Of a stretch of 64,000 nucleotides of DNA, positions 1 through 64,000 are shown piece after piece. Both the position numbers and the translations under genes were made by a program. The first letter of the stretch is position 1. Each line of letters opens with the position of its first letter. Where the stretch lies: NCBI GenBank assembly GCA_022819905.1, contig JAJEGJ010000104.1, positions 1 to 64,000 on the forward strand, given 5' to 3'. A model generated the notes under the pieces. It ran no database searches, was not told where the DNA came from, and was given only the letters and a program-made list of their open reading frames with translations. The DNA comes from Alphaproteobacteria bacterium (GTDB lineage Bacteria; Pseudomonadota; Alphaproteobacteria; TMED109).

Positions 1-982
1 ACGCCGAGAGGTTGCGGCGTGGCCAGCTTCGATGACCCGAGCCGACGCACGACCACGGCTTGCACACATGACTGGAACCGCGCGACTCCTAGGGTACGCT
101 CGCCGGATGACGACCGGGTGCGGAGCCTTCTGGCCGTCACCATGTGCGTGACCCGTGAACTCTGCGCCGAATCCTGCCGGCAGTATGCACCGAGACTTTC
201 CTCCAGAACCTAGATACCGGGCTCGAAGGCCGGGGATCCCGGCGTCGGCGCCAGTGCCGCGCGGTTCCCGGCCAACTAGGTCTTCGCAGTGCCTCGAGCG
301 CAACCCAACACGGGGATCTGGGCGTGCTTGGCCAGTGCCGACCAAACCCAATCGGCGTGACAGGGGGGGGACTGATGTCCGTCGCCGCAGGGTACGAACG
401 ACCACGTCACCAGGCATCGTGAAAGGGTATGCACGGATGACTCCTGGCAGCGGTCCGTGCTTCCCAAAACCCGGTCGCCGGCACCGCCAGCAGGGGGGAT
501 GCCCCGGCAAGACCATTAATGTTATAAAGTAACATCTACGGAGACGGTAGCTCCCTCTCCGTCTTCGCAAAACAATCGGGAACCCGGCGCGGACCACCCT
601 TGCGTAGGGCTGCCTCACCCCAAGATCGGGAGGTCGGCGACTGCGTAACGGTGCGGTTCCGGCGGACTCGCGAGACAATGTTGCGACAAGGTGAAGCTGA
701 CCTGACAGATCCGCAAAGTACGATTGTCCGATGTTCGCGAGGTTCTGACCGCGCTCTCGTCCTCCGGGACCATCGATCCTTGACGGGACGGCAAACGAAT
801 GAGCGGCTGCTGTGGGAAGACCTTTCTGTCCCAAAGTCAAAGAGGTTGGCCAAATCGACGGAACGTGGCCGGGCTGGTCGCTGGAAACCTCGTAGAGCAG
901 CTTGTTGGCCCGTTCTGGCTAATTCCGGCTAATTCGTAACCGTCCGAAAAGTCCTTCCCAGAGTCTGGTCACTATCAGTCGT
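1..982. other. stretch without a recognisable gene
   Basis: No open frame here gives a protein with a plausible hydrophobic core, recognisable motif or convincing ribosome binding site. Translations on both strands are rich in Arg, Pro and Ser, as expected from non-coding GC-rich DNA. A run of eight G lies at 363-370. The stretch borders a decayed accessory region and may be degraded mobile DNA, but nothing in it can be assigned. Confidence 0.6.
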
Positions 983-1447
983 TCACCCGACATTGCTCTG
1001 ATCCGCGTACGCATAGTCCACCCAGATGTCGTGAAGGTGCTCAAAGTCTTTGTCCGTGCTCAATAGTGTGGCTTGGCTCACACAAGCCGACGCCGCAATC
1101 CAGATGTCGTTCTGCTTCATGCTGACGGCCGGAGTCGGCGGCGGCGGGAATCCCGTGACTGGCCTCCCGTGGGTCCACGCATCGATCAATGCGTACGACT
1201 GCAACACGAGCGGGGTGATGCCCAACGTCGGGAAGTTGCCCAATGCCTCTTCCAGAACACTTCGGCGTTTCGCTCCCCCCCCCAACTTTTCCGAGAGGGC
1301 CAGGAGCTCCCCCTGACAAATCACGGAGGTGAAAGACATCGCCTCGGTCGAGCCCAAGTCATGGTTTACGTGTACGGCATGAGCCCACCGGGCCTGGCGC
1401 ACAAATCCGAGCAGAACCCCGGTATCGAGCAGGAATCGCCGCGGCAT
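983..1447 (-). CDS. PIN-domain ribonuclease, probable toxin
   Basis: A 154-residue PIN-domain protein, expected to be a metal-dependent RNase acting as the toxin of a toxin-antitoxin pair. The acidic residues of the PIN active site are visible: D8 in FLLDTGVL, E47 in CQGELLAL, D114 in QNDIWIAA and D132/D134 in STDKDF. The start lies 7 bases after the stop of the large upstream gene, so the two are surely co-transcribed. A run of nine G on the coding strand (plus-strand C run 1275-1283) encodes part of KLGGGAKR and is a possible slippage site. RNase activity is known for the family; the toxin role is inferred from the pairing. Confidence 0.8.
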   Translation of the reverse strand: MPRRFLLDTGVLLGFVRQARWAHAVHVNHDLGSTEAMSFTSVICQGELLALSEKLGGGAKRRSVLEEALGNFPTLGITPLVLQSYALIDAWTHGRPVTGFPPPPTPAVSMKQNDIWIAASACVSQATLLSTDKDFEHLHDIWVDYAYADQSNVG

Positions 1448-1454
1448 TTGTGGT

Positions 1455-2396
1455 TCAGTCCAGTTCCGCCATCAGTTCGTCGATCGGCTCATCCCCTGGC
1501 CACGCACCCCACAATTGCTTGGGGTCCGAAGAAATCGTGCGTGCCGAGAGCTCCGGAAACAGTCCCGGGCTCGCAGCAGGCTTCGCCGTCGGTAGTTCCG
1601 CAAAAGCCTGGTCGCCGCTGGTGCTGGTGCTGATTTTTCGCGCTTCGATCAGTCTGGGTTCACCGCTGATCTTGAAATGCACGATGCCTTCGACGGTCGT
1701 TGGCTTCCCCCACAGCGGCCGCAACATTTCCGCCTCGAGACGCTCCGATTCAAGTCTCCCCAACAGTTGCTGCCCGGTGTCCAAGACAATCCGGAAGCGG
1801 GCCGCCGCGTGCTGGATCGCTTCCAGCTTGCCGCTCACAACGAAAGCTCTCGGCTTTGGAATGGTGTCCAGCCTTCTGTTGATCAATCCGCAGGTATTGC
1901 CGTCGAGTGCGAATCGTCCGCGCGCTGACCCGCGTGGAATCAGCTCATAGCGGGCCCCGGGCGTCGGGACCGTACTTCCGAGTTTAACGATGGCACCGAG
2001 GACGCCGCTGTCGAAGCGTTCGCCCCTGGCCCCGTCTTCCTTGGCCTCATGGATTGCGTAGGCAACGAGATCAAGAGCAGTGTCCTCAAGGTTGGGTGGT
2101 TCTCGCCAGAGATCCTGCTGCGCGAATTGCTCGCGTGCGGTTTCGCCGAGGCAAGGCGCCTCGATCTGAAGTACGGTGGAACCCGGCTCCAGCCCTGTCA
2201 GCACAAGATCGGCTGATGCCTTCAGCCATCCCGGCTGACGGCCGCGTGAGCGGCTCTCGCCGACCGCGAGCAGACTGGTAGCGCGCTCGGCAGCCTGGAC
2301 GAGGGCTTCCAAGACGCGTACGAGGGAAGCGGCCCTGATATGGCCTTCTGCTTCGTCAAGACCGGTCAGTCGAAACCGGTATCGTTGCGTTTTCAT
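1455..2396 (-). CDS. 313-residue partner of PIN toxin, putative large antitoxin
   Basis: A 313-residue cytoplasmic protein of unknown fold with no DNA-binding motif that I recognise. The start is supported by a strong GGGAGGA ribosome site about 7 bases upstream. The N-terminal half (to about residue 85) contains SLVRVLEALVQAAERA and GLEPGSTVLQIEAP. The C-terminal half has a segment that looks like a small beta-rich module (IVLDTGQQLLGRL, then TTVEGIVHFKISG). From memory, proteins of this layout often sit directly upstream of PIN-domain genes, which suggests an antitoxin far larger than the usual 70-90-residue VapB. That role is inference from gene order only. Confidence 0.6.
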   Translation of the reverse strand: MKTQRYRFRLTGLDEAEGHIRAASLVRVLEALVQAAERATSLLAVGESRSRGRQPGWLKASADLVLTGLEPGSTVLQIEAPCLGETAREQFAQQDLWREPPNLEDTALDLVAYAIHEAKEDGARGERFDSGVLGAIVKLGSTVPTPGARYELIPRGSARGRFALDGNTCGLINRRLDTIPKPRAFVVSGKLEAIQHAAARFRIVLDTGQQLLGRLESERLEAEMLRPLWGKPTTVEGIVHFKISGEPRLIEARKISTSTSGDQAFAELPTAKPAASPGLFPELSARTISSDPKQLWGAWPGDEPIDELMAELD

Positions 2397-2854
2397 GGCT
2401 AATCCTCCCGTCTGCTGTCTTGGCTCCGAAAGGACGAAGAATGGACTTGCGTCTGCCGCGAGGTAAGCCGTTTCCGTGGCATCCGGTCGAGGCGCTTGCG
2501 CACCTGGCGCTCAGCTTGAGCCTTGGCCGGTAGTGTAGCGGGGGGCGTCCTGCGCTGGCCCGCATCGGCGAGCGGTACATTGTAGGTCCGTAGGAATCCG
2601 TCTGCGCCCAATTGTGATTGAGGTGTAGCGGGACGGTAGTGTTGCGCTACGCCCCTGAGCGCGGAACTGGAGGTCGTTTCGACGCTATCGCTGTCAGGCT
2701 TCTTCCCGGCTGCGGTCGGTTTGGCACCACCAGAGACGGGCAAGCGATCCACGTGGCTGCCCCGTTGGAACTGTGGTACGACCGGGACTTTGCCTCGGCA
2801 AAAATTTACCCCGGCCGCGTGCCTGGGGCAGAGACGGTACCGGGGCATCCGACA
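2397..2854. other. gene-free flank left of the transposon
   Basis: About 460 bases between the divergent-facing toxin operon and the left transposon end. The long minus-strand open frame running through 2399-3139 is rejected because its 5' part is the antisense of a tRNA-like gene and the rest is Arg/Ser/Thr-rich without motif. The minus-strand promoter of the PIN operon must lie in this stretch; I see no clear boxes. Confidence 0.5.
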
Positions 2855-2862
2855 GGAAAATA
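2855..2862. repeat. 8-bp target site duplication, left copy
   Basis: GGAAAATA directly outside the left inverted repeat; the identical octamer follows the right inverted repeat at 5272-5279. Eight-base duplications are characteristic of the IS1595 family, and the intact pair indicates a single, fairly recent insertion. Confidence 0.92.
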
Positions 2863-2908
2863 GGCGATTATGTATCAGAGTAACCGGAACCCGGTCTGAT
2901 CGGGCGTC
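2863..2908 (+). repeat. left terminal inverted repeat
   Basis: 46 bases that match the reverse complement of 5226-5271 with two mismatches (offsets 29 and 40 from the tip). The tip begins GGCGATTATGTATCAGAG. These ends are the expected transposase binding and cleavage sites. Confidence 0.93.
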
Positions 2909-2946
2909 TTGCGGGAATCGCGGTCGATCCCCACATGAAGGTGAAG

Positions 2947-3019
2947 GTCCCCGTAGCTCAACTGGATAGAGCGCCTGAATCGCATCGGGAGGTTCCGGGT
3001 TCAAGTCCCGGCGGGGACC
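2947..3019 (+). tRNA. tRNA-like gene 1 with six-base anticodon loop
   Basis: Folds as a full cloverleaf: acceptor GTCCCCG/CGGGGAC, T8 A9, D stem GCTC/GAGC, D loop with GG, anticodon stem CCTGA (2974-2978) with TCGGG (2985-2989), five-base variable loop, T stem CCGGG/CCCGG and T loop TTCAAGT. The anticodon loop is ATCGCA (2979-2984), only six bases instead of seven, so the anticodon is ambiguous (CGC or TCG). No CCA is encoded. The acceptor helix continues outward by GAAG (2943-2946) with CTTC (3019-3022), giving 11 pairs. Bases 2950-2974 are identical to the chromosomal tRNA-Arg(CCG), so an arginine-tRNA origin is likely. It may be a true tRNA with altered decoding or a tRNA mimic. Confidence 0.75.
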
Positions 3020-3050
3020 TTCGACTCCACCGTACAACCTTCGGAAAGCA

Positions 3051-3080
3051 TTGTACATCTCGCCGTAAACGTTGTATGAT
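3051..3080 (+). promoter_or_regulatory. putative transposase promoter with inverted repeat
   Basis: TTGTAC (3051-3056) and TATGAT (3075-3080) are separated by 18 bases and resemble a sigma-70 promoter 60 bases before the transposase start. The -35 box is also the right arm of a GTACAA (3032-3037) / TTGTAC dyad that could bind a regulator. Confidence 0.5.
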
Positions 3081-3139
3081 TCCCACGTCAGAAACGAGAT
3101 AGAAGTCCACTGGACCACGAGAGGAACCGCATCAGACAC

Positions 3140-4114
3140 ATGACATTTACCGGCCCCGGCAAGTCAGATCGACAAGGAATCACCCTCACTCAGCTGTTCA
3201 AGATGTTCCCCGACGACGAGACCGCCAGGAGGTGGTTCGAGGAGCGGCTCTGGCCGAGCGGCCCCCACTGCCCGCGATGCGGCTCCAAGGACGTCGTGGA
3301 GATCAAGCACCCCACCATGACCCACCGCTGCCGGGACTGCCGGAAGGCGGGCAGCAAGGCCCTGTTCAGCGTGAAGGTCGGCAGCGTCATGGAGGGCTCG
3401 AAGCTGGGCTTCCAGACGTGGGCCGTCGCGATCTACCTGTTCACGACCTCGCTCAAGGGCGTGTCCTCGATGAAGCTGCACCGCGACCTCGGCATCACGC
3501 AGAGGGCCGCGTGGCACCTCGCCCACCGCCTGCGCCGGGCGTTCGAGGAGGGCGACATGGCCCGCTTCACCGGGCCGGTCGAGGTCGACGAGACCTACGT
3601 GGGCGGGCGGAAGCGCCGGAACGCCCCGAGCACGCAGAGAGGCTCCGTCGGTAAGGCCATCGTCGCCGGTGCCAAGGACAGGGCGACCGGCAGGGTCAAC
3701 GCACGCGTGATCGACAACGTGCGCAAGGAGACGCTCCAGGGGTTCGTGGGTGACCGCGTCGAGGTCGGGTCACTGGTCTACACCGACGACCTCCCCTCGT
3801 ACCGGGGGATGCCGTGGCACCACCACGAGGCCGTCAAGCACTCGGTCGGGGAGTACGTCCGCGATCAGGCCCACACGAACGGGATCGAGTCGTTCTGGTC
3901 AGTCCTGAAGCGCGCCTACGGCGGGACGTTCCACAAGATGTCGCACAAGCACCTGGACCGCTACGTGCAGGAGTTCTCCGGCAGGCACAACATCCGCGAG
4001 CTGAACACCGCGGACCAGATGAGCCAGCTGGCAGCGAGGATGCGCGGCAAGCGCCTCAAGTACGAGGACCTGACGGCGGACAACGGGCTGAAGTCCGGGG
4101 CTCGGAGTGCTTGA
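3140..4114 (+). CDS. IS1595-family (ISXO2-like) transposase
   Basis: A 324-residue DDE-type transposase. The N-terminal zinc ribbon has the two pairs CPRC and CRDC that are typical of this family. The catalytic core shows the first acid in VEVDETYVGGRKRR, the second in VYTDDLPSYRG, and the C-terminal NGIESFWSVLKRAYGG block with Asn and Glu where IS1595 proteins carry their third active-site residue. The length is normal and there is no frameshift, so the protein should be functional. It acts on the 46-bp ends of the surrounding element. GAGAGGAA lies about 13-20 bases before the ATG, a rather long spacing. Confidence 0.93.
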   Translation: MTFTGPGKSDRQGITLTQLFKMFPDDETARRWFEERLWPSGPHCPRCGSKDVVEIKHPTMTHRCRDCRKAGSKALFSVKVGSVMEGSKLGFQTWAVAIYLFTTSLKGVSSMKLHRDLGITQRAAWHLAHRLRRAFEEGDMARFTGPVEVDETYVGGRKRRNAPSTQRGSVGKAIVAGAKDRATGRVNARVIDNVRKETLQGFVGDRVEVGSLVYTDDLPSYRGMPWHHHEAVKHSVGEYVRDQAHTNGIESFWSVLKRAYGGTFHKMSHKHLDRYVQEFSGRHNIRELNTADQMSQLAARMRGKRLKYEDLTADNGLKSGARSA

Positions 4115-4158
4115 GGTCGGGATGCAAGTGACCTAAGATGACCGCGCAACGAAAGAGA

Positions 4159-4229
4159 ACCGCCGCGCCGGACTCAGGAAAATTCCTGAGCGCTCAGGGA
4201 CACGTGGCCTGAGTACCGACGCGGCGGCT
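4159..4229 (+). ncRNA. branched RNA or hairpin structure in the transposon
   Basis: An outer stem pairs 4160-4170 with 4216-4227 (CCGCCGCG with CGCGGCGG, one mismatch further in). Inside lie two hairpins: CTCAGGAA/TTCCTGAG (4173-4190) and CTCAGG/CCTGAG (4193-4213). The two inner arms share the same sequence, so alternative pairings across the junction are possible. It sits between the transposase stop and tRNA-like gene 2. It could be a terminator, a processing signal for the tRNA-like RNA, or a small RNA; there is no U tract for a simple intrinsic terminator. Confidence 0.5.
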
Positions 4230-4244
4230 TCTCGTCGGCACTCC

Positions 4245-4317
4245 CTCTCCGTAGCTCAGTTGAACAGAGCGTCCGGATCGCACCGGGAGGTCGCAGGTTT
4301 GAATCCTGTCGGAGAGT
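4245..4317 (+). tRNA. tRNA-like gene 2 with six-base anticodon loop
   Basis: Cloverleaf with acceptor CTCTCCG/CGGAGAG, D stem GCTC/GAGC, anticodon stem TCCGG (4272-4276) with CCGGG (4283-4287), variable loop AGGTC, T stem GCAGG/CCTGT and T loop TTTGAAT. The anticodon loop is again ATCGCA (4277-4282), identical to tRNA-like gene 1 although the stems differ. The D loop has GA where gene 1 has GG, and the T loop has T at the position pairing with it, so the 19-56 tertiary pair changes from G-C to A-T. The 15-48 pair changes from A-T to G-C. This covariation suggests the L-shaped fold is selected. A 9-bp inverted repeat (4232-4240 / 4317-4325) encloses the gene. No CCA is encoded. Confidence 0.7.
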
Positions 4318-4336
4318 GCCGACGAACTGCAGGATT

Positions 4337-4612
4337 CTATGAAGCCTTGCGCGCTGCGTACATCGCGCGTGACGCCTGCAGCGAGAACAGGGCGCCGACG
4401 CTGCCGCCGAGCAGGGCGGCATACTTCCCGGCAACGAGGCACTCGGCCGTGGACAGATCGGGGCAGACGTGGCCGTCTACGACCGCCATGACGATCAGCG
4501 CGCCCACGCCCGCGCCTAGCACCGCCGACAGCAGGATCCCGGCCACGGCCCTCGCCGCCTCGTTGACGACCAGCTGATCCCGCCCGGAGGGCTGGTTCTC
4601 TCCCCCGGCCAT
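4337..4612 (-). CDS. small membrane protein, transposon cargo
   Basis: A 91-residue protein with two predicted membrane segments (about residues 22-45 and 60-80) separated by a short loop with two Cys (HVCPDLSTAEC). No family is recognised. Its ATG overlaps the stop of the 50-residue gene upstream (TGATG), so the two are translationally coupled. The pair resembles small holin-like or plasmid membrane proteins in size and topology, but no function can be claimed. Confidence 0.65.
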   Translation of the reverse strand: MAGGENQPSGRDQLVVNEAARAVAGILLSAVLGAGVGALIVMAVVDGHVCPDLSTAECLVAGKYAALLGGSVGALFSLQASRAMYAARKAS

Positions 4613-4764
4613 CAGCTCTCCCCCTTCTTGATGAAGCAGGAGATGAGGACCCCGATCGGCCCCAGCAGGAAGCCGACGACGGCGGCGAGCTGGGTGCCCG
4701 CGATCTTGTAGGACAGGACTGCGCAGATCCCGTTGACGATCAGGGCGACGAGGAAGAATTCCAT
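4612..4764 (-). CDS. 50-residue membrane protein, transposon cargo
   Basis: A 50-residue hydrophobic protein starting MEFFLVALIVNGIC and ending CFIKKGES, with two short hydrophobic stretches split by SYKIAGTQ. GGAGTGAG lies upstream of the ATG. Its stop overlaps the start of the 91-residue membrane protein by one base. The ribosome site, coupling and consistent hydrophobicity support it as a real gene; its role is unknown. Confidence 0.6.
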   Translation of the reverse strand: MEFFLVALIVNGICAVLSYKIAGTQLAAVVGFLLGPIGVLISCFIKKGES

Positions 4765-5075
4765 TGGGGCTCACTCCGACGGGCGACGGTGCCGACCTCG
4801 GCAGAGCGCCGGGCCGTTGCTACGTCAACCAGTGAAGTTGAGTCCCCGCCTGTTCGCCCGCCAGCTCAAGGAGCTACCCGGAGCCGGACGCTAGGAGCTG
4901 TTCTATTCAGCGGGCGGCCCGACCGAGCGGGCCTGATTGACGTAGCGAGGTCAGGCTACCAGATCGTGAGGCGGGCGGACAGGAACCGACGGGCGTCAGG
5001 GGATCGAGGCCATGTACTGATGGCCAAAAGCATTGTAAGGTGGGTTCAGAAGCCGGGAGGGGACGCGAACTCGCC
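4765..5075. other. gene-free stretch inside the transposon
   Basis: About 310 bases between divergently oriented small genes. It must hold the promoters for the minus-strand membrane pair and for the 52-residue ORF. I see no clear boxes and no further gene. Confidence 0.45.
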
Positions 5076-5234
5076 ATGAACGACAAGCCAGTGAGACGCG
5101 AAGTCCGCGTGAAGCCTGACGACTACGAGCCGACCGAGGCGGAGATGAACGAGCCGATCCGAATCGACGCGACCCCGGATCAACTGGCTCGGATGCTTGG
5201 ACCCGCTCGGGTGGTCAAGGACCCCGACGCCTGA
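5076..5234 (+). CDS. 52-residue charged protein, transposon cargo
   Basis: A small, acidic and charged soluble protein beginning MNDKPVRREVRVKPDDYEP. The core EPIRIDATPDQLARML resembles short orphan proteins found widely in GC-rich bacteria, some of them antitoxin-like, but I cannot name the family with certainty. GGGAGGGG lies about 13 bases upstream. The last codons and the TGA stop fall inside the right terminal repeat, so the gene is bound to the element end. Confidence 0.6.
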   Translation: MNDKPVRREVRVKPDDYEPTEAEMNEPIRIDATPDQLARMLGPARVVKDPDA

Positions 5235-5271
5235 TCAGACCGAGTTCCGGTTACTCTGATACATAATCGCC
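5226..5271 (-). repeat. right terminal inverted repeat
   Basis: Reverse complement of 2863-2908 with two mismatches. It overlaps the 3' end of the 52-residue ORF and is followed at once by the second copy of the target octamer. Confidence 0.93.
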
Positions 5272-5279
5272 GGAAAATA
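5272..5279. repeat. 8-bp target site duplication, right copy
   Basis: GGAAAATA, identical to 2855-2862 on the other side of the transposon. Confidence 0.92.
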
Positions 5280-5315
5280 GGTTGGTACCGCCCAGGTCGC
5301 AAGGGGATTGTTGTT

Positions 5316-5450
5316 GTGACTGCCGAGTTCGAAGCTACTTTGTCGCTTGAACGCTTCGCCCGCTATCTCGAATGGCGATCCGGCGATCACGTTCTCTCTC
5401 TGGAACTATACGCCCTCAACACGCAAGCAGCGGCGCACGTCGCCACTTGA
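5316..5450 (+). pseudogene. remnant of an Abi-like protein gene
   Basis: An open frame from a GTG with AAGGGGA upstream (5301-5307) encodes 44 residues, including LSLERFARYLEWRSGD and LSLELYALNTQ, before a TGA. This matches the conserved start of Abi-like (abortive-infection type) proteins, which normally run to some 200-300 residues. The rest of the gene is missing downstream, so it is a truncated relic. The IS1595 element landed just upstream of it. The assignment is from memory of the family pattern. Confidence 0.45.
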
Positions 5451-5492
5451 CCGACGCCCGCCAGACCGACACGGCAGGATAAGCCCCAACTC

Positions 5493-5726
5493 CTACGCAA
5501 GCCATTCATATAACTGTTCCCCTATCCAGTTGCCCAGCTTCTCCGCACCGAAAAACTGCGCACCCTTGTAGCCCGCAATGAAGGCGCCGGCCACCTTTCC
5601 ACCGCTTACGAACATGCCAGGCCAAACTTTGGCTTGCGCAGCGGGCGCCGCGATCAGCATCCCGGACAGAAGGACAGCGGCGAAACCCGCCGCCTTCATC
5701 TTGCGGTATACCGTCCTTCGCTTCAT
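5493..5726 (-). CDS. small exported glycine-rich peptide
   Basis: A 77-residue protein with a clear signal peptide: basic MKRRTVYRKMK, hydrophobic GFAAVLLSGMLIAAP and a likely cleavage after AAQA near residue 32. The mature part of about 45 residues contains glycine-spaced helices (SGGKVAGAFIAGYKGAQFFG) and an amphipathic end. An AGGGAGG ribosome site 9 bases before the ATG supports the start, although the frame stays open upstream into a primase remnant. The composition is reminiscent of class II bacteriocins or phage lysis peptides, but no family is recognised. Confidence 0.6.
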   Translation of the reverse strand: MKRRTVYRKMKAAGFAAVLLSGMLIAAPAAQAKVWPGMFVSGGKVAGAFIAGYKGAQFFGAEKLGNWIGEQLYEWLA

Positions 5727-6311
5727 CGCGAGTGCCTCCCTAGTTTGACCACGAATACTAAAATATTGGTCGATCTCTGCTCCCAAACAAGGACTCTGGA
5801 ACCAAACTTCGGCTTTTGTCCGCGCCCATTCTCCCCAATCTGCTTCCCTCGCTTGAGCCAATGCTCGCTCATGCGGTTCCAAACCGTCCCCCCATTGCCA
5901 TTTCCGATTGCCGACCTGTGCGTCCTCGGGTGTGCGGTACCAAAGGTGATAACCGCCCTCTCGGCGTGTCCAGGTGACGGTGAGGGGAGGGCCCAGCACA
6001 TTCTCGACCGCGTCGACGCCCTTCTGTCCGCCTTCGTCCACGTCGATACAGACAAGCTGCAAGGACGCTGGCAGCACGCCCACGAGCCCACCCTGGCCAG
6101 CATGATCGAGGACGTCGCGAAGTGACGCGGGGTTCGTCTGCCACCCCTTGCCCAATGGACGCTTTCGGGTGTCCGCAAGCACGAAATGGGCCCCGCGACT
6201 ATGCAGGTACTCGAGCGCCTGGTGAGCGGGTTTAAGGCCCGGATCGGGCGGAAACTGTGGCGCCCCACAGTTTCCGGCGTTTTCGGCCTTCTGACAAATT
6301 CCGCTAAGCGG
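5727..6311 (-). pseudogene. primase-polymerase N-terminal domain remnant
   Basis: The frame encodes HSRGAHFVLADTRKRPLGKG, then VCIDVDEGG and GGYHLWYRTPED, which match the bifunctional primase/polymerase (Prim-Pol) domain found in plasmid and phage replication proteins. The catalytic DVD motif is present. No start codon with a ribosome site is seen at the upstream end near the tRNA, the helicase part is absent, and the frame runs without a stop into the small exported peptide gene. This looks like a deletion relic of a mobile element that integrated beside the tRNA-Arg. Confidence 0.6.
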
Positions 6312-6322
6312 TTGATTGTTTA

Positions 6323-6399
<77 letters not shown>

Positions 6400-6453
6400 G
6401 GGGCTTGCCGGCGACCATACCAGCCACAACGCCCGATTGGACTTGAGGCCGTT

Positions 6454-6816
6454 TCAGCCGCCTTCGGTCGGGCCGCCGGTGTTGACCCAGGCCGAGTAAC
6501 CGCCAACCAGATTCGAAACGTTGGCGTACCCCATCTCCTGGAGAGTGGCCGCTGCCAGGGCTGAACGCCCGCCGGCAGCACAGTAGATCACGAGTTCGGC
6601 GTCGGCAGCCATCTGGGAGGGGTGGCTCGACGAGGCCGGGTCGGCAATGAACTCGAGGTGGCCGCGCGGGACGTGCAGCGCACCCGGAATGTGACCCGCT
6701 GCCACTTCGTGGTGATCGCGCACGTCGACAAACACGGCGCGACCATGTCGCGCCCGGGCCTCGACGATATCGATTTGCGGGACCTTGGCTTGGGCTGCAG
6801 CCAGCATCGACTGCAT
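6454..6816 (-). CDS. rhodanese-domain protein
   Basis: A single rhodanese domain of about 120 residues, expected to transfer sulfur. It shows [18 protein letters not shown], the active-site loop CAAGGRS and the C-terminal [13 protein letters not shown]. There is no signal peptide from the chosen ATG (MQSMLAAAQ); an in-frame ATG at 6894 would add 26 residues. It is the last gene downstream of pqqE on the same strand, about 240 bases away, so co-transcription with the pqq operon is uncertain. Confidence 0.85.
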
Positions 6817-7054
6817 GGTCTTGGCTGAAGATTGCACGGATGCCGTCAGTGGTGGCGTGATCGGGAACCCATCACGGTCGGGTTGTCCGGCCATGCGGAC
6901 AGGTGGCAGCAGGATAGCGAATCGCCGTGGGAGCGGGGCAATGGGTGCGGCATCCGGTCCCGTTGCGCGCCTGAGGCAGCAGGTGCGCACGCAGGCTGCA
7001 GTACTGGCATCCCGGTTCCCGGCCCAAGTGCTCGCCGACAGACGCAGCGAGCGG

Positions 7055-8209
7055 TCAGCCGTTGCCGATGCGCCGGTACACGAACTCCGGAATCTCGCCG
7101 CCGGCCTCGCCAATGGGCATTTCCAGCACGTGCCGCTGCGGAGCGAACTCGCAGGCGGGGTCAGTCGTATCGGGATCCCCGGTCAGGGCGAACGCCTGGC
7201 ATCGGCAGCCGCCCCAATCGATCTCGCGCCGATCGCAACTGCGGCACGGCTCCGGCATCCAGTCGGTGCCGCGGAACCGGTTGAAGGCGCTCGAGTGTTC
7301 CCAGATCCAGGCCAGCGGACGTTCGGTCACATTCTCGAACTCTAGGAAGTCCAGCGATTCCGCCGCGTGGCAGGGCAGCACCTTGCCGGCAGGGGTGATG
7401 TTGAGGAACTGGCGGCCCCAGCCGCCCATGCAGGACTTCGGTCGGCGCGCGTAGTAGTCGGGGACCACGTAATCGATCGCCAGGATCCCCTTGAGGCGGA
7501 CCCGGGCCTCTTCGACGATCCGGGTCGCCTCATCGAGCTGGTCCCGGGTCGGAAGGAACGCCTGCCGGTTCTTGAGCGCCCATCCGTAGTACTGCACCTG
7601 GGCCACCTCGAGCCGTTCCGCGTCGAGTTCCACGGCCATCGCGATCATGTCTTCGAGGTGATGCAGGTTCTGGCGGTGCATCACGGCGTTGACGGTGAGC
7701 GGCAAGTCGGCGGCCCGAACCATGCGGGCAGCTTCCTGTTTCTTGGCATGTCCGCGGAACCCCGCGATGCGGTCCGCGTTCTCGGACTCCGTGTCCTGGA
7801 ACGAGACCTGGACGTGATCGAGGCCCGCCTCCCGCAGCCGGTCGAGCCGGGCCGGGGTCAGCAACACGCCGGAGGTGATGAGATTGGTGTAGAGCCCGGC
7901 CTTGGAGGCGTGCTCGACCATCTCTTCCAGATCCTTCCGGACGGTCGGCTCGCCGCCCGAGAAATGCGCCTGCAGGATCCCCATGTCCACGGCCTGCGAG
8001 AGGACGCTCTTCCAGGCGTCGGTGTCGATCTCGCGCGATGCGCGCTCCAGTTCGACCGGGTTGGAGCAGTACGGACACTGGAGCGGGCAGCGATGGGTCA
8101 GTTCACAAAGAACAGCGTAGGGAATCAGCCGATTGCGGGAATCCGAGGTTCCGGTTGCCGCGGCGCATTCGGTTTGCGCGTTCGCGGGGGCTTCAGCTTG
8201 GTCAATCAT
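7055..8209 (-). CDS. pqqE: PqqA peptide cyclase PqqE (radical SAM)
   Basis: A 384-residue radical SAM enzyme that joins the Glu and Tyr side chains of PqqA at the first step of pyrroloquinoline quinone synthesis. The cluster-binding motif CPLQCPYC (Cys 41, 45, 48) and the GGEPTVRKD element are clear. The C-terminal SPASM region has SCMGG, PCHAAESL and CRSCDRREIDWGGCRCQA, giving Cys ligands for auxiliary iron-sulfur clusters. The ATG overlaps the pqqD stop by four bases. The length is normal. Confidence 0.97.
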   Translation of the reverse strand: MIDQAEAPANAQTECAAATGTSDSRNRLIPYAVLCELTHRCPLQCPYCSNPVELERASREIDTDAWKSVLSQAVDMGILQAHFSGGEPTVRKDLEEMVEHASKAGLYTNLITSGVLLTPARLDRLREAGLDHVQVSFQDTESENADRIAGFRGHAKKQEAARMVRAADLPLTVNAVMHRQNLHHLEDMIAMAVELDAERLEVAQVQYYGWALKNRQAFLPTRDQLDEATRIVEEARVRLKGILAIDYVVPDYYARRPKSCMGGWGRQFLNITPAGKVLPCHAAESLDFLEFENVTERPLAWIWEHSSAFNRFRGTDWMPEPCRSCDRREIDWGGCRCQAFALTGDPDTTDPACEFAPQRHVLEMPIGEAGGEIPEFVYRRIGNG

Positions 8210-8496
8210 GCGATCACAAATCCCTTGTCAGCCAGGTTCTGGAGCATGGCGGTGACATCGCGTTCAATGTCCGCACGGGGGGCCTGGTCGTACTTCGTGG
8301 CGAGTTCGTCCACCAGGACCGCCAGGGTCCGCGTTCCGTCCACGAGCTGGATGACTTCGCCCGCAATCGCATCCAGCTCGAACACGCGCTCCGGCGCATT
8401 GATGATCCAGCAGTCGCGAGCCCGGTCGAACCGGAGTTTTGCGTGCCGCGGCAGCCGCGGCACCGAGTCGCGGTCCAGGAGGAGACGCTTGCTCAC
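8206..8496 (-). CDS. pqqD: PQQ biosynthesis peptide chaperone PqqD
   Basis: A 96-residue PqqD protein, which binds PqqA and presents it to PqqE. The family core is visible: RLPRHAKLRFDRARDCWIIN, PERVFELDAIAGEVIQLVDG and the closing LADKGFV. The GTG start overlaps the pqqC stop in a GTGA, and the stop overlaps the pqqE ATG, so translation of the three genes is coupled. Confidence 0.95.
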   Translation of the reverse strand: MSKRLLLDRDSVPRLPRHAKLRFDRARDCWIINAPERVFELDAIAGEVIQLVDGTRTLAVLVDELATKYDQAPRADIERDVTAMLQNLADKGFVIA

Positions 8497-9290
8497 GCTG
8501 CGTGCTCCTGGTCCCGAGGTTGAGGTACGAAGCAGCCGGGGGGAATCCGCCTTGGTTCCACGTAGGCTGAATGCAACGCATCGAGCTGGGCCCAGAGCAC
8601 GTCGGTCTTGAACCGCACCGCGTCGAGCACGGCGTCCTGCTCGGCCCGGGTCCGGGCATTGCGGAGCACCCACGCGCGGCCGAAATCCACGTCTCGCCGC
8701 GCCTGGTTGATACGCTTCTTGAAATAGGCCAGGGCATAGTCGTCGGCCCATGCGTAGTGGCGGGAGAGCCCCGCAATCCGCTCCCGGTGGATGGCCGGCG
8801 CGTACAGCTCGGTCAACGAGGACGCGATTGCCTCCAGCACCGAACGCTCGCGCACAAACGCGATATAGGCGTCGACCGCAAAGCGGGTGCCGGGCAGCAG
8901 GCCGGCGCACGAGCGGACGTAGTCGAGGTCGAGACCGAGGCGTTCACAGAGCTGGAGATAGCGTGCCAGTCCACCCGATCCATCCATGTCGCCTTCATGG
9001 TCGATGACGCGAGAACGCCATTCCAGCCGCAGATCGACGTCGGCGATCCGTGCCATGAGGGTCAGGTCCTTGCGGGGGATGGAGCATTGGTAGTAGTAGC
9101 GATTTAGGGCCCAGGCCTGCACCTGTCCGTGGTCGAGTTCGCCGTCGTGCAGCAGTCGATGGAACGGATGCAGGCTGTGGTAACGCTCTTCACCGATCCG
9201 GGACAACGCCGCCAGCATCTCCGGTTCGGAACGCGGCGGCTCGGTCTCCGTGCCGGGGGCTCCGGGCACCATCGGCGCCGGCGCGATCAC
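8493..9290 (-). CDS. pqqC: pyrroloquinoline-quinone synthase PqqC
   Basis: The cofactor-less oxidase that performs the last ring closure and oxidation of PQQ. It is an all-helical haem-oxygenase-like protein with characteristic RYYYQCSIPRKDLTLMARI, DHEGD and the HYAWADDYALAYFKKRI block. I chose the GTG at 9290 because it overlaps the pqqB stop in a GTGA like the other junctions of this operon; an in-frame ATG at 9326 would overlap pqqB by 40 bases. The protein is then 265 residues. Confidence 0.95.
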   Translation of the reverse strand: MIAPAPMVPGAPGTETEPPRSEPEMLAALSRIGEERYHSLHPFHRLLHDGELDHGQVQAWALNRYYYQCSIPRKDLTLMARIADVDLRLEWRSRVIDHEGDMDGSGGLARYLQLCERLGLDLDYVRSCAGLLPGTRFAVDAYIAFVRERSVLEAIASSLTELYAPAIHRERIAGLSRHYAWADDYALAYFKKRINQARRDVDFGRAWVLRNARTRAEQDAVLDAVRFKTDVLWAQLDALHSAYVEPRRIPPGCFVPQPRDQEHAA

Positions 9291-10222
9291 AGGTCGATCT
9301 CCATCCCGTCGTAGGAGACCTCCCACCCGGCGCCCTCGACGGACCGGCGTTCCGGGGTGTCGGCCGACAGCACCGGGTTGGTCGTGTTGAGGTGAATGAA
9401 GATCCGGCGTCCGATGTCGAGGCCGTCAAGACCATGGAGCGAGCCGCCCTCGCCCGAAATGCTGGTGTGCCCCATGCGTTTGCCGGTCTTCACGCCGACT
9501 CCGTCGCGGACCATCTCGTCGTCGACCCAGAGGGTACCGTCAAAAAAGAGCAGGGGGGTGCCGCGGACGCGCTCGCGCACGGCATCGGTGATGGCGGCGC
9601 AGGCCGGCATGTAGTGAAACGAGGCGTCACTTGATGTGGAACGGACGTGCAGGGCGATGGTGTCCTCGTCGACCGAGCCGAAATCGGGACCCTTGGCTTC
9701 GTCCTCCAGCCAGAGGGCGACTTTTCCGGGAACTGCGAACGGCGTGATCTCCAGGCCGGCGGCGCCCCCGGCGGCGTCCACGAGTTGCACCGGCTCGTCA
9801 AGGGTCAGGGTGCGCCGCTCGACGAATGCGGGGTTCAGGACGTTGAAGATGGTGTTGGCCTCGAGCACCCCGAGTACCCGCGGGGTCGCGTAGAGGCTCA
9901 GCGGCTGCGATTCGCGAAGGTTCAGCAGGCCGGCGACATGGTCCACATCGGCGTTGGTCAGCACCGCGCCGGTAATCGGACTGTAGCGAAGCGGCGCCTG
10001 CGCCGACGGCTGGAGGACCGGATTCTCGGCTATCTGCTGGCGTAGATCGGGGGAGGCGTTGAACAGGAACCAACGCGTACCGTCGTCGCTGACGGCGATG
10101 GAAGATTGAGTTCTGGAGGGGGTATCAGGGTCGCCGGCACGCGCCCGGCGACTATTCGGATGATTACAATTCCACTGCGGAAACCCCCCGCCGGCGGCTG
10201 CTCCCAGAACACGGATTTGCAT
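9287..10222 (-). CDS. pqqB: PQQ biosynthesis hydroxylase PqqB
   Basis: A 311-residue metallo-beta-lactamase-fold protein that hydroxylates the tyrosine part of the PqqE product. It opens with MQIRVLGAAAGGGFPQWNC, the usual PqqB start with the zinc-binding CNCN-like segment (here WNCNHPNS). TNADVDHVAGLLNLRE carries the metal-site Asp and His. The length is standard and the 3' end overlaps pqqC. Confidence 0.96.
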   Translation of the reverse strand: MQIRVLGAAAGGGFPQWNCNHPNSRRARAGDPDTPSRTQSSIAVSDDGTRWFLFNASPDLRQQIAENPVLQPSAQAPLRYSPITGAVLTNADVDHVAGLLNLRESQPLSLYATPRVLGVLEANTIFNVLNPAFVERRTLTLDEPVQLVDAAGGAAGLEITPFAVPGKVALWLEDEAKGPDFGSVDEDTIALHVRSTSSDASFHYMPACAAITDAVRERVRGTPLLFFDGTLWVDDEMVRDGVGVKTGKRMGHTSISGEGGSLHGLDGLDIGRRIFIHLNTTNPVLSADTPERRSVEGAGWEVSYDGMEIDL

Positions 10223-10284
10223 ACGACATCACCGTTGCCCCGGGTTTCCGTTCGGCGGGGGTCAAAGTCAGATCCAGACTAGGA

Positions 10285-10359
10285 TCAGACCTCCGCGCAA
10301 GCGTAGCAGTTGATCTCAAGACCGACCGCCACCTCGCGAACCACAGGAGCTTTCCACAT
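10285..10359 (-). CDS. pqqA: PQQ precursor peptide PqqA
   Basis: A 24-residue peptide, MWKAPVVREVAVGLEINC followed by YACAEV. E15 and Y19 have the required E-x3-Y spacing and supply every PQQ atom after cross-linking by PqqE. GGAGAG lies upstream of the ATG. It is the first gene of pqqABCDE, separated from pqqB by about 60 bases, as is common because the peptide is made in excess. Confidence 0.95.
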   Translation of the reverse strand: MWKAPVVREVAVGLEINCYACAEV

Positions 10360-10511
10360 AGGTAACTCTCCGATCAGGGTTCCAAGGTAGACGCAATTAC
10401 GTGCGCCCGTCAGTGGGACGCAAGATAGGATGCGCGACCTGAGGGTCCATCTATACGTTGCATAGGAACTGCCTATTGGTATCTGGCGTCCGGGCTTATG
10501 CTCCGGCCAGC

Positions 10512-11429
10512 ATGGCTCGGCGTTGGTTTCTCCTGCTCGCGATTTCGGCGTCCGCCGCACTGGCGCAGCCCGCAACGGCGGCGACGCCGCTGGTCGACGT
10601 GGCCTGGCTGGCCGAGCGGACCTGCTCCGACGGGCTCCTGGTGCTCGACGTGCGCCGTTCACGAGCCGACCACGAGACCGGGCACGTACCCTGCGCCACC
10701 TTCACGAACTTCTACGAGGACGGATGGCGGGAAACGCAGGCCGGCGTGCCGATGCGGCTCCCGGCGCCGGGCCGCACGGCCGAGCTGCTTGGGCGCCTCG
10801 GCATCAGCCCGGACGACCACGTCGTCATCGTGGCGCCGGGGTCCGGCCGCTACGACGCGGCGGAAGCAGCTGCGATCTTCGTCTCGCTGCGCAGTGTCGG
10901 TCATGCTGCCGTGTCGATCCTGGACGGCGGCCTCGCGGCCTGGACCGCGCGCTGGGACAATGACGTGGACACCGGCTACCAGCCCCCGGTACCGGGTTCC
11001 TACGCGCCGCGCCGGGCACCTCCCATTCTGGCGGACCGTACCGCCGTGGGGGACGCGATCGTGTCGGGCCGCCCTCTGGTGGACCTTCGAACCAGCGATC
11101 AGTACCTGGGCCTGAACCGCAATGAGACCGTGCTTCGTCATGGCACGCTGCCGGGCGCGCGGAACGTGCCGCTTGCCTGGTTTCTCGTGGACGACACCCT
11201 CGTCTTTCATGCGCCCGGCACGGTGCGTGCGGCGCTCGAGCACGCCGGCGTGCCCGCCGATGCCGACCCGGTCGTGTTCTGCAACGCCGGACTGGAAAGC
11301 GCGTTGGGCTGGTTCGTCCTGCATGAACTGCTCGGGCGCGCCGGAACCCGCCTGTACGACGGCTCTCTTGCGGAGTGGTCGCGCGACCCGGAGCTGCCGA
11401 TGCAGGTGATTGTGGGGCCGCCCGGCTGA
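10512..11429 (+). CDS. exported tandem rhodanese (sulfurtransferase)
   Basis: A 305-residue protein with a signal peptide (MARRWFLLLAISASAALA, likely cut after about residue 24) followed by two rhodanese domains. The second domain has the active-site loop CNAGLES. In the first, the corresponding position reads APGSGRYDA and lacks Cys, as usual for the inactive half of tandem rhodaneses. It is divergent from pqqA with a 150-base gap. Exported rhodaneses often accompany PQQ genes and periplasmic dehydrogenases; a role in cofactor or cytochrome maturation is only inferred. Confidence 0.85.
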   Translation: MARRWFLLLAISASAALAQPATAATPLVDVAWLAERTCSDGLLVLDVRRSRADHETGHVPCATFTNFYEDGWRETQAGVPMRLPAPGRTAELLGRLGISPDDHVVIVAPGSGRYDAAEAAAIFVSLRSVGHAAVSILDGGLAAWTARWDNDVDTGYQPPVPGSYAPRRAPPILADRTAVGDAIVSGRPLVDLRTSDQYLGLNRNETVLRHGTLPGARNVPLAWFLVDDTLVFHAPGTVRAALEHAGVPADADPVVFCNAGLESALGWFVLHELLGRAGTRLYDGSLAEWSRDPELPMQVIVGPPG

Positions 11430-11574
11430 GTCGGCCGCGACGACAGGTGCACGCAGGCGCGCAAGGTCGGGGTCGAGCCGAGAGACTCGGTCCGCCCGTA
11501 CTTTTTTGCCATACTTGTGTTGTGCGTGTGCCGCGTGCCGGCGGAAACGCAATTGGCGGCGGAGGCTGAATCCC

Positions 11575-12120
11575 TTGGCAATCCTACCCATCCTGAAGGC
11601 GCCCGACCCTCGGCTGACGAAAGTGAGCCGCCCGGTCGAGCAGTTCGACCGGACGCTCGCGGAGCTGGCCCAGAACATGCTGGAGACCATGTACGCCGCC
11701 AACGGCATCGGGCTGGCGGCGCCGCAGGTTGACGTGCAGCAGCGGATGGTGGTGATGGATCTGCACGGCGAGGACGAGCCGCCCAATCCGCAAATTCTGG
11801 TCAACCCGGAAGTCCTCGATGCGAGCGCGGAGACCGTCACGATGAGCGAGGGCTGTCTCTCGGTGCCGGAGGCCTATGAAGAGGTCGAGCGCCCGGCCCG
11901 GGTCACGGTGCGGTACCAGGATCTCGACGGCGTGACCCACACCCGGGAATGCACGGGGCTGGAAGCCGTGTGCTGGCAGCACGAGATCGATCATCTGGAC
12001 GGGGTGCTGTTCGTCGACCACCTGACCCGCCTGACGCGCGACCGGATCATCCAGAGGCTGGTCAAGGAGAAGCGGCTGGCCCGGCGGGGACGCGATCGAA
12101 CCATCCGTCCGGCGGCCTGA
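11575..12120 (+). CDS. def: peptide deformylase
   Basis: A metal hydrolase that removes the formyl group from nascent proteins. All three motifs are present: GIGLAAPQ (residues 44-51), EGCLS (92-96) and HEIDH (136-140), supplying the Cys and two His metal ligands and the catalytic Glu. I chose the TTG at 11575 because GGAGG lies 9 bases before it and the family starts with a residue or two before ILPIL. fmt follows after 7 bases, the usual pairing. Confidence 0.96.
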   Translation: MAILPILKAPDPRLTKVSRPVEQFDRTLAELAQNMLETMYAANGIGLAAPQVDVQQRMVVMDLHGEDEPPNPQILVNPEVLDASAETVTMSEGCLSVPEAYEEVERPARVTVRYQDLDGVTHTRECTGLEAVCWQHEIDHLDGVLFVDHLTRLTRDRIIQRLVKEKRLARRGRDRTIRPAA

Positions 12121-12127
12121 GGCGGCC

Positions 12128-13090
12128 TTGAAGGGGACGCCGCTGCGGGCGGCGTTCTTCGGCACGCCGGAGTTCGCGCTGCCGGCGCTGGATGCGCTGC
12201 ATGCCAGCGTCCATCACATCGAGGTCGTGTACACCCAGCCGCCGCGCCCTGCCGGCCGGGGTCACCGGATGCGGGGGAGCCCCGTAGCCGGACGCGCCGG
12301 GGACCTGGACCTTGCGGTGCGGACACCCCGCACCCTGCGGGACCCCGGGGAAACCGCGCGGCTGCGGTCAATGCGGCTCGATGTGGGGGTCGTGGTCGCG
12401 TACGGACTGCTCCTGCCAGGTGCCGTCCTGAAGGCATTCCGGCTGGGGTGCGTGAATGTGCACGCGTCCCTGCTGCCCCGGTGGCGCGGCGCGGCGCCAG
12501 TCGAGCGCGCGATCATGGCCGGCGATGCGGTGACCGGGGTCTCGCTGATGCTGATGGATGAGGGGCTGGATACCGGTCCAGTCCTGGATCGGTGCGAGGT
12601 GTCGATCGGTCCCGACATGACGGGCGGTACGCTGCGCGACGCCCTGGCGACGTGCGGCGCGAACCGGCTCGCGGAAGCACTGTGCGGTTTGGCCGCGGGC
12701 ACGCTGGCCCCCGTGGCGCAGCCGGAGGGCGCGGTCTACGCGAGCAAGCTTGGTCCGGCTGACCGGGTCCTCAATTGGGAGTCCGCGGCCGAGCAGCTGG
12801 AGCGGCAGATCCGCGCTCTGCACCCTGCGCCGGGCGCCCGGGCCCTGATTCCCTTGAAGGGGCGTTCCGAACCGGTCAAGGTATGGCGCGCTCGGCCCGT
12901 CAAGTCCTGTCCGGCGCCCGCGGGAACGGTGCTGGATGATCGCCTTACGGTCGCCTGCGGGGTGGACGGCCTGCAATTGCTGGAGGTACAGCGGCCAGGC
13001 GGCCGCAGGCTCGATGCCGCAGCGTTTCTACGCGGCACTCCGGTTCCCGTCGGCACCGTGCTGCCGGCCCTGAATTCGAACGAAGGTTAG
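12128..13090 (+). CDS. fmt: methionyl-tRNA formyltransferase
   Basis: A 320-residue enzyme that formylates initiator Met-tRNA using 10-formyl-tetrahydrofolate. It shows FFGTPEFALPAL, the catalytic block VNVHASLLPRWRGAAP with Asn and His, and DEGLDTGPVL with the essential Asp. The loop after position 45, usually with a run of basic residues binding the tRNA, reads PPRPAGRGHRMRGSPVA. The start is TTG at 12128 and lies 7 bases after def. The C-terminal OB-fold domain is complete. Confidence 0.96.
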   Translation: MKGTPLRAAFFGTPEFALPALDALHASVHHIEVVYTQPPRPAGRGHRMRGSPVAGRAGDLDLAVRTPRTLRDPGETARLRSMRLDVGVVVAYGLLLPGAVLKAFRLGCVNVHASLLPRWRGAAPVERAIMAGDAVTGVSLMLMDEGLDTGPVLDRCEVSIGPDMTGGTLRDALATCGANRLAEALCGLAAGTLAPVAQPEGAVYASKLGPADRVLNWESAAEQLERQIRALHPAPGARALIPLKGRSEPVKVWRARPVKSCPAPAGTVLDDRLTVACGVDGLQLLEVQRPGGRRLDAAAFLRGTPVPVGTVLPALNSNEG

Positions 13091-13095
13091 TCCAA

Positions 13096-13917
13096 ATGGT
13101 CCAGCGAAATTCGCGCAGTCCGGCCGCGCCGATGCCCATGCCCACCATGGGCCGGATCAATTGGGGGGGACTGTGGGTTCTGTGCGGGCGGGAGACGCTG
13201 CGGTTCCTCAAGATCGGGCAGCAGACCATCGCCGGTCCGATGGTCACCACGCTGCTGTTCCTTGCGGTGTTTGCACTGGCGCTGGGCGGGACGTTCCGGG
13301 AAGTGGGAGGCCGGCCGTTTCTCGAGTTCCTGGCGCCCGGCCTGATCGTGATGGCAGTGATGCAGAACGCGTTTGCGAACGCGTCGAGTTCGCTGCTCAG
13401 CGCCAAGATGACCGGCAATATTGTGGACCTGCTGATGCCGCCGCTCGCGCCGGGGGAACTGCTGACCGGGTTCCTCGTGGGCGGGCTGGCCCGCGGCCTC
13501 TGCGTCGGGCTGGCGGTTGGTCTCGCCATGTGGGTCTTCGTGCCGATCCGCCTCCAGGACTACCTGGTGCTGGGGTACTACGTGGTGGCAGCGGCGCTGC
13601 TGATGTCGCTGCTCGGCGTGCTGACCGGCGTCTGGGCCGAGAAGTTCGACCACATGTCCACGATCACCAACTTTGTCGTGACGCCGCTTTCGTTTCTGTC
13701 CGGCACCTTCTACTCGATCGAGCGACTGCCGGAACCGTTCTACACCATCATTCAGTTCAACCCGTTCTTCTATGTCATCGACGGGTTCCGTTCCAGCTTC
13801 ATCGGCCACTCAGACGCGAGTCTCGGCCTGGGCATGGCGTTGCTGGCGGTCATCAATCTCGGCCTGTTGCTCTGGGCGCTCTGGATGTTCCAGACCGGAT
13901 ACCGGCTCAAGGACTGA
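13096..13917 (+). CDS. ABC-2 type transport permease
   Basis: A 273-residue inner-membrane protein with six predicted helices, an ABC2_membrane domain related to NodJ-like exporters. GPMVTTLLFLAVFALALGG is the first helix and FVVTPLSFLSGTFYSIERLP the conserved loop region near the fifth helix. There is no ATPase gene beside it; the ABC ATPase at 21345-22334 is the nearest candidate partner. It follows fmt by 5 bases. Confidence 0.88.
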   Translation: MVQRNSRSPAAPMPMPTMGRINWGGLWVLCGRETLRFLKIGQQTIAGPMVTTLLFLAVFALALGGTFREVGGRPFLEFLAPGLIVMAVMQNAFANASSSLLSAKMTGNIVDLLMPPLAPGELLTGFLVGGLARGLCVGLAVGLAMWVFVPIRLQDYLVLGYYVVAAALLMSLLGVLTGVWAEKFDHMSTITNFVVTPLSFLSGTFYSIERLPEPFYTIIQFNPFFYVIDGFRSSFIGHSDASLGLGMALLAVINLGLLLWALWMFQTGYRLKD

Positions 13918-13998
13918 TCCCGCCTCATCGCCGGCGGTTCTGCGCTACATTGCGGGGTCTTCCTTCTCAATCCTGCCCCTGTTTCGGATCTGTCATTC

Positions 13999-15165
13999 AT
14001 GGACGCGCTGATGCCCACCTACGCCCGGCTCGATCTGGCCTTCGAGCGGGGCGAGGGTCCGTATCTCTTCACGACCGACGGTACGCGTTATCTCGACTTC
14101 GGCACCGGCATCGCCGTGACCGCCCTTGGCCATGCCCACCCGAAGCTGGTTGCGGTCCTGGCCGAGCAGGCCGGCCGGCTGTGGCACACCTCGAACCTCT
14201 ATCGAATCGGCCCGCAGGAGCGTCTCGCCGCGCGACTGGTCGAGCACTCATTTGCCGATCGGGTGTTCTTTTGCAACTCGGGCGCCGAGGCCTCGGAAGG
14301 CGTGATCAAGACCGTGCGGCGGTTCCACTACCACCACGGCAATTCCGAGCGCGTCGAGGTGATCGTGACGGACGGGGCATTCCACGGGCGCACGCTGGCG
14401 GGGCTGGCGGCGGGCGGCAACGAGGCCCACCGCGCGGGGTTCACGCCGCTCGCGTCAGGGTTCGTGCGGGTTCCCTACGGCGATCTTGAAGCCACCCGGG
14501 CCGCTGTCACCGATCGGACGGCAGCCGTGTTCGTTGAGCCGTTGCAGGGCGAGTCCGGCATCGTGACCGCGCCGCAGGGCTATCTCGCCGGGCTGCGCAG
14601 CCTGTGCGACGAGCACGGCATCCTGCTGGCCCTGGACGAGGTCCAGACCGGAGTCGGGCGGACCGGCCGGTTCCTGGCCTGCGAATGGGAGGAGGTCTCG
14701 CCCGATGTCGCCGGTCTTGCCAAGGGCCTCGGCAGCGGGTTCCCGATCGGCGCCGTCCTGGCGACGGAGCGGGCAGCAGTCGGCATGGTGCCGGGCACGC
14801 ACGGATCCACGTTCGGCGGGAACTTTCTCGCGAGTGCGGTCGCGGATGCGGTGGTCGAGGAGATCCTGTCACCAGGATTTCTTGCCGGTGTCGAGCAGGC
14901 GGGAGCCCGCCTGCGCGATGGGCTGGAGCGGTTGCAGAATCAGCACCCGGGGGTGATCTCGGAAGTACGGGGCCGCGGCCTGATGCTCGGCATGACCGCA
15001 GCGGTGCCGGCGGCGGACCTCTATGCCCGCTTCCGCGAGCACCGCTTGCTGACGGTTCCGGCGGGCGGGGACACCGTGCGGATGTTGCCGCCGCTCAACA
15101 TCGAACACGCCCACGTGGACGAGACTCTGGCCATTACGGAAGCCGTTTTTCGCACGTTCCGGTGA
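13999..15165 (+). CDS. argD: acetylornithine aminotransferase
   Basis: A class III PLP-dependent aminotransferase (388 residues) that converts N-acetylglutamate semialdehyde to acetylornithine in arginine synthesis. It contains NSGAEASEGVIKTVRRFH for phosphate binding, LALDEVQTGVGRTG with the cofactor-binding Asp, and the PLP lysine K242 in GLAKGLGSGFPIGA. HGSTFGGNFLASAV follows. argF is 20 bases downstream, which supports the ArgD assignment over other class III aminotransferases. Confidence 0.94.
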   Translation: MDALMPTYARLDLAFERGEGPYLFTTDGTRYLDFGTGIAVTALGHAHPKLVAVLAEQAGRLWHTSNLYRIGPQERLAARLVEHSFADRVFFCNSGAEASEGVIKTVRRFHYHHGNSERVEVIVTDGAFHGRTLAGLAAGGNEAHRAGFTPLASGFVRVPYGDLEATRAAVTDRTAAVFVEPLQGESGIVTAPQGYLAGLRSLCDEHGILLALDEVQTGVGRTGRFLACEWEEVSPDVAGLAKGLGSGFPIGAVLATERAAVGMVPGTHGSTFGGNFLASAVADAVVEEILSPGFLAGVEQAGARLRDGLERLQNQHPGVISEVRGRGLMLGMTAAVPAADLYARFREHRLLTVPAGGDTVRMLPPLNIEHAHVDETLAITEAVFRTFR

Positions 15166-15184
15166 GCGGCGGCGGGCCGGCACG

Positions 15185-16114
15185 ATGAACCAACCTCGAC
15201 ACTTCCTTGACCTTGACCGTCTGAACGGTGCCCTGCTCGGACGGCTGCTCGAACGGGCCAGCGCCTACAAGCGGGACCGCACCGCCTTGCGGGCGGAGCC
15301 GGGCGCGGGTCACGGCCGGACGCTGGCCATGCTGTTCGAGAAACCGTCCACGCGGACACGGGTATCGTTTGAGGTGGCGATGAACGAGCTGGGCGGCCGG
15401 GCCCTCACGCTCGACCGGCAAGGGACCCAGATGGGCCGGGGCGAGAGCCTCGCAGACACCGCTCGCGTGCTGTCTCGCTACGCGGACGTAGCGCTGCTGC
15501 GAACCGGTTCGCACACCCAGCTCGAAGAATTTGCCGGACATTCCGAGATTCCGGTGATCAACGGCCTGACCGACCGGAGCCACCCGTGCCAGGTCATGGC
15601 TGATCTGCTGACCCTCAGGGATCGGTTCGGCTCTCTGGAAGGCCGGCACGTGGCCTGGGTCGGAGACGGCAACAACGTGGCCAACTCGTGGATTCACGCG
15701 GCCATGCAGCTCGGCGTGCGTCTGCGCGTTGCGTGTCCCCCTTCCCGGCAGCCGCCGGCGGAACTTGTCAGCCGGGCGGTCGACTCGGGATTTGTGGACT
15801 TGGTGGACGAGCCGGCCGCGGCGGCGCGAGGGGCGTCCGCAGTGGTGACCGACACGTGGAAATCCATGGCCGCGGACCCGTCGGTGGACGGTTTGGCGGA
15901 CCAGCAGGCGGTGTTCCGCCCCTTCCAGGTGGACCAGTCGCTGATGGATGCGGCGGCGCCGGGCGCCGTATTCATGCATTGCCTGCCTGCTTACCGCGGG
16001 GAGGAGGTCACCGCGGAAGTGATTGACGGTCCGGATTCAGCAGTCTGGGACGAAGCGGAGAATCGCCTGCACGTGCAGAAGGCGATCCTCGAGTGGTGCC
16101 TAGCCGGGAGCTGA
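15185..16114 (+). CDS. argF: ornithine carbamoyltransferase
   Basis: A 309-residue enzyme that forms citrulline from ornithine and carbamoyl phosphate. The carbamoyl-phosphate loop FEKPSTRTRVSFE (STRTR at 55-59), the HPCQVMADL segment and the ornithine-site HCLPA motif near the C-terminus are all intact. It lies in an operon with argD. Confidence 0.96.
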   Translation: MNQPRHFLDLDRLNGALLGRLLERASAYKRDRTALRAEPGAGHGRTLAMLFEKPSTRTRVSFEVAMNELGGRALTLDRQGTQMGRGESLADTARVLSRYADVALLRTGSHTQLEEFAGHSEIPVINGLTDRSHPCQVMADLLTLRDRFGSLEGRHVAWVGDGNNVANSWIHAAMQLGVRLRVACPPSRQPPAELVSRAVDSGFVDLVDEPAAAARGASAVVTDTWKSMAADPSVDGLADQQAVFRPFQVDQSLMDAAAPGAVFMHCLPAYRGEEVTAEVIDGPDSAVWDEAENRLHVQKAILEWCLAGS

Positions 16115-16153
16115 TTCCAGGGCCTGACCCCGAGCGCCGGACCGGGCGCGCTG

Positions 16154-16837
16154 TCACACGTAGGTCACCACGTCGTCAAGCGGCTTTCGGCCGATGGCGG
16201 GGACCGTCGCGTTCCTGGCGGGGTAACCCACCACCAGCAACAGGAACGGGCGCTCAGATGACTTCGGGCGACCCAGGAGTTCGTTCAGGAACTTCATGGG
16301 GCTCGGAGTGTGGGTCAGCGTCGCCAATCCTGCGACGTGCAGCGCCGCGATCAGCATCCCGGTCGCCAGCCCGACCGATTCCAGGGGGTAGTAGTGCTTG
16401 ACTCTTCGCCCGTCGGCCAGACGGCCGTGCTTTTGGGCGAAGATCGCGATCAGATAGGGAGCGCGATCGAGGAACGGCTTGTGTTCGTCGGTGCCGAGCG
16501 GGGCCAGGGCGTCGAGCCATTCCTGCGGCGCCCGATGCTGGTAGAAGTGGCGCTCCTCCTCCTCGGCCGCCAGCCTGATCCGGTGCTTCGTTTCCGGATC
16601 GCTGACGACGACGAAGTGCCACGGTTGGAGGTTGGCGCCACTCGGCGCTGTCGTCGCCGTGCGCAGGCAACTCTCGATCACCGCCCGCGGGACGGGACGG
16701 CTCGAAAAATGCCGAACCGTGCGCCTTCTCTTCAGCTCCAAATGGAACTGGCGCGCCCGCTGCATCATCTCGGCCTCGGGATACTCCCGATAGTCGCGGA
16801 GCGGGACAAAGGGATTCTTGTCCATATGGTCACCCAT
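16154..16837 (-). CDS. nitroreductase-family flavoprotein
   Basis: A 227-residue FMN-dependent nitroreductase fold with [36 protein letters not shown] and a C-terminal [10 protein letters not shown] segment. The sequence resembles the branch that includes iodotyrosine-deiodinase-like proteins, so the natural substrate is uncertain. MDKNPFVP four residues in is an alternative start. It is convergent with argF. Confidence 0.85.
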
Positions 16838-17190
16838 CCGTCCGGAATTCGGTCCCTCTGGCGCATCTCGGCCGGTTCAGCCGGCAGGGGATCACGCCAG
16901 TCCGCGCCGGCGGGTCACCGGCCTCCGAGGCACGGATTCTCCTTGTGGGGCTTCCTTGTAGGGCCGCCGCCCGCCCGCCATACTGCCGCGCCGCCGGCGC
17001 CCGGGGAGCGCGGCAGCAACGTGTCGGCGCCCCGACTCGCGACTGCACGGGCTCGCCATCGCGTGGCACGCATTCTGCCTTGGCGGCCCTCCCAGCCACC
17101 GCGCCCGGGATGCCGTTCTCGAACGAGGGGGAAGGCTGCACGGACGCAGGCGCCGTTACTCCGAAGAACCATGCGCGAAAGGTGGAGCAT
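16838..17190. other. intergenic stretch between divergent genes
   Basis: About 350 bases between the nitroreductase and cupin genes, which must hold promoters for both directions. It is GC-rich and contains several short GC palindromes such as GCCGG-TTCA-GCCGGC, with no gene and no convincing promoter boxes. Confidence 0.45.
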
Positions 17191-17634
17191 ATGAAAATCT
17201 TGATGACACTCGTGTTCGGGTGCGCGGCACTGCTTGCGACGGTCGGCGTTGCCCACGCCGAGGGCGACCGAGCCCACGGGCTCATGATTTCGCTCGACGA
17301 GGTCGAATGGGAGCCCATCCGGGAGGGGTCCTCGGTCGACGTGGCCGTATTGTTCGGCAATCCGGCCACGGGGGCCAATGTCCGGTTGATTCGATTCCCG
17401 GCCGGCTTCACCGCCCCCGTGCACGCCCATACCGGTGACTACCATGGCGTGGTCCTGACGGGAACCTGGAAACACTGGTTCGAGGAGACCGGCGAGGAGC
17501 GAGATTTGCTGCCGGGCTCGTACGTGTTCCAGCCGGGCGGCGAGATGCACGGCGACGCCTGCATCGGACCCGAGGACTGTGTGTTCCTGCTGCAGCAGTC
17601 CGTAGCCGCCGACTTTATCCCCAAACTGCGGTAG
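17191..17634 (+). CDS. exported cupin-domain protein
   Basis: A 147-residue protein with a signal peptide (MKILMTLVFGCAALLATVG, likely cut after AHA near residue 23) and one cupin barrel. The metal-binding His-rich motif is PVHAHTGDYHGVVLTG and the second motif contains PGGEMHGDACIG. AGGTGGAG sits just before the ATG. The function is unknown; it resembles periplasmic DUF4437 or ChrR-like cupins. A pair of Cys near the C-terminus (DACIGPEDC) may form a disulfide. Confidence 0.8.
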   Translation: MKILMTLVFGCAALLATVGVAHAEGDRAHGLMISLDEVEWEPIREGSSVDVAVLFGNPATGANVRLIRFPAGFTAPVHAHTGDYHGVVLTGTWKHWFEETGEERDLLPGSYVFQPGGEMHGDACIGPEDCVFLLQQSVAADFIPKLR

Positions 17635-17693
17635 CGCCGGCCCCGCAGCCTGGTGCGGCGCCCGGCCGCGCCGCCTGACAGGCGCTGCAGCCG

Positions 17694-18608
17694 CTACACG
17701 GGGTCCCAACTGAAGATGTCAGCGGTTCGATCGAGCGGGTAGAAGTCGGGCTGCAGCGCGGGGAAGGCATGCTCGACCACGGCTTCCGGAGACCAGCCCG
17801 AGCCCTCGTGGATGCCTCGGAGCGGGCGGGACTGGCTGAGCAGGAAGATCTCGTTGCTGCGGACACCGAAGATCTGGCCGGTCACGTGCGCCGCGCGATC
17901 CGAGCAGAGCGCGACCGCGACCGGCGCGATCTTGTCGGGGGTCATCTGCTTGAGCTTCTCGATACGCGCGCGTGCGGCGTCGTCTGCTGCCGGGATGGTC
18001 CCGATCATCCGGCTCCATGCGAAGGGAGCGATGCAGTTCGACCGCACGTTGAACCGCGCCATGTCGAGCGCGAGGGACTTCGAGAGACCGACGATTCCAA
18101 GCTTGGCCGCAGCGTAGTTCGCCTGTCCGACGTTGCCGACCAGGCCCGACGTCGAGGTCATGTGCACGAAGCACCCGGATTCCTGGGCCCGGAACCGGGT
18201 TGCGGCCGCCCTTGCCACGTTGAAACTACCCTTGAGGTGGACGTCGATCACCGCGTCCCAGTCGCCTTCGGTCATCTTGTGGAAGATGGCGTCGCGAAGG
18301 ATTCCGGCGTTGTTCACGACGATGTCGATCCGCCCGTACCGATCGATCGCCTGCGTGACCATGCCTTCCGAGGCGGCAAATTCGGTCACGCTGTCAAAAT
18401 TCGCTTCCGCGGAGCCTCCTCCCGAGCGGATCGCCTCGACTGTTGCGACCGCGTGCGCCTGGTCCTGGCCTTCGCCCGACGTGGCGCTGCCCGGATCGTT
18501 CACGACGACGCTCGCGCCGTGCGCGGCCATCAGCTTGGCGATCTCGGCACCGATTCCGCGCCCCGCCCCTGTCACCAGGGCCACTTTTCCAGCAAGAAGT
18601 TCAGTCAT
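17694..18608 (-). CDS. SDR-family dehydrogenase, MFE-2-like
   Basis: A 304-residue short-chain dehydrogenase. It has the cofactor site VTGAGRGIGAEIAK, NNAG, the catalytic Ser in HMTSTSGLVGN and YAAAKLG with Tyr and Lys. The long insertion after the first strand (SATSGEGQDQAHAVATVEAI) and the extended C-terminus resemble the (3R)-hydroxyacyl-CoA dehydrogenase part of peroxisomal multifunctional enzyme 2, so a role in acyl-CoA or steroid oxidation is possible. MTELLAGKVALV fits the usual start. It is convergent with the cupin gene. Confidence 0.85.
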   Translation of the reverse strand: MTELLAGKVALVTGAGRGIGAEIAKLMAAHGASVVVNDPGSATSGEGQDQAHAVATVEAIRSGGGSAEANFDSVTEFAASEGMVTQAIDRYGRIDIVVNNAGILRDAIFHKMTEGDWDAVIDVHLKGSFNVARAAATRFRAQESGCFVHMTSTSGLVGNVGQANYAAAKLGIVGLSKSLALDMARFNVRSNCIAPFAWSRMIGTIPAADDAARARIEKLKQMTPDKIAPVAVALCSDRAAHVTGQIFGVRSNEIFLLSQSRPLRGIHEGSGWSPEAVVEHAFPALQPDFYPLDRTADIFSWDPV

Positions 18609-18831
18609 GGTGCCGTTTCCGATATGCGTCATAGGCGTCAACTGCGGAAGCCCGGAGGATCAACGATTGTGCAGCCTTTCGCCACGAAGGGAATCCCCGC
18701 AGCAAGCCGGGGTACTAGTCCCACGCATGCATTCGCAGCAATGCTCGGTCTCGTTCGCGGAGCCCGAGCAGGCCAACCCCGGGGAATGGCGCCAGCAATA
18801 CCGGATGGGAGCACGGATGGAACAGGCACGG

Positions 18832-19314
18832 TCAATGCTCACGCGGGTGTGCAGGCGACCCTCCTGTCAACCCAGCATCAGGTCCGGGTGTGCCCTGCTG
18901 GCGGTCGGCGGGCGTGTCCAGTCCCGCGGCACGGGCGGCCGTACCAAGGGCCTGGCCCAGCGTTGCGAGAGGCAGCTGTCGGCGTAGCGCCAGTTTCAGG
19001 TAGACCGCGTCATGGGCGGACAGGTCGTAGGAGTGGGCAAGGCGCAGTGCACCCCCCCCCCACACACGCGAAACCGAGAAAGGGTCAATCTCGATGGGCA
19101 GGGCTTCGAGGTGGGCGCATAACTCCTGCCAACTCTCAGCGCCGATACGCTTCCGCTTGGTTGCGGCGAGCAGGACACTTCCCACCTCGATCGCCCATAG
19201 CGACGGGACGACTGCCCGGTCGTCTTCCAGCATGTCCCGTAGTCGGGCCGTGGCTTCGGTGGCTTCGTCGGGGAATACCCACGGCATGGTGACCGAACAG
19301 TCGAGGACGAACAC
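18832..19314 (-). CDS. PIN-domain toxin, partly degraded
   Basis: A 160-residue VapC-like PIN protein. D5 (FVLDCS), E43 (WAIEVGSVLL) and D102 (SAHDAVYL) are present, but the fourth acidic position reads LATLGQAL with Gly at 120 where Asp is usual. The last 30 residues (after RAAGLD) are Pro/Gly-rich and unlike the family, as if the normal stop had been lost. A run of ten G on the coding strand (plus-strand C run 19052-19061) encodes WGGG. The GTG start follows the read-through end of the antitoxin by 4 bases. The signs point to decay or low activity. Confidence 0.75.
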   Translation of the reverse strand: MFVLDCSVTMPWVFPDEATEATARLRDMLEDDRAVVPSLWAIEVGSVLLAATKRKRIGAESWQELCAHLEALPIEIDPFSVSRVWGGGALRLAHSYDLSAHDAVYLKLALRRQLPLATLGQALGTAARAAGLDTPADRQQGTPGPDAGLTGGSPAHPREH

Positions 19315-19357
19315 GGGATCAGTACCTGCGGCCTTCTTCGATCAGCGCGCGAACGGA

Positions 19358-19561
19358 TCAGCCGCCAAGACTGTGCGTGTCCTGAAACGCCTTCAGGCCG
19401 GAAATTGCCGCCCCTACCTTGTCGGAGTCATGAGGCTGGAATGGGATCAGCTCGGCGACTGCGCGATTGTGTCTGGTGATGACGAACCGTTCGCCGTTTG
19501 CCACGAGTCGCAACAGCTTGGGAAGGTGGGTCTTGGCCTCGAACGCGCCGATCGTGGGCAT
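19358..19561 (-). CDS. Phd/YefM-family antitoxin with premature stop
   Basis: A 67-residue antitoxin with the Phd/YefM N-terminal pattern (MPTIGAFEAKTHLPKLLRLV, then ITRHNRAVAELIPF) that dimerises and binds the operator. It ends at a TGA (19358-19360) after HSLGG. The frame continues beyond this stop with SVRALIEEGRRY and a second TGA at 19319-19321, and this tail is what family members normally carry as the toxin-binding end. The stop is therefore a nonsense mutation or a sequencing error. Start at MPTIGAFE rather than the upstream ATG fits the family. Confidence 0.8.
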   Translation of the reverse strand: MPTIGAFEAKTHLPKLLRLVANGERFVITRHNRAVAELIPFQPHDSDKVGAAISGLKAFQDTHSLGG

Positions 19562-19728
19562 CGTGTGACCGCCGGGCAGGATCACATCAACTAGTCAACA
19601 ACCAGTCTAACTTACTGTCCGGTTTGAGGCTGCGTTGGGTTTGACTTGGGCCGGCAACGGGTTGCCGACAGTGGTGCTGCCGTCGATCGATCCAAATGGA
19701 CCGGTCCCCAAAGCGGCAGCAGCCGGAG

Positions 19729-21348
19729 CTAGGAAACGGGCGTTTCTGCTGCGTCGGACGGACGTCTGCCGGCGGTGACCGCTTCGATCAGCGTGACCGT
19801 CTCGGCAATGCCGTAGAGCGCGATGAAGGAACCCATCCGGGGGCCGCGACTTTGGCCGAGCAGGGTTTCGTAGAGCGCCTTGAACCAGATCTTCGGCTCG
19901 TCGAACCCGTTGGCCCGCCCGACCTCGAAGATGGTGCCCTGAAGCGTTTCGCCGTCTGCGTCCGGAGGGAGGGCGCGGAGGGCCTCGGCGAGTGCCAGCA
20001 GCGCGGTGCGCTCGGGCGCGGTGGCCGGCCGGTACCGCTTTTGGGGACGCACCCGATCCTGGTAGTAGCGGACGGCGAGGGCGACCAACTGGTCGAGCGC
20101 AGGTTCCGTCCCGGGCCCCGCGGTCGGGAGATAGCGCTCGATGAATCCCCAGAGCACCGACGCGTCCTCGGCGTTACACGCGCTGGCAAGATTGAGCAGC
20201 ATTCCGAACGTCAGCGGCACCGTCCGGGTGCGCGCCGGCTGGCCGCCGTGGATGTGCCACACTGGATTTTCGAGCAGTTCTGCCGGGTCGCCGTCCTGAC
20301 CCCGGTCCGCGAACTGCTTGAGGTGACGCTCGTAGTCATCGACATGCCGGGGGATCACGTCGAAGTGAAGCCGCTTGGCGCGGCCGGGCTGGTGGTACAT
20401 GAAGAGCGACAGGCTTTCCTCGGTGCCGTACGTAAGCCATTCCTCGAGTGTCAGGCCGTTGCCGATCTTCTTCGAGATCTTCTCCCCGCGCTCGTCGAGA
20501 AAGAGCTCGTACGTCATGTTCGCCGGCGGCCTGGCGCCGAGCACGCGGGCGATCCGGGCTCCGAGTTCGTACGACGACATCAGGTCCTTGCCGTTCATCT
20601 CGTAGTCGACGTCCAGTGCCACCCAGCGCATCGCCCAGTCCGGCTTCCACTGCAGTTTGCAGCGTCCCCCCGTCACGGGCGTCTCGACTTCCGCCCCGTC
20701 CTCGCCGCGGTAGGTGACCGTACCGGCATCGGGATTGCGGGCGAGGACCGGAGCCTGCAGGACCCGGCCGGTCGTCGGGCAGACCGGCAGGAACGGGCTG
20801 TAGGTCGCGCGCCGCTCACGCCCCAGCGTGGGAAGGATGATCTCGGTGATTTCGTCGTAGTGCTGCAGCACCATCAGCAGCGTCTCATCGAAGACGCCGC
20901 TGCGGTAGCAGCGCGTCGAGCTCCGAAACTCGTAGTCGAACCCGAACCGGTCCAGGAAGGTGCAGAGCTGGGCGTTGTTGTGCGCGGCGAAGCTCTCGTA
21001 CTGGCCGAACGGGTCGGGAATGTCGCTCAGGGGGCGGCCCAGGTGTCCGGCCAGCATGGCCTGCTCGGGCACGTTGGTCGGCACGCTGCGTAAGCCGTCC
21101 ATGTCGTCGGAGAACGCGATCAGCCGGGTCGGCATCCCGGTCAGGGTCTCGAAGGCGTGACGGACCATGGTCGTGCGGGCTACCTCGCCGAAGGTCCCGA
21201 TATGGGGCAGGCCCGAGGGTCCGAACCCCGTCTCGAACAGCACGTGGCCCTTCTCAGGCAGACGGTCGCCAAGGCGCGTCGCCAGTCGGCGCGCTTCGGT
21301 GAACGGCCAGGCGCGGGCCTGTTCCGCGGCGGCGCGAAGCGTGGTCAC
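19729..21348 (-). CDS. lysS: class I lysyl-tRNA synthetase
   Basis: A 539-residue class I (archaeal-type) lysyl-tRNA synthetase that charges tRNA-Lys. Signature motifs are GPSGLPHIG (HIG at 49-51) and KISKK (290-294); the middle has a zinc-binding-like insert (VCPTTGR, RCKLQWK). Alphaproteobacteria and spirochaetes commonly use this class in place of the class II enzyme. The GTG start overlaps the stop of the upstream ABC ATPase gene in a GTGA, so the two are coupled. Confidence 0.95.
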   Translation of the reverse strand: MTTLRAAAEQARAWPFTEARRLATRLGDRLPEKGHVLFETGFGPSGLPHIGTFGEVARTTMVRHAFETLTGMPTRLIAFSDDMDGLRSVPTNVPEQAMLAGHLGRPLSDIPDPFGQYESFAAHNNAQLCTFLDRFGFDYEFRSSTRCYRSGVFDETLLMVLQHYDEITEIILPTLGRERRATYSPFLPVCPTTGRVLQAPVLARNPDAGTVTYRGEDGAEVETPVTGGRCKLQWKPDWAMRWVALDVDYEMNGKDLMSSYELGARIARVLGARPPANMTYELFLDERGEKISKKIGNGLTLEEWLTYGTEESLSLFMYHQPGRAKRLHFDVIPRHVDDYERHLKQFADRGQDGDPAELLENPVWHIHGGQPARTRTVPLTFGMLLNLASACNAEDASVLWGFIERYLPTAGPGTEPALDQLVALAVRYYQDRVRPQKRYRPATAPERTALLALAEALRALPPDADGETLQGTIFEVGRANGFDEPKIWFKALYETLLGQSRGPRMGSFIALYGIAETVTLIEAVTAGRRPSDAAETPVS

Positions 21349-22334
21349 GGGTGGGCTGCGTCGGTCCCGGGCTCGCGCGTCAGGGTCCGGAAGAGGTCTT
21401 CCAGGTTGGGCTCGCGCGTCGACAGGTCCTCGACCTGCAGTTCCGAATTGCGGATACGGCCCAGGAGGTCGACCGTCCGGGTTCGGGTCGGCCGATATCC
21501 GATCACCACTGTGCGGTCGCCCTGGAGATAGGCGTCGAGATCGCTGAAGGCCGCGGGCACCTCGCTGCACGGCTCCGCTAAGCGGACCACCAGCTCCTTG
21601 CGGTCCAGCTCGGCCAGCATCTCGTCCATCGGTCCGTTCAGGATCACGGATCCCCGGTTGATGATGGCGATCCGGTCACAGATGGCCTCGACTTCCTCGA
21701 AGTGGTGCGTCGTCAGCAGGATGGTCGCTCCGGCATCGTTGATGTACCGGACCTCGTTCCACAGGAGCTCGCGCAATTCGATGTCGACCCCCGCAGTCGG
21801 CTCGTCAAGGATCACGATCGGTGGTCGGTGCACCAGCGCTTTCGCCATCATCAGGCGGCGACGCATGCCGCCCGACAGCGTGCGCGAGTAGACGTCGGCC
21901 TTGTCGGCCAGCCCCACCATCTCCAGCAGCGCCTCGGTCTGTCGCCGGCTTGGCGGGACCCCGTAGAGGCCGGCCTGCAACTCCAGCGTCTGCCGCGGCG
22001 AGAAGAACGGATCGAGGACCAGCTCCTGCGGCATGACGCCGATGGAGAGACGCGCCTGTCGCCAGGCCGCGTCGAGGTCATATCCGTTGATTTCAACCTG
22101 GCCGCCGCTCTTCACGACCAGCCCGGCCAAAATATTGATCAGCGTTGACTTTCCGGCACCGTTCGGACCCAGCAGCCCGAAGATCGATCCCCTCGGGATT
22201 TCCAGGCTGACGCCCCTGAGCGCCCGCATGGGCGGCTGGCCGGACTGGGCGCGGTACACTTTCTCGAGGCCGCTAATGCGGATAGCCGCCGCCGACGCGC
22301 CGGGCACGGAATCAGGACCGGGATCGTCTAGCAT
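21345..22334 (-). CDS. ABC transporter ATPase (ABC-2 exporter type)
   Basis: A 329-residue ATP-binding subunit with Walker A GPNGAGKST (56-64), signature LSGGM (153-157), Walker B ILDEPT (175-180) and the switch His in LTTHHFEE. The C-terminal 100 residues have the extension usual for DrrA/NodI-type exporters. The long upstream open frame is antisense to polA and not part of the protein; an AAGGGG ribosome site precedes the ATG at 22334. The permease at 13096-13917 is a plausible partner although 7 kb away. It is coupled to lysS downstream. Confidence 0.92.
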   Translation of the reverse strand: MLDDPGPDSVPGASAAAIRISGLEKVYRAQSGQPPMRALRGVSLEIPRGSIFGLLGPNGAGKSTLINILAGLVVKSGGQVEINGYDLDAAWRQARLSIGVMPQELVLDPFFSPRQTLELQAGLYGVPPSRRQTEALLEMVGLADKADVYSRTLSGGMRRRLMMAKALVHRPPIVILDEPTAGVDIELRELLWNEVRYINDAGATILLTTHHFEEVEAICDRIAIINRGSVILNGPMDEMLAELDRKELVVRLAEPCSEVPAAFSDLDAYLQGDRTVVIGYRPTRTRTVDLLGRIRNSELQVEDLSTREPNLEDLFRTLTREPGTDAAHP

Positions 22335-22412
22335 GGCCGTTCCCCTTTCCTTATCATCTAGCCCCGCGCGTGGCAACGACCTGGGCCGCACCGCGCTCAG
22401 GGGCCGCGTCCC

Positions 22413-22568
22413 ATGGCGTCTCCCGAAACGGTCGAAGTCGATGAGGATCGGGTCGCCTGTGACGGCGGCGGCGCGGACGGTCATCCGCGCGTGTTCCTGT
22501 CGCTCCGGGCAGGGGGAGAGATCGTGTGTCCGTACTGCGGACGACGCTTCGTGCGGCGCGCTGACTGA
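22413..22568 (+). CDS. CHCC zinc-finger protein
   Basis: A 51-residue protein of the zf-CHCC family, related to the NDUFS6 subunit of mitochondrial complex I. The ligands are visible as C16 in VACDGG, H24 in GHPRVFLSL and the pair CPYC (39-42) in IVCPYCGRRFV. Short proteins like this are widespread in alphaproteobacteria. It lies 15 bases upstream of polA and is probably co-transcribed with it. The function in bacteria is not settled. Confidence 0.85.
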   Translation: MASPETVEVDEDRVACDGGGADGHPRVFLSLRAGGEIVCPYCGRRFVRRAD

Positions 22569-22583
22569 CCTTGCCGTGCTGCC

Positions 22584-25376
22584 GTGGCCGATCCCACGCC
22601 CGTGACGGAATCGCCCTCGGCACGACCGCGGCTGATCTTGGTCGATGGCTCCGGGTACCTCTTCCGGGCGTTTCATGCGATGCGCGAGCTCACGCGAGCC
22701 GACGGCACGCCGGTAAACGCCGTGTACGGTTTCTGCAGCATGCTGTGGAAGCTGTACCAGCAGGAGGCCAGTGACGGGCTCGCGGTGATCTTCGACGCCG
22801 GCGCGAAGTCCTTCCGAAACGACATATTTCCCGCCTACAAGGCCCATCGGCCACCGCCGCCGGAGGCATTGATCCCGCAGTTTCCACTGGTGCGCGAGGC
22901 GACGCGTGCGTTTGGGCTGCCGTCGATCGAGCTCCCCGGATACGAGGCCGACGACCTGATCGCGACCTTCGCCGAGCGGGCGAGCAACTCGGGATGGGAC
23001 GTCGACATCGTCTCGTCCGACAAGGATTTGATGCAGTTGGTGGGCCCCCACGTCAGGATGCTGGGGCCGCGCGATCTGGAACCCATCGGTCCGCCGGAGG
23101 TGGCCGAGAAGTTTGGCGTGCCGCCCGAGCGGGTCATCGATGTGCAGGCTCTGGCCGGCGACGCGACGGACAATGTCCCCGGCGTGCCCGGAATCGGCGT
23201 CAAGACAGCGGCCGAGCTGGTGTCCCGGTTCGGTTCCCTCGAGGACGTGCTGGCGGGGGCTTCCTCGGTGCAGCAGCCCAAGCGTCGCGAGCGACTGCTC
23301 CAGCATGCCGACGACGCGCGCGTCAGCATGCGGCTGGTCACGCTCCGGCGCGACGTACCGGTGGACGTCGGAATCGAGGACATGCGTCGCGGCCCGCCCG
23401 ATCCGGACCTGCTGCTGGGATTTCTCCGGGCGCAGGGGTTCGCCAGTCTGGTTCAGCGGATCGCCGGGCAGCTGGACGGTGCCGGCTCGACAGCGGCATT
23501 GACCGAGGCCGCGCCGGTCGAGCGAGACTACGAACTGGTCACCGATCTTCGCCGCCTGGACGCCTGGGTTGCCTTGGCCAACGCGGCGGGAATCGTGGCC
23601 GTCGACACCGAAACCACGGGCCTCGAACTCGAAACGCTCGAACTGGTCGGAATCTCGCTGGCCACGGCCCCCGGCCGGGCCTGCTACATCCCGCTCGCGC
23701 ATGTGGGCGCCGCCGACAGCCCGGGGGAGGACGGCCTGTTCACGCCGCCCGCGCCCGCCCAGGCGCCGACGGATGAGGTGCTGGCGCGGCTCCGCCCGCT
23801 GTTCGAGGACCCCTCGGTCCTCAAGGTAGGCCAGAACATCAAGTACGACGCCAACGTCCTGCACCGGGCGGCCGGTATCGAGGTGGCGCCGATCGACGAC
23901 ACGATGCTCCTGTCGTACGTGGTCGACGCGGGCCGCGCGAAGCACGGCCTCGATTCGCTGAGCGAACGCCACCTGGGCGTCGAGCCGATTCCGTTTTCGG
24001 CGGTGTGCGGATCCGGCCGCAACCAGATCTTGTTTTCGCAGGTACCGCTCGACAAGGCCTGCGAGTACGCCGCCGAGGATGCCGATCTCACGCTGCAGCT
24101 GCACCAGTGCCTCCGGCCGCGCGTGCTCAAGGAGCGCATGGTGACGGTGTACGAGACGCTGGAGCGACCGCTGGTGCCCGTCCTGGCGGCCATGGAACGG
24201 GCCGGCATCGCCGTGGATCGCGGCACGCTGGAAGAACTCCGCTCCGACTTCGAGGCGCGGATGGCGGCGCTCGAGACACGGATCCACGGACTCGCGGGAC
24301 GGCCCTTCAACCTGTCGTCGCCGGCGCAGCTCGGCACGATCCTGTTCGAGGAACTCGGGCTCACGCCCGGCGGCAAGACCCGCGTGAAGAAGAGCGCATC
24401 GACGTCCCACGCCGTTCTCGAGGAACTCGCGGGACAGGGCCACGAGATCGCGAGCAGCATGATCGCGTGGCGGCAGGTCCAGAAACTGCTGTCGACGTAC
24501 ATCGAGGCGCTGCTCGAGCGCAGCCGCGCCACGGGGCGCGTGCACACGTCCTACCACATGACCGGAGCCGCCACGGGCAGGCTGTCGTCGAGCGATCCGA
24601 ACCTGCAGAACATCCCGATCCGAACGGAGGAAGGCCGGCGCATCCGGCGCGCCTTCGTGGCGCCGCCCGGGAAGGTCCTGCTGGCTGCCGACTACTCGCA
24701 GATCGAGCTCCGCCTGCTGGCCGAGGTGGCGGGGATCGAACCGTTGCGGGAGGCGTTCCGTGACGGCGCGGACATTCACACGCTCACGGCCGCCAGCGTG
24801 TTCGCGGTCGCCGTGCCGGAGGTGGACGCGGAGATGCGGCGCCGGGCCAAGACGGTCAACTTCGGGCTGATCTACGGACAGAGCGCCTTCGGGCTGGCCC
24901 GGCAGCTGGGTATCCCCAAGGGTGAGGCCCAGGGGATCATCGATGCCTATTTCAAGCAGTATCCCGGCATCGAACGGTACATGGAGACCACCAAGCAGCT
25001 CGCCAGGGATCACGGCTACATCGAGACCATGTTCGGTCGCCGTTGTCACTTGCCGAACATTCGCGCCCGGAACTTCTCGGCCCGGGCCGGGTCCGAGCGG
25101 GCGGCCATCAACGCACCGCTGCAGGGGGCGGCCGCCGACATCATCAAGCGCGCCATGGTTCGCATGCCGGACGCCCTGCGCGGGGCGGGGCTCGAGGCCG
25201 ACATGCTGCTGCAGGTCCACGATGAACTGGTCTTCGAAGTTCCCGAGGCGGAGGTCGAGGCGACCTCCGCGGTGGTCAAGCGGACCATGGAGACGGCGCC
25301 GTTGCCGGCGTGCGCCATGTCGGTGCCGCTGGTGGTGGATGTCGGCGTGGGTGCCAACTGGGAGGCGGCCCACTGA
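22584..25376 (+). CDS. polA: DNA polymerase I
   Basis: A 930-residue polymerase for lagging-strand maturation and repair. The N-terminal 5'-3' exonuclease shows LVDGSGYLFRAFHAM and DATDNVPGVPGIGVKTA. The 3'-5' exonuclease is intact, with VDTETTG near residue 340. Polymerase motifs are DYSQIELRLLAEVAG (near 703), KTVNFGLIYGQSAFGLAR and HDELVFEV (near 880). The GTG at 22584 is the start closest to the conserved RLILVDGSGYL segment. All three activities look functional. Confidence 0.97.
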   Translation: MADPTPVTESPSARPRLILVDGSGYLFRAFHAMRELTRADGTPVNAVYGFCSMLWKLYQQEASDGLAVIFDAGAKSFRNDIFPAYKAHRPPPPEALIPQFPLVREATRAFGLPSIELPGYEADDLIATFAERASNSGWDVDIVSSDKDLMQLVGPHVRMLGPRDLEPIGPPEVAEKFGVPPERVIDVQALAGDATDNVPGVPGIGVKTAAELVSRFGSLEDVLAGASSVQQPKRRERLLQHADDARVSMRLVTLRRDVPVDVGIEDMRRGPPDPDLLLGFLRAQGFASLVQRIAGQLDGAGSTAALTEAAPVERDYELVTDLRRLDAWVALANAAGIVAVDTETTGLELETLELVGISLATAPGRACYIPLAHVGAADSPGEDGLFTPPAPAQAPTDEVLARLRPLFEDPSVLKVGQNIKYDANVLHRAAGIEVAPIDDTMLLSYVVDAGRAKHGLDSLSERHLGVEPIPFSAVCGSGRNQILFSQVPLDKACEYAAEDADLTLQLHQCLRPRVLKERMVTVYETLERPLVPVLAAMERAGIAVDRGTLEELRSDFEARMAALETRIHGLAGRPFNLSSPAQLGTILFEELGLTPGGKTRVKKSASTSHAVLEELAGQGHEIASSMIAWRQVQKLLSTYIEALLERSRATGRVHTSYHMTGAATGRLSSSDPNLQNIPIRTEEGRRIRRAFVAPPGKVLLAADYSQIELRLLAEVAGIEPLREAFRDGADIHTLTAASVFAVAVPEVDAEMRRRAKTVNFGLIYGQSAFGLARQLGIPKGEAQGIIDAYFKQYPGIERYMETTKQLARDHGYIETMFGRRCHLPNIRARNFSARAGSERAAINAPLQGAAADIIKRAMVRMPDALRGAGLEADMLLQVHDELVFEVPEAEVEATSAVVKRTMETAPLPACAMSVPLVVDVGVGANWEAAH

Positions 25377-25594
25377 GACGGGGATGATCGGACGCGGGGC
25401 TCGCGCCGGTGTCGTCGGTGCGAGGACGAGGTGGACTCCCAGAACGCGGCCGGCCGGCCATGCGCCGCGCCGCGCGCGGATTTCCACGCGGCCGTCGGCG
25501 GCCCTAATTCAAGCCGCGCCCACGCGCACGTTTCGATGCGCACTTGACCTGGAGCGGTCCTACCGGTCAGGCTGAGGGCAAGGCGGAGGTCTCG

Positions 25595-26581
25595 ATGGCG
25601 GTATCGCTCACTCACATGCGTGCCTTCTGGGCAGTGGCCAAAGCGCGGTCATTTACGCGGGCCAGCAAGCAGCTGGGCGTGGCGCAGGCCACGATTTCGC
25701 AGCACATCTCCAAGCTCGAGGACGAGCTGGCGGCCCAGGTGCTGCGGCGCCATGGCGGCACCATCGAACTCACCGACGCCGGCCGGTACCTCCTGCGACG
25801 GGTGGAACGAATCCTGAGCGATTACGACGAGGCCATGGACGGGATCGGGCAGTTCACCGCCGGCACGCGGGGCATGCTCAAGCTGGGAATTCTGAGTTCC
25901 GTCGCCCGAAATCTGCTGCCGGAGGCGATGCGCAGTTTCGCGGTGTCGTTTCCGAACGTCGAAATAGACGTCCAGGAAGTGCCGCCGGCCGAGACGATCG
26001 ATCTCCTCTACGCCCGCCGCATTTCGATTGGCGTGGTGGCATCGGACTCGATCGCGTCAAGCAATCTTCCGTTTGCCCAGACCGAGCTGTTCGTGGATCC
26101 CTATGTCCTCGCGGTCCCCGAGGGATTGGCGCTCGAAGCGGTCGAGGATCCGACGGAGGACGTCAAGCCGGCCGTCGCCAACGTGCTGAACAGCACGATC
26201 CGGTTCGAGTACGGCAACCAGCACAAGCGTCGGATCGACGAGTGGTACAAGGGCGTGCTGCCGAAAGCGCGGGTCGAGGCGACCACCCGGACCTACGAAG
26301 TGGCGTTGTCGATGGTCCAGGCCGGACTGGGTGTAGCGGTCGTGCCGGCGCTTGCCGCCGAAATCGGGCCGGGCCACGGCTTCCGGGTCGACCTCTACCG
26401 GACGCAGCTGAAGGACCGGCGGATGGCGGCCATGGTGCCAGACCAATACTTGCGGATCGATCCCCACCGGACGTTCATCGGCGCGCTGGCCGAGGCGGGG
26501 CAGGCGCTTGAGTTGCCGGCGATACTGGAAGCCCCGTTTCTCGGCAGGCCGCCGGCACGCCAGCGCCAGTCGGCAGCCTGA
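25595..26581 (+). CDS. LysR-family transcriptional regulator
   Basis: A 328-residue regulator with an N-terminal winged helix-turn-helix (FTRASKQLGVAQATISQHIS, residues about 18-37) and a two-lobed periplasmic-binding-like effector domain. I chose MAVSLTHMRAFWAV as the start because the family begins a few residues before the first helix; AAGGCGGAGG precedes it. No divergent target gene is present; polA lies upstream and a barrel protein follows. The inducer cannot be told. Confidence 0.9.
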   Translation: MAVSLTHMRAFWAVAKARSFTRASKQLGVAQATISQHISKLEDELAAQVLRRHGGTIELTDAGRYLLRRVERILSDYDEAMDGIGQFTAGTRGMLKLGILSSVARNLLPEAMRSFAVSFPNVEIDVQEVPPAETIDLLYARRISIGVVASDSIASSNLPFAQTELFVDPYVLAVPEGLALEAVEDPTEDVKPAVANVLNSTIRFEYGNQHKRRIDEWYKGVLPKARVEATTRTYEVALSMVQAGLGVAVVPALAAEIGPGHGFRVDLYRTQLKDRRMAAMVPDQYLRIDPHRTFIGALAEAGQALELPAILEAPFLGRPPARQRQSAA

Positions 26582-26661
26582 CCGTCGTCCCGGTCGGGAC
26601 CCCCGGCCAATTCAGCATGTTCGCCGTCGACGAAATCCAAGGACAATCGGGAGTTCAGCGC

Positions 26662-27543
26662 ATGGGGGCCGCGGCCGGGTTGCTCTGCACCGCCGGCGTG
26701 CTGTTGGGCGCGCTGATCCTGCTTGGCGCACCCAAGGCAGTCGGGGCCGCAGGGCCGGAACGTGCGGCGTGGTACGTGAACGTGGGAGGTGGCGCGGGCT
26801 GGAGCGCAACCATGGACAAGGCCGGACACAATCGCGACACGACTTGCAGTCCGAACCGCGACTGCGGCGGCCGAAGTGTCGAGGGGTTTCGCTGGTTTCA
26901 GGATCTGGTCCCCGAGACCGGCGACACCTTCGGGATCGCGGCGGGTCGACAGGCCGGGCGACTGCGGTTCGAACTGTCGGCGATTCAGCAAACCCATCCC
27001 GTCACGCTGGAGTTCATCGGCATCACGTATCTGGACGGTTCCGACCGGGCGCCGCACGTGGTCGACAGCCCCTATACATCGCGCTCCACGAACTCGGTGG
27101 ACTCACTGACGACACGCTCGCTATCGGTGAACGTCTACCGGGACTTTCCGGTGCCCGAGTTCCGGGCAACCCCGTATCTTGGCGCCGGCCTGGGCATCAC
27201 GTACGTCGAGGTTTCCCGGCTCTACTTCCACAGTGACTACTCCTGCAGGGAAGGCCGATCGTGCGACCCGCCGGCGGACCGCTTCGACACGGTGAAGTCC
27301 GCTGATCTCACGGACGTGGTTCCGGCAGCCCATCTCTTTGCCGGGGTGGCATGGCACTTGAGCGACCGGTGGGCGCTTGATGTCAAGCTCGCCTATCGCG
27401 CGGTCGGCGACCTCGCGCACCAGTCCGCCTACGTCCGGCACGAATTCCCCGGCCTCACGTTCCACGAGGCGGTCCGCGGTATCCGGCAGGGGTCGGTCCT
27501 GCTCAGCGCGCGATACACCTTCGCTGACGGCGCGGCGCCGTAA
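26662..27543 (+). CDS. outer-membrane beta-barrel protein
   Basis: A 293-residue protein with a signal peptide (MGAAAGLLCTAGVLLGALIL, cut near AVGA) and alternating beta-strand pattern, ending SVLLSARYTFADGAAP with an aromatic in the last strand. RATPYLGAGLGITYVEV and LSDRWALDVKLAYRAVGDL are typical of small OmpA-like or porin-like barrels. Two Cys pairs lie in loops (CSPNRDC, CREGRSC). The ATG at 26662 has GGGAG 9 bases upstream; an ATG at 26617 would place the signal peptide internally. The function is unknown. Confidence 0.75.
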   Translation: MGAAAGLLCTAGVLLGALILLGAPKAVGAAGPERAAWYVNVGGGAGWSATMDKAGHNRDTTCSPNRDCGGRSVEGFRWFQDLVPETGDTFGIAAGRQAGRLRFELSAIQQTHPVTLEFIGITYLDGSDRAPHVVDSPYTSRSTNSVDSLTTRSLSVNVYRDFPVPEFRATPYLGAGLGITYVEVSRLYFHSDYSCREGRSCDPPADRFDTVKSADLTDVVPAAHLFAGVAWHLSDRWALDVKLAYRAVGDLAHQSAYVRHEFPGLTFHEAVRGIRQGSVLLSARYTFADGAAP

Positions 27544-27849
27544 CGGACCAGCGGCGGCAGGGCGCCGGCGTGCGTCGGGTGGTGTTCCGGGCGTCCCGTG
27601 GGCGGGTCCCGGGCGTCAGTGTGAGCGGCGCTCGGGCGGACGGTCGGGGTCCGGCGATTGCGGCGTCCGGCTCACGGTCTCGCCGCCCCCCGCAGGAGAA
27701 CGTAGGGCGCGGGCCGGTCGCGTTGCAGGCCACACGACACACGTGATAGGTTGCTGGTGCACTTTTCATCCCTGTTCCCGCCATTTGCTCGTCCCGGACG
27801 ACTGCCATAGGTCGAGGGTCAGGTTTGCTGCGGAAGTACGAACAAGCTC
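27544..27849. other. intergenic stretch before the MoxR operon
   Basis: 306 bases with no gene, expected to hold the promoter of the downstream five-gene run. I see no reliable boxes. Confidence 0.4.
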
Positions 27850-28869
27850 ATGCCACCAGCCAAACCTTCGCCTCTGGCGGCGGTCGCCCAGAACGACGAT
27901 TTTGTCGCCCAGATCGAAGCGGCGAACGATGCGGTCGCTCGCGCCCGCGCCCACATGGCCGAGCTCGTGTTCGGCCAGCCGCACGTCGTGGACCACGCGA
28001 TCATCACGCTCCTCGCCGGCGGACACGCGCTGGTCATCGGCTTGCCGGGGCTGGCCAAGACTCGGCTCGCGCGCTCGCTTGGCACGGTCTTCGGACTGGT
28101 GGACAAGCGGATCCAGTTCACGCCGGACCTGATGCCCTCCGACATCGTGGGGTCCGAGGTTCTCGAGGAAGGTGACGGCGGGCAGCGGGCCTTCCGTTTC
28201 ATCGAGGGCCCGGTGTTCTGCCAGCTGCTCCTCGCCGACGAGATCAACCGGGCCTCGCCCCGAACTCAGTCCGCGCTCCTGCAGGCAATGCAGGAAAACG
28301 AAGTGACCGTGGCCGGCCGCGCGCATCCGCTGCCGTCGCCGTTCCACGTCCTGTCCACGCAGAACCCGATCGAACAGGAAGGGACCTACCCGCTGCCGGA
28401 AGCCCAGCTTGACCGGTTTCTCATGCGGATCGACATCGGCTACCCCGACCGTGATTCCGAGCGCACCATGCTGATCGCGACGACCGGGCCCAAGGAGACC
28501 GAGCCCGAGCAGATCATCTCGGCGCAGGAACTCCTCGACATGCAGGCACTGGTACGTTCGATTCCAGTCGGCGACAGCGTGGTGGAAGCCATTCTGACGT
28601 TGGTACGCCGCGGGCGGCCCGACCTCTCTGAAATCGAGATGGTGCGTGAGCACGTGTCGTGGGGTCCGGGGCCGCGCGCCAGCCAGGCGCTGATGCTGTC
28701 GGCGCGGGCCCGTGCAGTGCTGGACGGGCGGCTCGCACCGTCGGTGGACGATGTCGTGGCGCTGGCCCGCCCGGTGCTGCGGCACCGGATGGACGTGACG
28801 TTCGCTGCCCGTGCGGACGGCTTGAGTGTCCTGGACGTTATCGATCGTCTGACCGAATCCATCGCCTGA
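27850..28869 (+). CDS. MoxR-family AAA+ ATPase
   Basis: A 339-residue AAA+ chaperone-like ATPase with Walker A GLPGLAKT (64-71), Walker B LLADEINRASP, and the sensor region LSTQNPIEQEGTYPLPEAQL typical of MoxR. Members act with DUF58 and von Willebrand-type proteins to mature or assemble envelope complexes. The next gene (DUF58) begins 8 bases downstream, which confirms the classic pairing. Confidence 0.95.
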   Translation: MPPAKPSPLAAVAQNDDFVAQIEAANDAVARARAHMAELVFGQPHVVDHAIITLLAGGHALVIGLPGLAKTRLARSLGTVFGLVDKRIQFTPDLMPSDIVGSEVLEEGDGGQRAFRFIEGPVFCQLLLADEINRASPRTQSALLQAMQENEVTVAGRAHPLPSPFHVLSTQNPIEQEGTYPLPEAQLDRFLMRIDIGYPDRDSERTMLIATTGPKETEPEQIISAQELLDMQALVRSIPVGDSVVEAILTLVRRGRPDLSEIEMVREHVSWGPGPRASQALMLSARARAVLDGRLAPSVDDVVALARPVLRHRMDVTFAARADGLSVLDVIDRLTESIA

Positions 28870-28877
28870 GCCGTTTG

Positions 28878-29762
28878 GTGCCGACGCCTGATCCCGCTCC
28901 CCGGGACCGTGCTGAACGTCTCGCTGCCGGTCTTCCCTCCTTTTCCATCCGCGCGCTCCGTGTTGCCGCCGGCGTAATCAGCGGGGTCCACGGCCGGCGC
29001 CGCCGCGGGCGCGGCGAGAGTTTCTGGCAATTTCGGCAGTTTCAGCCGGGTGATCCGGTGTCCTCCATCGACTGGCGGCGCACCGCGGCCTCGCAGGACG
29101 TCTTCATCCGCGAACGCGAGTGGGAGGTGGCGCAGCAGGTATGGCTCTGGTGCGACCGGTCGCCATCCATGGACTATGCCTCGTCGCCCGAACTCGAACC
29201 GAAGCGGACGCGGGCGGCGCTGATCACGCTGGCGCTGGCGGCGATGCTGCTGCAGGGAGGTGAAACCGTGGGGCTGCTCGGCGCGACGCCGCGCACCGGC
29301 CGGGGACGGGCGATGCTCGGTCGGATTGCCGAACATCTCGTGGCCGACGCTCCACCCGGCTCCGGCATGCCGGCCGCGATCCGCGTGGAGCGCCACGCCC
29401 AAACGGTCCTGGTCGGCGATTTCCTCGAGCCGCTGGAGACGGTTGCCGCCCGCGTGCGCGGTCTTGCCAACCAGGAGGTGGCCGGGCATCTCGTTCAGGT
29501 CCTCGATCCGGCGGAGGAGCTGCTGCCGTTCCGCGGTCGCATCCGGTTCGTGGGCGCCGAGGAGGAGGGAGACCTCCTGATCGGCAGAGTGGAAGCCGTG
29601 AACCGCCGCTACGTGCGCCGGATCGAGGAGCACCGGCAGGGGCTCGCCGACATCGCCCGCAAGCACGGCTGGGGCTTCCTGACCCACCGGACCGACCGGG
29701 GGCCGGAACCGACCCTGCTGGCGCTCCATCAAGCGCTCTCCGGCGCGTTCGAACGGTTCTGA
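28878..29762 (+). CDS. DUF58-domain protein, MoxR partner
   Basis: A 294-residue DUF58 protein. The family signature is QPGDPVSSIDWRRTA followed by a von Willebrand-A-like fold with WCDRSPSMDY replacing the metal-site DxSxS motif. GTG at 28878 is the most likely start, with TTG one codon upstream as an alternative. It sits between moxR and the BatA-like gene (3-base gap), so the four genes form one operon for an envelope-associated complex. Confidence 0.92.
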   Translation: MPTPDPAPRDRAERLAAGLPSFSIRALRVAAGVISGVHGRRRRGRGESFWQFRQFQPGDPVSSIDWRRTAASQDVFIREREWEVAQQVWLWCDRSPSMDYASSPELEPKRTRAALITLALAAMLLQGGETVGLLGATPRTGRGRAMLGRIAEHLVADAPPGSGMPAAIRVERHAQTVLVGDFLEPLETVAARVRGLANQEVAGHLVQVLDPAEELLPFRGRIRFVGAEEEGDLLIGRVEAVNRRYVRRIEEHRQGLADIARKHGWGFLTHRTDRGPEPTLLALHQALSGAFERF

Positions 29763-29765
29763 GCC

Positions 29766-32480
29766 GTGCCGTTTTCGTTTGCCGCACCCTGGGCCCTGGC
29801 GGCCCTGGCCGGGCTGATCGCCGTGTGGTGGCTGCTGCGGATTCGACCCCCGGCCCCCCGGCGGCTCCGATTCCCTGCCATCCGGCTTCTGTTCGGCCTG
29901 GACGATCGCGAGGAACCGCCGCATACCACGCCGCTGTGGCTGCTGATCCTCAGGATGGCGCTGTTCACGCTGGTGGTCCTGGCCGTCGCCGGGCCCCGCT
30001 GGGACACGGACCCGTCGCTGGAGGCGGACGGCACGCTCGTCGTGGTCGTCGACGACGGCTGGGCGAGCGCGCGCGGGTGGGAGAGCACGCGGCGGTCCCT
30101 GCTGCAGGTGATCGATGCCGCGCGGGCACAGGACCGCTCGGTGGTGCTGGCCGGCACGGCACCGGGGACCGAATGGTTCCGCTCGCAGGCGCCCACCGAT
30201 CCCCAAGAAGCCGCGCGCTTGGCCCGGGTGCTGGCACCGCAGCCGTGGGGCGTCGACCGGCGGGCATTTCTCGAATCGCTCGTCGGCGCGGAGTTCGTCG
30301 ACGTCGGCGAGGTCATGTGGTTCTGGGACGGTACGGACGGGGGCGACCCGGAAGCGACGGCACTCCTGGCACAGCAGTTGTCCCGGGTCGGCGCTCTGTC
30401 CGTGATGGCCGGGCCTGAGCACGAGGCCCCGTTGTCGCTGCTGCCGGCCGCGGATGACGCGGACGGGATGGCGCCGCAGCTCCACCGCACGCACGATACC
30501 GGGCTGCAGGAGGCATGGGTGCGGGCGCTCAGCCTGGACGGCCGGGTGCTGACGCGGGTATCGGCAACGTTCGCGGACGGGGAGCGGACGGCCATTGCGC
30601 CGCTCGGCCTCCCCCGCGAGCTGCGCCGTGAGGTCACCCGGATCGAGATCGAAGGTCAGCGCCACGCCGGCGCGGTCGTGCTCGTCGACGATCGCTGGCA
30701 GCGACGCACCGTCGGGCTGGTGACGCTGGGCGACGACTACGCCGCCCGCCCGCTGCTGGCCCCCACCTACTACCTGCGGCGCGCGCTGGAGCCGTTCGCC
30801 GAGGTCCGCCAGGGGCCGCTGGGGACGCTGCTGGAGGATCCTCCGTCGGTGATCGTGCTGGCGGACGTCGGCCAGCTCCGTCCGGAGGGCCGCGACGCCC
30901 TCGAAGCGTGGCTGGAGTCAGGCGGCACGCTGGTGCGCTTTGCCGGCGAACGCCTCGTGGACGCGGACAGCCCGCTGCTCCCAGTGCGACTGCGGGAAGG
31001 CGAAATGCGGTCGCTGGGCGGCGCGTTCAGCTGGGAGCAGCCGTTCACGCTGGGACCGTTCCCCTCGGAATCGCCGTTCGCGGGACTGGCGGTGCCGGAA
31101 GATGTTGTGGTCCACCGGCAGATGATCGCGGAACCGTCGGCGACCCTGGACGATCTGACCCTGGCGCGTCTGGCGGACGGGACGCCGCTGGTGACGGCGG
31201 CGCGGAGCGGTCGCGGGGAGCTTGTGTTCTTCCACGTGACGGCGAACACGGACTGGTCGAACCTGCCGCTGTCCGGCCTCTTCGTGAGCATGTTGCAGCG
31301 GATTGTCGAGCGGGCGGAAGGCGGCGATGCGCAGCTGGGGTCTGAAGTGCTGCCGCCGCTCTCGGTGTTGGACGGTTTCGGCCGGGAGATGCCGCCGCCG
31401 GCGGACGCCGTTTCGGTCGACGCTGCGCAGCTGCTGGAAGGGATCCCGGGGCCCGGCCACCCGCCCGGCTATTACGGCCACGACCTGTTCCGGCGGGCCC
31501 TGAACCTGGGTGGAACCGTGGCGGACGTGCAGGTCTTCCGGGGCCCGCTGCCGGATGGCGTGGAACCCGTTGCCAGGTTCGGCACGACGACCGTCGACTT
31601 GTCGGCGTGGCTGTTTGCCCTCGCGCTCGCCCTGCTCCTGGTGGACATCGTGGCGGGTCTAGCCCTGCGCGGGCTGATCGGCGGCCAGGGATGGGTCTCC
31701 ACGGCGGTCGTCCTCGTCGTGCTCGGCGCCGCCGAGGTGCGCGCCGAGGATTCCGTGCCCCTGGGAGCGCTGGCAATCCAGTTTGGCTACGTGGAGACCG
31801 GCAACCGGGAGGTCGATCAAACGAGTGCGCTGGGACTGGCGGCGCTCGGCCGGGTGCTGGCCGAGCGCACGTCGGTCGTGCCCGTGCCGCCGAAGGCGAT
31901 TGACATCGAGCGGGATCCGCTGGTGTTTCATCCATTCGTGTATTGGCCGATCACGGATCGCCAGGAGACGGTCTCGGAACAGGCGGTGGAACGCATCGAG
32001 GCCTACTTGCAGACGGGCGGCATGATCGTGTTCGACACGCGCGACGGATCACCGGTGGCCCAGCTCGAGTCGTCGCGTCACGGTGACCCGCGCCTCGCCG
32101 CGGTGCTCGGCTCGCTCGACCTCCCGCCGCTGGTGCCGGTCTCCGGCGGCCACGTGCTTGGCCGGTCCTTTTATCTGCTGGGCGCGTTTCCCGGACGCTG
32201 GGCCGGCAATCAGGTCTGGGTCGAGAGCACGGCTGAGCGATCCCGCGACGAGGTAGCAAGCGTGGTGGTCGGAGCGGCGGGCTGGGCGGCTGCGTGGGCG
32301 ACTGACCCCTCCGGCCGGCCGCTGTTCCCGGTAACCCCCGGCGGTGAGCGACAGCGCGAAATGGCCTACCGGTTCGGCGTCAATCTGGCGATGTACGCCA
32401 TGACCGGCAACTACAAGTCGGATCAGGCGCACACCCGGACCATCCTGCAGCGGCTGCGGCGCGCGGCGGAGCGGCGCTGA
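29766..32480 (+). CDS. BatA/DUF4159 membrane protein
   Basis: A 904-residue protein beginning GTG at 29766. The N-terminal BatA-type segment has helices at about 5-22 and 58-76 around LRFPAIRLLFGLDDREEP. A long periplasmic or cytoplasmic region follows, then a helix pair near 615-660 and a C-terminal DUF4159 domain (from about 680: VPLGALAIQFGYVETGNREV to the end) with a glutamine-amidotransferase-like fold. These proteins are standard partners of MoxR and DUF58 in alphaproteobacteria; their substrate is unknown. Confidence 0.88.
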   Translation: MPFSFAAPWALAALAGLIAVWWLLRIRPPAPRRLRFPAIRLLFGLDDREEPPHTTPLWLLILRMALFTLVVLAVAGPRWDTDPSLEADGTLVVVVDDGWASARGWESTRRSLLQVIDAARAQDRSVVLAGTAPGTEWFRSQAPTDPQEAARLARVLAPQPWGVDRRAFLESLVGAEFVDVGEVMWFWDGTDGGDPEATALLAQQLSRVGALSVMAGPEHEAPLSLLPAADDADGMAPQLHRTHDTGLQEAWVRALSLDGRVLTRVSATFADGERTAIAPLGLPRELRREVTRIEIEGQRHAGAVVLVDDRWQRRTVGLVTLGDDYAARPLLAPTYYLRRALEPFAEVRQGPLGTLLEDPPSVIVLADVGQLRPEGRDALEAWLESGGTLVRFAGERLVDADSPLLPVRLREGEMRSLGGAFSWEQPFTLGPFPSESPFAGLAVPEDVVVHRQMIAEPSATLDDLTLARLADGTPLVTAARSGRGELVFFHVTANTDWSNLPLSGLFVSMLQRIVERAEGGDAQLGSEVLPPLSVLDGFGREMPPPADAVSVDAAQLLEGIPGPGHPPGYYGHDLFRRALNLGGTVADVQVFRGPLPDGVEPVARFGTTTVDLSAWLFALALALLLVDIVAGLALRGLIGGQGWVSTAVVLVVLGAAEVRAEDSVPLGALAIQFGYVETGNREVDQTSALGLAALGRVLAERTSVVPVPPKAIDIERDPLVFHPFVYWPITDRQETVSEQAVERIEAYLQTGGMIVFDTRDGSPVAQLESSRHGDPRLAAVLGSLDLPPLVPVSGGHVLGRSFYLLGAFPGRWAGNQVWVESTAERSRDEVASVVVGAAGWAAAWATDPSGRPLFPVTPGGERQREMAYRFGVNLAMYAMTGNYKSDQAHTRTILQRLRRAAERR

Positions 32481-32486
32481 ATCCCG

Positions 32487-34532
32487 ATGGACGGGTACAC
32501 GCTGACATTCGCTCCGCTGTTGCCGTGGAGCCTGTTCGCGGTCATGGCAGCGACCACCGCGGTGGTCCTCGGACTGGGTCTTCGAAAGCGGTCGTCCGGG
32601 ATCGGCTTTCGGATGCTGGCAGCTGCGGCCCTACTCCTCGCGATCGCCCGCCCGACCGTAACCGCAGAGCAACGGACCGAACTCGCCGACGTCGTGCTGG
32701 TGGTGGCGGACGCCAGTCCAAGCCAGCAGCTGGGTGACCGCGCGGCGGCGACGTCGTCGGCGGTGCAGGCGATTCAGGACGAATTGGCCGACGACGAGGG
32801 CCTCGAGGTGCGGGCCGTGACGGTGGCCGGCGGCGGCCCCGGAACAAACCTGTTTGCTGCCGCGCGTTCGGCCGTCGCGGACGTGCCGCCGGACGGTGTT
32901 GCCGGCGTGGTGCTGGTCACCGACGGACAGGTGCATGACGTGCCGGAAGACGTGCCGGCACTGGGATTCGACGCCCCGGTGCATGCCCTGCTGACCGGGG
33001 CGCCCGGCGAACGGGACCGGCGCTTGGTAGTCGATGGGGCTCCGCGATACGGCATCGTCGGCGAGGCCGTGAAATTTCGGGTCACGCTGCTGGATGAAGC
33101 GGCTGTGGGGCAGGCCGAACCCGTCCGCATTACCGTGCCGGGAGGGCACGTTGCGGAGCGGGTGCTGCAAGTGGGGACGCCCACGGAATTCGAGCTGCCG
33201 CTGGAGCGGGCGGGCGTGGTCGCCGTGGCGCTGGAGGTGGCAGCCATTCCCGACGAGCTCACACCCGACAACAACCGGGTCGTCATCCATGTGAACGCTG
33301 TCCGCGATCGGCTCCGCGTGATGCTGGTCTCCGGCGAACCCAGCATGGGGCTGCGGCACTGGCGGAACCTGCTGCAGGCGGACCCCGCGGTCGACCTGGT
33401 GCATTTCACGATCTTGCGACCGCCCACCAAGCAGGATGCCACCCCGGTGCAGGAGCTGTCCCTGATCCCGTTCCCGGCCCGTGAGCTGTTCGACGCCAAT
33501 CTCGACGATTTCCACCTCGTGATCTTTGACCGGTATCACCTGCGCGGCATCCTGCCGCCGCAGTACCTTTCGAACATCGCCGAGTACGTGGTCCGCGGCG
33601 GGGCGCTCCTCGACATTGCCGGCCCCAGCTACGCTGGTCGCTTCAGCCTAGTGAACACGCCCTTGCGGGAAATTCTCCCGACCCTGCCGGCCGGGGAAGT
33701 CATCGAGCGCCCCTTTGTGCCGGAGCTCTCGGAGGCCGGGCAAAACCACCCCGTGACAGCGGGCCTCACCGCAGGCGCCGCCGACTGGGGCCCCTGGTAC
33801 CGGATGGTGCGGGGCATGCCGGTGAAGGGCGAGTCCTTGATGTGGGGCGCCGACGGATGGCCACTGCTGCAGATGAGCCGTGTCGGCGAAGGCAGGGTGG
33901 CGCAGCTTCTGTCGGATCAGTCCTGGGTCTGGACCCGGCCGGGTCCTGGCGGCGGACCGAGGGCGGAGTTGTTGCGCCGAGTCGTGCACTGGCTGATGAA
34001 GGAGCCGGACCTCGAGGAACATCTCCTGAAGGCGACAGTGTCCGATCGGCGTATCGATGTCCTCTACCGGAGCGTGGACACCCCGCTCCACGAGATTACG
34101 GCGGTGGCGCCGTCCGGCGCTTCTATGGCGGTCCCGCTGGGGCCTGCCGCGGCCGGAACCGCGGTCGCGTCGTTCGAGGCCAGCGAACCCGGACTGTGGA
34201 CGTTGCAGGGAGGCAACCTGAGCGCAACGGCACTGGTCGGAGCGGCTGATGCGCTGGAACTGACGGAAATGCGGGCAGATCCCGGACCGCTCGAAGCATT
34301 CGTCGGCGCCACGGGCGGCGGGGTTTTCTGGCTGGTTGATCACGGCGGTCCGCCGCCGTTCCGGCCGGTGACCGCCGGGCAGACAGCGGCTGGCGACAGC
34401 TGGCTCGGCCTGCGGCGTCATGGCCGTCATACGGTGACGGGCCTCGCCCAGTCACCGCTGCTGCCGTGGCCGGTTCTCCTCGCATTGGCGATAGGGGCGC
34501 TCTTTCTCGCGTGGCATCGGGAGGCGCAGTAG
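32487..34532 (+). CDS. large membrane protein of the MoxR operon
   Basis: A 681-residue protein with two N-terminal helices (about 10-26 and 36-54), a von Willebrand-like segment (VVLVVADASPSQQLGDRAAA), a glutamine-amidotransferase-like middle (LRVMLVSGEPSMGLRHWRNL, then VIFDRYHLRGILPPQYLSNI) and a C-terminal helix (PWPVLLALAIGALFLAW). The catalytic Cys of true amidotransferases is not evident. It starts 6 bases after the DUF4159 gene. The assignment rests on position and topology. Confidence 0.8.
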   Translation: MDGYTLTFAPLLPWSLFAVMAATTAVVLGLGLRKRSSGIGFRMLAAAALLLAIARPTVTAEQRTELADVVLVVADASPSQQLGDRAAATSSAVQAIQDELADDEGLEVRAVTVAGGGPGTNLFAAARSAVADVPPDGVAGVVLVTDGQVHDVPEDVPALGFDAPVHALLTGAPGERDRRLVVDGAPRYGIVGEAVKFRVTLLDEAAVGQAEPVRITVPGGHVAERVLQVGTPTEFELPLERAGVVAVALEVAAIPDELTPDNNRVVIHVNAVRDRLRVMLVSGEPSMGLRHWRNLLQADPAVDLVHFTILRPPTKQDATPVQELSLIPFPARELFDANLDDFHLVIFDRYHLRGILPPQYLSNIAEYVVRGGALLDIAGPSYAGRFSLVNTPLREILPTLPAGEVIERPFVPELSEAGQNHPVTAGLTAGAADWGPWYRMVRGMPVKGESLMWGADGWPLLQMSRVGEGRVAQLLSDQSWVWTRPGPGGGPRAELLRRVVHWLMKEPDLEEHLLKATVSDRRIDVLYRSVDTPLHEITAVAPSGASMAVPLGPAAAGTAVASFEASEPGLWTLQGGNLSATALVGAADALELTEMRADPGPLEAFVGATGGGVFWLVDHGGPPPFRPVTAGQTAAGDSWLGLRRHGRHTVTGLAQSPLLPWPVLLALAIGALFLAWHREAQ

Positions 34533-34534
34533 CC

Positions 34535-35173
34535 TTGAGCAGGGTTCCGGTCCGGGGCACCGTGCCCGACTGGTGGGATCAGGCCACCCGAGCGCTGGCC
34601 CGGCGCGATCCGGTGCTGCGGCGGGTGATCGGCGCGTCGAAGGGCATGGCGCTCAAGTCCCGAGGCAACGCTTTTCAGTGCCTGGCCCGGTCGATCGTCG
34701 GTCAGCAGATTTCGGTGAAGGCCGCGCACGCCGTGTGGCTGCGGCTCGAAGCGCGTCTGGGGCGGGTCTCCCACCAACGGGTCTCGGCCTCCAACTTGAC
34801 CGAACTGCGGGAGGCCGGCCTGTCCGCGCGCAAAGCGGAATACATCATGGAACTGGCGACCTGGTTCGCGTCGCGTGCGGGCCGCCGGGTTCACTGGCCC
34901 GAACTCACCGATGCGGAGGTCATTTCCGTTCTCACCGAGCGTCGTGGGATCGGCCGCTGGACAGCGGAGATGTTCCTGATCTTCTGCCTGCTGCGTCCCG
35001 ATGTCTTTCCGGTGGACGACCTTGGGCTTCTACGCGCGCTCAGTGAGTTGTATGGTAGTGAGAAGGGCAAGCGCTCGGCGGCTGAACAGTTCGGCGAGCA
35101 GTGGGAACCATGGCGTTCCTGCGCTACATGGCATCTTTGGCGCCACTTGGACCCGGTTCCAGTCGCCTACTAG
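34535..35173 (+). CDS. DNA-3-methyladenine glycosylase II (AlkA-like)
   Basis: A 212-residue base-excision glycosylase of the HhH-GPD superfamily, removing alkylated purines. CLARSIVGQQISVKAAHAVW is the conserved helical block, RRGIGRWTAEMFLIF the helix-hairpin-helix, and the catalytic Asp lies in FPVDDLGLLRAL. The TTG start three bases after the upstream stop gives a protein of normal length. No iron-sulfur Cys motif is seen. Its link to the MoxR operon is probably only transcriptional. Confidence 0.88.
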   Translation: MSRVPVRGTVPDWWDQATRALARRDPVLRRVIGASKGMALKSRGNAFQCLARSIVGQQISVKAAHAVWLRLEARLGRVSHQRVSASNLTELREAGLSARKAEYIMELATWFASRAGRRVHWPELTDAEVISVLTERRGIGRWTAEMFLIFCLLRPDVFPVDDLGLLRALSELYGSEKGKRSAAEQFGEQWEPWRSCATWHLWRHLDPVPVAY

Positions 35174-35237
35174 CGTTAGGCATGTGGCCAGCCCGGGCGC
35201 GGCGTCGCCGCACCCGCACGTATCGTGAAGTTGGGGT

Positions 35238-36440
35238 TTGCTGGTGATGTGGATTCGGTGTGTCGCAGGAACTGCTCGCTGTCTGCTTGTGGCAGGGGCA
35301 TTGGTGTGGGTGGCGTCGCCGGCATCAGCGCAACAACCCGCGGTGGTGGGGACTGACAAGGTGACGGCGGAAGCCGTCGATCAGACCGCTCCGACCATCG
35401 GTCGCTTCGTGACACTGTTCGAGGCCGTCGTGCCAGCGTTGCTCGCGAGTCATGTAACCGAGATTCCGGTCAACATCGGTGATCGGCTGGTCGCGGGCGA
35501 CATCATTGCGGTGCTCGATATCGACCGTCTGCGCTGGCAGGTCCAGCAGGCGAAGGCGAGCGTCGCGCAGAGCGAGGCGGGCCTGGCCGTGGCGCGGGCG
35601 CGGGCGGAGTTGGCCCAGCGGCGTCTGGAGCGGGCCGAGGGCTTGCGTGAATCCACGGCGTTCAGCCAGGCGCAGCGAGACGACGCTCGGGGCGAAGCGG
35701 ACATCGCGGCGGCGCAGGTTCAGGTTGCCCTGGCGGCTCTCGAAGAGGCCAATGCGCGGCTGGATACCGCGGAGGATGACTTCGCGAGAGGCACCGTCGT
35801 CGCACCATTCGATGGAGTGGTCGAGGAGCGTCATGCAGACTTGGGGGAAGCCGTTCAGCCTGGCGGGCCGGTGGTCACGTTGGTCAGCGAGAAGGCCCTC
35901 GAGATCGAGGCGGACGTTCCGTCACAACGCGTTGCCGCTTTGAATCCAGGTGCAAGTATCGAGGTGACGCGCGCGTCCGGCGAAGCGATCGGGACGACGG
36001 TGCGCGCGGTCGGTACGGTCGAGAATCCGCGAACCCGCACGCGGCGGGTGCGGCTGGTACCGGAACTTGCCGAGTTGCAGCACGTTCCACCGATCGGCGA
36101 GGGCGTTACGGTGCACGTTCCGATCAGTGACACCGCCGTGCTGCCGACGGTTCATAAGGACGCCATCCTGCAGCGGCGGGGCATCTCGGTGGTGTACGTC
36201 GTCGTTGACGGCAAGGCGGAAGTTCGCCCGGTACAGCTGGGCGATGCCGTCGGGGATCGGTTCGTGGTGCTGTCCGGCGTGCAACCCGGCGAGGTCGCCG
36301 TGGTCCGCGGCAACGAGCGTCTGCTGCCAGGCCAGGCGGTGGCAGTAGCGCCACCCGCGGAAGGGGGGCAGGGAGACCAGTCAGACGCAGTCGCGGAGGC
36401 CGCCGCGACATCGGACGACGCGAAAGAATCTGCTCAATGA
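35238..36440 (+). CDS. RND efflux periplasmic adaptor
   Basis: A 400-residue membrane-fusion protein with a signal peptide (to about ASAQ at residue 32), a lipoyl half-motif (HVTEIPVNIGDRLVAGDIIA), an alpha-helical hairpin rich in Ala, Arg and Glu (about 100-175), the second lipoyl half (GTVVAPFDGVVEERHADLGE) and a beta-barrel domain. No lipobox Cys is seen, so it is probably soluble or anchored by an uncut N-terminus. Its stop overlaps the ATG of the RND pump gene. Confidence 0.93.
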   Translation: MLVMWIRCVAGTARCLLVAGALVWVASPASAQQPAVVGTDKVTAEAVDQTAPTIGRFVTLFEAVVPALLASHVTEIPVNIGDRLVAGDIIAVLDIDRLRWQVQQAKASVAQSEAGLAVARARAELAQRRLERAEGLRESTAFSQAQRDDARGEADIAAAQVQVALAALEEANARLDTAEDDFARGTVVAPFDGVVEERHADLGEAVQPGGPVVTLVSEKALEIEADVPSQRVAALNPGASIEVTRASGEAIGTTVRAVGTVENPRTRTRRVRLVPELAELQHVPPIGEGVTVHVPISDTAVLPTVHKDAILQRRGISVVYVVVDGKAEVRPVQLGDAVGDRFVVLSGVQPGEVAVVRGNERLLPGQAVAVAPPAEGGQGDQSDAVAEAAATSDDAKESAQ

Positions 36441-39400
36441 ACCTCATCCGCCTTTCCATCGAAAAGCCGATCGCCGTCCTGGCGCTGGTCGTCATGATTG
36501 TGGTGCTGGGCTTTCTGGCCCTCACCCGGATCCCGATCCAGCTGGCGCCCGACGTGTTCACGCCGGTGATCTCGGTGACGACCGGGTGGTACGGGGCCAG
36601 CCCGTACGAAATCGAGCGCGAGATTGTCAACCGCCAGGAAGAGGTACTCAGAGGTCTGGAGGGGCTCGAGCGGATGGAGAGCACCTCACGCGATGGGCAA
36701 GCTGAGGTGAAGCTCGAGTTCAATGTCGGGATCAACATGGACCGGGCGCTCCTTCTGGTCTCGAACCGGCTCAACCAGATTGACGACTACCCGGATGATG
36801 CCGGTGAACCGCAGCTCGATACCGCCGGTCTCGATGACAACGCGGTCGCGTGGTTCATTCTCACGCGCACCGAGGGCAACGAGCGCGCCATCTCGACGTA
36901 TGGCGATTACGTGGAGGACGTAATCCAGGACCGCCTGGAGCGGGTTCCCGGCGTCGCGCGGACCAACCTGTACGGTGGTACGCAGCGCGAGTTGCAGGTC
37001 ACGGTGCAGCCCGAACAACTCGCCACCCATCACCTCACGGTTCCGGCTGTGGTGGATTCGTTGCGGCTCGCCAACGCTTCGGTGTCCGCAGGGGATGTCG
37101 ATGAGGGCAAGCGGCGCTATGTCGTTCGGGCCGAGGGCGAACTCCAGACCCCCGAGCAGGTTCGGGACGTGGTGTTGGTCACCGACGAGACCGACTCCGG
37201 TCGTATCGGACGCACCCGGATCGGGGATATTGCCGACGTCGACTTCGGCTACAAGACGCCCCGCGCCGATATCCGCTTCCTCGGGGAGTCGGCACTTGCC
37301 GTGAACGCGATGCGCCAGAGCGGCGCCAACATCATCGACACCATGGACGGGGTGCGGGACGCGATCGACGAACTGAACGAGTTTGCCCTGCCGAGCGTGG
37401 GCCTCACGATGCGGCAGGTGTACGACGAAACCATCTATATCGATTCCGCGATCGAACTGGTCCGCCAGAACATCTGGATCGGCGGGTTGCTCGCCGTGGT
37501 GGTCCTGCTTCTGTTCCTTCGTTCCTGGCGTGCGACGGTGATCATCGGACTCGCCATCCCCGTGTCGGTCGTGGCTTCCTTCGTCGCGATGGCGGCGCTG
37601 GGACGTTCGCTCAACGTGATTTCGCTGGCCGGCATCGCGTTTGCCGTCGGCATGGTCGTGGATGCGGCCATCGTGGTGCTGGAGAACATCTACCGTCACA
37701 GGGAGGGTGGTCGCTCGGGGCCGGAGGCGGCGCATGAGGGCACCCGTCAGGTCTGGTCGGCCGTGATGGTTTCCGCCCTCACGACGGTACTGGTCTTCAT
37801 TCCCATCCTCGTCATGGAGCTTGAAGCAGGGCAGCTGTTCCGCGACATCGCGGTGGCGATCTCGGTGGCCGTCCTGATGTCCTTGCTGGTATCGGTGACG
37901 GTTATTCCCGCGCTCGCGACCTGGCTGCTTGGCCCGGGCCGGGGATACCGCCGGATCAGCCTTGGCCCCATAGACTGGATTCCGCGTTTGGTGGCGCGTT
38001 TCTTCACTGGCTACGTGAAGCTGGTCCTCCGGTCCCGGATTGCTTCGGCGGCGATTGCGTTGAGTGTCGCGGCGGTGGCGCTGTTCGTGAGTTGGCAGCT
38101 GTTGCCGAAGCTGGAGTATCTGCCGGAAGGCAACCGGAACCTGATATTCGGGGTGATGCTCCCGCCTCCCGGCTACAACCTTGAAACGCTTACCGAGATT
38201 GCGGAGCGAGTGGAAATCCCGGTTCGGCCACTTTGGGCAAGTGAGACTGGCCCGGAGGCGGAACCCGGTCAGCCGCCCAAGATCAAGAACTACTTCTTTG
38301 TGGCCATTCGTGACGGTCGAACGTTCTTCGGTGCCAGCGCGATCCAGGAAACGCGAGTCCGCGAGCTCATTCCGGTTCTGACCCGGTCGTTGTTCGGCGA
38401 ACCGGGCACGTTCGGCTTCTTTACCCAGCCGAGCTTGTTTCAGCGTGGCTTTGGAGGAGGGCGTGCGATTGATATCGATATCAGTGGGCCCTCCCTTGAA
38501 GACGTCGTGGCGGTGGCGCAACAGGCCGCCGGCCTGATCGGCCGAGGCTTCCCGCGCGACCAAGGCAACCAGATGCGTCCGATCCCCGGGCTCGATCTGG
38601 GATCCCCTGAGGTGCAGGTCCGCCCGGACCGGGTACGCCTGTCGGACAATGGCGTGACCGCTCGTGAGCTCGCCATGAGCGTCGACGCTTTCAATTCCGG
38701 GCTCCGCGTCGCGGAAATCACCGTGAATTCGGAGCGGCTTGACCTGACGCTGCAGGGCCCGCAGAACGATATCGATCACACGCAGGGCATCGAGACCCTG
38801 CCCGTCGTGACCCAAAGCGGGGAAATTCTCCCGGTGAGCTCGGTCGCCGATGTCCTGGTGACGTCAGGCCCCACGGAAATCCGGCACATCGAGCGGGAAC
38901 GCACCATCACGCTCCAGCTGCGACCCTCCGACCAAATCCCGCTTGAAGCCGCGATCGACAAGGTTGCCGCCGAGGTCGTCGGCCCGCTGGAGGGCCAGGG
39001 ACTGCCTCCCGGGGTGAAGATCGCGATCTCCGGGACCGCGGACGAACTCACCCAGACCTGGAACGCGATGGTGGGGAATCTCATCGTGGCCGTGGCGATC
39101 GTCTATCTGCTGATGGCGGTTCTCTTCTCCAGCTTCCTGTATCCGTTCGTGATCATGCTGTCCGTACCGCCGGCAACGGCGGGCGGGGTGATCGGGCTCT
39201 GGATCCTGAACTTCTACACGGTCCAGCCGCTCGACATGCTGACGATGCTCGGGTTCGTCATCCTGATCGGCATTGTGGTGAACAACGCCATCCTGCTCGT
39301 GCACCAGTCGTTGCTGCACATCCGCCAAGAGGGCATGCAGCCGCAGCCGGCAATCGTCGAGGCCACGCGCAACCGGGTGCGCCCGATCTTCATGTCCACG

Positions 39401-39649
39401 CTGACCACGGTCGCGGGGATGATGCCGCTGATCCTCTTCCCCGGCGCCGGCTCCGAGCTCTATCGGGGCCTGGGCTCAGTGGTCGTTGGGGGCCTGACGC
39501 TGTCAGCACTGATCACATTGATTATTGTGCCTCCCATGCTTCGAATCTTCGTCGCAGGTGAATCCAAACCGGCCACCCAGCAGCGCGTGACGGAGCCGGA
39601 ATCGGACGTCCTGCCGCCCATACACGCGCCCCAGCCGTCGGAGGTGTAA
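36437..39649 (+). CDS. RND efflux pump, HAE1-like
   Basis: A 1,070-residue inner-membrane proton antiporter. It begins with the usual MNLIRLSIEKPIAVLALVVM helix, has a large periplasmic domain, helices 2-6 with the proton-relay block GIAFAVGMVVDAAIVVLEN (charged residues in the fourth helix), a second periplasmic domain and GFVILIGIVVNNAILLVHQS in the second half. It exports hydrophobic compounds with the adaptor upstream; no outer-membrane factor gene is present, so TolC is presumably encoded elsewhere. Confidence 0.94.
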   Translation: MNLIRLSIEKPIAVLALVVMIVVLGFLALTRIPIQLAPDVFTPVISVTTGWYGASPYEIEREIVNRQEEVLRGLEGLERMESTSRDGQAEVKLEFNVGINMDRALLLVSNRLNQIDDYPDDAGEPQLDTAGLDDNAVAWFILTRTEGNERAISTYGDYVEDVIQDRLERVPGVARTNLYGGTQRELQVTVQPEQLATHHLTVPAVVDSLRLANASVSAGDVDEGKRRYVVRAEGELQTPEQVRDVVLVTDETDSGRIGRTRIGDIADVDFGYKTPRADIRFLGESALAVNAMRQSGANIIDTMDGVRDAIDELNEFALPSVGLTMRQVYDETIYIDSAIELVRQNIWIGGLLAVVVLLLFLRSWRATVIIGLAIPVSVVASFVAMAALGRSLNVISLAGIAFAVGMVVDAAIVVLENIYRHREGGRSGPEAAHEGTRQVWSAVMVSALTTVLVFIPILVMELEAGQLFRDIAVAISVAVLMSLLVSVTVIPALATWLLGPGRGYRRISLGPIDWIPRLVARFFTGYVKLVLRSRIASAAIALSVAAVALFVSWQLLPKLEYLPEGNRNLIFGVMLPPPGYNLETLTEIAERVEIPVRPLWASETGPEAEPGQPPKIKNYFFVAIRDGRTFFGASAIQETRVRELIPVLTRSLFGEPGTFGFFTQPSLFQRGFGGGRAIDIDISGPSLEDVVAVAQQAAGLIGRGFPRDQGNQMRPIPGLDLGSPEVQVRPDRVRLSDNGVTARELAMSVDAFNSGLRVAEITVNSERLDLTLQGPQNDIDHTQGIETLPVVTQSGEILPVSSVADVLVTSGPTEIRHIERERTITLQLRPSDQIPLEAAIDKVAAEVVGPLEGQGLPPGVKIAISGTADELTQTWNAMVGNLIVAVAIVYLLMAVLFSSFLYPFVIMLSVPPATAGGVIGLWILNFYTVQPLDMLTMLGFVILIGIVVNNAILLVHQSLLHIRQEGMQPQPAIVEATRNRVRPIFMSTLTTVAGMMPLILFPGAGSELYRGLGSVVVGGLTLSALITLIIVPPMLRIFVAGESKPATQQRVTEPESDVLPPIHAPQPSEV

Positions 39650-39656
39650 GGATTTC

Positions 39657-40679
39657 ATGGCTTCACGAGGCATCCCGGCACGCGCCGCCAACGGAACAAG
39701 CCGCCGCCGCGTCATCACCATCCTCGGCGCTGCCGCGGGCGGCCTCACGTTGGGAGGAGGTGCACTGCTGCTGGGCGGTTCGCGAGAACTTGAGGCCGTC
39801 GAATGGAACGGGGTCGCGCTTGGGTCGCCAGCCAGAATCGTGCTGTACAGCGATGATCCAGCGCGTGCCCAATCGCTGCTCGCGCAGGTCGCCGATGACA
39901 TTCATGCGCTCGAGGACGAGTTCAGTCTCCACCGGTCAGGATCGGCGATATCGCGACTGAACCGCACTGGCCGGATCGACAAACCCGGTCGGGAGTTCCT
40001 GCACCTGCTCGACGAATCCGTCCGGATATCGGAACTGACCGGCGGCGCTTTCGATCCGACGGTGCAGCCGATCTGGGACATCACGGCTGAGAGCTTTCGG
40101 AGCACCGGTCTGCCGCCTTCACTTGACGCGCTGGATCGGCTCCGCCCGCTTGTGAACTGGCAGGGTGTCGATGCCTCGGCAGATGCCATTCGGTTCGCGC
40201 GCCCCGGCATGGCAGTCACGCTGAACGGAATTGCGCAGGGCTTCATTACCGATCGCGTAGCCGACCGCCTCCGGGAAGGAGGGCTTCAGCACGTGCTCGC
40301 GGAATTGGGTGAAACACGGGCCATCGGGTGGCATCCCGACGGACGCCGCTGGCGGATCGGGATACCCGACCCCGATAGCGAGATGCTGATCGAGACGGTT
40401 CAGCTCGGCGACGAAGCCATCGCTACATCGGGCGGATACGGCACACGCTTCGATACGGAAGGGAAGTGGCATCACATTTTTGATCCTGCTACGACCCGAT
40501 CCGCCCATCGTCATCGCAGCGTTTCCGTGATCGCACCGACTGCTACCGAGGCAGACGCACTGGCAACCGCATTCGCCGTGATGCCCGAGCGGGCAGCCAT
40601 GGAGGTTGCGGCCAGCTTGCCGAACGTGCGCGTCCGCGTGGTCGACAACGCAGGGGCAGCACGCCCGCTGGGCGCCTGA
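39657..40679 (+). CDS. ApbE-family FAD:protein FMN transferase
   Basis: A 340-residue flavin transferase with a Tat-like signal (SRRRVITILGAAAGG near residue 15). It matches ApbE in LEDEFSLHRSGSAISRLNR, GAFDPTVQPI, LNGIAQGFITDRVADRL and HHIFDPATT, which holds the metal-binding region. The segment that usually reads SGDY is SGGY here, as in some paralogues, so activity toward standard Ftp substrates is uncertain. It follows the RND pump by 7 bases and may modify a periplasmic flavoprotein. Confidence 0.9.
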   Translation: MASRGIPARAANGTSRRRVITILGAAAGGLTLGGGALLLGGSRELEAVEWNGVALGSPARIVLYSDDPARAQSLLAQVADDIHALEDEFSLHRSGSAISRLNRTGRIDKPGREFLHLLDESVRISELTGGAFDPTVQPIWDITAESFRSTGLPPSLDALDRLRPLVNWQGVDASADAIRFARPGMAVTLNGIAQGFITDRVADRLREGGLQHVLAELGETRAIGWHPDGRRWRIGIPDPDSEMLIETVQLGDEAIATSGGYGTRFDTEGKWHHIFDPATTRSAHRHRSVSVIAPTATEADALATAFAVMPERAAMEVAASLPNVRVRVVDNAGAARPLGA

Positions 40680-41113
40680 GCGTCCGGGGACTTTCCCCGC
40701 AGTCTGATCAAGAGCTGCGTCGACAAGTATCGAACGACCCTGGGGTCGGGCTGACCACAAATGGCCGCCTAGGCCCGCGTCGTGTCGCCGTGATGTGGTC
40801 GCGACGCGGGTTTCAGGGCGTCCCAACCCGCCATTTTCCCGAGTGCGAGTCCTGGGCCGCGACTGCGCATGCGGCGGTATTCCGTGCAGCCTGAGCGGCT
40901 CGGCCGGCACCGGCGGTCCCTGGCCACGCGGACCCGGGGTTCGGGACCGCTACTATCAATTGATTTCTGGCCACCCCAACGCGACTGCTGGTACATCCCG
41001 CCGAGCTCCGATACCGAGCTCGGTCACGGCGCGCCGGTTCGGCTACTCCGACACCCGCAGGTGCCGGACGCGGAAGTGTTCAACACGCGATGCTCACCCT
41101 GAAGGGAACCATC
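40680..41113. other. gene-free stretch before the aldolase
   Basis: About 430 bases of GC-rich sequence without a supported gene; the ORFs here lack ribosome sites and motifs. It contains the promoter of the aldolase gene somewhere, not identified. Confidence 0.45.
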
Positions 41114-41902
41114 ATGACCCTCAAAGAGATGACCCGGACCCGGTCGCTGAAGACCGGGACGTTCGTCGTCGAATTCAACTCCCCTGGAATTGGCCACGTG
41201 CTGAAGGCGGCAGGCTGCGACTTTGCCTTCCTGGACACCGAGCACAGCGGCTTCGGAATGGATGCCCTTAAGGCCGCGCTCCGCTACATGGAGGCCGCTG
41301 CGCTGCCCACGATCGTGCGTGTCCCGTCGGGAGAAGCCCACCACGTCAACCGGGCGCTGGATGCCGGGGCCGAAGGCATCATGGTGCCGAAGGCCGAATC
41401 GGTTGCTGACGTGAAGGCCCTCATTGCGGCCTCCAAGTACCCGCCGGCAGGAGAACGGGGCGTTGCCCTCGGGATCCAGCACGACCGCTTTACGCAAGGG
41501 ACGGTGGACGACAAATTCTCGGCGGCAAACGCGCGAACCGTCCTTGCCGTTCTGGTGGAGACGCGAGGTGCGGCGGACAATATCGACGCCATTGCCGCTC
41601 TCCCGGACATCGACTTGCTCTGGATCGGCCATTTCGACCTCAGCGTCAGCTTGGGAATTCCAGGGGAATTCGATCACCCGGCATTCAAGGATGCGGTTGC
41701 GCGTACGGAGGCCGCTGCGCGCAGGCACGGCAAGTCACTTGGACGCCTGATCATGGATCCTGCGGCGGCTCCGCCTCTGTTCGCGGCTGGCGTAGATTTC
41801 TTCTGCTATTCAGGTGACGCGTGGCTGCTCCAGGAGGCATTCCGGGACGGAGCCGCCACCATTCGGGGCGCCTGTACCGGTGATGTACCCCGGGATCCAT
41901 GA
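41114..41902 (+). CDS. HpcH/HpaI-family class II aldolase
   Basis: A 262-residue (beta/alpha)8 aldolase of the HpcH/HpaI/2,4-dihydroxyhept-2-enedioate type, cleaving or forming pyruvate-derived hydroxy-keto acids with a divalent metal. It shows DFAFLDTEHSGFGMDALKA, VRVPSGEAHHVNRALDAGAE with GIMVPKAE and VETRGAADNIDAIAAL, supplying the acidic metal ligands. AAGGGA precedes the chosen ATG; an ATG at 41090 would add eight residues. Substrate is unknown. Confidence 0.9.
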   Translation: MTLKEMTRTRSLKTGTFVVEFNSPGIGHVLKAAGCDFAFLDTEHSGFGMDALKAALRYMEAAALPTIVRVPSGEAHHVNRALDAGAEGIMVPKAESVADVKALIAASKYPPAGERGVALGIQHDRFTQGTVDDKFSAANARTVLAVLVETRGAADNIDAIAALPDIDLLWIGHFDLSVSLGIPGEFDHPAFKDAVARTEAAARRHGKSLGRLIMDPAAAPPLFAAGVDFFCYSGDAWLLQEAFRDGAATIRGACTGDVPRDP

Positions 41903-42123
41903 CGAGCCGGATGGAACAGGCGCCGTCGTCGGTTCCTGCCTCGGTCACCGACTTCCGCGAAATTGAAGAGGGTCCTGACTTCCGGTCGGGCAGTCGATGC
42001 GTTCGGATCGTCGTGGCCTCGGACCGCCACGGAGGTCCGGGGCTATGCTCTCCGTCCTGCGGATGCACTCACCCGAAGCCGTTCTATTCGTGACGAGGCG
42101 GCTTCCGCGGTAAGGAGGAGATC

Positions 42124-42900
42124 ATGAGCGATCAACGCGATAGCGGTCGAGGGGGTCGGACGAGGGTCTCGCGAATCGCCCTGCTGGGGTTTACGGTCGC
42201 AGTTCTGGCAGCGATCGCGATGATGGCGGCGGCGCTTGGTTATCGCCTGGGCATCTGGTCATTTCGATTCGCCTTGCTGACGCTGACCGACTACGCCGCA
42301 TACGCAGCATTTGCCGGCGGAGCCATCTCGCTGATCGGCTTGGGCCGAAGCCTGCCCGGCAATCTTCCAGGCATGGTCGTGTCGGTGATCGGAGTCGTTG
42401 TCGGAGGCTACAGCTGCCACACGATTTACCAGCAGTGGGTCACCGTGAAGAGCGTTCCGTTCATCCATGACATCACCACTGATACCGTGAATCCTCCGGC
42501 GTTCATCGCAGTCGTGGCGGCAAGAGAGGCGACGGGCGCCAATCCTCATGACTACGCCGGGGAAGCGGTAGCCCGTCAGCAGGAATGCGGTTATCCCGAA
42601 CTTGAGCCCTTCATCGCTGATGCCGAGCCTGCGACGGCCTACGACCGCGCCCTTGACGTCGCCAACAGCATGGACTGGGAGATCGTGGCAGCCGACCGCG
42701 CGTCGGGCAGGATCGAGGCGACGGACACGTCGACTTGGTACGGCTTCAAGGATGACATTGTCGTTCGCGTCATCTCCGAAGACGCAGGCACGGGTTCTCG
42801 GATCGATGTGCGTTCCCTCAGCCGGGTTGGGCGCAGCGACGTCGGGGTTAATGCCGCGCGCATCAAAGCCTTTCTTGCTGCACTTGACGTTGCGCTCTAA
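42124..42900 (+). CDS. DUF1499 membrane protein
   Basis: A 258-residue protein with three predicted N-terminal helices (about 16-40, 50-75, 78-98) followed by a soluble DUF1499 domain (NPPAFIAVVAAREATG to the end), which contains YDRALDVANSMDWEIVAAD and IEATDTSTWYGFKDDIVVRV. TAAGGAGG precedes the ATG. The function of DUF1499 is unknown; members are usually envelope-associated. Confidence 0.85.
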   Translation: MSDQRDSGRGGRTRVSRIALLGFTVAVLAAIAMMAAALGYRLGIWSFRFALLTLTDYAAYAAFAGGAISLIGLGRSLPGNLPGMVVSVIGVVVGGYSCHTIYQQWVTVKSVPFIHDITTDTVNPPAFIAVVAAREATGANPHDYAGEAVARQQECGYPELEPFIADAEPATAYDRALDVANSMDWEIVAADRASGRIEATDTSTWYGFKDDIVVRVISEDAGTGSRIDVRSLSRVGRSDVGVNAARIKAFLAALDVAL

Positions 42901-43616
42901 GGCTGGCCGCGAGGGCCTGTCGTTGTGACCAGGCATGCCCGCGGAGACCGCCGTACTCGGCCGGGAAATCACTCGAGGCGGCCGCGGCATCGGTTGCTCC
43001 CGTAGGGCGAGTGCGATTGGCGGCGACGTCCCCGGGGGCATGAGTTCGCTGCCGCTGCGACGGGGGCGGTCCTGACAGCTGCCGGAGGGCGCCACCGCGT
43101 TGACCGGAGTCGGCGCTCGCGCGGTGTCGTTTCAGGCCAATTGCAGTGGTCGTCCGGCCCCTTGTCCGCGACAGCGATGCCGGAAATGCACGGCTGCGGG
43201 AAACACGTGCTGACGCGTGTGGCTGTCGTTCCCACATCTCCCTTGTGAGATCTCGAGTCGATTGAGCGGTCTTTTTGCCGGGTGCAATCGCTGGATTTGA
43301 ACCGTCCAGCCGCGTGCTGAAGGAGACTCGCTGATACCTCCGATACTGCCCCGGCAGCATCGAGACCCTCAGGGTGCCAGAACCACTTCCGCGATGCCGG
43401 GCTACGTGGCACGAAAACCGATCTACTTGCAACCGGCGTGTCAACTTGTCGCGTATATCGTAAGTTATGACATTACTTGACAAAATAGTGTTTGGATAGT
43501 AAGTAATATCAGCCTGAAAGTGCCGGATGAGGGGGGCGCTTCTGTCCGGCTTGTGTAGTGCGTTTTGGATTGCGCGGCCCGCGAATTCCAGAACGCCGTG
43601 TCAAGGGGGACAAGTC
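42901..43616. other. gene-free stretch with AT-rich promoter end
   Basis: About 715 bases without a supported gene. The first 540 are GC-rich and featureless; the last 170 become AT-rich and carry the promoter described at 43477-43505. Confidence 0.5.
43477..43505 (+). promoter_or_regulatory. putative sigma-70 promoter of the TIGR02001-like gene
   Basis: A perfect TTGACA (43477-43482) is followed after 17 bases by TAAGTA (43500-43505) in an AT-rich patch unlike its surroundings, about 110 bases before the start of the outer-membrane protein gene. Confidence 0.55.
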
Positions 43617-44315
43617 ATGAAACGATCGCTGGTTTTCGGAATGCTCACCGCCTTTCTCAGTATGGCGGTGTACGGCGTGGCGCACGCGGAATTCTCCGGT
43701 GGCCTGAAGCTGGCTTCTCACTATGCCTGGCAAGGGGGGTCCGAATCCGCCGAGGAGCCGGCGCTCCAGGGCAGCATGTACTACAATTTTGACGCCTGCT
43801 ATGCGGGGTTCTGGGCGTCGAGCGCCGACTATCCCGGGGGCATTGAAATTGACTATGAAACCGGGTGCGGAGGTTCGCTGACGGATAACCTCGGGTGGAG
43901 CGTCGATTTGATTTACTTGACCTATCCGGGAGACACGTACGAGAACCTATTCGAGCTTCGCTTGAAGATGAGTGCTGATCTCGGGGTGGCAAGCGTTTGG
44001 GGCAGAGTCCTGTTGCCGACGTGGCCGGATAAGGACGACCAAGCCAATACCAGCGGGCACAACCGTCCTCAGTTCGGAGTTACGGTGCCGTTCGGGGATG
44101 CTCCATTCAGTGTCTCGGCAACCTATGGTCAGGACAACAAACGGCCGAATTGTGACGACTACGACTGGTATCATGTGTCGGTGGACACCTCGTTCAAGGG
44201 CTTTGGATTGAGCGCGTTCTATTCTGACCGCAGTGACCGTGATCCAAAATGCAGCGACGGATCCATTGTGCGCGAAGATGGAATTTTTGGCGTGTCAATT
44301 TCACGAGGTTTCTGA
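43617..44315 (+). CDS. TIGR02001-like outer-membrane protein
   Basis: A 232-residue exported protein with a signal peptide (MKRSLVFGMLTAFLSMAVYG, cut after AHA near residue 24). The mature start EFSGGLKLASHYAWQGGSES resembles the TIGR02001 family, whose members begin with a strand and a short motif of this type and form a small beta-barrel. It ends with GIFGVSISRGF, an aromatic-terminated last strand. AAGGGGGA lies before the ATG. The codon use is less GC-rich than the neighbours. The function is unknown. Confidence 0.75.
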   Translation: MKRSLVFGMLTAFLSMAVYGVAHAEFSGGLKLASHYAWQGGSESAEEPALQGSMYYNFDACYAGFWASSADYPGGIEIDYETGCGGSLTDNLGWSVDLIYLTYPGDTYENLFELRLKMSADLGVASVWGRVLLPTWPDKDDQANTSGHNRPQFGVTVPFGDAPFSVSATYGQDNKRPNCDDYDWYHVSVDTSFKGFGLSAFYSDRSDRDPKCSDGSIVREDGIFGVSISRGF

Positions 44316-44865
44316 CGACTGACACAATCGCCATCAACGGGTCGCGGCGGCGGGCCTTCGAGTCCGTAGTCCGCTTAGACCAGTGCAGGCACATCGCCTA
44401 TACACATATGTGATGGCGCGCAGTCAGCCGTATTGAGACGGATCAGACGTTTGGGCGTGTGACGCATGTGCCGCCGTCGACTGCAGGTTCCCGCGGGTTC
44501 AGGCAGTTGACGGCGGCACTTTCATTTGGCGCGGTCAGACCTCGCGAGAACAGCCGCAACTTCCTGATGTTGGGGCAGGGCCGGATCTTCCGTGCTGTCG
44601 CACAGCGGCAGCCCAGCGCAAATCCGGCTGGATCAGCATGAACGGCACATTCCGAAGTCCGGCATTCCAGACCGCGGAAACCTCACCTTCAGGCCGTCAA
44701 ATTCGGCATTAGCGGCTTATTGCCGTTACAAGTGGAAAAACAAGGGGCATGTGCGGGCGTCCCGAACGGCCAGAGGATCGGTGACAGGCTCCTCGGGACA
44801 AGCTGGCTACTGTTTGGTGGCTGGCGTACGCTCCCCAACGAATAGCTTGGCCGAAGGAGGTCCTC
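44316..44865. other. gene-free stretch with a strong hairpin
   Basis: 550 bases between the outer-membrane protein and amidohydrolase genes. No gene is supported. It holds the 17-bp hairpin at 44468-44519 and, at the end, AAGGAGG for the amidohydrolase. Confidence 0.5.
44468..44519 (+). terminator. long GC-rich hairpin, possible terminator
   Basis: GTGCCGCCGTCGACTGC (44468-44484) pairs with 44503-44519 over 17 bases with one G-T pair, around an 18-base loop. TTTCATTT follows at once on the plus strand, a weak U tract. It may terminate the outer-membrane protein transcript 150 bases upstream, or act as a leader structure for the downstream gene. Confidence 0.5.
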
Positions 44866-46257
44866 ATGGCGTTTCGGAATGACCCTGACGGCACCAGGCT
44901 GCCGGTCAAAGTTGATCCCACATCGAATGGCGAGTTTGTGCCGGTGCCGCTGGATCCGGTTAATCGCGGCGCCAATCGCCTGGCACACGAGTGGGCGAAC
45001 GAGAACGCCAGGCGTCTGGGTCTCTCCCGGCGGGCATTTCTGGTGTCCTCAGCCGGTGCGGCCACGGCACTCCTCGCCTTCAATCGGGCGAATGCTGATG
45101 CAGGTCGAACGGGAGGCTTCTTCGATATCCCGCAGGTTGCCGCGCTCGATGTCGAAGCGGCAAGAGAAAGCCTTGAAGGTCGTGAGTTCGTGTTCGACGT
45201 GCAGGGTCACTTTGTCGGCCAGCACGGTTTGGGACGGGTTGGGCTCGGTGGATCCGAAGAATTCATCAAGGACATTTTCCTGGATTCGGACACCGACATG
45301 ATGGTCCTGTCCTTCATTCCCTCGAATCGGGAACGTGAACTGCTGACGATCCAGGAAGCGGATGAAACCCGCCGGATCATCGACGCCATGGAGGGAAGCC
45401 ATCGCCTGCTGATTCACGGCCGCGTCAATCCCAATCAGGACAGGGACTTGGACGGCATGGACGAACTGGCCGAACGATGGGGGGTCTCGGCCTGGAAGAC
45501 ATATACGCAGTGGGGTCCGGACGGCGCGCCGGGTTTCTTTCTGCACGAGCCGGGTCCCGGTATTGCCCTGATCGAGAAAGCGCGCGCGCTCGGAGTCAAG
45601 AACATCTGCGTGCACAAGGGCCTACCGTTCGGTCGCCGGTCCTACCAGCACAGTTTGTGCACCGATATCGGGCCCGCCGCCAAGATGTTCCCCGACGTGA
45701 ATTTCCTCGTGTACCACTCCGGTTACATCAGCGGCGAAACGGAGGGGCCGTACGACCCCGAGCGAGGCGAAGGCATCGATGAACTGATTCGCTCGGTCGA
45801 AGAAGGCGGGATCGGGCGCAACGCCAACGTCTACGCCGAGCTGGGCAGTACTTGGCGGTTCCTGATGCGGGATCCTGATGGCGCCGCACACGTGATCGGC
45901 AAGCTCGTGAAACACATCGGCGAGCGCAACGTGCTCTATGGATCCGACTGCATCTGGTACGGCTCACCGCAGGATCAAATCCAGGCCTTCCGGACCTTCC
46001 AGATTTCCGAAGCGTTGCAGGAAGCTCACGGCTACGCGCCGATGACCGACGCATTGCGGGCACGCATCTTTGGGCTCAACGCGGCGAGGGTCTATGGAAT
46101 CGACGTGGAGGAAGTGCTCCAGAGGGCAGGCAGTGATCGCGTCGGCCAGCAGCGCGCGGAATATCGGACTGCGCCCGATCCACATTTCCTGACGTTTGGC
46201 CCAACGACCAAGGGCGAATTTGCCGCCCTGCTCAAGGCCCGCGGCGGGCCGCTCTAG
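44866..46257 (+). CDS. Tat-exported amidohydrolase-family protein
   Basis: A 463-residue metal-dependent hydrolase of the amidohydrolase-2 type. A twin-arginine signal (LSRRAFLVSSAGAATALLAF) begins only about 52 residues in, after a long charged leader; AAGGAGG before the ATG supports this start. The barrel motifs are FDVQGHFVGQH (first-strand His pair, here QGH), VHKGLPFG, VYHSGY and GSDCIWYGSP with the metal-site Asp. The first HxH is altered, so metal binding may differ. The substrate is unknown; relatives include decarboxylases. Confidence 0.82.
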   Translation: MAFRNDPDGTRLPVKVDPTSNGEFVPVPLDPVNRGANRLAHEWANENARRLGLSRRAFLVSSAGAATALLAFNRANADAGRTGGFFDIPQVAALDVEAARESLEGREFVFDVQGHFVGQHGLGRVGLGGSEEFIKDIFLDSDTDMMVLSFIPSNRERELLTIQEADETRRIIDAMEGSHRLLIHGRVNPNQDRDLDGMDELAERWGVSAWKTYTQWGPDGAPGFFLHEPGPGIALIEKARALGVKNICVHKGLPFGRRSYQHSLCTDIGPAAKMFPDVNFLVYHSGYISGETEGPYDPERGEGIDELIRSVEEGGIGRNANVYAELGSTWRFLMRDPDGAAHVIGKLVKHIGERNVLYGSDCIWYGSPQDQIQAFRTFQISEALQEAHGYAPMTDALRARIFGLNAARVYGIDVEEVLQRAGSDRVGQQRAEYRTAPDPHFLTFGPTTKGEFAALLKARGGPL

Positions 46258-46422
46258 GCGGTCTGCCGGCGTGCAGCATTTGGGCGAACGGGGCCCTCAT
46301 CCCGGCTCAGGAGACAATGGATCCTCAAGCGCGACCGGGCGCAGCAGCAAGCAGGTTGCGGTCGCCTGAATCGCGCAGACAACCGCTCTCCGAACCTTGG
46401 CTCACGCCTGTCGCCGTTCGGG

Positions 46423-46890
46423 CTACGCGGTCCGGTTCCGGTATGCGCGTTCGATCAAGTGATCTGCCGAGATCGGCCCTGGACCCTTCGCCACCACGTA
46501 GAGCAGCACGAAGAACCAAAGAATATGGAAGGTCCAGAAGCCCTCCGGCGCCACGATCTGGATGACAATGGTCATGACGAACAGCGCCAGGGCGGACAGC
46601 CTGGTGGCGAGCCCGACCACCAGCAGGACCGGGAGGATGTTTTCGGCAAGCGCCGCGAGGTGCGCCGATAGCACTGGAAAGGGCATTCCGAACTCGTGCT
46701 CGAACAGGAAGATGGTGCTGTCATTCACTGAGAACCCGCTGATCTTCGCCTGTCCTGACCGAAAGAAAGTTGGCGCGATTGCCACCCTCGCCAGAAGCTG
46801 CAGCAACCAGTCCGGGATCCGTGACATCACTGCGTTCGCGCAGCTCACGATCTTACCGAGCTGCCTCAGGCCGTTCGCTGGTGCACTCAT
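46423..46890 (-). CDS. DoxX-family membrane protein of the bufferin operon
   Basis: A 155-residue DoxX-type protein with four predicted helices, including VAIAPTFFRSGQAKISGF, LPVLLVVGLATRLSALALFV and ILWFFVLLYVVAKG. Its ATG overlaps the stop of bufC in an ATGA. DoxX genes regularly close bufferin operons, where a link to oxidation or sulfur chemistry has been suggested; the role here is inferred from position. Confidence 0.85.
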   Translation of the reverse strand: MSAPANGLRQLGKIVSCANAVMSRIPDWLLQLLARVAIAPTFFRSGQAKISGFSVNDSTIFLFEHEFGMPFPVLSAHLAALAENILPVLLVVGLATRLSALALFVMTIVIQIVAPEGFWTFHILWFFVLLYVVAKGPGPISADHLIERAYRNRTA

Positions 46891-47702
46891 GACGGGTCTC
46901 CATCATCGGAATTACTGGTATCCGCGGCGAGCCGATAGTCCGTAAACGTCCCGCCTGCAAAGAATCCTGCAAGGTGTCCTTGAAGATCAAAGCTTGGGTC
47001 CAACCGGCAAGCTGCCTCCCAGGCTCCGCCCAATGTCAGTCCCTTGCTCAACGCGAACCCGAAGTGATAGCCGGCCTCCGAAAGTGTGCGTACTTCCACC
47101 TCCGTATCCGGCCGTATGACCATAAGCCATTCAGGTCCGCCCTCAACTTCAATGGGGGCGTCGGGTTCGGTCTCATCGCGTCCCAGCCGCCATATCTTGG
47201 ACACCGGAAAACGTGATTCCAGCCATTCGCAGCTCGGGTGTACCGCCAACTCGATCATGCTCATCCGGTCCGGCGGGACAGCCCCGAGTTCACCGATCTG
47301 CAGGCTTGGCGCCTCCGCGGCGGCATAGGCGCGATGCCACGCCACTTCCAGCCGCGCCACATCGGCAAACCAGGCGTAGGCAGCTGCGGCCTCGTAACTG
47401 GAGACAAAGTCGGGAAATTCGAACCCGTATTCGACCAGACGGCCATGGGGCGGGGGGTGGGTTCGGGCAAAGTCTGCAGCGATCCGCTCAAAGAACGCCT
47501 GGCCCATGAGGCGACACAGAGAGGGATACAGGGTTTCCATGGCCCTGACTACCGCGTAGGCGATGTTGTTTCGATAGACGTTGAGCCGCGTGGTGATATC
47601 GGGGCCGGCGGAGGGCCGCGCGAGCAGTTCCGTGATTCTCTCGTCGCCGCCTTCCTCCATGGCGGTTCGAAAGGCCGATTGGATTTCAGCGAGACCGGAC
47701 AA
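46887..47702 (-). CDS. bufC: DUF2063 protein BufC, partner of BufB
   Basis: A 271-residue protein with an N-terminal DUF2063 domain (LAEIQSAFRTAMEEGG, ITTRLNVYRNNIAYAVVRAM, LYPSLCRLMGQAFFERIA) that helps the MNIO enzyme bind its precursor peptide. I chose the TTG 10 bases after the bufB stop because the domain begins there; the open frame upstream is antisense-frame noise inside bufB. No strong ribosome site is visible, so coupling to bufB is likely. Confidence 0.87.
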   Translation of the reverse strand: MSGLAEIQSAFRTAMEEGGDERITELLARPSAGPDITTRLNVYRNNIAYAVVRAMETLYPSLCRLMGQAFFERIAADFARTHPPPHGRLVEYGFEFPDFVSSYEAAAAYAWFADVARLEVAWHRAYAAAEAPSLQIGELGAVPPDRMSMIELAVHPSCEWLESRFPVSKIWRLGRDETEPDAPIEVEGGPEWLMVIRPDTEVEVRTLSEAGYHFGFALSKGLTLGGAWEAACRLDPSFDLQGHLAGFFAGGTFTDYRLAADTSNSDDGDPS

Positions 47703-47712
47703 TACGCATACC

Positions 47713-48663
47713 CTACGTGCCCGGATCGACACGAACCGGTGCCAACTTGGCACTGTCCCTGACCGGCGGGGACCAATCGTCGCCCACGTGGGTGATGTGC
47801 TCGCGCATGATCCGTGCGGCCATTTGCGCCTCAGCAACCAGATCGCGCAGCTGCGGCAGGTTGGCGTCCCGTTCGACCAGCGTCGGCGTCGGTCCCCGGC
47901 GCTGAATGACGGTGCGGTAGAGGTCCCACACGCCCGCCGACACCGGTGAACCGTGATCGTCGATACGAATGGTCTGTCCACTTGCCTGATCGACCGCGTG
48001 ACCGGCCAGATGGATTTCTTCGACAGCCTCCAGGTCGAATGCGTCGAGCCACTCGATCGGGTCGAACCCCTGATTGAACGAAGAAACAAAGAGGTTATTC
48101 ACGTCCAACAGCAGGCCGCAGCCCGTCCGTTGGGACAGTTCACGGAGGAATTCAGGTTCCGGGATCTCTGGTTCGGAAAACTGGAGATACGCCGAGGGAT
48201 TTTCGATCAAGAGGGTTCGGCCAAGACGATCCTGCGCCCGGCAGACGTTGGCCGACACGATTCGCAGCGTTTCGTGGGTCAGGGGGAGCGGGAGCAGGTC
48301 GGCGAAGAACGTGTCCTCGATCCGACTCCATGAGAGATGTTCGGAAACGACAAAGGGCTCAAACCGATCGATCAGGACAGACAATCGATCAAGGTGGCCG
48401 GGCGACGGAGGTTCGACCGACCCAAGCGACATGCCCACCCCGTGCAGGGACAGGGGGTAATGGCTTCGGATGGCTTCCAGGTATCGGAGCGGCGGGCCGC
48501 CCGCAATCATGTAGTTCTCGGGATGAACCTCGAACCAGTCCACTGGCGGGGAGGCGTCCAGTACCTCCTTGTAGAACTGTGCCTTGAGGCCGATACCACT
48601 GCTCTGGGCCACAGGCCGGTCCGGGGCAACTGCCGATGCCGCCTCAACTGATGCGTCAGGCAT
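47713..48663 (-). CDS. bufB: MNIO-family bufferin-modifying enzyme BufB (DUF692)
   Basis: A 316-residue multinuclear non-haem iron oxidative enzyme. Established work on the family shows that it converts Cys residues of the BufA precursor to oxygenated heterocycles that bind copper. The TIM-barrel motifs are GIGLKAQFYKEVLDASPPVD, FEVHPENYM, LSLHGVGMSLG, SEHLSWS, ENPSAY, LLLDVNNLFVSSFN and EIHLAGH, together giving the His, Glu, Asp and Asn iron ligands. It lies 52 bases after bufA and is coupled to bufC. Confidence 0.93.
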   Translation of the reverse strand: MPDASVEAASAVAPDRPVAQSSGIGLKAQFYKEVLDASPPVDWFEVHPENYMIAGGPPLRYLEAIRSHYPLSLHGVGMSLGSVEPPSPGHLDRLSVLIDRFEPFVVSEHLSWSRIEDTFFADLLPLPLTHETLRIVSANVCRAQDRLGRTLLIENPSAYLQFSEPEIPEPEFLRELSQRTGCGLLLDVNNLFVSSFNQGFDPIEWLDAFDLEAVEEIHLAGHAVDQASGQTIRIDDHGSPVSAGVWDLYRTVIQRRGPTPTLVERDANLPQLRDLVAEAQMAARIMREHITHVGDDWSPPVRDSAKLAPVRVDPGT

Positions 48664-48715
48664 ACGCGGCTGCCCCGGTCCGGGTGACAGGATGTCAGTG
48701 GATCAGATGAACCGA

Positions 48716-48988
48716 TCAGCTCTCCTCGAGGCTGCCGCCGACCAGCTTCTCGCAGAGGCCCGCAGGCACAAGAATCCAGGCATTCTTCTGGCCATCCACG
48801 GTTGAGGTGCCCTGGCACGTGGTGCCTTCACCAGCCGCACAGTCGTTCTGACCGGCCTTTGCAATGCCGTAGCATTTTTCCATGTCGCCTTCGGCGGACA
48901 GTGCCGTCGTTGCCGGGGCGGCCACCAAGAGCGCGGTCAGTGCCCCCGCTACGACCATGGCGGCGGAAGCCCGTTTGTGATCAGCCAT
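48716..48988 (-). CDS. bufA: bufferin precursor BufA (DUF2282)
   Basis: A 90-residue DUF2282 peptide with a signal sequence ([20 protein letters not shown], likely cut after LSA near residue 32) and four Cys in the mature part: C39 in [11 protein letters not shown]50 in NDCAAG, C58 in TTCQG and C79 in AGLCEK. These are the substrates for BufB. The modified peptide is exported and buffers copper in the periplasm. GAGAGGAA precedes the ATG. First gene of the bufA-bufB-bufC-doxX operon. Confidence 0.92.
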
Positions 48989-49583
48989 TTTCTGGTTCCT
49001 CTCAGGAATTAGACGAAGGTCATGCCGGAAACCGTCAACCAACGGTTTCGCCAATTGTGAACATTCCCACCGTGTGCGGCGAGAGTGAATTCAAACGGCA
49101 TACACGAGATATATGTTTGGCAAGCCGCCGTGACCACGTGGCCTTGACAGTTGGTGTCACATGTCGCACCAGCCGGTCGCCGCCTCGTGACGGCGCTCGT
49201 TTGCTTCCTGCGTCGAGCCCCGATCTGGATGCGGGGAACGCTGGCCGGCATCCCTGCCCGGAGCACTCGGTCGGCCGAAACCCGATACTTGACGCAGGGA
49301 AGGCGCCTCGGCGGCGTGGTTCGGCAGCAAGCCGGCCCGGCAACGCGCTTGGCGAGGGAAAGGCGTCCGAGCACCGGTCGTTCAGAACGCCGGTAAAGGC
49401 TACTCGTACAGGCAGCAATGTGTATAACCGTTGCGCGGCTCGGGCTATGGCTTGTGGTGCATGTGCTTGCGCCCGGTGGCTCTGCGCCAAGCCCGGGGGC
49501 CCGTTCGCGCGGTAGTGGGCGGCCATGCGTGATCCCAACTTGGGTCGCGCCAGCGAGTGAACCCCTCTGCGGAGTGCATTGTC
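48989..49583. other. intergenic region between bufA and the GST gene
   Basis: About 595 bases, promoter region for the divergently transcribed bufferin operon and GST. The first 60 bases hold the dyad at 49028-49049. The rest is GC-rich without a supported gene. Confidence 0.5.
49028..49049 (-). promoter_or_regulatory. operator-like dyad upstream of bufA
   Basis: GAAACCGT and ACGGTTTC form a perfect 8-bp inverted repeat with a six-base spacer, 40-60 bases before the bufA ATG. On the minus strand the spacer and right arm contain TTGACG, followed 19 bases later by TCTAAT, a weak promoter-like pair. A repressor bound here would block that promoter. It does not match copper-responsive CueR or CsoR boxes that I know. 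Confidence 0.5.
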
Positions 49584-50216
49584 TTGAAACTCTACGATTT
49601 CGGCCCTGCGGCCAATTCCAAACGCGTACGCATGTTCCTTGTGGAAAAGAACATGGACGTGCCCATCGTCGAATTGAACGTTCGGGATGATGACCAGTTC
49701 AAAGAACCCTACACCTCAATGAATCCGTTTCACTGCGTACCATTTCTTGAACTCGATGATGGCACGGTGATCGCTGAATCGATCTCAGTCTGCCGGTATC
49801 TCGAGGAGCTGCAGCCGGAACCGTCGATGTTTGGTCGTACGGCCGTGGAGCGGGCGACGATCGACATGTGGAATCGCAGGGTGGAGCTCGACGGCTTCAT
49901 GCCGATCTTGCATGCGACGCGAAACCAGGTCCCTCTGTTCGCAGGCCGCGTCGTGCCAGGAACGCGTGCGGACTTGCCCCAGTTGCCCGCAATGGTGGAA
50001 CGCGGTCAAGAGATGCTGCACATTTTCCTGGAACGTCTGGATCCGCAACTGGCAGGCAATCAGTTTGTTGCGGGGGACGAGGTCAGCATCGCCGACATTA
50101 CCTGTTTCTTCGTGATCAATATGGCCAATCGCTTTGAGATGGGCGTGCAGGAACGGTATCCGGGCATTCATCGTTGGCATTCGGAGTTTTCTGAGCGTCC
50201 ATCAGCGAGTGCCTGA
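49584..50216 (+). CDS. glutathione S-transferase family protein
   Basis: A 210-residue GST with an N-terminal thioredoxin fold (KLYDFGPAANSKRVRMFLVE, then the cis-Pro in HCVPFLELDDGTVIAESISV) and an all-helical C-terminal domain with VSIADITCFF. I chose the TTG giving MKLYDFGP, with GGAG 9 bases upstream; a GTG at 49557 would add nine residues. The conserved EDG-like ESxS motif that holds glutathione is ESIS. Substrate is unknown. Confidence 0.9.
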   Translation: MKLYDFGPAANSKRVRMFLVEKNMDVPIVELNVRDDDQFKEPYTSMNPFHCVPFLELDDGTVIAESISVCRYLEELQPEPSMFGRTAVERATIDMWNRRVELDGFMPILHATRNQVPLFAGRVVPGTRADLPQLPAMVERGQEMLHIFLERLDPQLAGNQFVAGDEVSIADITCFFVINMANRFEMGVQERYPGIHRWHSEFSERPSASA

Positions 50217-50358
50217 ACAAACGGACGTTTCCCGTGCGTCTTGAGCGTGTGGCCGGGGCGCCGGTAGTCCACGTGACATGCGGGATGGCCTCGACAGAAG
50301 GTGACGCTGGCCGGACGGCCGCCGTGGTGCCCGTTGTTACGGCATCGAAGGTCGCCCG

Positions 50359-51207
50359 CTATTGGCCGACCGGGCTCTGTCCGCCGCGCTTTCGCAGGTA
50401 TTCCACCACGCCCAACAGGACGAGTACGAATGCGACCAGGAACGTAGCCACCGCAAGTATTTCCGGGCTGATCTGTTCGCGAATGCCGGCCCACATCTGC
50501 CTGGGGATGGTGCGTTGCTCAAGTCCTCCGAGGAACAATACGGTGACTACCTCGTCAAATGACGCGGCAAATGCGAACAGCGCCCCCGCGATGACGCCGG
50601 GGGCAATCAACGGCAACTGGATGCGACGAAACGCCGCAAACGGTCCAGCGCCCAGGCTCGCGGCGGCCCGCGTTAAGTTTCGGTCGAAGCCCGCGAGCGT
50701 CGCGGTCACGGTAATCACCACAAATGGCGTGCCGAGAGCGGCATGGGCGAGGATCAGGCTGAGATGGGTTTGTGAGAGGCCTAGGTTCGAATAGAAGAAA
50801 AACATCCCGGCAGCCGAGATGATGATCGGCGTGATCATCGGTGATATCAGCAGACCCGTAACGAGAGCACGGCCAGGCATCGCCGGACTGGCCAATCCAA
50901 GCGCGGCCAGAACTCCGAGGATGGTGGCGATGGCTGCCGCCGCGAGGCCAATGAACAGGCTGTTGGTCAGGGCGAGTCGCCACTCCTCGTCCTCGACGAC
51001 GCTGCGGTACCAGCGCAACGAATAGGCATCGGCGTCAAGAGCCAGCATGCCTTCGCTGAAAGTGAAGTACGGTTCTGCGTTGAAACTGAGGGGAATCACC
51101 ACCAGCATCGGTGCAATCAGGAAGACGAAGACCGCAGCACAGAATGCGAGGTGCAGCCACCGCGCCAGGCGGTCGCCAAAGCTGAACGTTGCCGTCTTCG
51201 ACGTCAT
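50359..51207 (-). CDS. ABC importer permease, PotC-like
   Basis: A 282-residue inner-membrane subunit with six predicted helices and the cytoplasmic EAA-type loop (RAAASLGAGPFAAFRRIQLP) that contacts the ATPase. It belongs to the spermidine/putrescine-type importer with the three genes upstream. Its ATG overlaps the stop of the PotB-like gene by one base. Confidence 0.93.
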   Translation of the reverse strand: MTSKTATFSFGDRLARWLHLAFCAAVFVFLIAPMLVVIPLSFNAEPYFTFSEGMLALDADAYSLRWYRSVVEDEEWRLALTNSLFIGLAAAAIATILGVLAALGLASPAMPGRALVTGLLISPMITPIIISAAGMFFFYSNLGLSQTHLSLILAHAALGTPFVVITVTATLAGFDRNLTRAAASLGAGPFAAFRRIQLPLIAPGVIAGALFAFAASFDEVVTVLFLGGLEQRTIPRQMWAGIREQISPEILAVATFLVAFVLVLLGVVEYLRKRGGQSPVGQ

Positions 51208-52403
51208 CAGGTGAAGCGCATCCGCTCGACGCCCACCAGCCGGTTGAACAGTAAGAACAGGAGCACCACGCAGACCAGCAGGATCGCCCCCAGTGCAGCG
51301 GCAAGACCCCAGTTGAGGGACTGCTGCATGTGGTAGGCGATCAGGTTGGAGATCAGCTGGCCCGTGCGGCCGCCGACCAGGGCGGGCGTGATGTAGTAGC
51401 CGATCGATAGGATGAAGACGAGCAGCGACCCGGCCGCGATACCGGGCAGAGTCTGCGGCCAGTACACGCGGATGAACGCCTGTGGGAAGGATGCGCCGAG
51501 AGCTGCCGCCGCCCGCATTTGGGACGGCGCAATGGTTCGCATGACGGCGTAGAGCGGCAGGACCATAAAGGGCAGGAGGATCTGGGTCATCGCGACCAAG
51601 GTGCCGGTCATGTTGTAGATCATCGGGATGCGACCTTCCTCGGTGGTCAGCCCGACGGCGACCAAGAGATCGTTGATGACCCCCTGGTTTTGGAGAAGGA
51701 CAATCCAGGAGGTGGTACGGACCAGCAGCGAAGTCCAGAAGGGCACCAGCACAAGCAGCAACAGCAGATTTGATCGGGAGGGAGGGCTATTGGCGATCAG
51801 ATAGGCCACCGGATAGCCAAGGATCAGGCAAATCACGGTGATCACGACGCTGACCATCAAAGTGCGTCCCAGCAGCGACAGGTAGATGCGCTGATCCGGC
51901 GGCTGGGCCACCACGTTTCCTGCTGTGTCCCGCTCTAGGTCAAGCGCATGCAGGAAATGTCGAAGCGTGTACCGTTCCCCCGACCGCTGAATCGCGCGCC
52001 ACGCCTTCGGTTCGTTCCAAATGGGAGCGGCGGCAATCATGGCTTCCCGCCAGGATCCAGGGTCGGCGTCGCGGAGTTGGCGTGCCGTGCGGACGATCGC
52101 ACTTCGCATACCGGCTTCGAGGCGATTGACGCGTGTGGCGACGCCACCGAGGGAACGTTGCTGGTGCAGCGACAGGAGTTCCCGTCCCAACACCTCAAAT
52201 ACGTCTTCGCTGGGAAGCGCCACGCCGTCCCAATTGTTGAGCATCGCGAGGGTGTCGGGGAGGGAGTCGGCGACCAGCGGTTCGTGGACGCTTCGAGCCA
52301 GCATCAGCCCCAGCGGCGCGAGAAACGTCACACCGATAAAGGCTACAAGCGGCAGCGTTAGAGCGGCCGCCCGTACCCGCGCAGCTGCTAGCGAGAGAGC
52401 CAC
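51207..52403 (-). CDS. ABC importer permease, PotB-like with long periplasmic loop
   Basis: A 398-residue permease. The first helix (LPLVAFIGVTFLAPLGLMLA) is followed by an insertion of about 140 residues before the remaining five helices, longer than the loop of E. coli PotB but seen in alphaproteobacterial relatives. The EAA-type loop is RAAAALGASFPQAFIRVYWP. The GTG start overlaps the end of the binding-protein gene by 16 bases. Confidence 0.92.
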   Translation of the reverse strand: MALSLAAARVRAAALTLPLVAFIGVTFLAPLGLMLARSVHEPLVADSLPDTLAMLNNWDGVALPSEDVFEVLGRELLSLHQQRSLGGVATRVNRLEAGMRSAIVRTARQLRDADPGSWREAMIAAAPIWNEPKAWRAIQRSGERYTLRHFLHALDLERDTAGNVVAQPPDQRIYLSLLGRTLMVSVVITVICLILGYPVAYLIANSPPSRSNLLLLLVLVPFWTSLLVRTTSWIVLLQNQGVINDLLVAVGLTTEEGRIPMIYNMTGTLVAMTQILLPFMVLPLYAVMRTIAPSQMRAAAALGASFPQAFIRVYWPQTLPGIAAGSLLVFILSIGYYITPALVGGRTGQLISNLIAYHMQQSLNWGLAAALGAILLVCVVLLFLLFNRLVGVERMRFT

Positions 52404-53500
52404 GCGCTAAAGCGTTCGTTCATTTCCTCGCCGTGGTCGCTCCACCACTCCCAGTTGTTCCGTACCACGCGACCCATGTTCTCGGGAGCGCTGGGCATGT
52501 GCGGGCGCATCTCCACACCGGTCTCGTGGTGGGTGGAGATCAGGTCGATTCCCGAGCGGCGCGTTGGACTGTAGGCAATGTAATGGCCGATTGCCGCCAT
52601 GTTTTCCACTCGGGAAGCAAACAACAGATAGCTTCTCGCAGCTTCCAGCTTGGGTGTTCCGGCGACGATGGCGAACTGCCCGTAGTCCAGAACCTGACCA
52701 TCCCACACAATGGTGAAGGGTTGCTGTTCCAGGACCTGGGCATTGAAGATGCGGCCGTTGTACGCGGTGCTCATGACTACTTCCTGGTCAGCCAGCATTT
52801 GCGGCGGTTGGGCACCGGCCTCCCACCAGACAATGTGTTCCTTGATCGTATCGAGCTTGCTAAAGGCCCGGTGTACGCCTTCCGGGGTGTTCAGAACGGC
52901 ATAGATCTCTTCCGGCGAAACGCCGTCCGCCAGCAGCGCGAACTCAAGGTTCGCAGCGGCTGTCCGGCGCATAGCACGACGTCCGGGAAACTTCTCGAGG
53001 TCGAAAAAATCCTCGATGGTGGAGGGCCGCTGACCGGTGAAGCTCTCGTTGTTGTAGGCGTAGACGGTGGAATAGAAGATCCCGCCGCCGCCGCATTCCG
53101 AGTACGTCCCCTCGAAGTAGTCGTCGCGCGCGGGTGTGCCGTCGGGGGCCGGCGGCAGCTCATCGATGTCGATGACCTCGAACAGACCCTCGTCGCATCC
53201 ACGCGCCAGGTCCGCGAACTCCAGGTCGACGACATCCCAGTGAACGTTGCCGGTCTCTACCTGTGCACGGATCTGCGCGAGGCCGCCGTTGTAGCTTTCC
53301 AGCCGGACCTCGATGCTCGTCTCGTCGGTGAACGGATCCAACACTGCCTTCTTGCAGGCTTCCGCATACGAACCGCCCCAGGACACCACGGTTACCGATT
53401 CATTGGCCGCCGCCTGGGTGCCGGCGACGCCGATCAGTGCCAGGGTGGCGATGAAGCCGTGGGTGCAGATGTGAATCGTGATGTGAGATAGTCGGCGCAT
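52388..53500 (-). CDS. ABC importer binding protein, PotD/PotF-like
   Basis: A 370-residue periplasmic binding protein with a signal peptide (to about residue 33, after TQAAA). The mature part starts ESVTVVSWGGSYAEACKKAV, the fold of spermidine/putrescine binders, and contains VVDLEFADLARGCDEGLFEV and GVSPEEIYAVLNTPEGVHRA. Polyamine, or a related cationic or carboxylate compound, is the likely ligand; the exact one cannot be told. 12 bases after the ATPase gene. Confidence 0.92.
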   Translation of the reverse strand: MRRLSHITIHICTHGFIATLALIGVAGTQAAANESVTVVSWGGSYAEACKKAVLDPFTDETSIEVRLESYNGGLAQIRAQVETGNVHWDVVDLEFADLARGCDEGLFEVIDIDELPPAPDGTPARDDYFEGTYSECGGGGIFYSTVYAYNNESFTGQRPSTIEDFFDLEKFPGRRAMRRTAAANLEFALLADGVSPEEIYAVLNTPEGVHRAFSKLDTIKEHIVWWEAGAQPPQMLADQEVVMSTAYNGRIFNAQVLEQQPFTIVWDGQVLDYGQFAIVAGTPKLEAARSYLLFASRVENMAAIGHYIAYSPTRRSGIDLISTHHETGVEMRPHMPSAPENMGRVVRNNWEWWSDHGEEMNERFSAWLSR

Positions 53501-53512
53501 AAGCCCTTTCTC

Positions 53513-54718
53513 CTAAACTGCCTGAGTGGACGGTGGGACAGCCGCTCGATCGGTGTCGGGTGCCCCGGCAGCGTCACCGGGCGACGAACGGAGCGTTGCG
53601 GCCCGTCTGGTCAGTAGGGCGGACCCTCCTGCTCCTTCTTCGTCGGGCAGCGCGCGACAGTCCATCACGCTCCAACCGACCCGGACACAGTCTCCTGCTA
53701 GGACAGCGCTGTGCCCGATGATGTTTTGAACCTTGACGACGAAATTCGGGTTTCCACACAGATTGAGGCGTAGCCGGAGATGGTCACCGATGAACAGAAT
53801 GTCCTCGACCACCGCCTCGAACTCGTTCGTATAGACCCCCGGTTTGGTGAGGCTCACGCGTTCCGGACGGATCGCCAGAACGGAGCTATCGCCGGGGCGG
53901 CAATGGTGCACCGGAAATGCCCTGACGGTTCCGCCCGGTGTCTCGACGTCGCAGAAGTCGCGCTCCGCTCTCCGGACGTGCCCTCGCAACATGTTGTTGT
54001 CGCCAATGAAGCTCGCGACGAATTCGCGCTCGGGTTCTTCGTACAATGTCTCCGGTGTGTCGACTTGCTGGATGTGGCCGCGGTGGAACACCGCGACGCG
54101 TGATGACATCGCCATCGCCTCCTGCTGATCGTGAGTGACGTAGACGACGGTCACGCCCAAGTCCTGCTGCATTCGGCGAATCTCGAATTGCATCTCTTCG
54201 CGAAGGCGACGGTCCAATGCACCGAGCGGTTCGTCCATCAGCACCAGCGACGGATTGAACACCAGCGCCCGGGCAATGGCGACGCGCTGCTGTTGACCTC
54301 CGGAGAGCTCCGCAGGCCGGCGGTCTTCGAATCCGTCAAGCCGGACCACCTCGAGCGCCTGCCGAATCCGCTGTCTTCGACTGGCTGCCGAGATCCCGCG
54401 CACCTCCAGCGGAAACGCCAGGTTCCGTCTTACCGTCATGTGGGGAAACAGGGCGTAATTCTGAAATACCACGCCGATACCCCGCTTCCGTGGAGGCAGG
54501 TGCTGAACGGACCGGCCTGACAATCGGATTTCCCCGGATGACGGCGCTTCGAAGCCGGCCAACATCATCAAGCAGGTAGTCTTTCCGGACCCGGACGGGC
54601 CCAGCAGTGTGAAGAACTCGCCTTCCTGTACTTGCAAATCAAGGTCCTGAACAACCATGGTCCGCCCGTCGTAGGTCTTGCTGACACCCCTGAATTCAAC
54701 GTGCGGCGCGGACTGCAT
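53513..54718 (-). CDS. ABC importer ATPase, PotA-like
   Basis: A 401-residue ATPase with Walker A GPSGSGKTT (40-48), signature LSGGQ (138-142), Walker B VLMDEP (159-164) and a C-terminal TOBE domain (LAIRPERVSLTKPG onward). Longer than PotA of E. coli because of a low-complexity tail rich in Ala, Ser and Thr. First gene of the four-gene importer operon. Confidence 0.94.
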   Translation of the reverse strand: MQSAPHVEFRGVSKTYDGRTMVVQDLDLQVQEGEFFTLLGPSGSGKTTCLMMLAGFEAPSSGEIRLSGRSVQHLPPRKRGIGVVFQNYALFPHMTVRRNLAFPLEVRGISAASRRQRIRQALEVVRLDGFEDRRPAELSGGQQQRVAIARALVFNPSLVLMDEPLGALDRRLREEMQFEIRRMQQDLGVTVVYVTHDQQEAMAMSSRVAVFHRGHIQQVDTPETLYEEPEREFVASFIGDNNMLRGHVRRAERDFCDVETPGGTVRAFPVHHCRPGDSSVLAIRPERVSLTKPGVYTNEFEAVVEDILFIGDHLRLRLNLCGNPNFVVKVQNIIGHSAVLAGDCVRVGWSVMDCRALPDEEGAGGSALLTRRAATLRSSPGDAAGAPDTDRAAVPPSTQAV

Positions 54719-55043
54719 TGCCTACAACCTCTAGGGACTGATTTTCGGGCGCCAATTGTACCTGTTGCTTGGCAGGCGCTCACCGTAAACGCTAGTTTGT
54801 CGGAACTGCGTTCCGGTTTACCGCGGATTCAGCGAACGCCCGGACCGCGAGGATACCGGGCCAGATTTCATGCGACCGACAAGGAAACGGAACAACCATC
54901 TCACGGCTGCACGTGTCGCCACCGGCTGCGTGCGCCAAGGCGGCAGCTTTGCGAGCCGCCGGGCACTATCCGGAAGCCGGTCTTACGGCTCAACCAGGGT
55001 TGTCAGCCGGCATGCATCGACGTCCTTGCACGTCGGACGGACG
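54719..55043. other. intergenic stretch
   Basis: About 325 bases between the importer and phosphatase genes; promoter of the importer must lie here. No gene or clear boxes seen. Confidence 0.4.
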
Positions 55044-56009
55044 TCAAAAGTGAACCTTTACTACTGAGAAGTCGTCGGGTAGCGCCCCTTCGCCATTCTG
55101 CGACTGCACCCATTCGTATATCGCTTCCGGTCCCCTGCCGGCATCTGCGCTGGCAAAATCGACCAGGTCTTGTTGGGACAGCATCTGGTCGTCTGCGACG
55201 GGGATTTCGTACGCTCCGTCGCTGTACACCAGCAATTGATCATGGGTCTTGACGATAGTTGTCGCTTCAGGGAATTGCAGGCCCGGAAATGTGCCGATTG
55301 CCACGTTTCCCTTGTTGCCCAAGAGCCTGGTGGACACCGCGCCAATATCGCCCGAGTCGTCACGATCAACGCTGAGCAGGATCGCGGCCGGGTGTCCTCC
55401 GGACGAATACCGCAGCTCACCGCTTCGCCGATCATGGACGCCGTACCAGATCGTAAAGAACATATTGTTCTGGTTTTCCATGGGAAACGTATCGTTGAGG
55501 GCGGCAAGGACCGAACTCGGGTCCCGAAAATCGGCACTCGACATCGCCTGCGTCCGCAGGACATTGATGATGGTTGCGGACAGGAGGGCAGCGCCGATGC
55601 CGTGCCCGCAGACATCAATCAGGTAAATCGCGAAATGGTCCGCATCGATGTGGTGGTAACCAAACGAGTCGCCGCCTAGCTCTGTCGACGGCTCGAAATA
55701 CCATTCGGTGCTCGGCCATTCGGAACGCGGCTCCGGCAAAATCGAACATGCGTAACGGGAGGCATCGTTCAGTTCTTCTTCCAGCCGCGCTTGCGTGCGT
55801 TGCAGCAGGATGTTGCTTTCCGCAAGCTGATCCTCAACGGCCTCACCGTGAGCGATCGTGGCCTCGTAAAGCAGCTGGAGATCACTGTGCTCGGCCTCCA
55901 GCTCAGCAAGCTTGCCTCGGGTTTCCGCGAGCATGCCAGCGAGGGCAGGTGCTACCCGCGCTTCTTCCAATTCCTGCTCAGTCAGGCTCTCAGCCGCCTC
56001 GGTGGACAT
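55044..56009 (-). CDS. RsbU/SpoIIE-type PP2C phosphatase with coiled coil
   Basis: A 321-residue protein: an N-terminal coiled coil (about 25-85, many Glu, Ala and Leu) and a SpoIIE-type PP2C phosphatase domain with GGDSFGYHHIDADHFAIYLI, DVCGHGIGAALLSATIIN and the C-terminal LLVYSDGAYEIP and PDDFSVVKV metal-site motifs. Such enzymes dephosphorylate STAS-domain proteins. It has no receiver or membrane segment, so the signal input is unclear. It is divergent from the partner-switching operon at 57052, a probable partner. Confidence 0.88.
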   Translation of the reverse strand: MSTEAAESLTEQELEEARVAPALAGMLAETRGKLAELEAEHSDLQLLYEATIAHGEAVEDQLAESNILLQRTQARLEEELNDASRYACSILPEPRSEWPSTEWYFEPSTELGGDSFGYHHIDADHFAIYLIDVCGHGIGAALLSATIINVLRTQAMSSADFRDPSSVLAALNDTFPMENQNNMFFTIWYGVHDRRSGELRYSSGGHPAAILLSVDRDDSGDIGAVSTRLLGNKGNVAIGTFPGLQFPEATTIVKTHDQLLVYSDGAYEIPVADDQMLSQQDLVDFASADAGRGPEAIYEWVQSQNGEGALPDDFSVVKVHF

Positions 56010-57051
56010 CGGCTCCGCTTGGCCTCAGCATTGGACAACGCACACTTGTGAGAATTTTGATCGCCATGCACGATGGTGTCAAATCATCGACGTCGGCACC
56101 TGTTGTGCAGAAATGCAAGCAAATATCTGATCTGCGGCGCACTGTCGGATTGCCGCTCACGAGTAGGCCCTGATCAGCGCTGCCGGGATCCTGTCATCAC
56201 TTCCGGCCTGCGTGGGCAAGTCTGCGGGACTCGGCCAAAATTGGGTTTGCGCGCTGGTTCGACAGCTGGAACGATGTGGGACTTGAACGGTTCCGGAAAC
56301 TCGTGTGCGCGGCGAGATCCGGGCGGGAAACGTGGCGCGGACTTGCGCGCCAGCGGCGATCTCGGTGACACGGCAATCGGTCAACCAGGCGGTAGCGAGC
56401 CCGGCAACGGTTCCCGGCGAAAGGAGGTCGAAACCGGTGCGCAGGACGCCCGGAAGGACGTCACGTGGCGTCGTGCAAACCGCTACAAGGCATTTTCGTC
56501 ATGGCGGGAGTGCGGTCACTGCCGGTTGTTGATGCACCAATCCCGTTCGGGTCGTGATTGCTCTCCGTCACTTGGCCGCGCATGCCGCTGTCACACACCG
56601 CTGTCGGATGGGCGGGCAAGAAATGCGGGAATCCTGCAAGCGGCTATTCGCTGCCGTGGCCAGAGATCAGGGTCAGCCGTGAAACTGTTCCTGTGCACGT
56701 GGGCCTTCCGAAGCCAGCCTGCTCTCGGGTCCCGGTCGGGTCGATCCCGCTGCGAAAACGCGCACAGGTGCGCTGGTTGCCCAATTATCCCTAGCTGCAG
56801 TAGCCTGTACATAGTAGCCAACCTGTGCTATAGGTCTCTGGCAAGCGGTTGGCGATACTCTGCTAGCCTGTTGTGCGCAATAGCATCTTCCAGCGATTGT
56901 GGAGCAGCATCCGGTCTTTCTGAGAGTTCTACATGATGGCGGCCGAATGGTTGCGCACCACTCTGGCCCCGTTCGATGGTGACGGGTGCCGGAGCCGCGA
57001 CTTGCCTCGGAACCGCAAATGTGCGGACCGGGGTGCCGGGCTGGTAACTGC
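56010..57051. other. gene-free region upstream of the signalling operon
   Basis: Just over 1 kb, between the divergent phosphatase and the operon starting at 57052. Several ORFs cross it but none has a ribosome site or motif. The 56790-56900 part is AT-richer with repeated AGCCTGT words (TAGCCTGTACATAGTAGCC and CTAGCCTGTTGTGC) and may hold the operon promoter. Confidence 0.5.
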
Positions 57052-57573
57052 ATGACCGATACGCAGAACAACAGCCTCCCTGAGGATGGCTACGACCTCC
57101 TTCTGGAATTCGATCTGGACACCAAAGTCTTGGATGACCAGTGGGACTATTGCGATTACATGTCGTCATACGTTGCGCGCATGGTTAGCCACAATCGCGC
57201 CGACCCGTTCATGTTTTCGAACCTTCTATCAGCGACACTGAATGAGCTATTCGAGACGGTCTACCGCACCCGCAAAGAAGCGGGACAATTCCGTTTTCAG
57301 ATTCTGCGAAAAGGCTCCATCGACCGGATCACAATGCTGGTGCCCTGCGCAGCTGACGAGCAGCAGTTCTACATCAAGACAGCGGAGGAACTCGGTACGG
57401 CTGACGCTTCCGAAAAATACCTGGATCTCCTTTTTTCGGACGAGGGATTCGACCGGCGTGTCGGGCTGTTCGAACTCGCAATTTCATACAAGGCCGCAGT
57501 ATCAGCTGATGCGGTTGAGGATCGCGCGGTCCGCCTGACGGTTGACTTGGCGTTAGAGCCAGAGACGGACTAA
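57052..57573 (+). CDS. degenerate HATPase-like regulator
   Basis: A 173-residue soluble protein. It aligns along its length with the HATPase protein at 61141: WDYCDYMSSYVARMV with WKHCGITSDFLGDFY, SATLNELFETVYRT with LVNEILENAVKF, and GFDRRVGLFELAISY with GSGLGLLTLMSDY. The Mg-binding Asn of the N box is Thr here, and the glycine-rich ATP lid is lost, so it should not bind ATP normally. It resembles the SiaB/slr1658 group of anti-sigma-like kinases. Stop and next ATG overlap (TAATG). Confidence 0.65.
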   Translation: MTDTQNNSLPEDGYDLLLEFDLDTKVLDDQWDYCDYMSSYVARMVSHNRADPFMFSNLLSATLNELFETVYRTRKEAGQFRFQILRKGSIDRITMLVPCAADEQQFYIKTAEELGTADASEKYLDLLFSDEGFDRRVGLFELAISYKAAVSADAVEDRAVRLTVDLALEPETD

Positions 57574-58748
57574 TGGCAAACCCTGACTCAGCATCGTTTC
57601 AGTTCGGGTTCGACGAGAACGACCAGGTGTTCACGCTGGGTGGTTCGATGCGGCCGAAGGAGACCAGCGAGATCAGTGCGTGTCTGGAGTCTCTCCGGGC
57701 CTGCGCTATGCGAGCAACCGGGATGTTCTACGTCAACGTCCGGCGGTTACTGCAGTCGAACAACGTCGCATTCAATGGCATGGCTTCCGTGCTGCTGGAA
57801 GTCTGCCGGGAACGGCCTGACGTAAACATTACGATCACGATGTCCAGCGTGGTGGGGTGGACCCCCAGAAAATTCAGGTCACTGCAACGAAAGATTCCTC
57901 GTATCAACGTTGTGGAGTACGACAAGGATTTCTACCCAGGACAGGCGTTTGTCGAAGACAGTTCGTTTGTATCCGTGTTGCGGAGACAGACGACGATGAC
58001 ATGGCGACACGAGAAGCACATACTCCCGCGTCACGGAATCGGGGAGGGTATGAAGATCGCAGACATTTGCTGCGGTATCGGCGATTTCGCGATCTTGCTG
58101 TTCAAGGAGTTCAATCCGACTTACGTTGTCGCCCTCGATCACGCCAAGTCCAGCCTCGAATATGCCCGCAAGATGGCAAAGGAATTCGATGTGACCGGTG
58201 TCGAGTACGTCTACGGCGATGCCGCCGAGATGCTACTGCCGAATGGCGAGTTCGATTTCGTGACGTGCCGACACTCCCTCCAAGTCTTTGACCGACCTGA
58301 GCGTATTTTGTCGGAACTGCTCAGAATCTGTAAGCCCGGCGGCCGCGTTTACGTCAGCAACGAGAAGAATTCTCACTGCCTGGGCGAGCCGCGCTCGGAA
58401 TCCATCCAGTGGACCTACAACGAAGTTGCTAAACTTTGGAAGCACTTCAACATGGACATCGAAATCGGCCCAAAGAGTCGCAGATTGTTGCTTGACGCCG
58501 GCTTCGTCGATATCCGCATGGAATCGTTCATGGTGACTAATCTTGATGGTGATCCGGAGGAATTTGCAGAGGTCGTAAGGACTTGGAGGCAGATGTTCGC
58601 CGAAAGTATGGCCAGAGAGCGTGGTGACGACGAAGCATTCATAGAGAAGTTCAAGAAGGGTTTCGACGACCATATCTTTGCTGCCCTGCATCCCAAGGGA
58701 TATGCGGGCTGGCCAATATGGGTGGCTTCTGGGCGAAAACCGCTATGA
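57573..58748 (+). CDS. STAS-like domain fused to SAM methyltransferase
   Basis: A 391-residue protein. Residues about 8-110 resemble the STAS protein at 61767: GSMRPKETSE with GTMRLSGTEA, VAFNGMASVLLEV with FLNSSGINLLARF, VVGWTPRKFRSLQ with TRIPWQSKSLPNL. The phosphorylatable Ser of NSSG is replaced by Asn (FNG). Residues about 150-300 form a class I methyltransferase with the SAM loop ADICCGIGDFAILLFKEF, acidic VALDHAK and FDFVTCRHSLQVF, like UbiE-type enzymes. The substrate is unknown. The gene overlaps both neighbours by 1 and 4 bases. A stray STAS partner coupled to a methyltransferase is unusual. Confidence 0.75.
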   Translation: MANPDSASFQFGFDENDQVFTLGGSMRPKETSEISACLESLRACAMRATGMFYVNVRRLLQSNNVAFNGMASVLLEVCRERPDVNITITMSSVVGWTPRKFRSLQRKIPRINVVEYDKDFYPGQAFVEDSSFVSVLRRQTTMTWRHEKHILPRHGIGEGMKIADICCGIGDFAILLFKEFNPTYVVALDHAKSSLEYARKMAKEFDVTGVEYVYGDAAEMLLPNGEFDFVTCRHSLQVFDRPERILSELLRICKPGGRVYVSNEKNSHCLGEPRSESIQWTYNEVAKLWKHFNMDIEIGPKSRRLLLDAGFVDIRMESFMVTNLDGDPEEFAEVVRTWRQMFAESMARERGDDEAFIEKFKKGFDDHIFAALHPKGYAGWPIWVASGRKPL

Positions 58749-61126
58749 GCTCCGGTCAGGGTGAAAGCGGTAAGTTGTCGTTGGGGCGCTTCTCGCTTCG
58801 CAGTTTCCGCGCCAAGTTCGTGCTTGTCGTCGGTGCCGCGGTGGTGTTTGACCTGGCGATGTCCGGCGGGGTGTCGATCTGGAACATGCAGCGGCTGTCC
58901 GAAGGAGCGCGGGAAGAGATCAGCGAAGGCCTGACCCAGTCCACCGAGCAGTTCCTGCAGACGTCTATTGAAATGACGACGTCCCAAGCCGACCTGCTAC
59001 TGGAACGAGTGCATTCCGAAGTCACGATGTTGGCTAACGGGATGCAACTCCTGATCGACCACCCTGATGTGAAAGATGAACTCGGCGCCGCGATTGCGGC
59101 TGACCCGGACCTGACCAGCCCATTGGCTTACAGCGCCGAGGGCGGGTGGTCGCAGAATCTGCCGGGTGCGCCATCAGCCGTTAGCGTCTGGGGGTATCTC
59201 TTGGATGAGAACCGCCAGCCTCTTCCCAGCACTGCCCAAGAAATTCAGGACAGCAAGTTTCTCGACCTGATGGGGCCCGCGATCATGAACACCGGTGCCC
59301 CCAAGTTGCAGGCTTATTACGTCGGTCCCAAACACGCATCAATCTTGAGAGCCACGCCGTACTCGGAACAGGCCCAGACGTTCGACAAACTTTATCCCGG
59401 ACACAATGAAGGTCCCAATTTCTGGGACTTTTTCTTTCCGGGGGTGTACGAGGGCTGGCAGGCTTGGCTGACCGACCCAGACGCTAGGCAGGTCGATTCC
59501 AACATTGTGATGACCGAGCCTTACGTGGATGCGATCACCGGCATACTGATTGTGAGCTTTTTTCATCCGCTCTGGACCGCTGACCGCACCGACGTCGCCG
59601 GAATGGTTGCCGTCGACATTACGCTCGACCAATTGACCTCGCTTGTTGAGAGCATCACGATTGCCGATACCGGTTTCGGCTATCTGCTGATGTCGAACGG
59701 AAACGTGATTGCCATCAACGAGTCTGGTGAAGCGACAATTGGACTGGTTGCTAGCGAAGGTGGGGGACAAGGCGTAACCGGCATTGACAGATCGATCCGT
59801 AACAGTGTTCACCCGGCCATCGCAGACATGCAATTGCCGACTGGAAGTGACGTAACCATCCAGCACTTGACACTTGACCAGAATGGCGAGGACACCGAAT
59901 ACCTGATCGTTCAGAAGCAGTTGCGCCCGACAAACTTGTGGAATCTCGACGGTATCGGCAAGGAAAACATGACGGTTGGTTTCGTCGTGTCGGAAGAGGA
60001 GGTGTACCAGCTGCTGACGGCCGTAGAAAGCGGGATCTCCGACGCCACATCGAGAATCTACAATTTGCAAATTGCCGTATTGCTGGTCAGCCTACTTATT
60101 GTTTTCTTCGCCGTTTACGCGATATCCGGGCGCATCACGGCGGGTTTGAGCGCACTTGCCAGCGCCGCGAGGAGTTTGGAACAGAAGGACTATTCGGTTC
60201 GGGTCGACATTCCCACGCGCGACGAAGTGGGCAAGGTGGGAGTTGCGTTCAACAGCATGGTGCAGGAAATCCAGTACCATACTGAAAACCTGGAGAACTT
60301 GGTTGAAGAGCGCACTCGCAACCTTGAAGAGGCAAACCGGGAAATTGTTTCCCTTAACCAGCAGCTTCGAAGTGAGAACTTACGCCTCGGTGCTGAACTC
60401 GACGTTGCGCATCGGATTCAGAAAATGGTGCTGCCGAGGGTCAGCGAGCTGGACCAGATACCCAAGTTAGAAATTGCCGGGTACATGGAGCCAGCCGATG
60501 AAGTCGGAGGTGACTACTACGACGTGCTTCAGGACGGGTCTCGCATCAAGGTAGGTATCGGTGACGTAACCGGTCATGGCCTTGAGAGCGGCGTATTGAT
60601 GCTGATGGTCCAGTCAGTGGCCCGGGCTCTTTACGAAAAAGGGGACCAGGATAACGAGCGATTTCTTGATATCGTAAATCGCGCTATCTTCAAGAACATA
60701 GAACGTACCGAGTCGGACAAACACTTGACCCTTGCCTTCGTCGACTACGAAGAGAACGAAGTCACGCTGACCGGACAGCACGAGGAAGTCCTGTTGGTGC
60801 GCAGCAATGGCTCGCTTGAACGTATCGATACCATGGACCTCGGCTTCCCCATCGGCCTCGAATTCGACATAGCGCAATTTATTGGCACGCGTAAGTTGAA
60901 CTTCTTGAGCGGTGACACCCTCATTCTCCATACCGATGGCGTGACCGAAGCGGAAAATCTGGATGGCGAGCTCTTCGGGCTGGAACGCCTGTGCGAGAGT
61001 GCGAAGGCGAACAGTAATGGTTCAGCTGTCGATGTGGTCAACGGAATTGTCATGGACCTCAAGTCGCACATCGGAACGCAGAAAATTCACGACGACATTA
61101 CCCTCGTGGTCATGAGGCACCGATAA
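58745..61126 (+). CDS. membrane sensor PP2C phosphatase (dCache-HAMP-SpoIIE)
   Basis: A 793-residue sensor. A first helix (KFVLVVGAAVVFDLAMSGGV) and a second (IAVLLVSLLIVFFAVYAISG, near 455) enclose a large periplasmic dCache-like domain (DPDLTSPLAYSAEGGW, VDITLDQLTSLVESITIADT). A HAMP domain, coiled coil and SpoIIE PP2C domain follow, with DEVGGDYYDVLQDGSRIKVG, GDVTGHGLESGV and LILHTDGVTEAEN. It should dephosphorylate STAS partners upon signal binding. The ATG overlaps the methyltransferase stop (ATGA), so it is the core of the operon. Confidence 0.93.
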   Translation: MSSGQGESGKLSLGRFSLRSFRAKFVLVVGAAVVFDLAMSGGVSIWNMQRLSEGAREEISEGLTQSTEQFLQTSIEMTTSQADLLLERVHSEVTMLANGMQLLIDHPDVKDELGAAIAADPDLTSPLAYSAEGGWSQNLPGAPSAVSVWGYLLDENRQPLPSTAQEIQDSKFLDLMGPAIMNTGAPKLQAYYVGPKHASILRATPYSEQAQTFDKLYPGHNEGPNFWDFFFPGVYEGWQAWLTDPDARQVDSNIVMTEPYVDAITGILIVSFFHPLWTADRTDVAGMVAVDITLDQLTSLVESITIADTGFGYLLMSNGNVIAINESGEATIGLVASEGGGQGVTGIDRSIRNSVHPAIADMQLPTGSDVTIQHLTLDQNGEDTEYLIVQKQLRPTNLWNLDGIGKENMTVGFVVSEEEVYQLLTAVESGISDATSRIYNLQIAVLLVSLLIVFFAVYAISGRITAGLSALASAARSLEQKDYSVRVDIPTRDEVGKVGVAFNSMVQEIQYHTENLENLVEERTRNLEEANREIVSLNQQLRSENLRLGAELDVAHRIQKMVLPRVSELDQIPKLEIAGYMEPADEVGGDYYDVLQDGSRIKVGIGDVTGHGLESGVLMLMVQSVARALYEKGDQDNERFLDIVNRAIFKNIERTESDKHLTLAFVDYEENEVTLTGQHEEVLLVRSNGSLERIDTMDLGFPIGLEFDIAQFIGTRKLNFLSGDTLILHTDGVTEAENLDGELFGLERLCESAKANSNGSAVDVVNGIVMDLKSHIGTQKIHDDITLVVMRHR

Positions 61127-61140
61127 CCGGGTAGCGACGG

Positions 61141-61692
61141 ATGCGCAAGCAGGTAGGGAACACAGGCATCATCAGCACGTTCAAGGCTGGATCCTTGCGG
61201 TTGACGCTGTTTGCCGTCCCGCTCGGACTCGCTTGGAAACATTGCGGAATTACTTCGGATTTCCTTGGGGACTTTTATTCTGCGCGTGCTGTTAGGGGTT
61301 CCGTCGACGCGAACGAGATACGTCACAATGTGTGTTATCTTGTAAACGAAATATTAGAAAACGCCGTAAAGTTCAGGACGTCGGGTGATATTGTCATCGA
61401 AACATCTTTGGAGAACGGTAACTTTCGGCTTTGCATCGCTAACACTATCAGTAAAGAGGGTGTACTGCGGTTCCAAGATGTATTGAGCGGGCTGCAGGGG
61501 CGGGATCCTTCGGAACTCTTGATCGAACGGATAGAGCGAAATGCGGCCGATCCCAATTCAACAGGATCTGGCCTCGGCCTGCTGACGTTGATGAGCGACT
61601 ACAGCGTGCAATTGGGCTGGGACTTCCATGCGTCGTCCGACGAGGAGAGCACGGTCCAATTGGCAACCTACGCAGTTTTGCCATTGCCATAG
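61141..61692 (+). CDS. HATPase-type anti-sigma-like kinase, slr1658-like
   Basis: A 183-residue protein with a GHKL-type ATP-binding fold. The N box NEILENAVKF keeps the Mg-binding Asn and GSGLGLLTLMSDY is a G-box-like lid; the classical DxGxG is weak (IANTISKEG). It is expected to phosphorylate the STAS protein encoded next, opposing the PP2C enzymes. I recall cyanobacterial slr1658-type proteins of this size paired with slr1659-type STAS proteins. 14 bases after the sensor gene. Confidence 0.75.
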   Translation: MRKQVGNTGIISTFKAGSLRLTLFAVPLGLAWKHCGITSDFLGDFYSARAVRGSVDANEIRHNVCYLVNEILENAVKFRTSGDIVIETSLENGNFRLCIANTISKEGVLRFQDVLSGLQGRDPSELLIERIERNAADPNSTGSGLGLLTLMSDYSVQLGWDFHASSDEESTVQLATYAVLPLP

Positions 61693-61766
61693 AGTACGAT
61701 ATGCTGGTACGTGCGTGTTTTTCAAGTGCATCCCCCTCCCATATGAACCACGGGTGATTCTGTCAC

Positions 61767-62105
61767 ATGGAAATCAAGACTAGTGAATACCGCATATGGG
61801 TAGAGGATGCGGTGATCCATTACGAAGGGACAATGCGACTGTCTGGAACGGAGGCTTATCAGCCGATCATGGCGATGATGAATGACGTCCTGGAGTCGCA
61901 ACCTGAAGAAATCACCCTTGATTTGGTGGGGCTGGAATTTCTAAATAGCTCCGGCATAAACCTGCTCGCGCGTTTCACAATAGAAGTACGCAAGCAAAAG
62001 AGTATTGCAATTGCCGTTAAGGGTTCAACACGAATTCCTTGGCAATCGAAGTCGCTGCCGAACCTACGGAAGCTCCATCCGACACTGCAACTGAACTTCG
62101 TTTAG
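61767..62105 (+). CDS. STAS-domain anti-sigma-factor antagonist-like, slr1659-like
   Basis: A 112-residue STAS protein: beta strand VIHYEGTMRLSGTEA, ITLDLVGLEFLNSSGINLLA with the phosphorylatable Ser in NSSG, and KSIAIAVKGSTRIPWQSKSL. It is the likely substrate of the kinase upstream and of the PP2C phosphatases, acting as the switch output. No anti-sigma target or sigma factor gene is in the window. Confidence 0.82.
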   Translation: MEIKTSEYRIWVEDAVIHYEGTMRLSGTEAYQPIMAMMNDVLESQPEEITLDLVGLEFLNSSGINLLARFTIEVRKQKSIAIAVKGSTRIPWQSKSLPNLRKLHPTLQLNFV

Positions 62106-62839
62106 ACATCGCCGATCGTTGCCGCGGAGGTCAATCCCCAATGCGGCCATTACCAGAGAGATTGAAGAAGGCGCGGGAAGAAACCTGGGGGCGAGCTGTC
62201 CCAGTTGAAGATAGGGGTGGCCTGCCGTCGTGGGCGAACCACGCCTGCAGAGCCCGCCGGAGATCAAGGAATCGGGTTCCGGCTTGCCGTCAGCCAAACT
62301 TTCCCGGCGCACAAATCGAACGCGCTGACGACCCGCGCAAGGTCGGTGACCGCGTCGCCAGGCCGATGGAGATGGTGGCCGACGGGCGCTTGAAGTAGCC
62401 CTGAGAAGGGAACGTGCAGGCGTTCACCGCTTTGAAATGCGCTCGACAGGCGGGCTTGGCACGCTTTAGTTTTGGACCATCGGGCCGCGAGTCCCCCAGC
62501 GCTGGTCAACCATGGACGTGCCCGCTCGTCGAGGTGCAAGCAGGTCAATTCTTGCGTACTCGCGCCTGGTCAGACTGGAAGGTCGCGTCCCTCGCAATGA
62601 CATTGCCCTACAACGGGTATCTCGCTTGAGAGTCCGCTCGGAAGAGTCCTGCCGGCATTGCCGCCTGACTAGCCCAGGATCCATTCAGAGCACGGTGTGG
62701 GAGCAGGTAACAGTCGGCAGCCTGATCGGGCTACGATGAAGCGCGGACCGACCGCTCCCTCGGCCGTTTCGGCGGGGTATTTTCGCCGGGCATACGGACC
62801 AGAGCGCCAAGCGAGGATCAGCATGTTGGTGAGAGGTAC
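62106..62839. other. gene-free stretch before acs
   Basis: About 735 bases with no supported gene; several ORFs cross it but lack ribosome sites and motifs. It separates the signalling operon from acetyl-CoA synthetase. No promoter is identified. Confidence 0.45.
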
Positions 62840-64000
62840 ATGAACGACACATTATTTCCGGTACCGGACGCAACCGCTGCGGCCGCTCACGTAAACGCGC
62901 AGCAATACGGGGCCTTGTATCGCGCCTCCATCGCTGACCCGGAGACGTTCTGGTCGGAACACGCCCGAACGATCGACTGGATTCGTCCCTACACCCGGGT
63001 GCGCGATGTCAGCTACGCATCCGACGACGTCCACATCCGGTGGTTCCAGGACGGAACTCTCAATGTGTCCGCGAATTGCATCGACCGGCATCTCGCGTCC
63101 CGCCGGGATCAGGCAGCCATCGTCTGGGAAGGCGACCGTCCCGGAGACAATCGTACTGTCAGCTACGGCGAACTCCATGGGGAGGTTTGCCGCATGGCCA
63201 ACGTCCTTCTGCAACGTGGGGTTCGGAAGGGTGACCGTGTAACGATCTATATGCCGATGATCCCCGAAGCGGCTTACGCACTTCTTGCCTGTGCTCGAAT
63301 CGGCGCCATTCACTCCGTTGTCTTTGGCGGCTTTTCTCCGGAGTCGCTGGCGGAGCGGATACTGGACTGTGGATCGACCTGTGTGATCACGGCCGACGAG
63401 GGACCTCGAGGAGGCAAGCTGGTGCCCCTTAAGGCAAATACGGACCAGGCGCTTCAGCGTTGCCCGGATGTGCACACGGTGTTGGTCGTGGAAAGAACCG
63501 GCGGCGACGTGGCCATGCAGGGTGGCCGGGACGTGTCATGGTCCGAGATGCGCTCGGGCGTCGACGGCGATTGCCCGCCTGCTGAGATGTCGGCCGAGGA
63601 CCCGCTTTTCATCCTCTACACATCCGGTTCCACCGGTCGGCCCAAAGGGGTGTTGCATACCTCAGGCGGGTACATCGTCTATGCGTCCATGACGCATCGC
63701 TATGTCTTCGATTATCGGGACGGAGAAGTCTACTGGTGCACCGCTGATGTCGGTTGGGTGACCGGTCACAGCTATATCGTCTACGGCCCACTCGCCAACG
63801 GGGCGACGACCCTTATGTTCGAAGGGGTACCCAATTGGCCAGATTCTTCACGCTTTTGGCAAATCTGCGATGAGCACCAAGTCAACATCTTCTATACGGC
63901 ACCTACCGCGATCCGCGCGCTTATGCGGGACGGCGAGGAACCCGTGCGCAAGACCAGTCGTTCATCACTTAGGATCCTCGGTTCCGTCGGCGAACCCATC
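62840..64000 (+). CDS. acs: acetyl-CoA synthetase, 5' part
   Basis: The first 387 residues of an acyl-adenylate enzyme running off the window end. It contains the N-terminal block [20 protein letters not shown], the P-loop-like [15 protein letters not shown] (A3), [20 protein letters not shown] and [11 protein letters not shown], all characteristic of acetyl-CoA synthetase rather than other AMP-forming ligases. It makes acetyl-CoA from acetate and ATP. The ATG has GAGAGG upstream. The C-terminal lysine acetylation site lies outside the window. Confidence 0.93.

What the first reader, a model, noticed from the sequence alone, without database searches (positions are those of the whole stretch)
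2947..4317. Two tRNA-like genes with six-base anticodon loops carried by an IS1595 transposon
Seen in sequence: the element carries two full cloverleaves, one before and one after the transposase. Both have the six-base anticodon loop ATCGCA on different stems. The 19-56 tertiary pair is G-C in one and A-T in the other, and 15-48 is A-T in one and G-C in the other, so the L-shaped fold seems selected. Both acceptor stems are extended by flanking complementarity, and the first shares 25 bases with tRNA-Arg(CCG). Known: tRNA loop-size changes alter decoding. Inference: these may be mobile tRNAs with altered decoding, or tRNA mimics acting in transposition or regulation; their identical loops argue against random decay.
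Basis: partly seen in the sequence, partly recalled or inferred. Interest (0 to 1): 0.9.

Follow-up and report, generated by a model that had tools for sequence, protein, structure and literature searches.

The report
Altered tRNA-like genes riding a transposon
A small bacterial jumping gene carries two altered copies of the transfer RNA for arginine that keep the full tRNA shape but have lost one base of the decoding loop, and a related jumping gene in a sister species carries another odd tRNA in the same place, so tRNA-like cargo recurs there although its purpose is untested.

Summary
Both sequences are complete cloverleaves (Rfam tRNA, 50.6 and 47.0 bits) with the same six-base loop ATCGCA. 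I found the element's true ends: 46-bp inverted repeats (2863-2908, 5226-5271) flanked by the 8-bp duplication GGAAAATA. Both tRNAs are therefore cargo inside a 2409-bp IS1595-family element. They derive from tRNA-Arg. An alignment places the missing base at wobble position 34; A20, C35 and G36 are kept. The two copies differ at 21 of 73 positions, yet all 21 pairs form, five through changes on both sides. Random mutation keeps all pairs in about 5 of a million trials. The fold was therefore kept while the copies diverged, but whether before or after capture is open.

The cargo is not a fixed part of IS1595: 36 relatives (61% amino-acid identity or less) include only one other with a tRNA inside. 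That one (same genus, bounded by ATAGCTTA duplications) carries a tRNA-Ile-like gene with an aberrant T-loop just behind the post-transposase hairpin, where T2 sits. I favour non-decoding tRNA mimics bracketing the transposase gene, perhaps as RNA-processing or insulation signals; neutral passengers are nearly as likely. In passing I found a strongly covarying RNA, absent from Rfam, that leads exported-protein cargo genes in these elements.

The parts
2855..2862 (.). left copy of the 8-bp target-site duplication GGAAAATA
   Evidence: identical to 5272-5279
2863..2908 (+). left terminal inverted repeat (46 bp, 96% complementary to the right one); outer GG-GATTAT shared with related elements
2947..3019 (+). 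T1, tRNA-Arg-derived cloverleaf with 6-nt loop ATCGCA (wobble base 34 missing), no encoded CCA; acceptor helix continued by 5 flanking pairs
3052..3080 (+). only sigma70-like promoter of the element, between T1 and the transposase gene (consensus match only)
3140..4114 (+). IS1595-family transposase, 324 aa (Zn ribbon and DDE domain)
4155..4233 (+). long hairpin just behind the transposase gene
4245..4317 (+). T2, second tRNA-Arg-derived cloverleaf, loop ATCGCA, A19-U56; flanking 12-nt inverted repeat 4232-4243 / 4314-4325
4337..4612 (-). cargo ORF, 91 aa, hydrophobic segment, no significant family
4612..4764 (-). cargo ORF, 50 aa, MEFFLVALIVNGICAVLSYK..., hydrophobic; start 47 nt behind the structured leader RNA
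4812..4948 (-). conserved structured leader RNA (not in Rfam), upstream of exported-protein cargo in related elements
5076..5234 (+). 52-aa ORF with relatives at the cargo side of several related elements
5226..5271 (-). right terminal inverted repeat
5272..5279 (.). right copy of the target-site duplication GGAAAATA

Best explanation
An IS1595-family element that carries two tRNA-Arg-derived, probably non-decoding tRNA mimics. Shown: both lie inside the TIR/TSD-bounded element, they bracket the transposase gene and its promoter in the same orientation, and every helix and the L-shape tertiary pairs are kept although 29% of positions differ. The shared anticodon loop lacks one base; alignment places the loss at position 34. 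Inferred: the loop base was lost in a common ancestor and the tRNA body was then kept because tRNA-recognising enzymes (RNase P first) still act on it. T1 would cut or insulate read-through transcripts entering from outside before they reach the transposase gene; the hairpin plus T2 would trim and end the transposase message and separate it from the cargo on the other side.
For: Element ends and 8-bp TSD. Cloverleaves with identical 6-nt loops. Pair retention with five two-sided changes; free mutation keeps all pairs in about 5e-6 of trials. The closest tRNAs in the same genome are tRNA-Arg (58 and 57 of 73 for T1; 55 and 54 for T2), and MAFFT places the gap at wobble base 34 with C35 and G36 kept. 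Stems extended by flanking pairing. T1 lies upstream of the only promoter match, T2 directly behind a hairpin. A same-genus element (L130 56-3210, TSD ATAGCTTA, 50% aa identity) has transposase, hairpin, then a tRNA-Ile-like gene (62.8 bits, T-loop ATCGACA) in the same order and orientation.
Against: No transcript data. All but one of the 36 related loci show no tRNA that can be placed inside the element, so the function is dispensable for IS1595. T1 and T2 have no relatives in 385 genomes of the class or in viral contigs, so selection inside the element cannot be tested by phylogeny. The pair retention could date from before capture. The extended T2 helix competes with the canonical acceptor stem.
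Confidence: 0.38

Rival explanations
1. Neutral passengers: two tRNA genes from an already odd tRNA-Arg family (phage- or plasmid-like) were captured with the cargo; the compensated differences arose before capture and the genes now drift.
For: IS1595 elements here carry very varied cargo. The tRNA-Ile-like gene of the sister element has a damaged T-loop. Two further degenerate tRNA-like sequences occur elsewhere in this genome at C40. T1/T2 are absent from all other elements examined.
Against: The shared loop must predate their divergence, yet all 21 pairs persist and the conserved tRNA positions persist apart from the concerted 19-56 swap in T2. No donor family was found in phages, plasmids or viral contigs.
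Confidence: 0.32
2. Trans-acting tRNAs: still charged by ArgRS (A20, C35, G36 kept) and used as decoys, as nuclease-resistant tRNAs in the way proposed for phage tRNAs, or for two-base decoding of CGN codons.
For: Arg-type D-loop and C35/G36 in both. Phage tRNAs with altered anticodon loops are proposed to escape anticodon nucleases (PMC10264068).
Against: No encoded CCA, base 34 missing, discriminator C or U; both stems tied into longer helices. No defence-related gene was detected among the three element proteins scanned.
Confidence: 0.2
3. Structural part of the transposition machinery, for example transposase or end-binding sites shaped as tRNAs.
For: They bracket the transposase gene.
Against: 13 of 15 TSD-bounded elements have no tRNA, and in most of them the left end lies only 73-107 bp from the transposase gene.
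Confidence: 0.04

Closest known systems
IS1595-family insertion sequences with passenger genes
   Same: IS1595 transposase domains, inverted repeats, 8-bp duplications, variable cargo
   Different: passengers here include tRNA-derived genes and a structured leader RNA; no paper on tRNA passengers was found in the held library
Pseudo-tRNA tRNAOther of Bacillus cereus (PMC3399842)
   Same: tRNA-like gene associated with foreign DNA, held not to work in translation
   Different: it flanks an island, is single and has a Trp anticodon; ours are paired, inside a transposon, and have a 6-nt loop
Phage tRNAs with altered anticodon loops (PMC10264068)
   Same: mobile-element tRNAs with changes concentrated in the anticodon loop
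   Different: phage tRNAs are thought to decode; ours lack base 34
Host tRNA-Arg(ACG) and tRNA-Arg(CCG)
   Same: closest sequences of T1, A20 and C35-G36, identical 25-nt stretch with CCG
   Different: 7-nt loop, encoded CCA, ordinary acceptor stem

Membership tests
IS1595 family | Transposase with the IS1595-type DDE domain and zinc ribbon | tested here: met
   PF12762 125.7 bits, PF12760 39.7 bits
IS1595 family | Terminal inverted repeats with a direct repeat of 8 bp (value from general knowledge of the family) | tested here: met
   46-bp repeats and GGAAAATA; 14 relatives also show 8-bp repeats
tRNA (RF00005) | Cloverleaf fold above the gathering score | tested here: met
   50.6 and 47.0 bits against 29
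tRNA (RF00005) | Seven-base anticodon loop with a three-base anticodon | tested here: not met
   6-nt loop in both; base 34 absent in the alignment
tRNA of this host | Encoded 3' CCA | tested here: not met
   nearly all host tRNAs end in CCA, T1 and T2 do not
Functional tRNA | Expression, processing and aminoacylation | not testable with these tools
   no RNA data available
Pseudo-tRNA of the tRNAOther type | Expressed but excluded from translation | not testable with these tools
   only the sequence was available; PMC3399842 used for comparison

The most novel reading that the evidence does not exclude
IS1595 elements of this genus recruit tRNA-derived, non-decoding RNAs as functional parts, either as cis processing signals around the transposase gene or as trans-acting Arg-tRNA mimics, giving a class of transposon-borne tRNA mimics kept for their shape and not for decoding.
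Probability: 0.3. Interest if true: 0.8.

Novelty: new variant of a known kind. Interest (0 to 1): 0.6.

Why it matters
Cargo-carrying insertion sequences are usually described with protein passengers. Here precisely bounded elements carry tRNA-derived genes (two cases) and a structured leader RNA (seven bounded elements). If the tRNA-likes are expressed and processed, a minimal transposon uses the host's tRNA enzymes without using translation, which can be tested directly with RNase P and ArgRS assays.

Tried and rejected
Looked for the same six-base-loop tRNA in viral contigs (none), in 28 genomes of the family and 385 of the class (only this element), and in phage and plasmid records (the four hits inspected were ordinary 7-base-loop tRNAs). 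TIR-core and transposase searches of viral contigs found nothing. Considered that the tRNAs merely flank the IS: rejected by the TIR and TSD outside them. Considered att-type duplication of a host tRNA by an integrase: rejected, because the copies differ at 21 of 73 positions and no integrase was seen in the element. Considered a 4-bp stem with an 8-nt loop: not favoured, since pair 31-39 changes from A-T to G-C in concert. The leader RNA was first read on the wrong strand; the minus strand gives the better covarying fold and lies in front of ORFs.

Full report
WHAT IS THERE. The two cloverleaves are real: Infernal scores 50.6 and 47.0 bits against a gathering score of 29, and ARAGORN finds both. 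Each has a 5-bp anticodon stem closed by the same six-base loop ATCGCA. T1 is 2947-3019 and T2 is 4245-4317, both on the + strand, on either side of an intact IS1595 transposase (3140-4114; PF12762 and PF12760).

ELEMENT ENDS. Inverted repeats of 46 bp (96%) lie at 2863-2908 and 5226-5271, directly flanked by the 8-bp direct repeat GGAAAATA. The outer sequence GGCGATTAT matches the ends of related elements (GGGGATTAT, GGGAATTAT). The element is therefore 2409 bp long, and T1, T2, small ORFs and a structured RNA are all inside it. The host tRNA-Arg(CCG) at 6326-6399 is outside.

CONSTRAINT. T1 and T2 differ at 21 of 73 positions, 12 of them in paired sites, yet all 21 pairs form in both: five pairs changed on both sides and two on one side. 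Mutating T1 at 21 random sites keeps all pairs in about 5 per million trials; with only the paired changes and a transition bias, about 3 per 10,000. The tertiary pairs 15-48 and 19-56 also changed in concert. The fold was therefore kept while the copies diverged. Because no close relatives exist, I cannot say whether this happened in the element or before capture.

ORIGIN. Among the tRNAs found in the same genome, T1 is closest to Arg(ACG) and Arg(CCG) (58 and 57 of 73), and T2 to Arg(CCT) and Arg(CCG) (55 and 54 of 73). A free alignment puts the single gap at wobble base 34, keeping C35 and G36, and A20 is present in both. A20 and C35 are arginine identity elements in E. coli (general knowledge). 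Nearly all tRNAs of this genome encode CCA; T1 and T2 do not. The acceptor helices run on into the flanks.

RELATIVES. I examined 36 other transposase loci at 61% amino-acid identity or less. ARAGORN on all of them, and permissive Rfam scans of 23, found no tRNA that can be placed inside an element, with one exception. Three further loci (L040, L043, L045) have canonical tRNAs in the flanks. The exception is G211 contig 109 (L049/L130), an element of the same genus. It runs from 56 to 3210 with TSD ATAGCTTA and carries a tRNA-Ile(GAT)-like gene at 1322-1397, immediately behind the post-transposase hairpin, the place T2 takes in the window. Its T-loop reads ATCGACA instead of the usual TTCGANT. 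Its best match among the recovered tRNAs of that genome is 58 of 76, so it is not a recent copy of any of those. Fifteen elements could be bounded exactly, with 8-bp duplications; two of them carry tRNA-like cargo.

MECHANISM. Shown: position, orientation, fold, loop. Inferred: the RNAs are made and recognised by tRNA enzymes but cannot decode. T1 lies between the left end and the only promoter-like site (3052-3080), so transcripts from that promoter lack it and transcripts entering from outside would contain it. T2 follows a long hairpin at the end of the transposase gene. A processing or insulation role fits this layout best, at modest confidence. Neutral passengers are nearly as likely, and a trans-acting role is possible.

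KNOWN SYSTEMS. The element is an ordinary IS1595-family member by every feature tested. T1 and T2 fail the seven-base loop test for ordinary tRNAs. The nearest functional precedents are the B. cereus pseudo-tRNA (PMC3399842) and phage tRNAs with altered anticodon loops (PMC10264068). No paper in the held library was found that describes tRNA passengers in IS1595 elements or six-base anticodon loops.

SIDE FINDING. Window 4812-4948 (minus strand) is a structured RNA shared by passenger regions of other IS1595 elements. A model built from six copies finds 22 matches in the seven genomes of the genus (the weakest, 29 bits, is doubtful), a few in other genera of the class, and one in a Latescibacterota element. 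Over 22 distinct sequences 93% of cells pair, 26 of 35 pairs change on both sides, and the covariation score is 0.581 against 0.178 in shuffles (0 of 500) and at most 0.111 when slid. That alignment is fitted to the model, but the long terminal stem was confirmed separately in the six founders. In 18 of 22 cases it lies roughly 30-65 nt upstream of an ORF with a hydrophobic export signal, often with a lipobox, judged by eye. It lies inside seven of the fifteen exactly bounded elements, but also occurs where no IS1595 transposase was found, for example three copies in front of lipoprotein genes on contig C97. No Rfam family matches it.

HOST. G185 contig C54 has the same length as VXNK01000025.1 (a 'Rhodospirillaceae' MAG) and belongs to the same class as the window's genome, so the host is probably an uncultured alphaproteobacterium (inference).

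Noticed in passing
window 4812-4948 (minus strand); also L018 3061-3195, L029 3136-3272, L034 928-1065 (minus), L039 1788-1927, L049 2145-2280, L050 617-748: Conserved, strongly covarying structured RNA of about 135 nt, absent from Rfam, lying roughly 30-65 nt upstream of unrelated cargo genes whose products start with export signals or lipoboxes; present in 7 of 15 exactly bounded IS1595 elements and elsewhere in the genus. Possibly a cis-regulatory leader of exported cargo.
   Followed up: partly
L130 (G211 contig 109) 56-3210; tRNA at 1322-1397: Second TSD-bounded IS1595 element with a tRNA-Ile(GAT)-like gene directly behind the post-transposase hairpin; aberrant T-loop ATCGACA, CCA encoded.
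   Followed up: yes
L092 (G000 contig 40) about 6959-7027 and 7092-7164: Two more odd tRNA-like sequences near a contig end: one Ser(GCT)-like with a short variable loop, no CCA and 38.4 bits, and one with loop ACCAGAC lacking U33, seen by eye only.
   Followed up: no
window 5076-5234: 52-aa ORF (VRVKPDDYEPTEAEMNEPIRIDATPDQLARML) with relatives in the cargo of several related IS1595 elements, mostly near the end opposite the transposase; no Pfam family.
   Followed up: partly
window 5493-6182 (minus strand): Prim-Pol-like fragment (PF09250) just right of the element, suggesting that the insertion lies in an older mobile-element remnant.
   Followed up: no

Follow-up and report, generated by a model that had tools for sequence, protein, structure and literature searches.

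The small-protein genes at the right end of an IS1595-family transposon in the window (the whole stretch of 64,000 nucleotides analysed here) are real cargo, and their wider significance lies in a mobile leader-RNA module. We propose, as a reading that we consider fairly likely, that this module is a cis-acting leader and antisense riboregulator, borne by IS1595 and carried as cargo together with its gene. The finding ties the obscure Rfam entry sRNA-Xcc1 both to a larger RNA class heading surface-protein genes in bacteria with sponge-pointing labels and to transposons carrying RNA-gene modules. It also yields a testable idea for sRNA-Xcc1-type RNAs, namely control of the gene directly behind via a variable antisense segment. 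Should regulation be confirmed, these RNAs would form a control layer of host-facing proteins shared across phyla and provide a source of orthogonal RNA switches. The preliminary description of this DNA had rightly seen the small genes as cargo of an element and had overlooked the structured leader RNA that links them to other elements.

The IS1595 element and its small-protein cargo

The window contains a complete IS1595-family transposon. Its terminal inverted repeats (TIRs), found by inverted-repeat search at 2863-2908 (left) and 5226-5271 (right), are 46 bp long and 96% complementary, and are flanked by the 8-bp target site duplication GGAAAATA at 2855-2862 and 5272-5279 (8/8 bases alike), in agreement with the earlier description of an intact element around the small genes. 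The 324-residue transposase (3140-4114, forward strand) matches Pfam DDE_Tnp_IS1595 (2.1e-36) and Zn_ribbon_IS1595 (4.6e-10) as well as NCBIfam transpos_IS1595 (1.6e-55). The element thus combines an ISXO2-like DDE transposase carrying a zinc ribbon with TIRs and an 8-bp duplication, the features of the IS1595 family. Between the transposase and the right end lie a tRNA-like gene and three small ORFs, here called m91, m50 and c52.

The two tRNA-like genes, at 2946-3020 (gene 1) and 4245-4317 (gene 2) on the forward strand, were called by ARAGORN and by the Rfam tRNA model (50.6 and 47.0 bits, respectively). In both, the anticodon loop is down to 6 nt by eye (ATCGCA), and ARAGORN gave the anticodon of gene 1 as incomplete. 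Further IS1595 elements contain tRNA genes, namely at loci L077 (1322-1397), L084 (4946-5020) and L110 (two, at 5072-5144 and 3374-3472), with Ile-GAT and Ala-CGC among their identities, which makes tRNA genes a recurrent cargo of these transposons. A strong nested hairpin (4155-4233, z -4.54), devoid of a U run, separates the transposase from tRNA-like gene 2.

The ORFs after tRNA-like gene 2 are as previously described. On the reverse strand, m50 (4612-4764) encodes a small membrane protein of 50 residues and m91 (4337-4612) a hydrophobic protein of 91 residues, whose start overlaps the m50 stop as TGATG; on the forward strand, c52 (5076-5234) encodes a charged protein of 52 residues and does end within the terminal repeat, with its stop at 5234. 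All three stayed below the curated cut-offs of Pfam and NCBIfam, and PHROGs offered no convincing match (best 0.0068). The earlier verdict that these proteins are unrecognised therefore stands for m50 and m91, and needs amending for c52, which belongs to no Pfam family and was found in no viral contig, yet is conserved in the lineage. Its relatives (profile A6) occur in 6 of 17 TIR-bounded elements of the genus (the window, L079, L087, L215, L216 and L217), a count that excludes weaker matches at E 0.01 to 1. In all six, c52 lies downstream of the transposase on the same strand, and its frame ends at most 80 nt from the element end in the window, L079, L087 and L216.

The cargo set is not conserved as a whole: m91 had no relative in the six other genomes of the genus (0/6), in viral contigs or in plasmids, and the single relative of m50 in the genus is a decayed copy, frame-shifted by eye, in another species (L088), where it sits behind a degenerate copy of the leader RNA described below, with no transposase in the stretch examined. 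Related elements lacking m50 and m91 thus exist, which for these two genes is the refuting outcome that the preliminary description had named; c52 is retained in the six elements above. Besides the five other elements, c52 homologues also occur beside other copies of the leader RNA, from which c52 diverges with a gap of about 110-140 nt in the window, L160, L132, L162 and, weakly, L080.

Judged by sequence comparison, the small ORFs are more than chance ORFs, because c52 has homologues in other elements, because a conserved leader RNA ends 20 nt ahead of the m50/m91 pair, promoter and start codon being in register, and because m50 has its decayed relative behind the degenerate leader in L088; for the m91 ORF taken alone, comparison with the six congeners gave no support. 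Any role of m50, m91 and c52 is one that we infer.

A structured RNA heads the m50/m91 pair

When the element DNA was searched against its own genome, the matches comprised diverged transposases and two hits to the stretch between m50 and c52. These two, and a third copy nearby, display near-perfect inverted arms, whose sequence differs from copy to copy, around a conserved core. A covariance model built from four copies (R1) delimits a structured leader RNA of about 165 nt, running from 4952 to 4784 on the reverse strand between m50 and c52 and directly upstream of the m50/m91 pair; it scores 142.3 bits (E 4.8e-30), the window copy being one of the four sequences from which R1 was built. The variable outer stem has its 5' arm at 4933-4946 and its 3', antisense-type arm at 4819-4832, both identified as an inverted repeat on the reverse strand. 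A further model, R2, spans 165 positions.

Covariation was assessed in an alignment of 72 sequences (A5). As A5 was fitted to the structure, the figures for pairing lean towards it: 95.6% of 2874 cells are paired, versus 35.8-48.7% with the partners slid, and another alignment (A4) behaves similarly. Double changes occur in 27 of 41 pairs, and the covariation score is 0.506 versus 0.146 in shuffles. All 14 pairs of the outer stem show double changes and are 95-98% paired. A check made without this alignment, on the 66 of 92 copies that could be anchored (62 distinct), gave -31.6 kcal/mol for cognate arms versus -18.3 kcal/mol for non-cognate ones, with the cognate arm best in 41 of 62; among 65 of the 72 alignment rows, cognate arms were strictly best in 41 or 45, depending on which of two measures was used. 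At one core pair, U-G is the commonest type (54/72), which speaks for RNA rather than a DNA hairpin. Taken together, the comparisons indicate that the leader is structured, and probably as RNA.

The core loops (GAAUANAACAGCC, GGGUAGCUCC and GGCGAAUAGGCGGG) are very conserved. A conserved helix, P1 (GUCGGGYCG/CGGCCCGGC), has 97.1% of cells paired in the new class, UG/UA/CG and GC/AU exchanges, and one pair with changes on both sides. P1 crosses the outer stem and excludes both the H1 hairpin and the 3' hairpin, an incompatibility that suggests the idea of two states.

Thermodynamic stability was dropped as evidence in favour of these comparative data, the window leader having a z of -1.64 on its own strand and -0.69 on the other. 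Assignment to a known Rfam family was likewise rejected, as the stretches scanned gave no match at threshold; Rfam riboswitch models gave none there either, at E up to 5, 1 or 10.

A distant relative of sRNA-Xcc1

Below the threshold, matches to sRNA-Xcc1 (RF02221) were recovered at 23.6-37.2 bits against a gathering score of 53, in the outliers L208 and L209 and in the named loci L163, L161, L092 and L110. The best scores, 37.2 (L209) and 33.0 (L163), fall short of membership. RF02221 was not matched by the window RNA at E up to 5 or by any of 19 loci of the genus at E up to 10. Alignment covers the core loops together with the closing helix: P1 and the AAUACAA...GAAUA core are present, and a length near 87 nt without 5' extension is not, R2 having 165 positions. 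Conversely, R2 found mere fragments in 30 canonical sRNA-Xcc1 loci (8.6 and 6.2 bits). The copies at L208 and L209, from two genomes of the window's class, are intermediate between sRNA-Xcc1 and the new class. From sequence and predicted fold, the new RNA is a distant sRNA-Xcc1 relative with a new 5' extension, outside RF02221 by score and architecture and sharing its core fold.

Canonical sRNA-Xcc1 exceeded the cut-off in 39 of 398 genomes. Of 30 loci, 29 have a reading frame beginning no more than 200 nt downstream of the RNA, often within 50, and ten of the encoded proteins were scanned: three have Bro-N (one below cut-off), one KilA-N, one P22_AR_N and two Rha, and three are without family. 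These canonical copies (L231-L260) precede phage regulator genes and contain a two-part segment complementary to the start of the gene that follows. In PMC12444791, sRNA-Xcc1 is placed upstream of symE in a widespread Xanthomonas integron cassette.

Promoter-like motifs and downstream genes

The new RNA looks like a 5' leader, with promoter-like motifs before it and an ATG shortly after. Over 89 copies, TAnnnT peaks at positions -9 to -5 relative to the start of the model, with 5, 17, 6, 9 and 3 occurrences (40 in all) against about 0.95 expected per position; in the window, the peak corresponds to the -10-like hexamer TAGCCT (4953-4958, reverse strand), 7 nt before the 5' arm, the first base of which is the predicted transcription start. 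TTGAC is found at -32 to -30 in 6, 12 and 5 of 87 copies, peaking at -31. Both boxes are present in 25 of 87 copies, compared with a mean of 1.8 and a maximum of 5 in shuffles. This constant place between promoter and start codon would also suit a passive 5' leader that stabilises the mRNA or aids translation of horizontally moved genes with no switching, an explanation that we judge unlikely since it leaves the strict core and the two competing helices unexplained.

On the sense side, an ATG-started frame of at least 45 residues begins within 80 nt in 73 of 89 copies, at a median of 16 nt, and 52 of these 73 frames have a hydrophobic, export-type N-terminus, versus 104 of 464 background frames. 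The divergent side has a frame in 40 of 89 copies, five of which start with a hydrophobic N-terminus. The regular presence of a sense frame speaks against m50 and m91 not being genes and the RNA being a stand-alone sRNA, as do the overlap of m50 and m91 as a coupled pair and the decayed m50 relative at the same place in L088; the lack of any relative found for m91 would fit such an sRNA, which nevertheless seems very improbable.

The families behind the RNA, scanned in 69 proteins out of 86 ORFs under a selection favouring hydrophobic starts, are largely cell-surface ones: Slam-type surface lipoprotein (8/69, best 2.4e-07, one shown at 26.2 bits vs a cut-off of 80), outer-membrane barrels, TbpB, GT25, O-antigen ligase, CsgG and DM9; others are nucleases and GIY-YIG proteins. 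One locus, L074 (4245-10991), contains three tandem leader-gene units with nearly identical outer-stem arms before lipoprotein-like genes, as if co-regulated.

A DNA-level element, such as an attC-like hairpin recombination site or an IS1595 target site, would account for palindromic arms and for tandem units of the L074 kind, and would suit the tie to a family described from integrons (PMC12444791). Orientation and distance to start codon and promoter are fixed, however, the U-G preference at the core pair points to RNA, and the IS1595 ends and duplications lie elsewhere, all of which makes this explanation very improbable.

Occurrence of the RNA

R1 found eight copies in the window's own genome (E below 1e-4) and one to eight in each of the seven genomes of the genus searched, its own included; 54 other relatives had none. 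Transposase matches in the genus numbered 24, in six of the seven genomes. Examination of 23 of these places (G001:C7 was left out) revealed a TIR pair at 17, of which 15 are flanked by duplications with 7 or 8 of the 8 bases alike. Ten of the 17 TIR-bounded elements contain the RNA (the window, L073, L076, L077, L078, L079, L082, L084, L085 and L087, the last with a weak score of 26.2 bits); in L086, a weak RNA lies outside the element. The element at L084 (3707-6756) has a different TIR start (CGTGATTATAAAG) and a transposase only 34% identical, yet has both a leader RNA and a tRNA gene aboard.

An exact 19-letter core pattern matched 100 stretches among 84,980 species genomes, and among the matches listed the models found the RNA in 69 of 80 loci. 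In the named loci, the RNA lies inside an element bounded by TIRs and duplication at L132, L147, L110 and L142 (L153 being L073 again). For most copies there, the up to 8 kb examined include no IS1595 transposase, and the RNA as a part of the transposon only was rejected on this ground. A phage origin of the new class was rejected as well, with no exact pattern match in viral contigs, where m91 and c52 had no match either.

Bin labels jk18 or p16 are borne by 35 of the 69 RNA-bearing listed loci; jk18 labels are those of Ircinia MAGs in PMC9531527, and p16 presumably points to sponges too. A further 16 of 69 bear the labels RHO, IRC, COS or CAR, which would stand for the sponge species named in PMC8163846. 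One title contains 'lac_sponge', which leaves 17 of the 69 without a sponge assignment. Among the 11 of 80 listed loci without RNA, 10 carry names that give no hint of sponges, and the remaining one, L101, comes from bin95, which also has RNA-bearing loci. The titles cover Alpha- and Gammaproteobacteria, Gemmatimonadetes, Bryobacterales and Binatota; such MAGs may be misbinned, but each of 23 genomes contains 1-12 copies, most of them several, before unrelated genes. Within its own class the RNA was found in 19 of 385 genomes (R1), and in the phylum sample in 3 of 398 (R2). A literature search among open-licence papers uncovered neither an account of such an RNA nor one of IS1595 in bacteria from sponges.

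Antisense complementarity and proposed mechanism

Phage C4-type RNAs control translation of the gene behind them by antisense pairing. Run-based tests were used for the antisense question, as minimum free energy duplexes were too noisy (cognate best in 2/18). Over the 23 of 30 canonical sRNA-Xcc1 loci used, the variable hairpin shows complementarity to the 75 nt that follow, with 12.57 versus 8.52 paired bases (0/5000 permutations), and the cognate target is strictly best in 10 of 23; the reversed-target control is slightly raised too (9.78 versus 8.66, 4/5000). The signal is weaker in the new class, where the 3' arm scores 5.09 versus 4.40 against the -30 to +12 region (0/5000, n=57) and has runs of seven or more complementary bases in 9 of 57 copies versus 2.0 expected. 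Complementarity to the ribosome-binding site is weak and confined to a minority of copies, the window copy not being among the listed best. For the 5' arm, complementarity to the start region was not above chance (250/2000 and 178/2000).

A ligand- or protein-sensing leader, akin to a riboswitch, is a possible if rather doubtful alternative: the core would bind a metabolite or protein of the sponge habitat and switch unrelated surface genes, with the variable stem as a scaffold. The strictly conserved core loops, the multiple copies before unrelated genes and the two competing helices all agree with it. A pure scaffold, however, has no need of copy-specific arms, and the related sRNA-Xcc1 set is antisense-complementary to the start region.

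We propose antisense control of the downstream gene as the best mechanism, by analogy with C4-type RNAs. Transcription would begin where the 5' arm begins, driven by a sigma-70-type promoter. The predicted fold of the RNA is an sRNA-Xcc1-related conserved core inside a copy-specific outer stem. Shortly after the RNA (about 16 nt) a reading frame starts, here m50 coupled to m91, and the RNA would control its translation by antisense pairing: the variable 3' arm may bind the 5' arm or, in some copies, the bases immediately before the ribosome-binding site. P1 would compete with the H1 and 3' hairpins, giving two states. The copy-specific arms could keep the modules of one genome from cross-regulating, should any act in trans. 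IS1595 elements would move the modules between bacteria with sponge-pointing labels, where they would drive mostly surface and exported proteins.

More tentatively, the RNA may be a large, previously undescribed class typical of sponge-dwelling bacteria from several phyla, a movable switch of surface and secreted proteins with its own antisense code in each outer stem, and IS1595 might spread switch and gene between unrelated symbionts; we regard this wider picture as conceivable, with the balance somewhat against it.

Comparison with known systems

Passenger genes occur in IS1595-family transposons. The window element resembles such transposons in its transposase domains, TIRs and 8-bp duplications, and differs from them in that a structured RNA heads the cargo and in the tRNA or tRNA-like genes that some of the elements seen here contain. 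A likeness to the C4 antisense RNA of phages P1 and P7 would lie in a leader RNA whose variable segments may pair with the start of the following gene; the stretches scanned show no sequence match to it in Rfam.

Another close system is sRNA-Xcc1. Both RNAs have the core GUCGGG..GCUGAAUACAACA..GG.GAAUA..CGGCCCGGC with the same closing helix, both are placed just upstream of a gene, and both are mobile. The new class differs in its length (about 165 versus 87 nt), in its extra 5' arm and H1 hairpin, and in a variable arm whose main partner is the transcript's 5' end; and whereas phage regulators lie downstream of sRNA-Xcc1, the new class precedes mostly exported and surface proteins.
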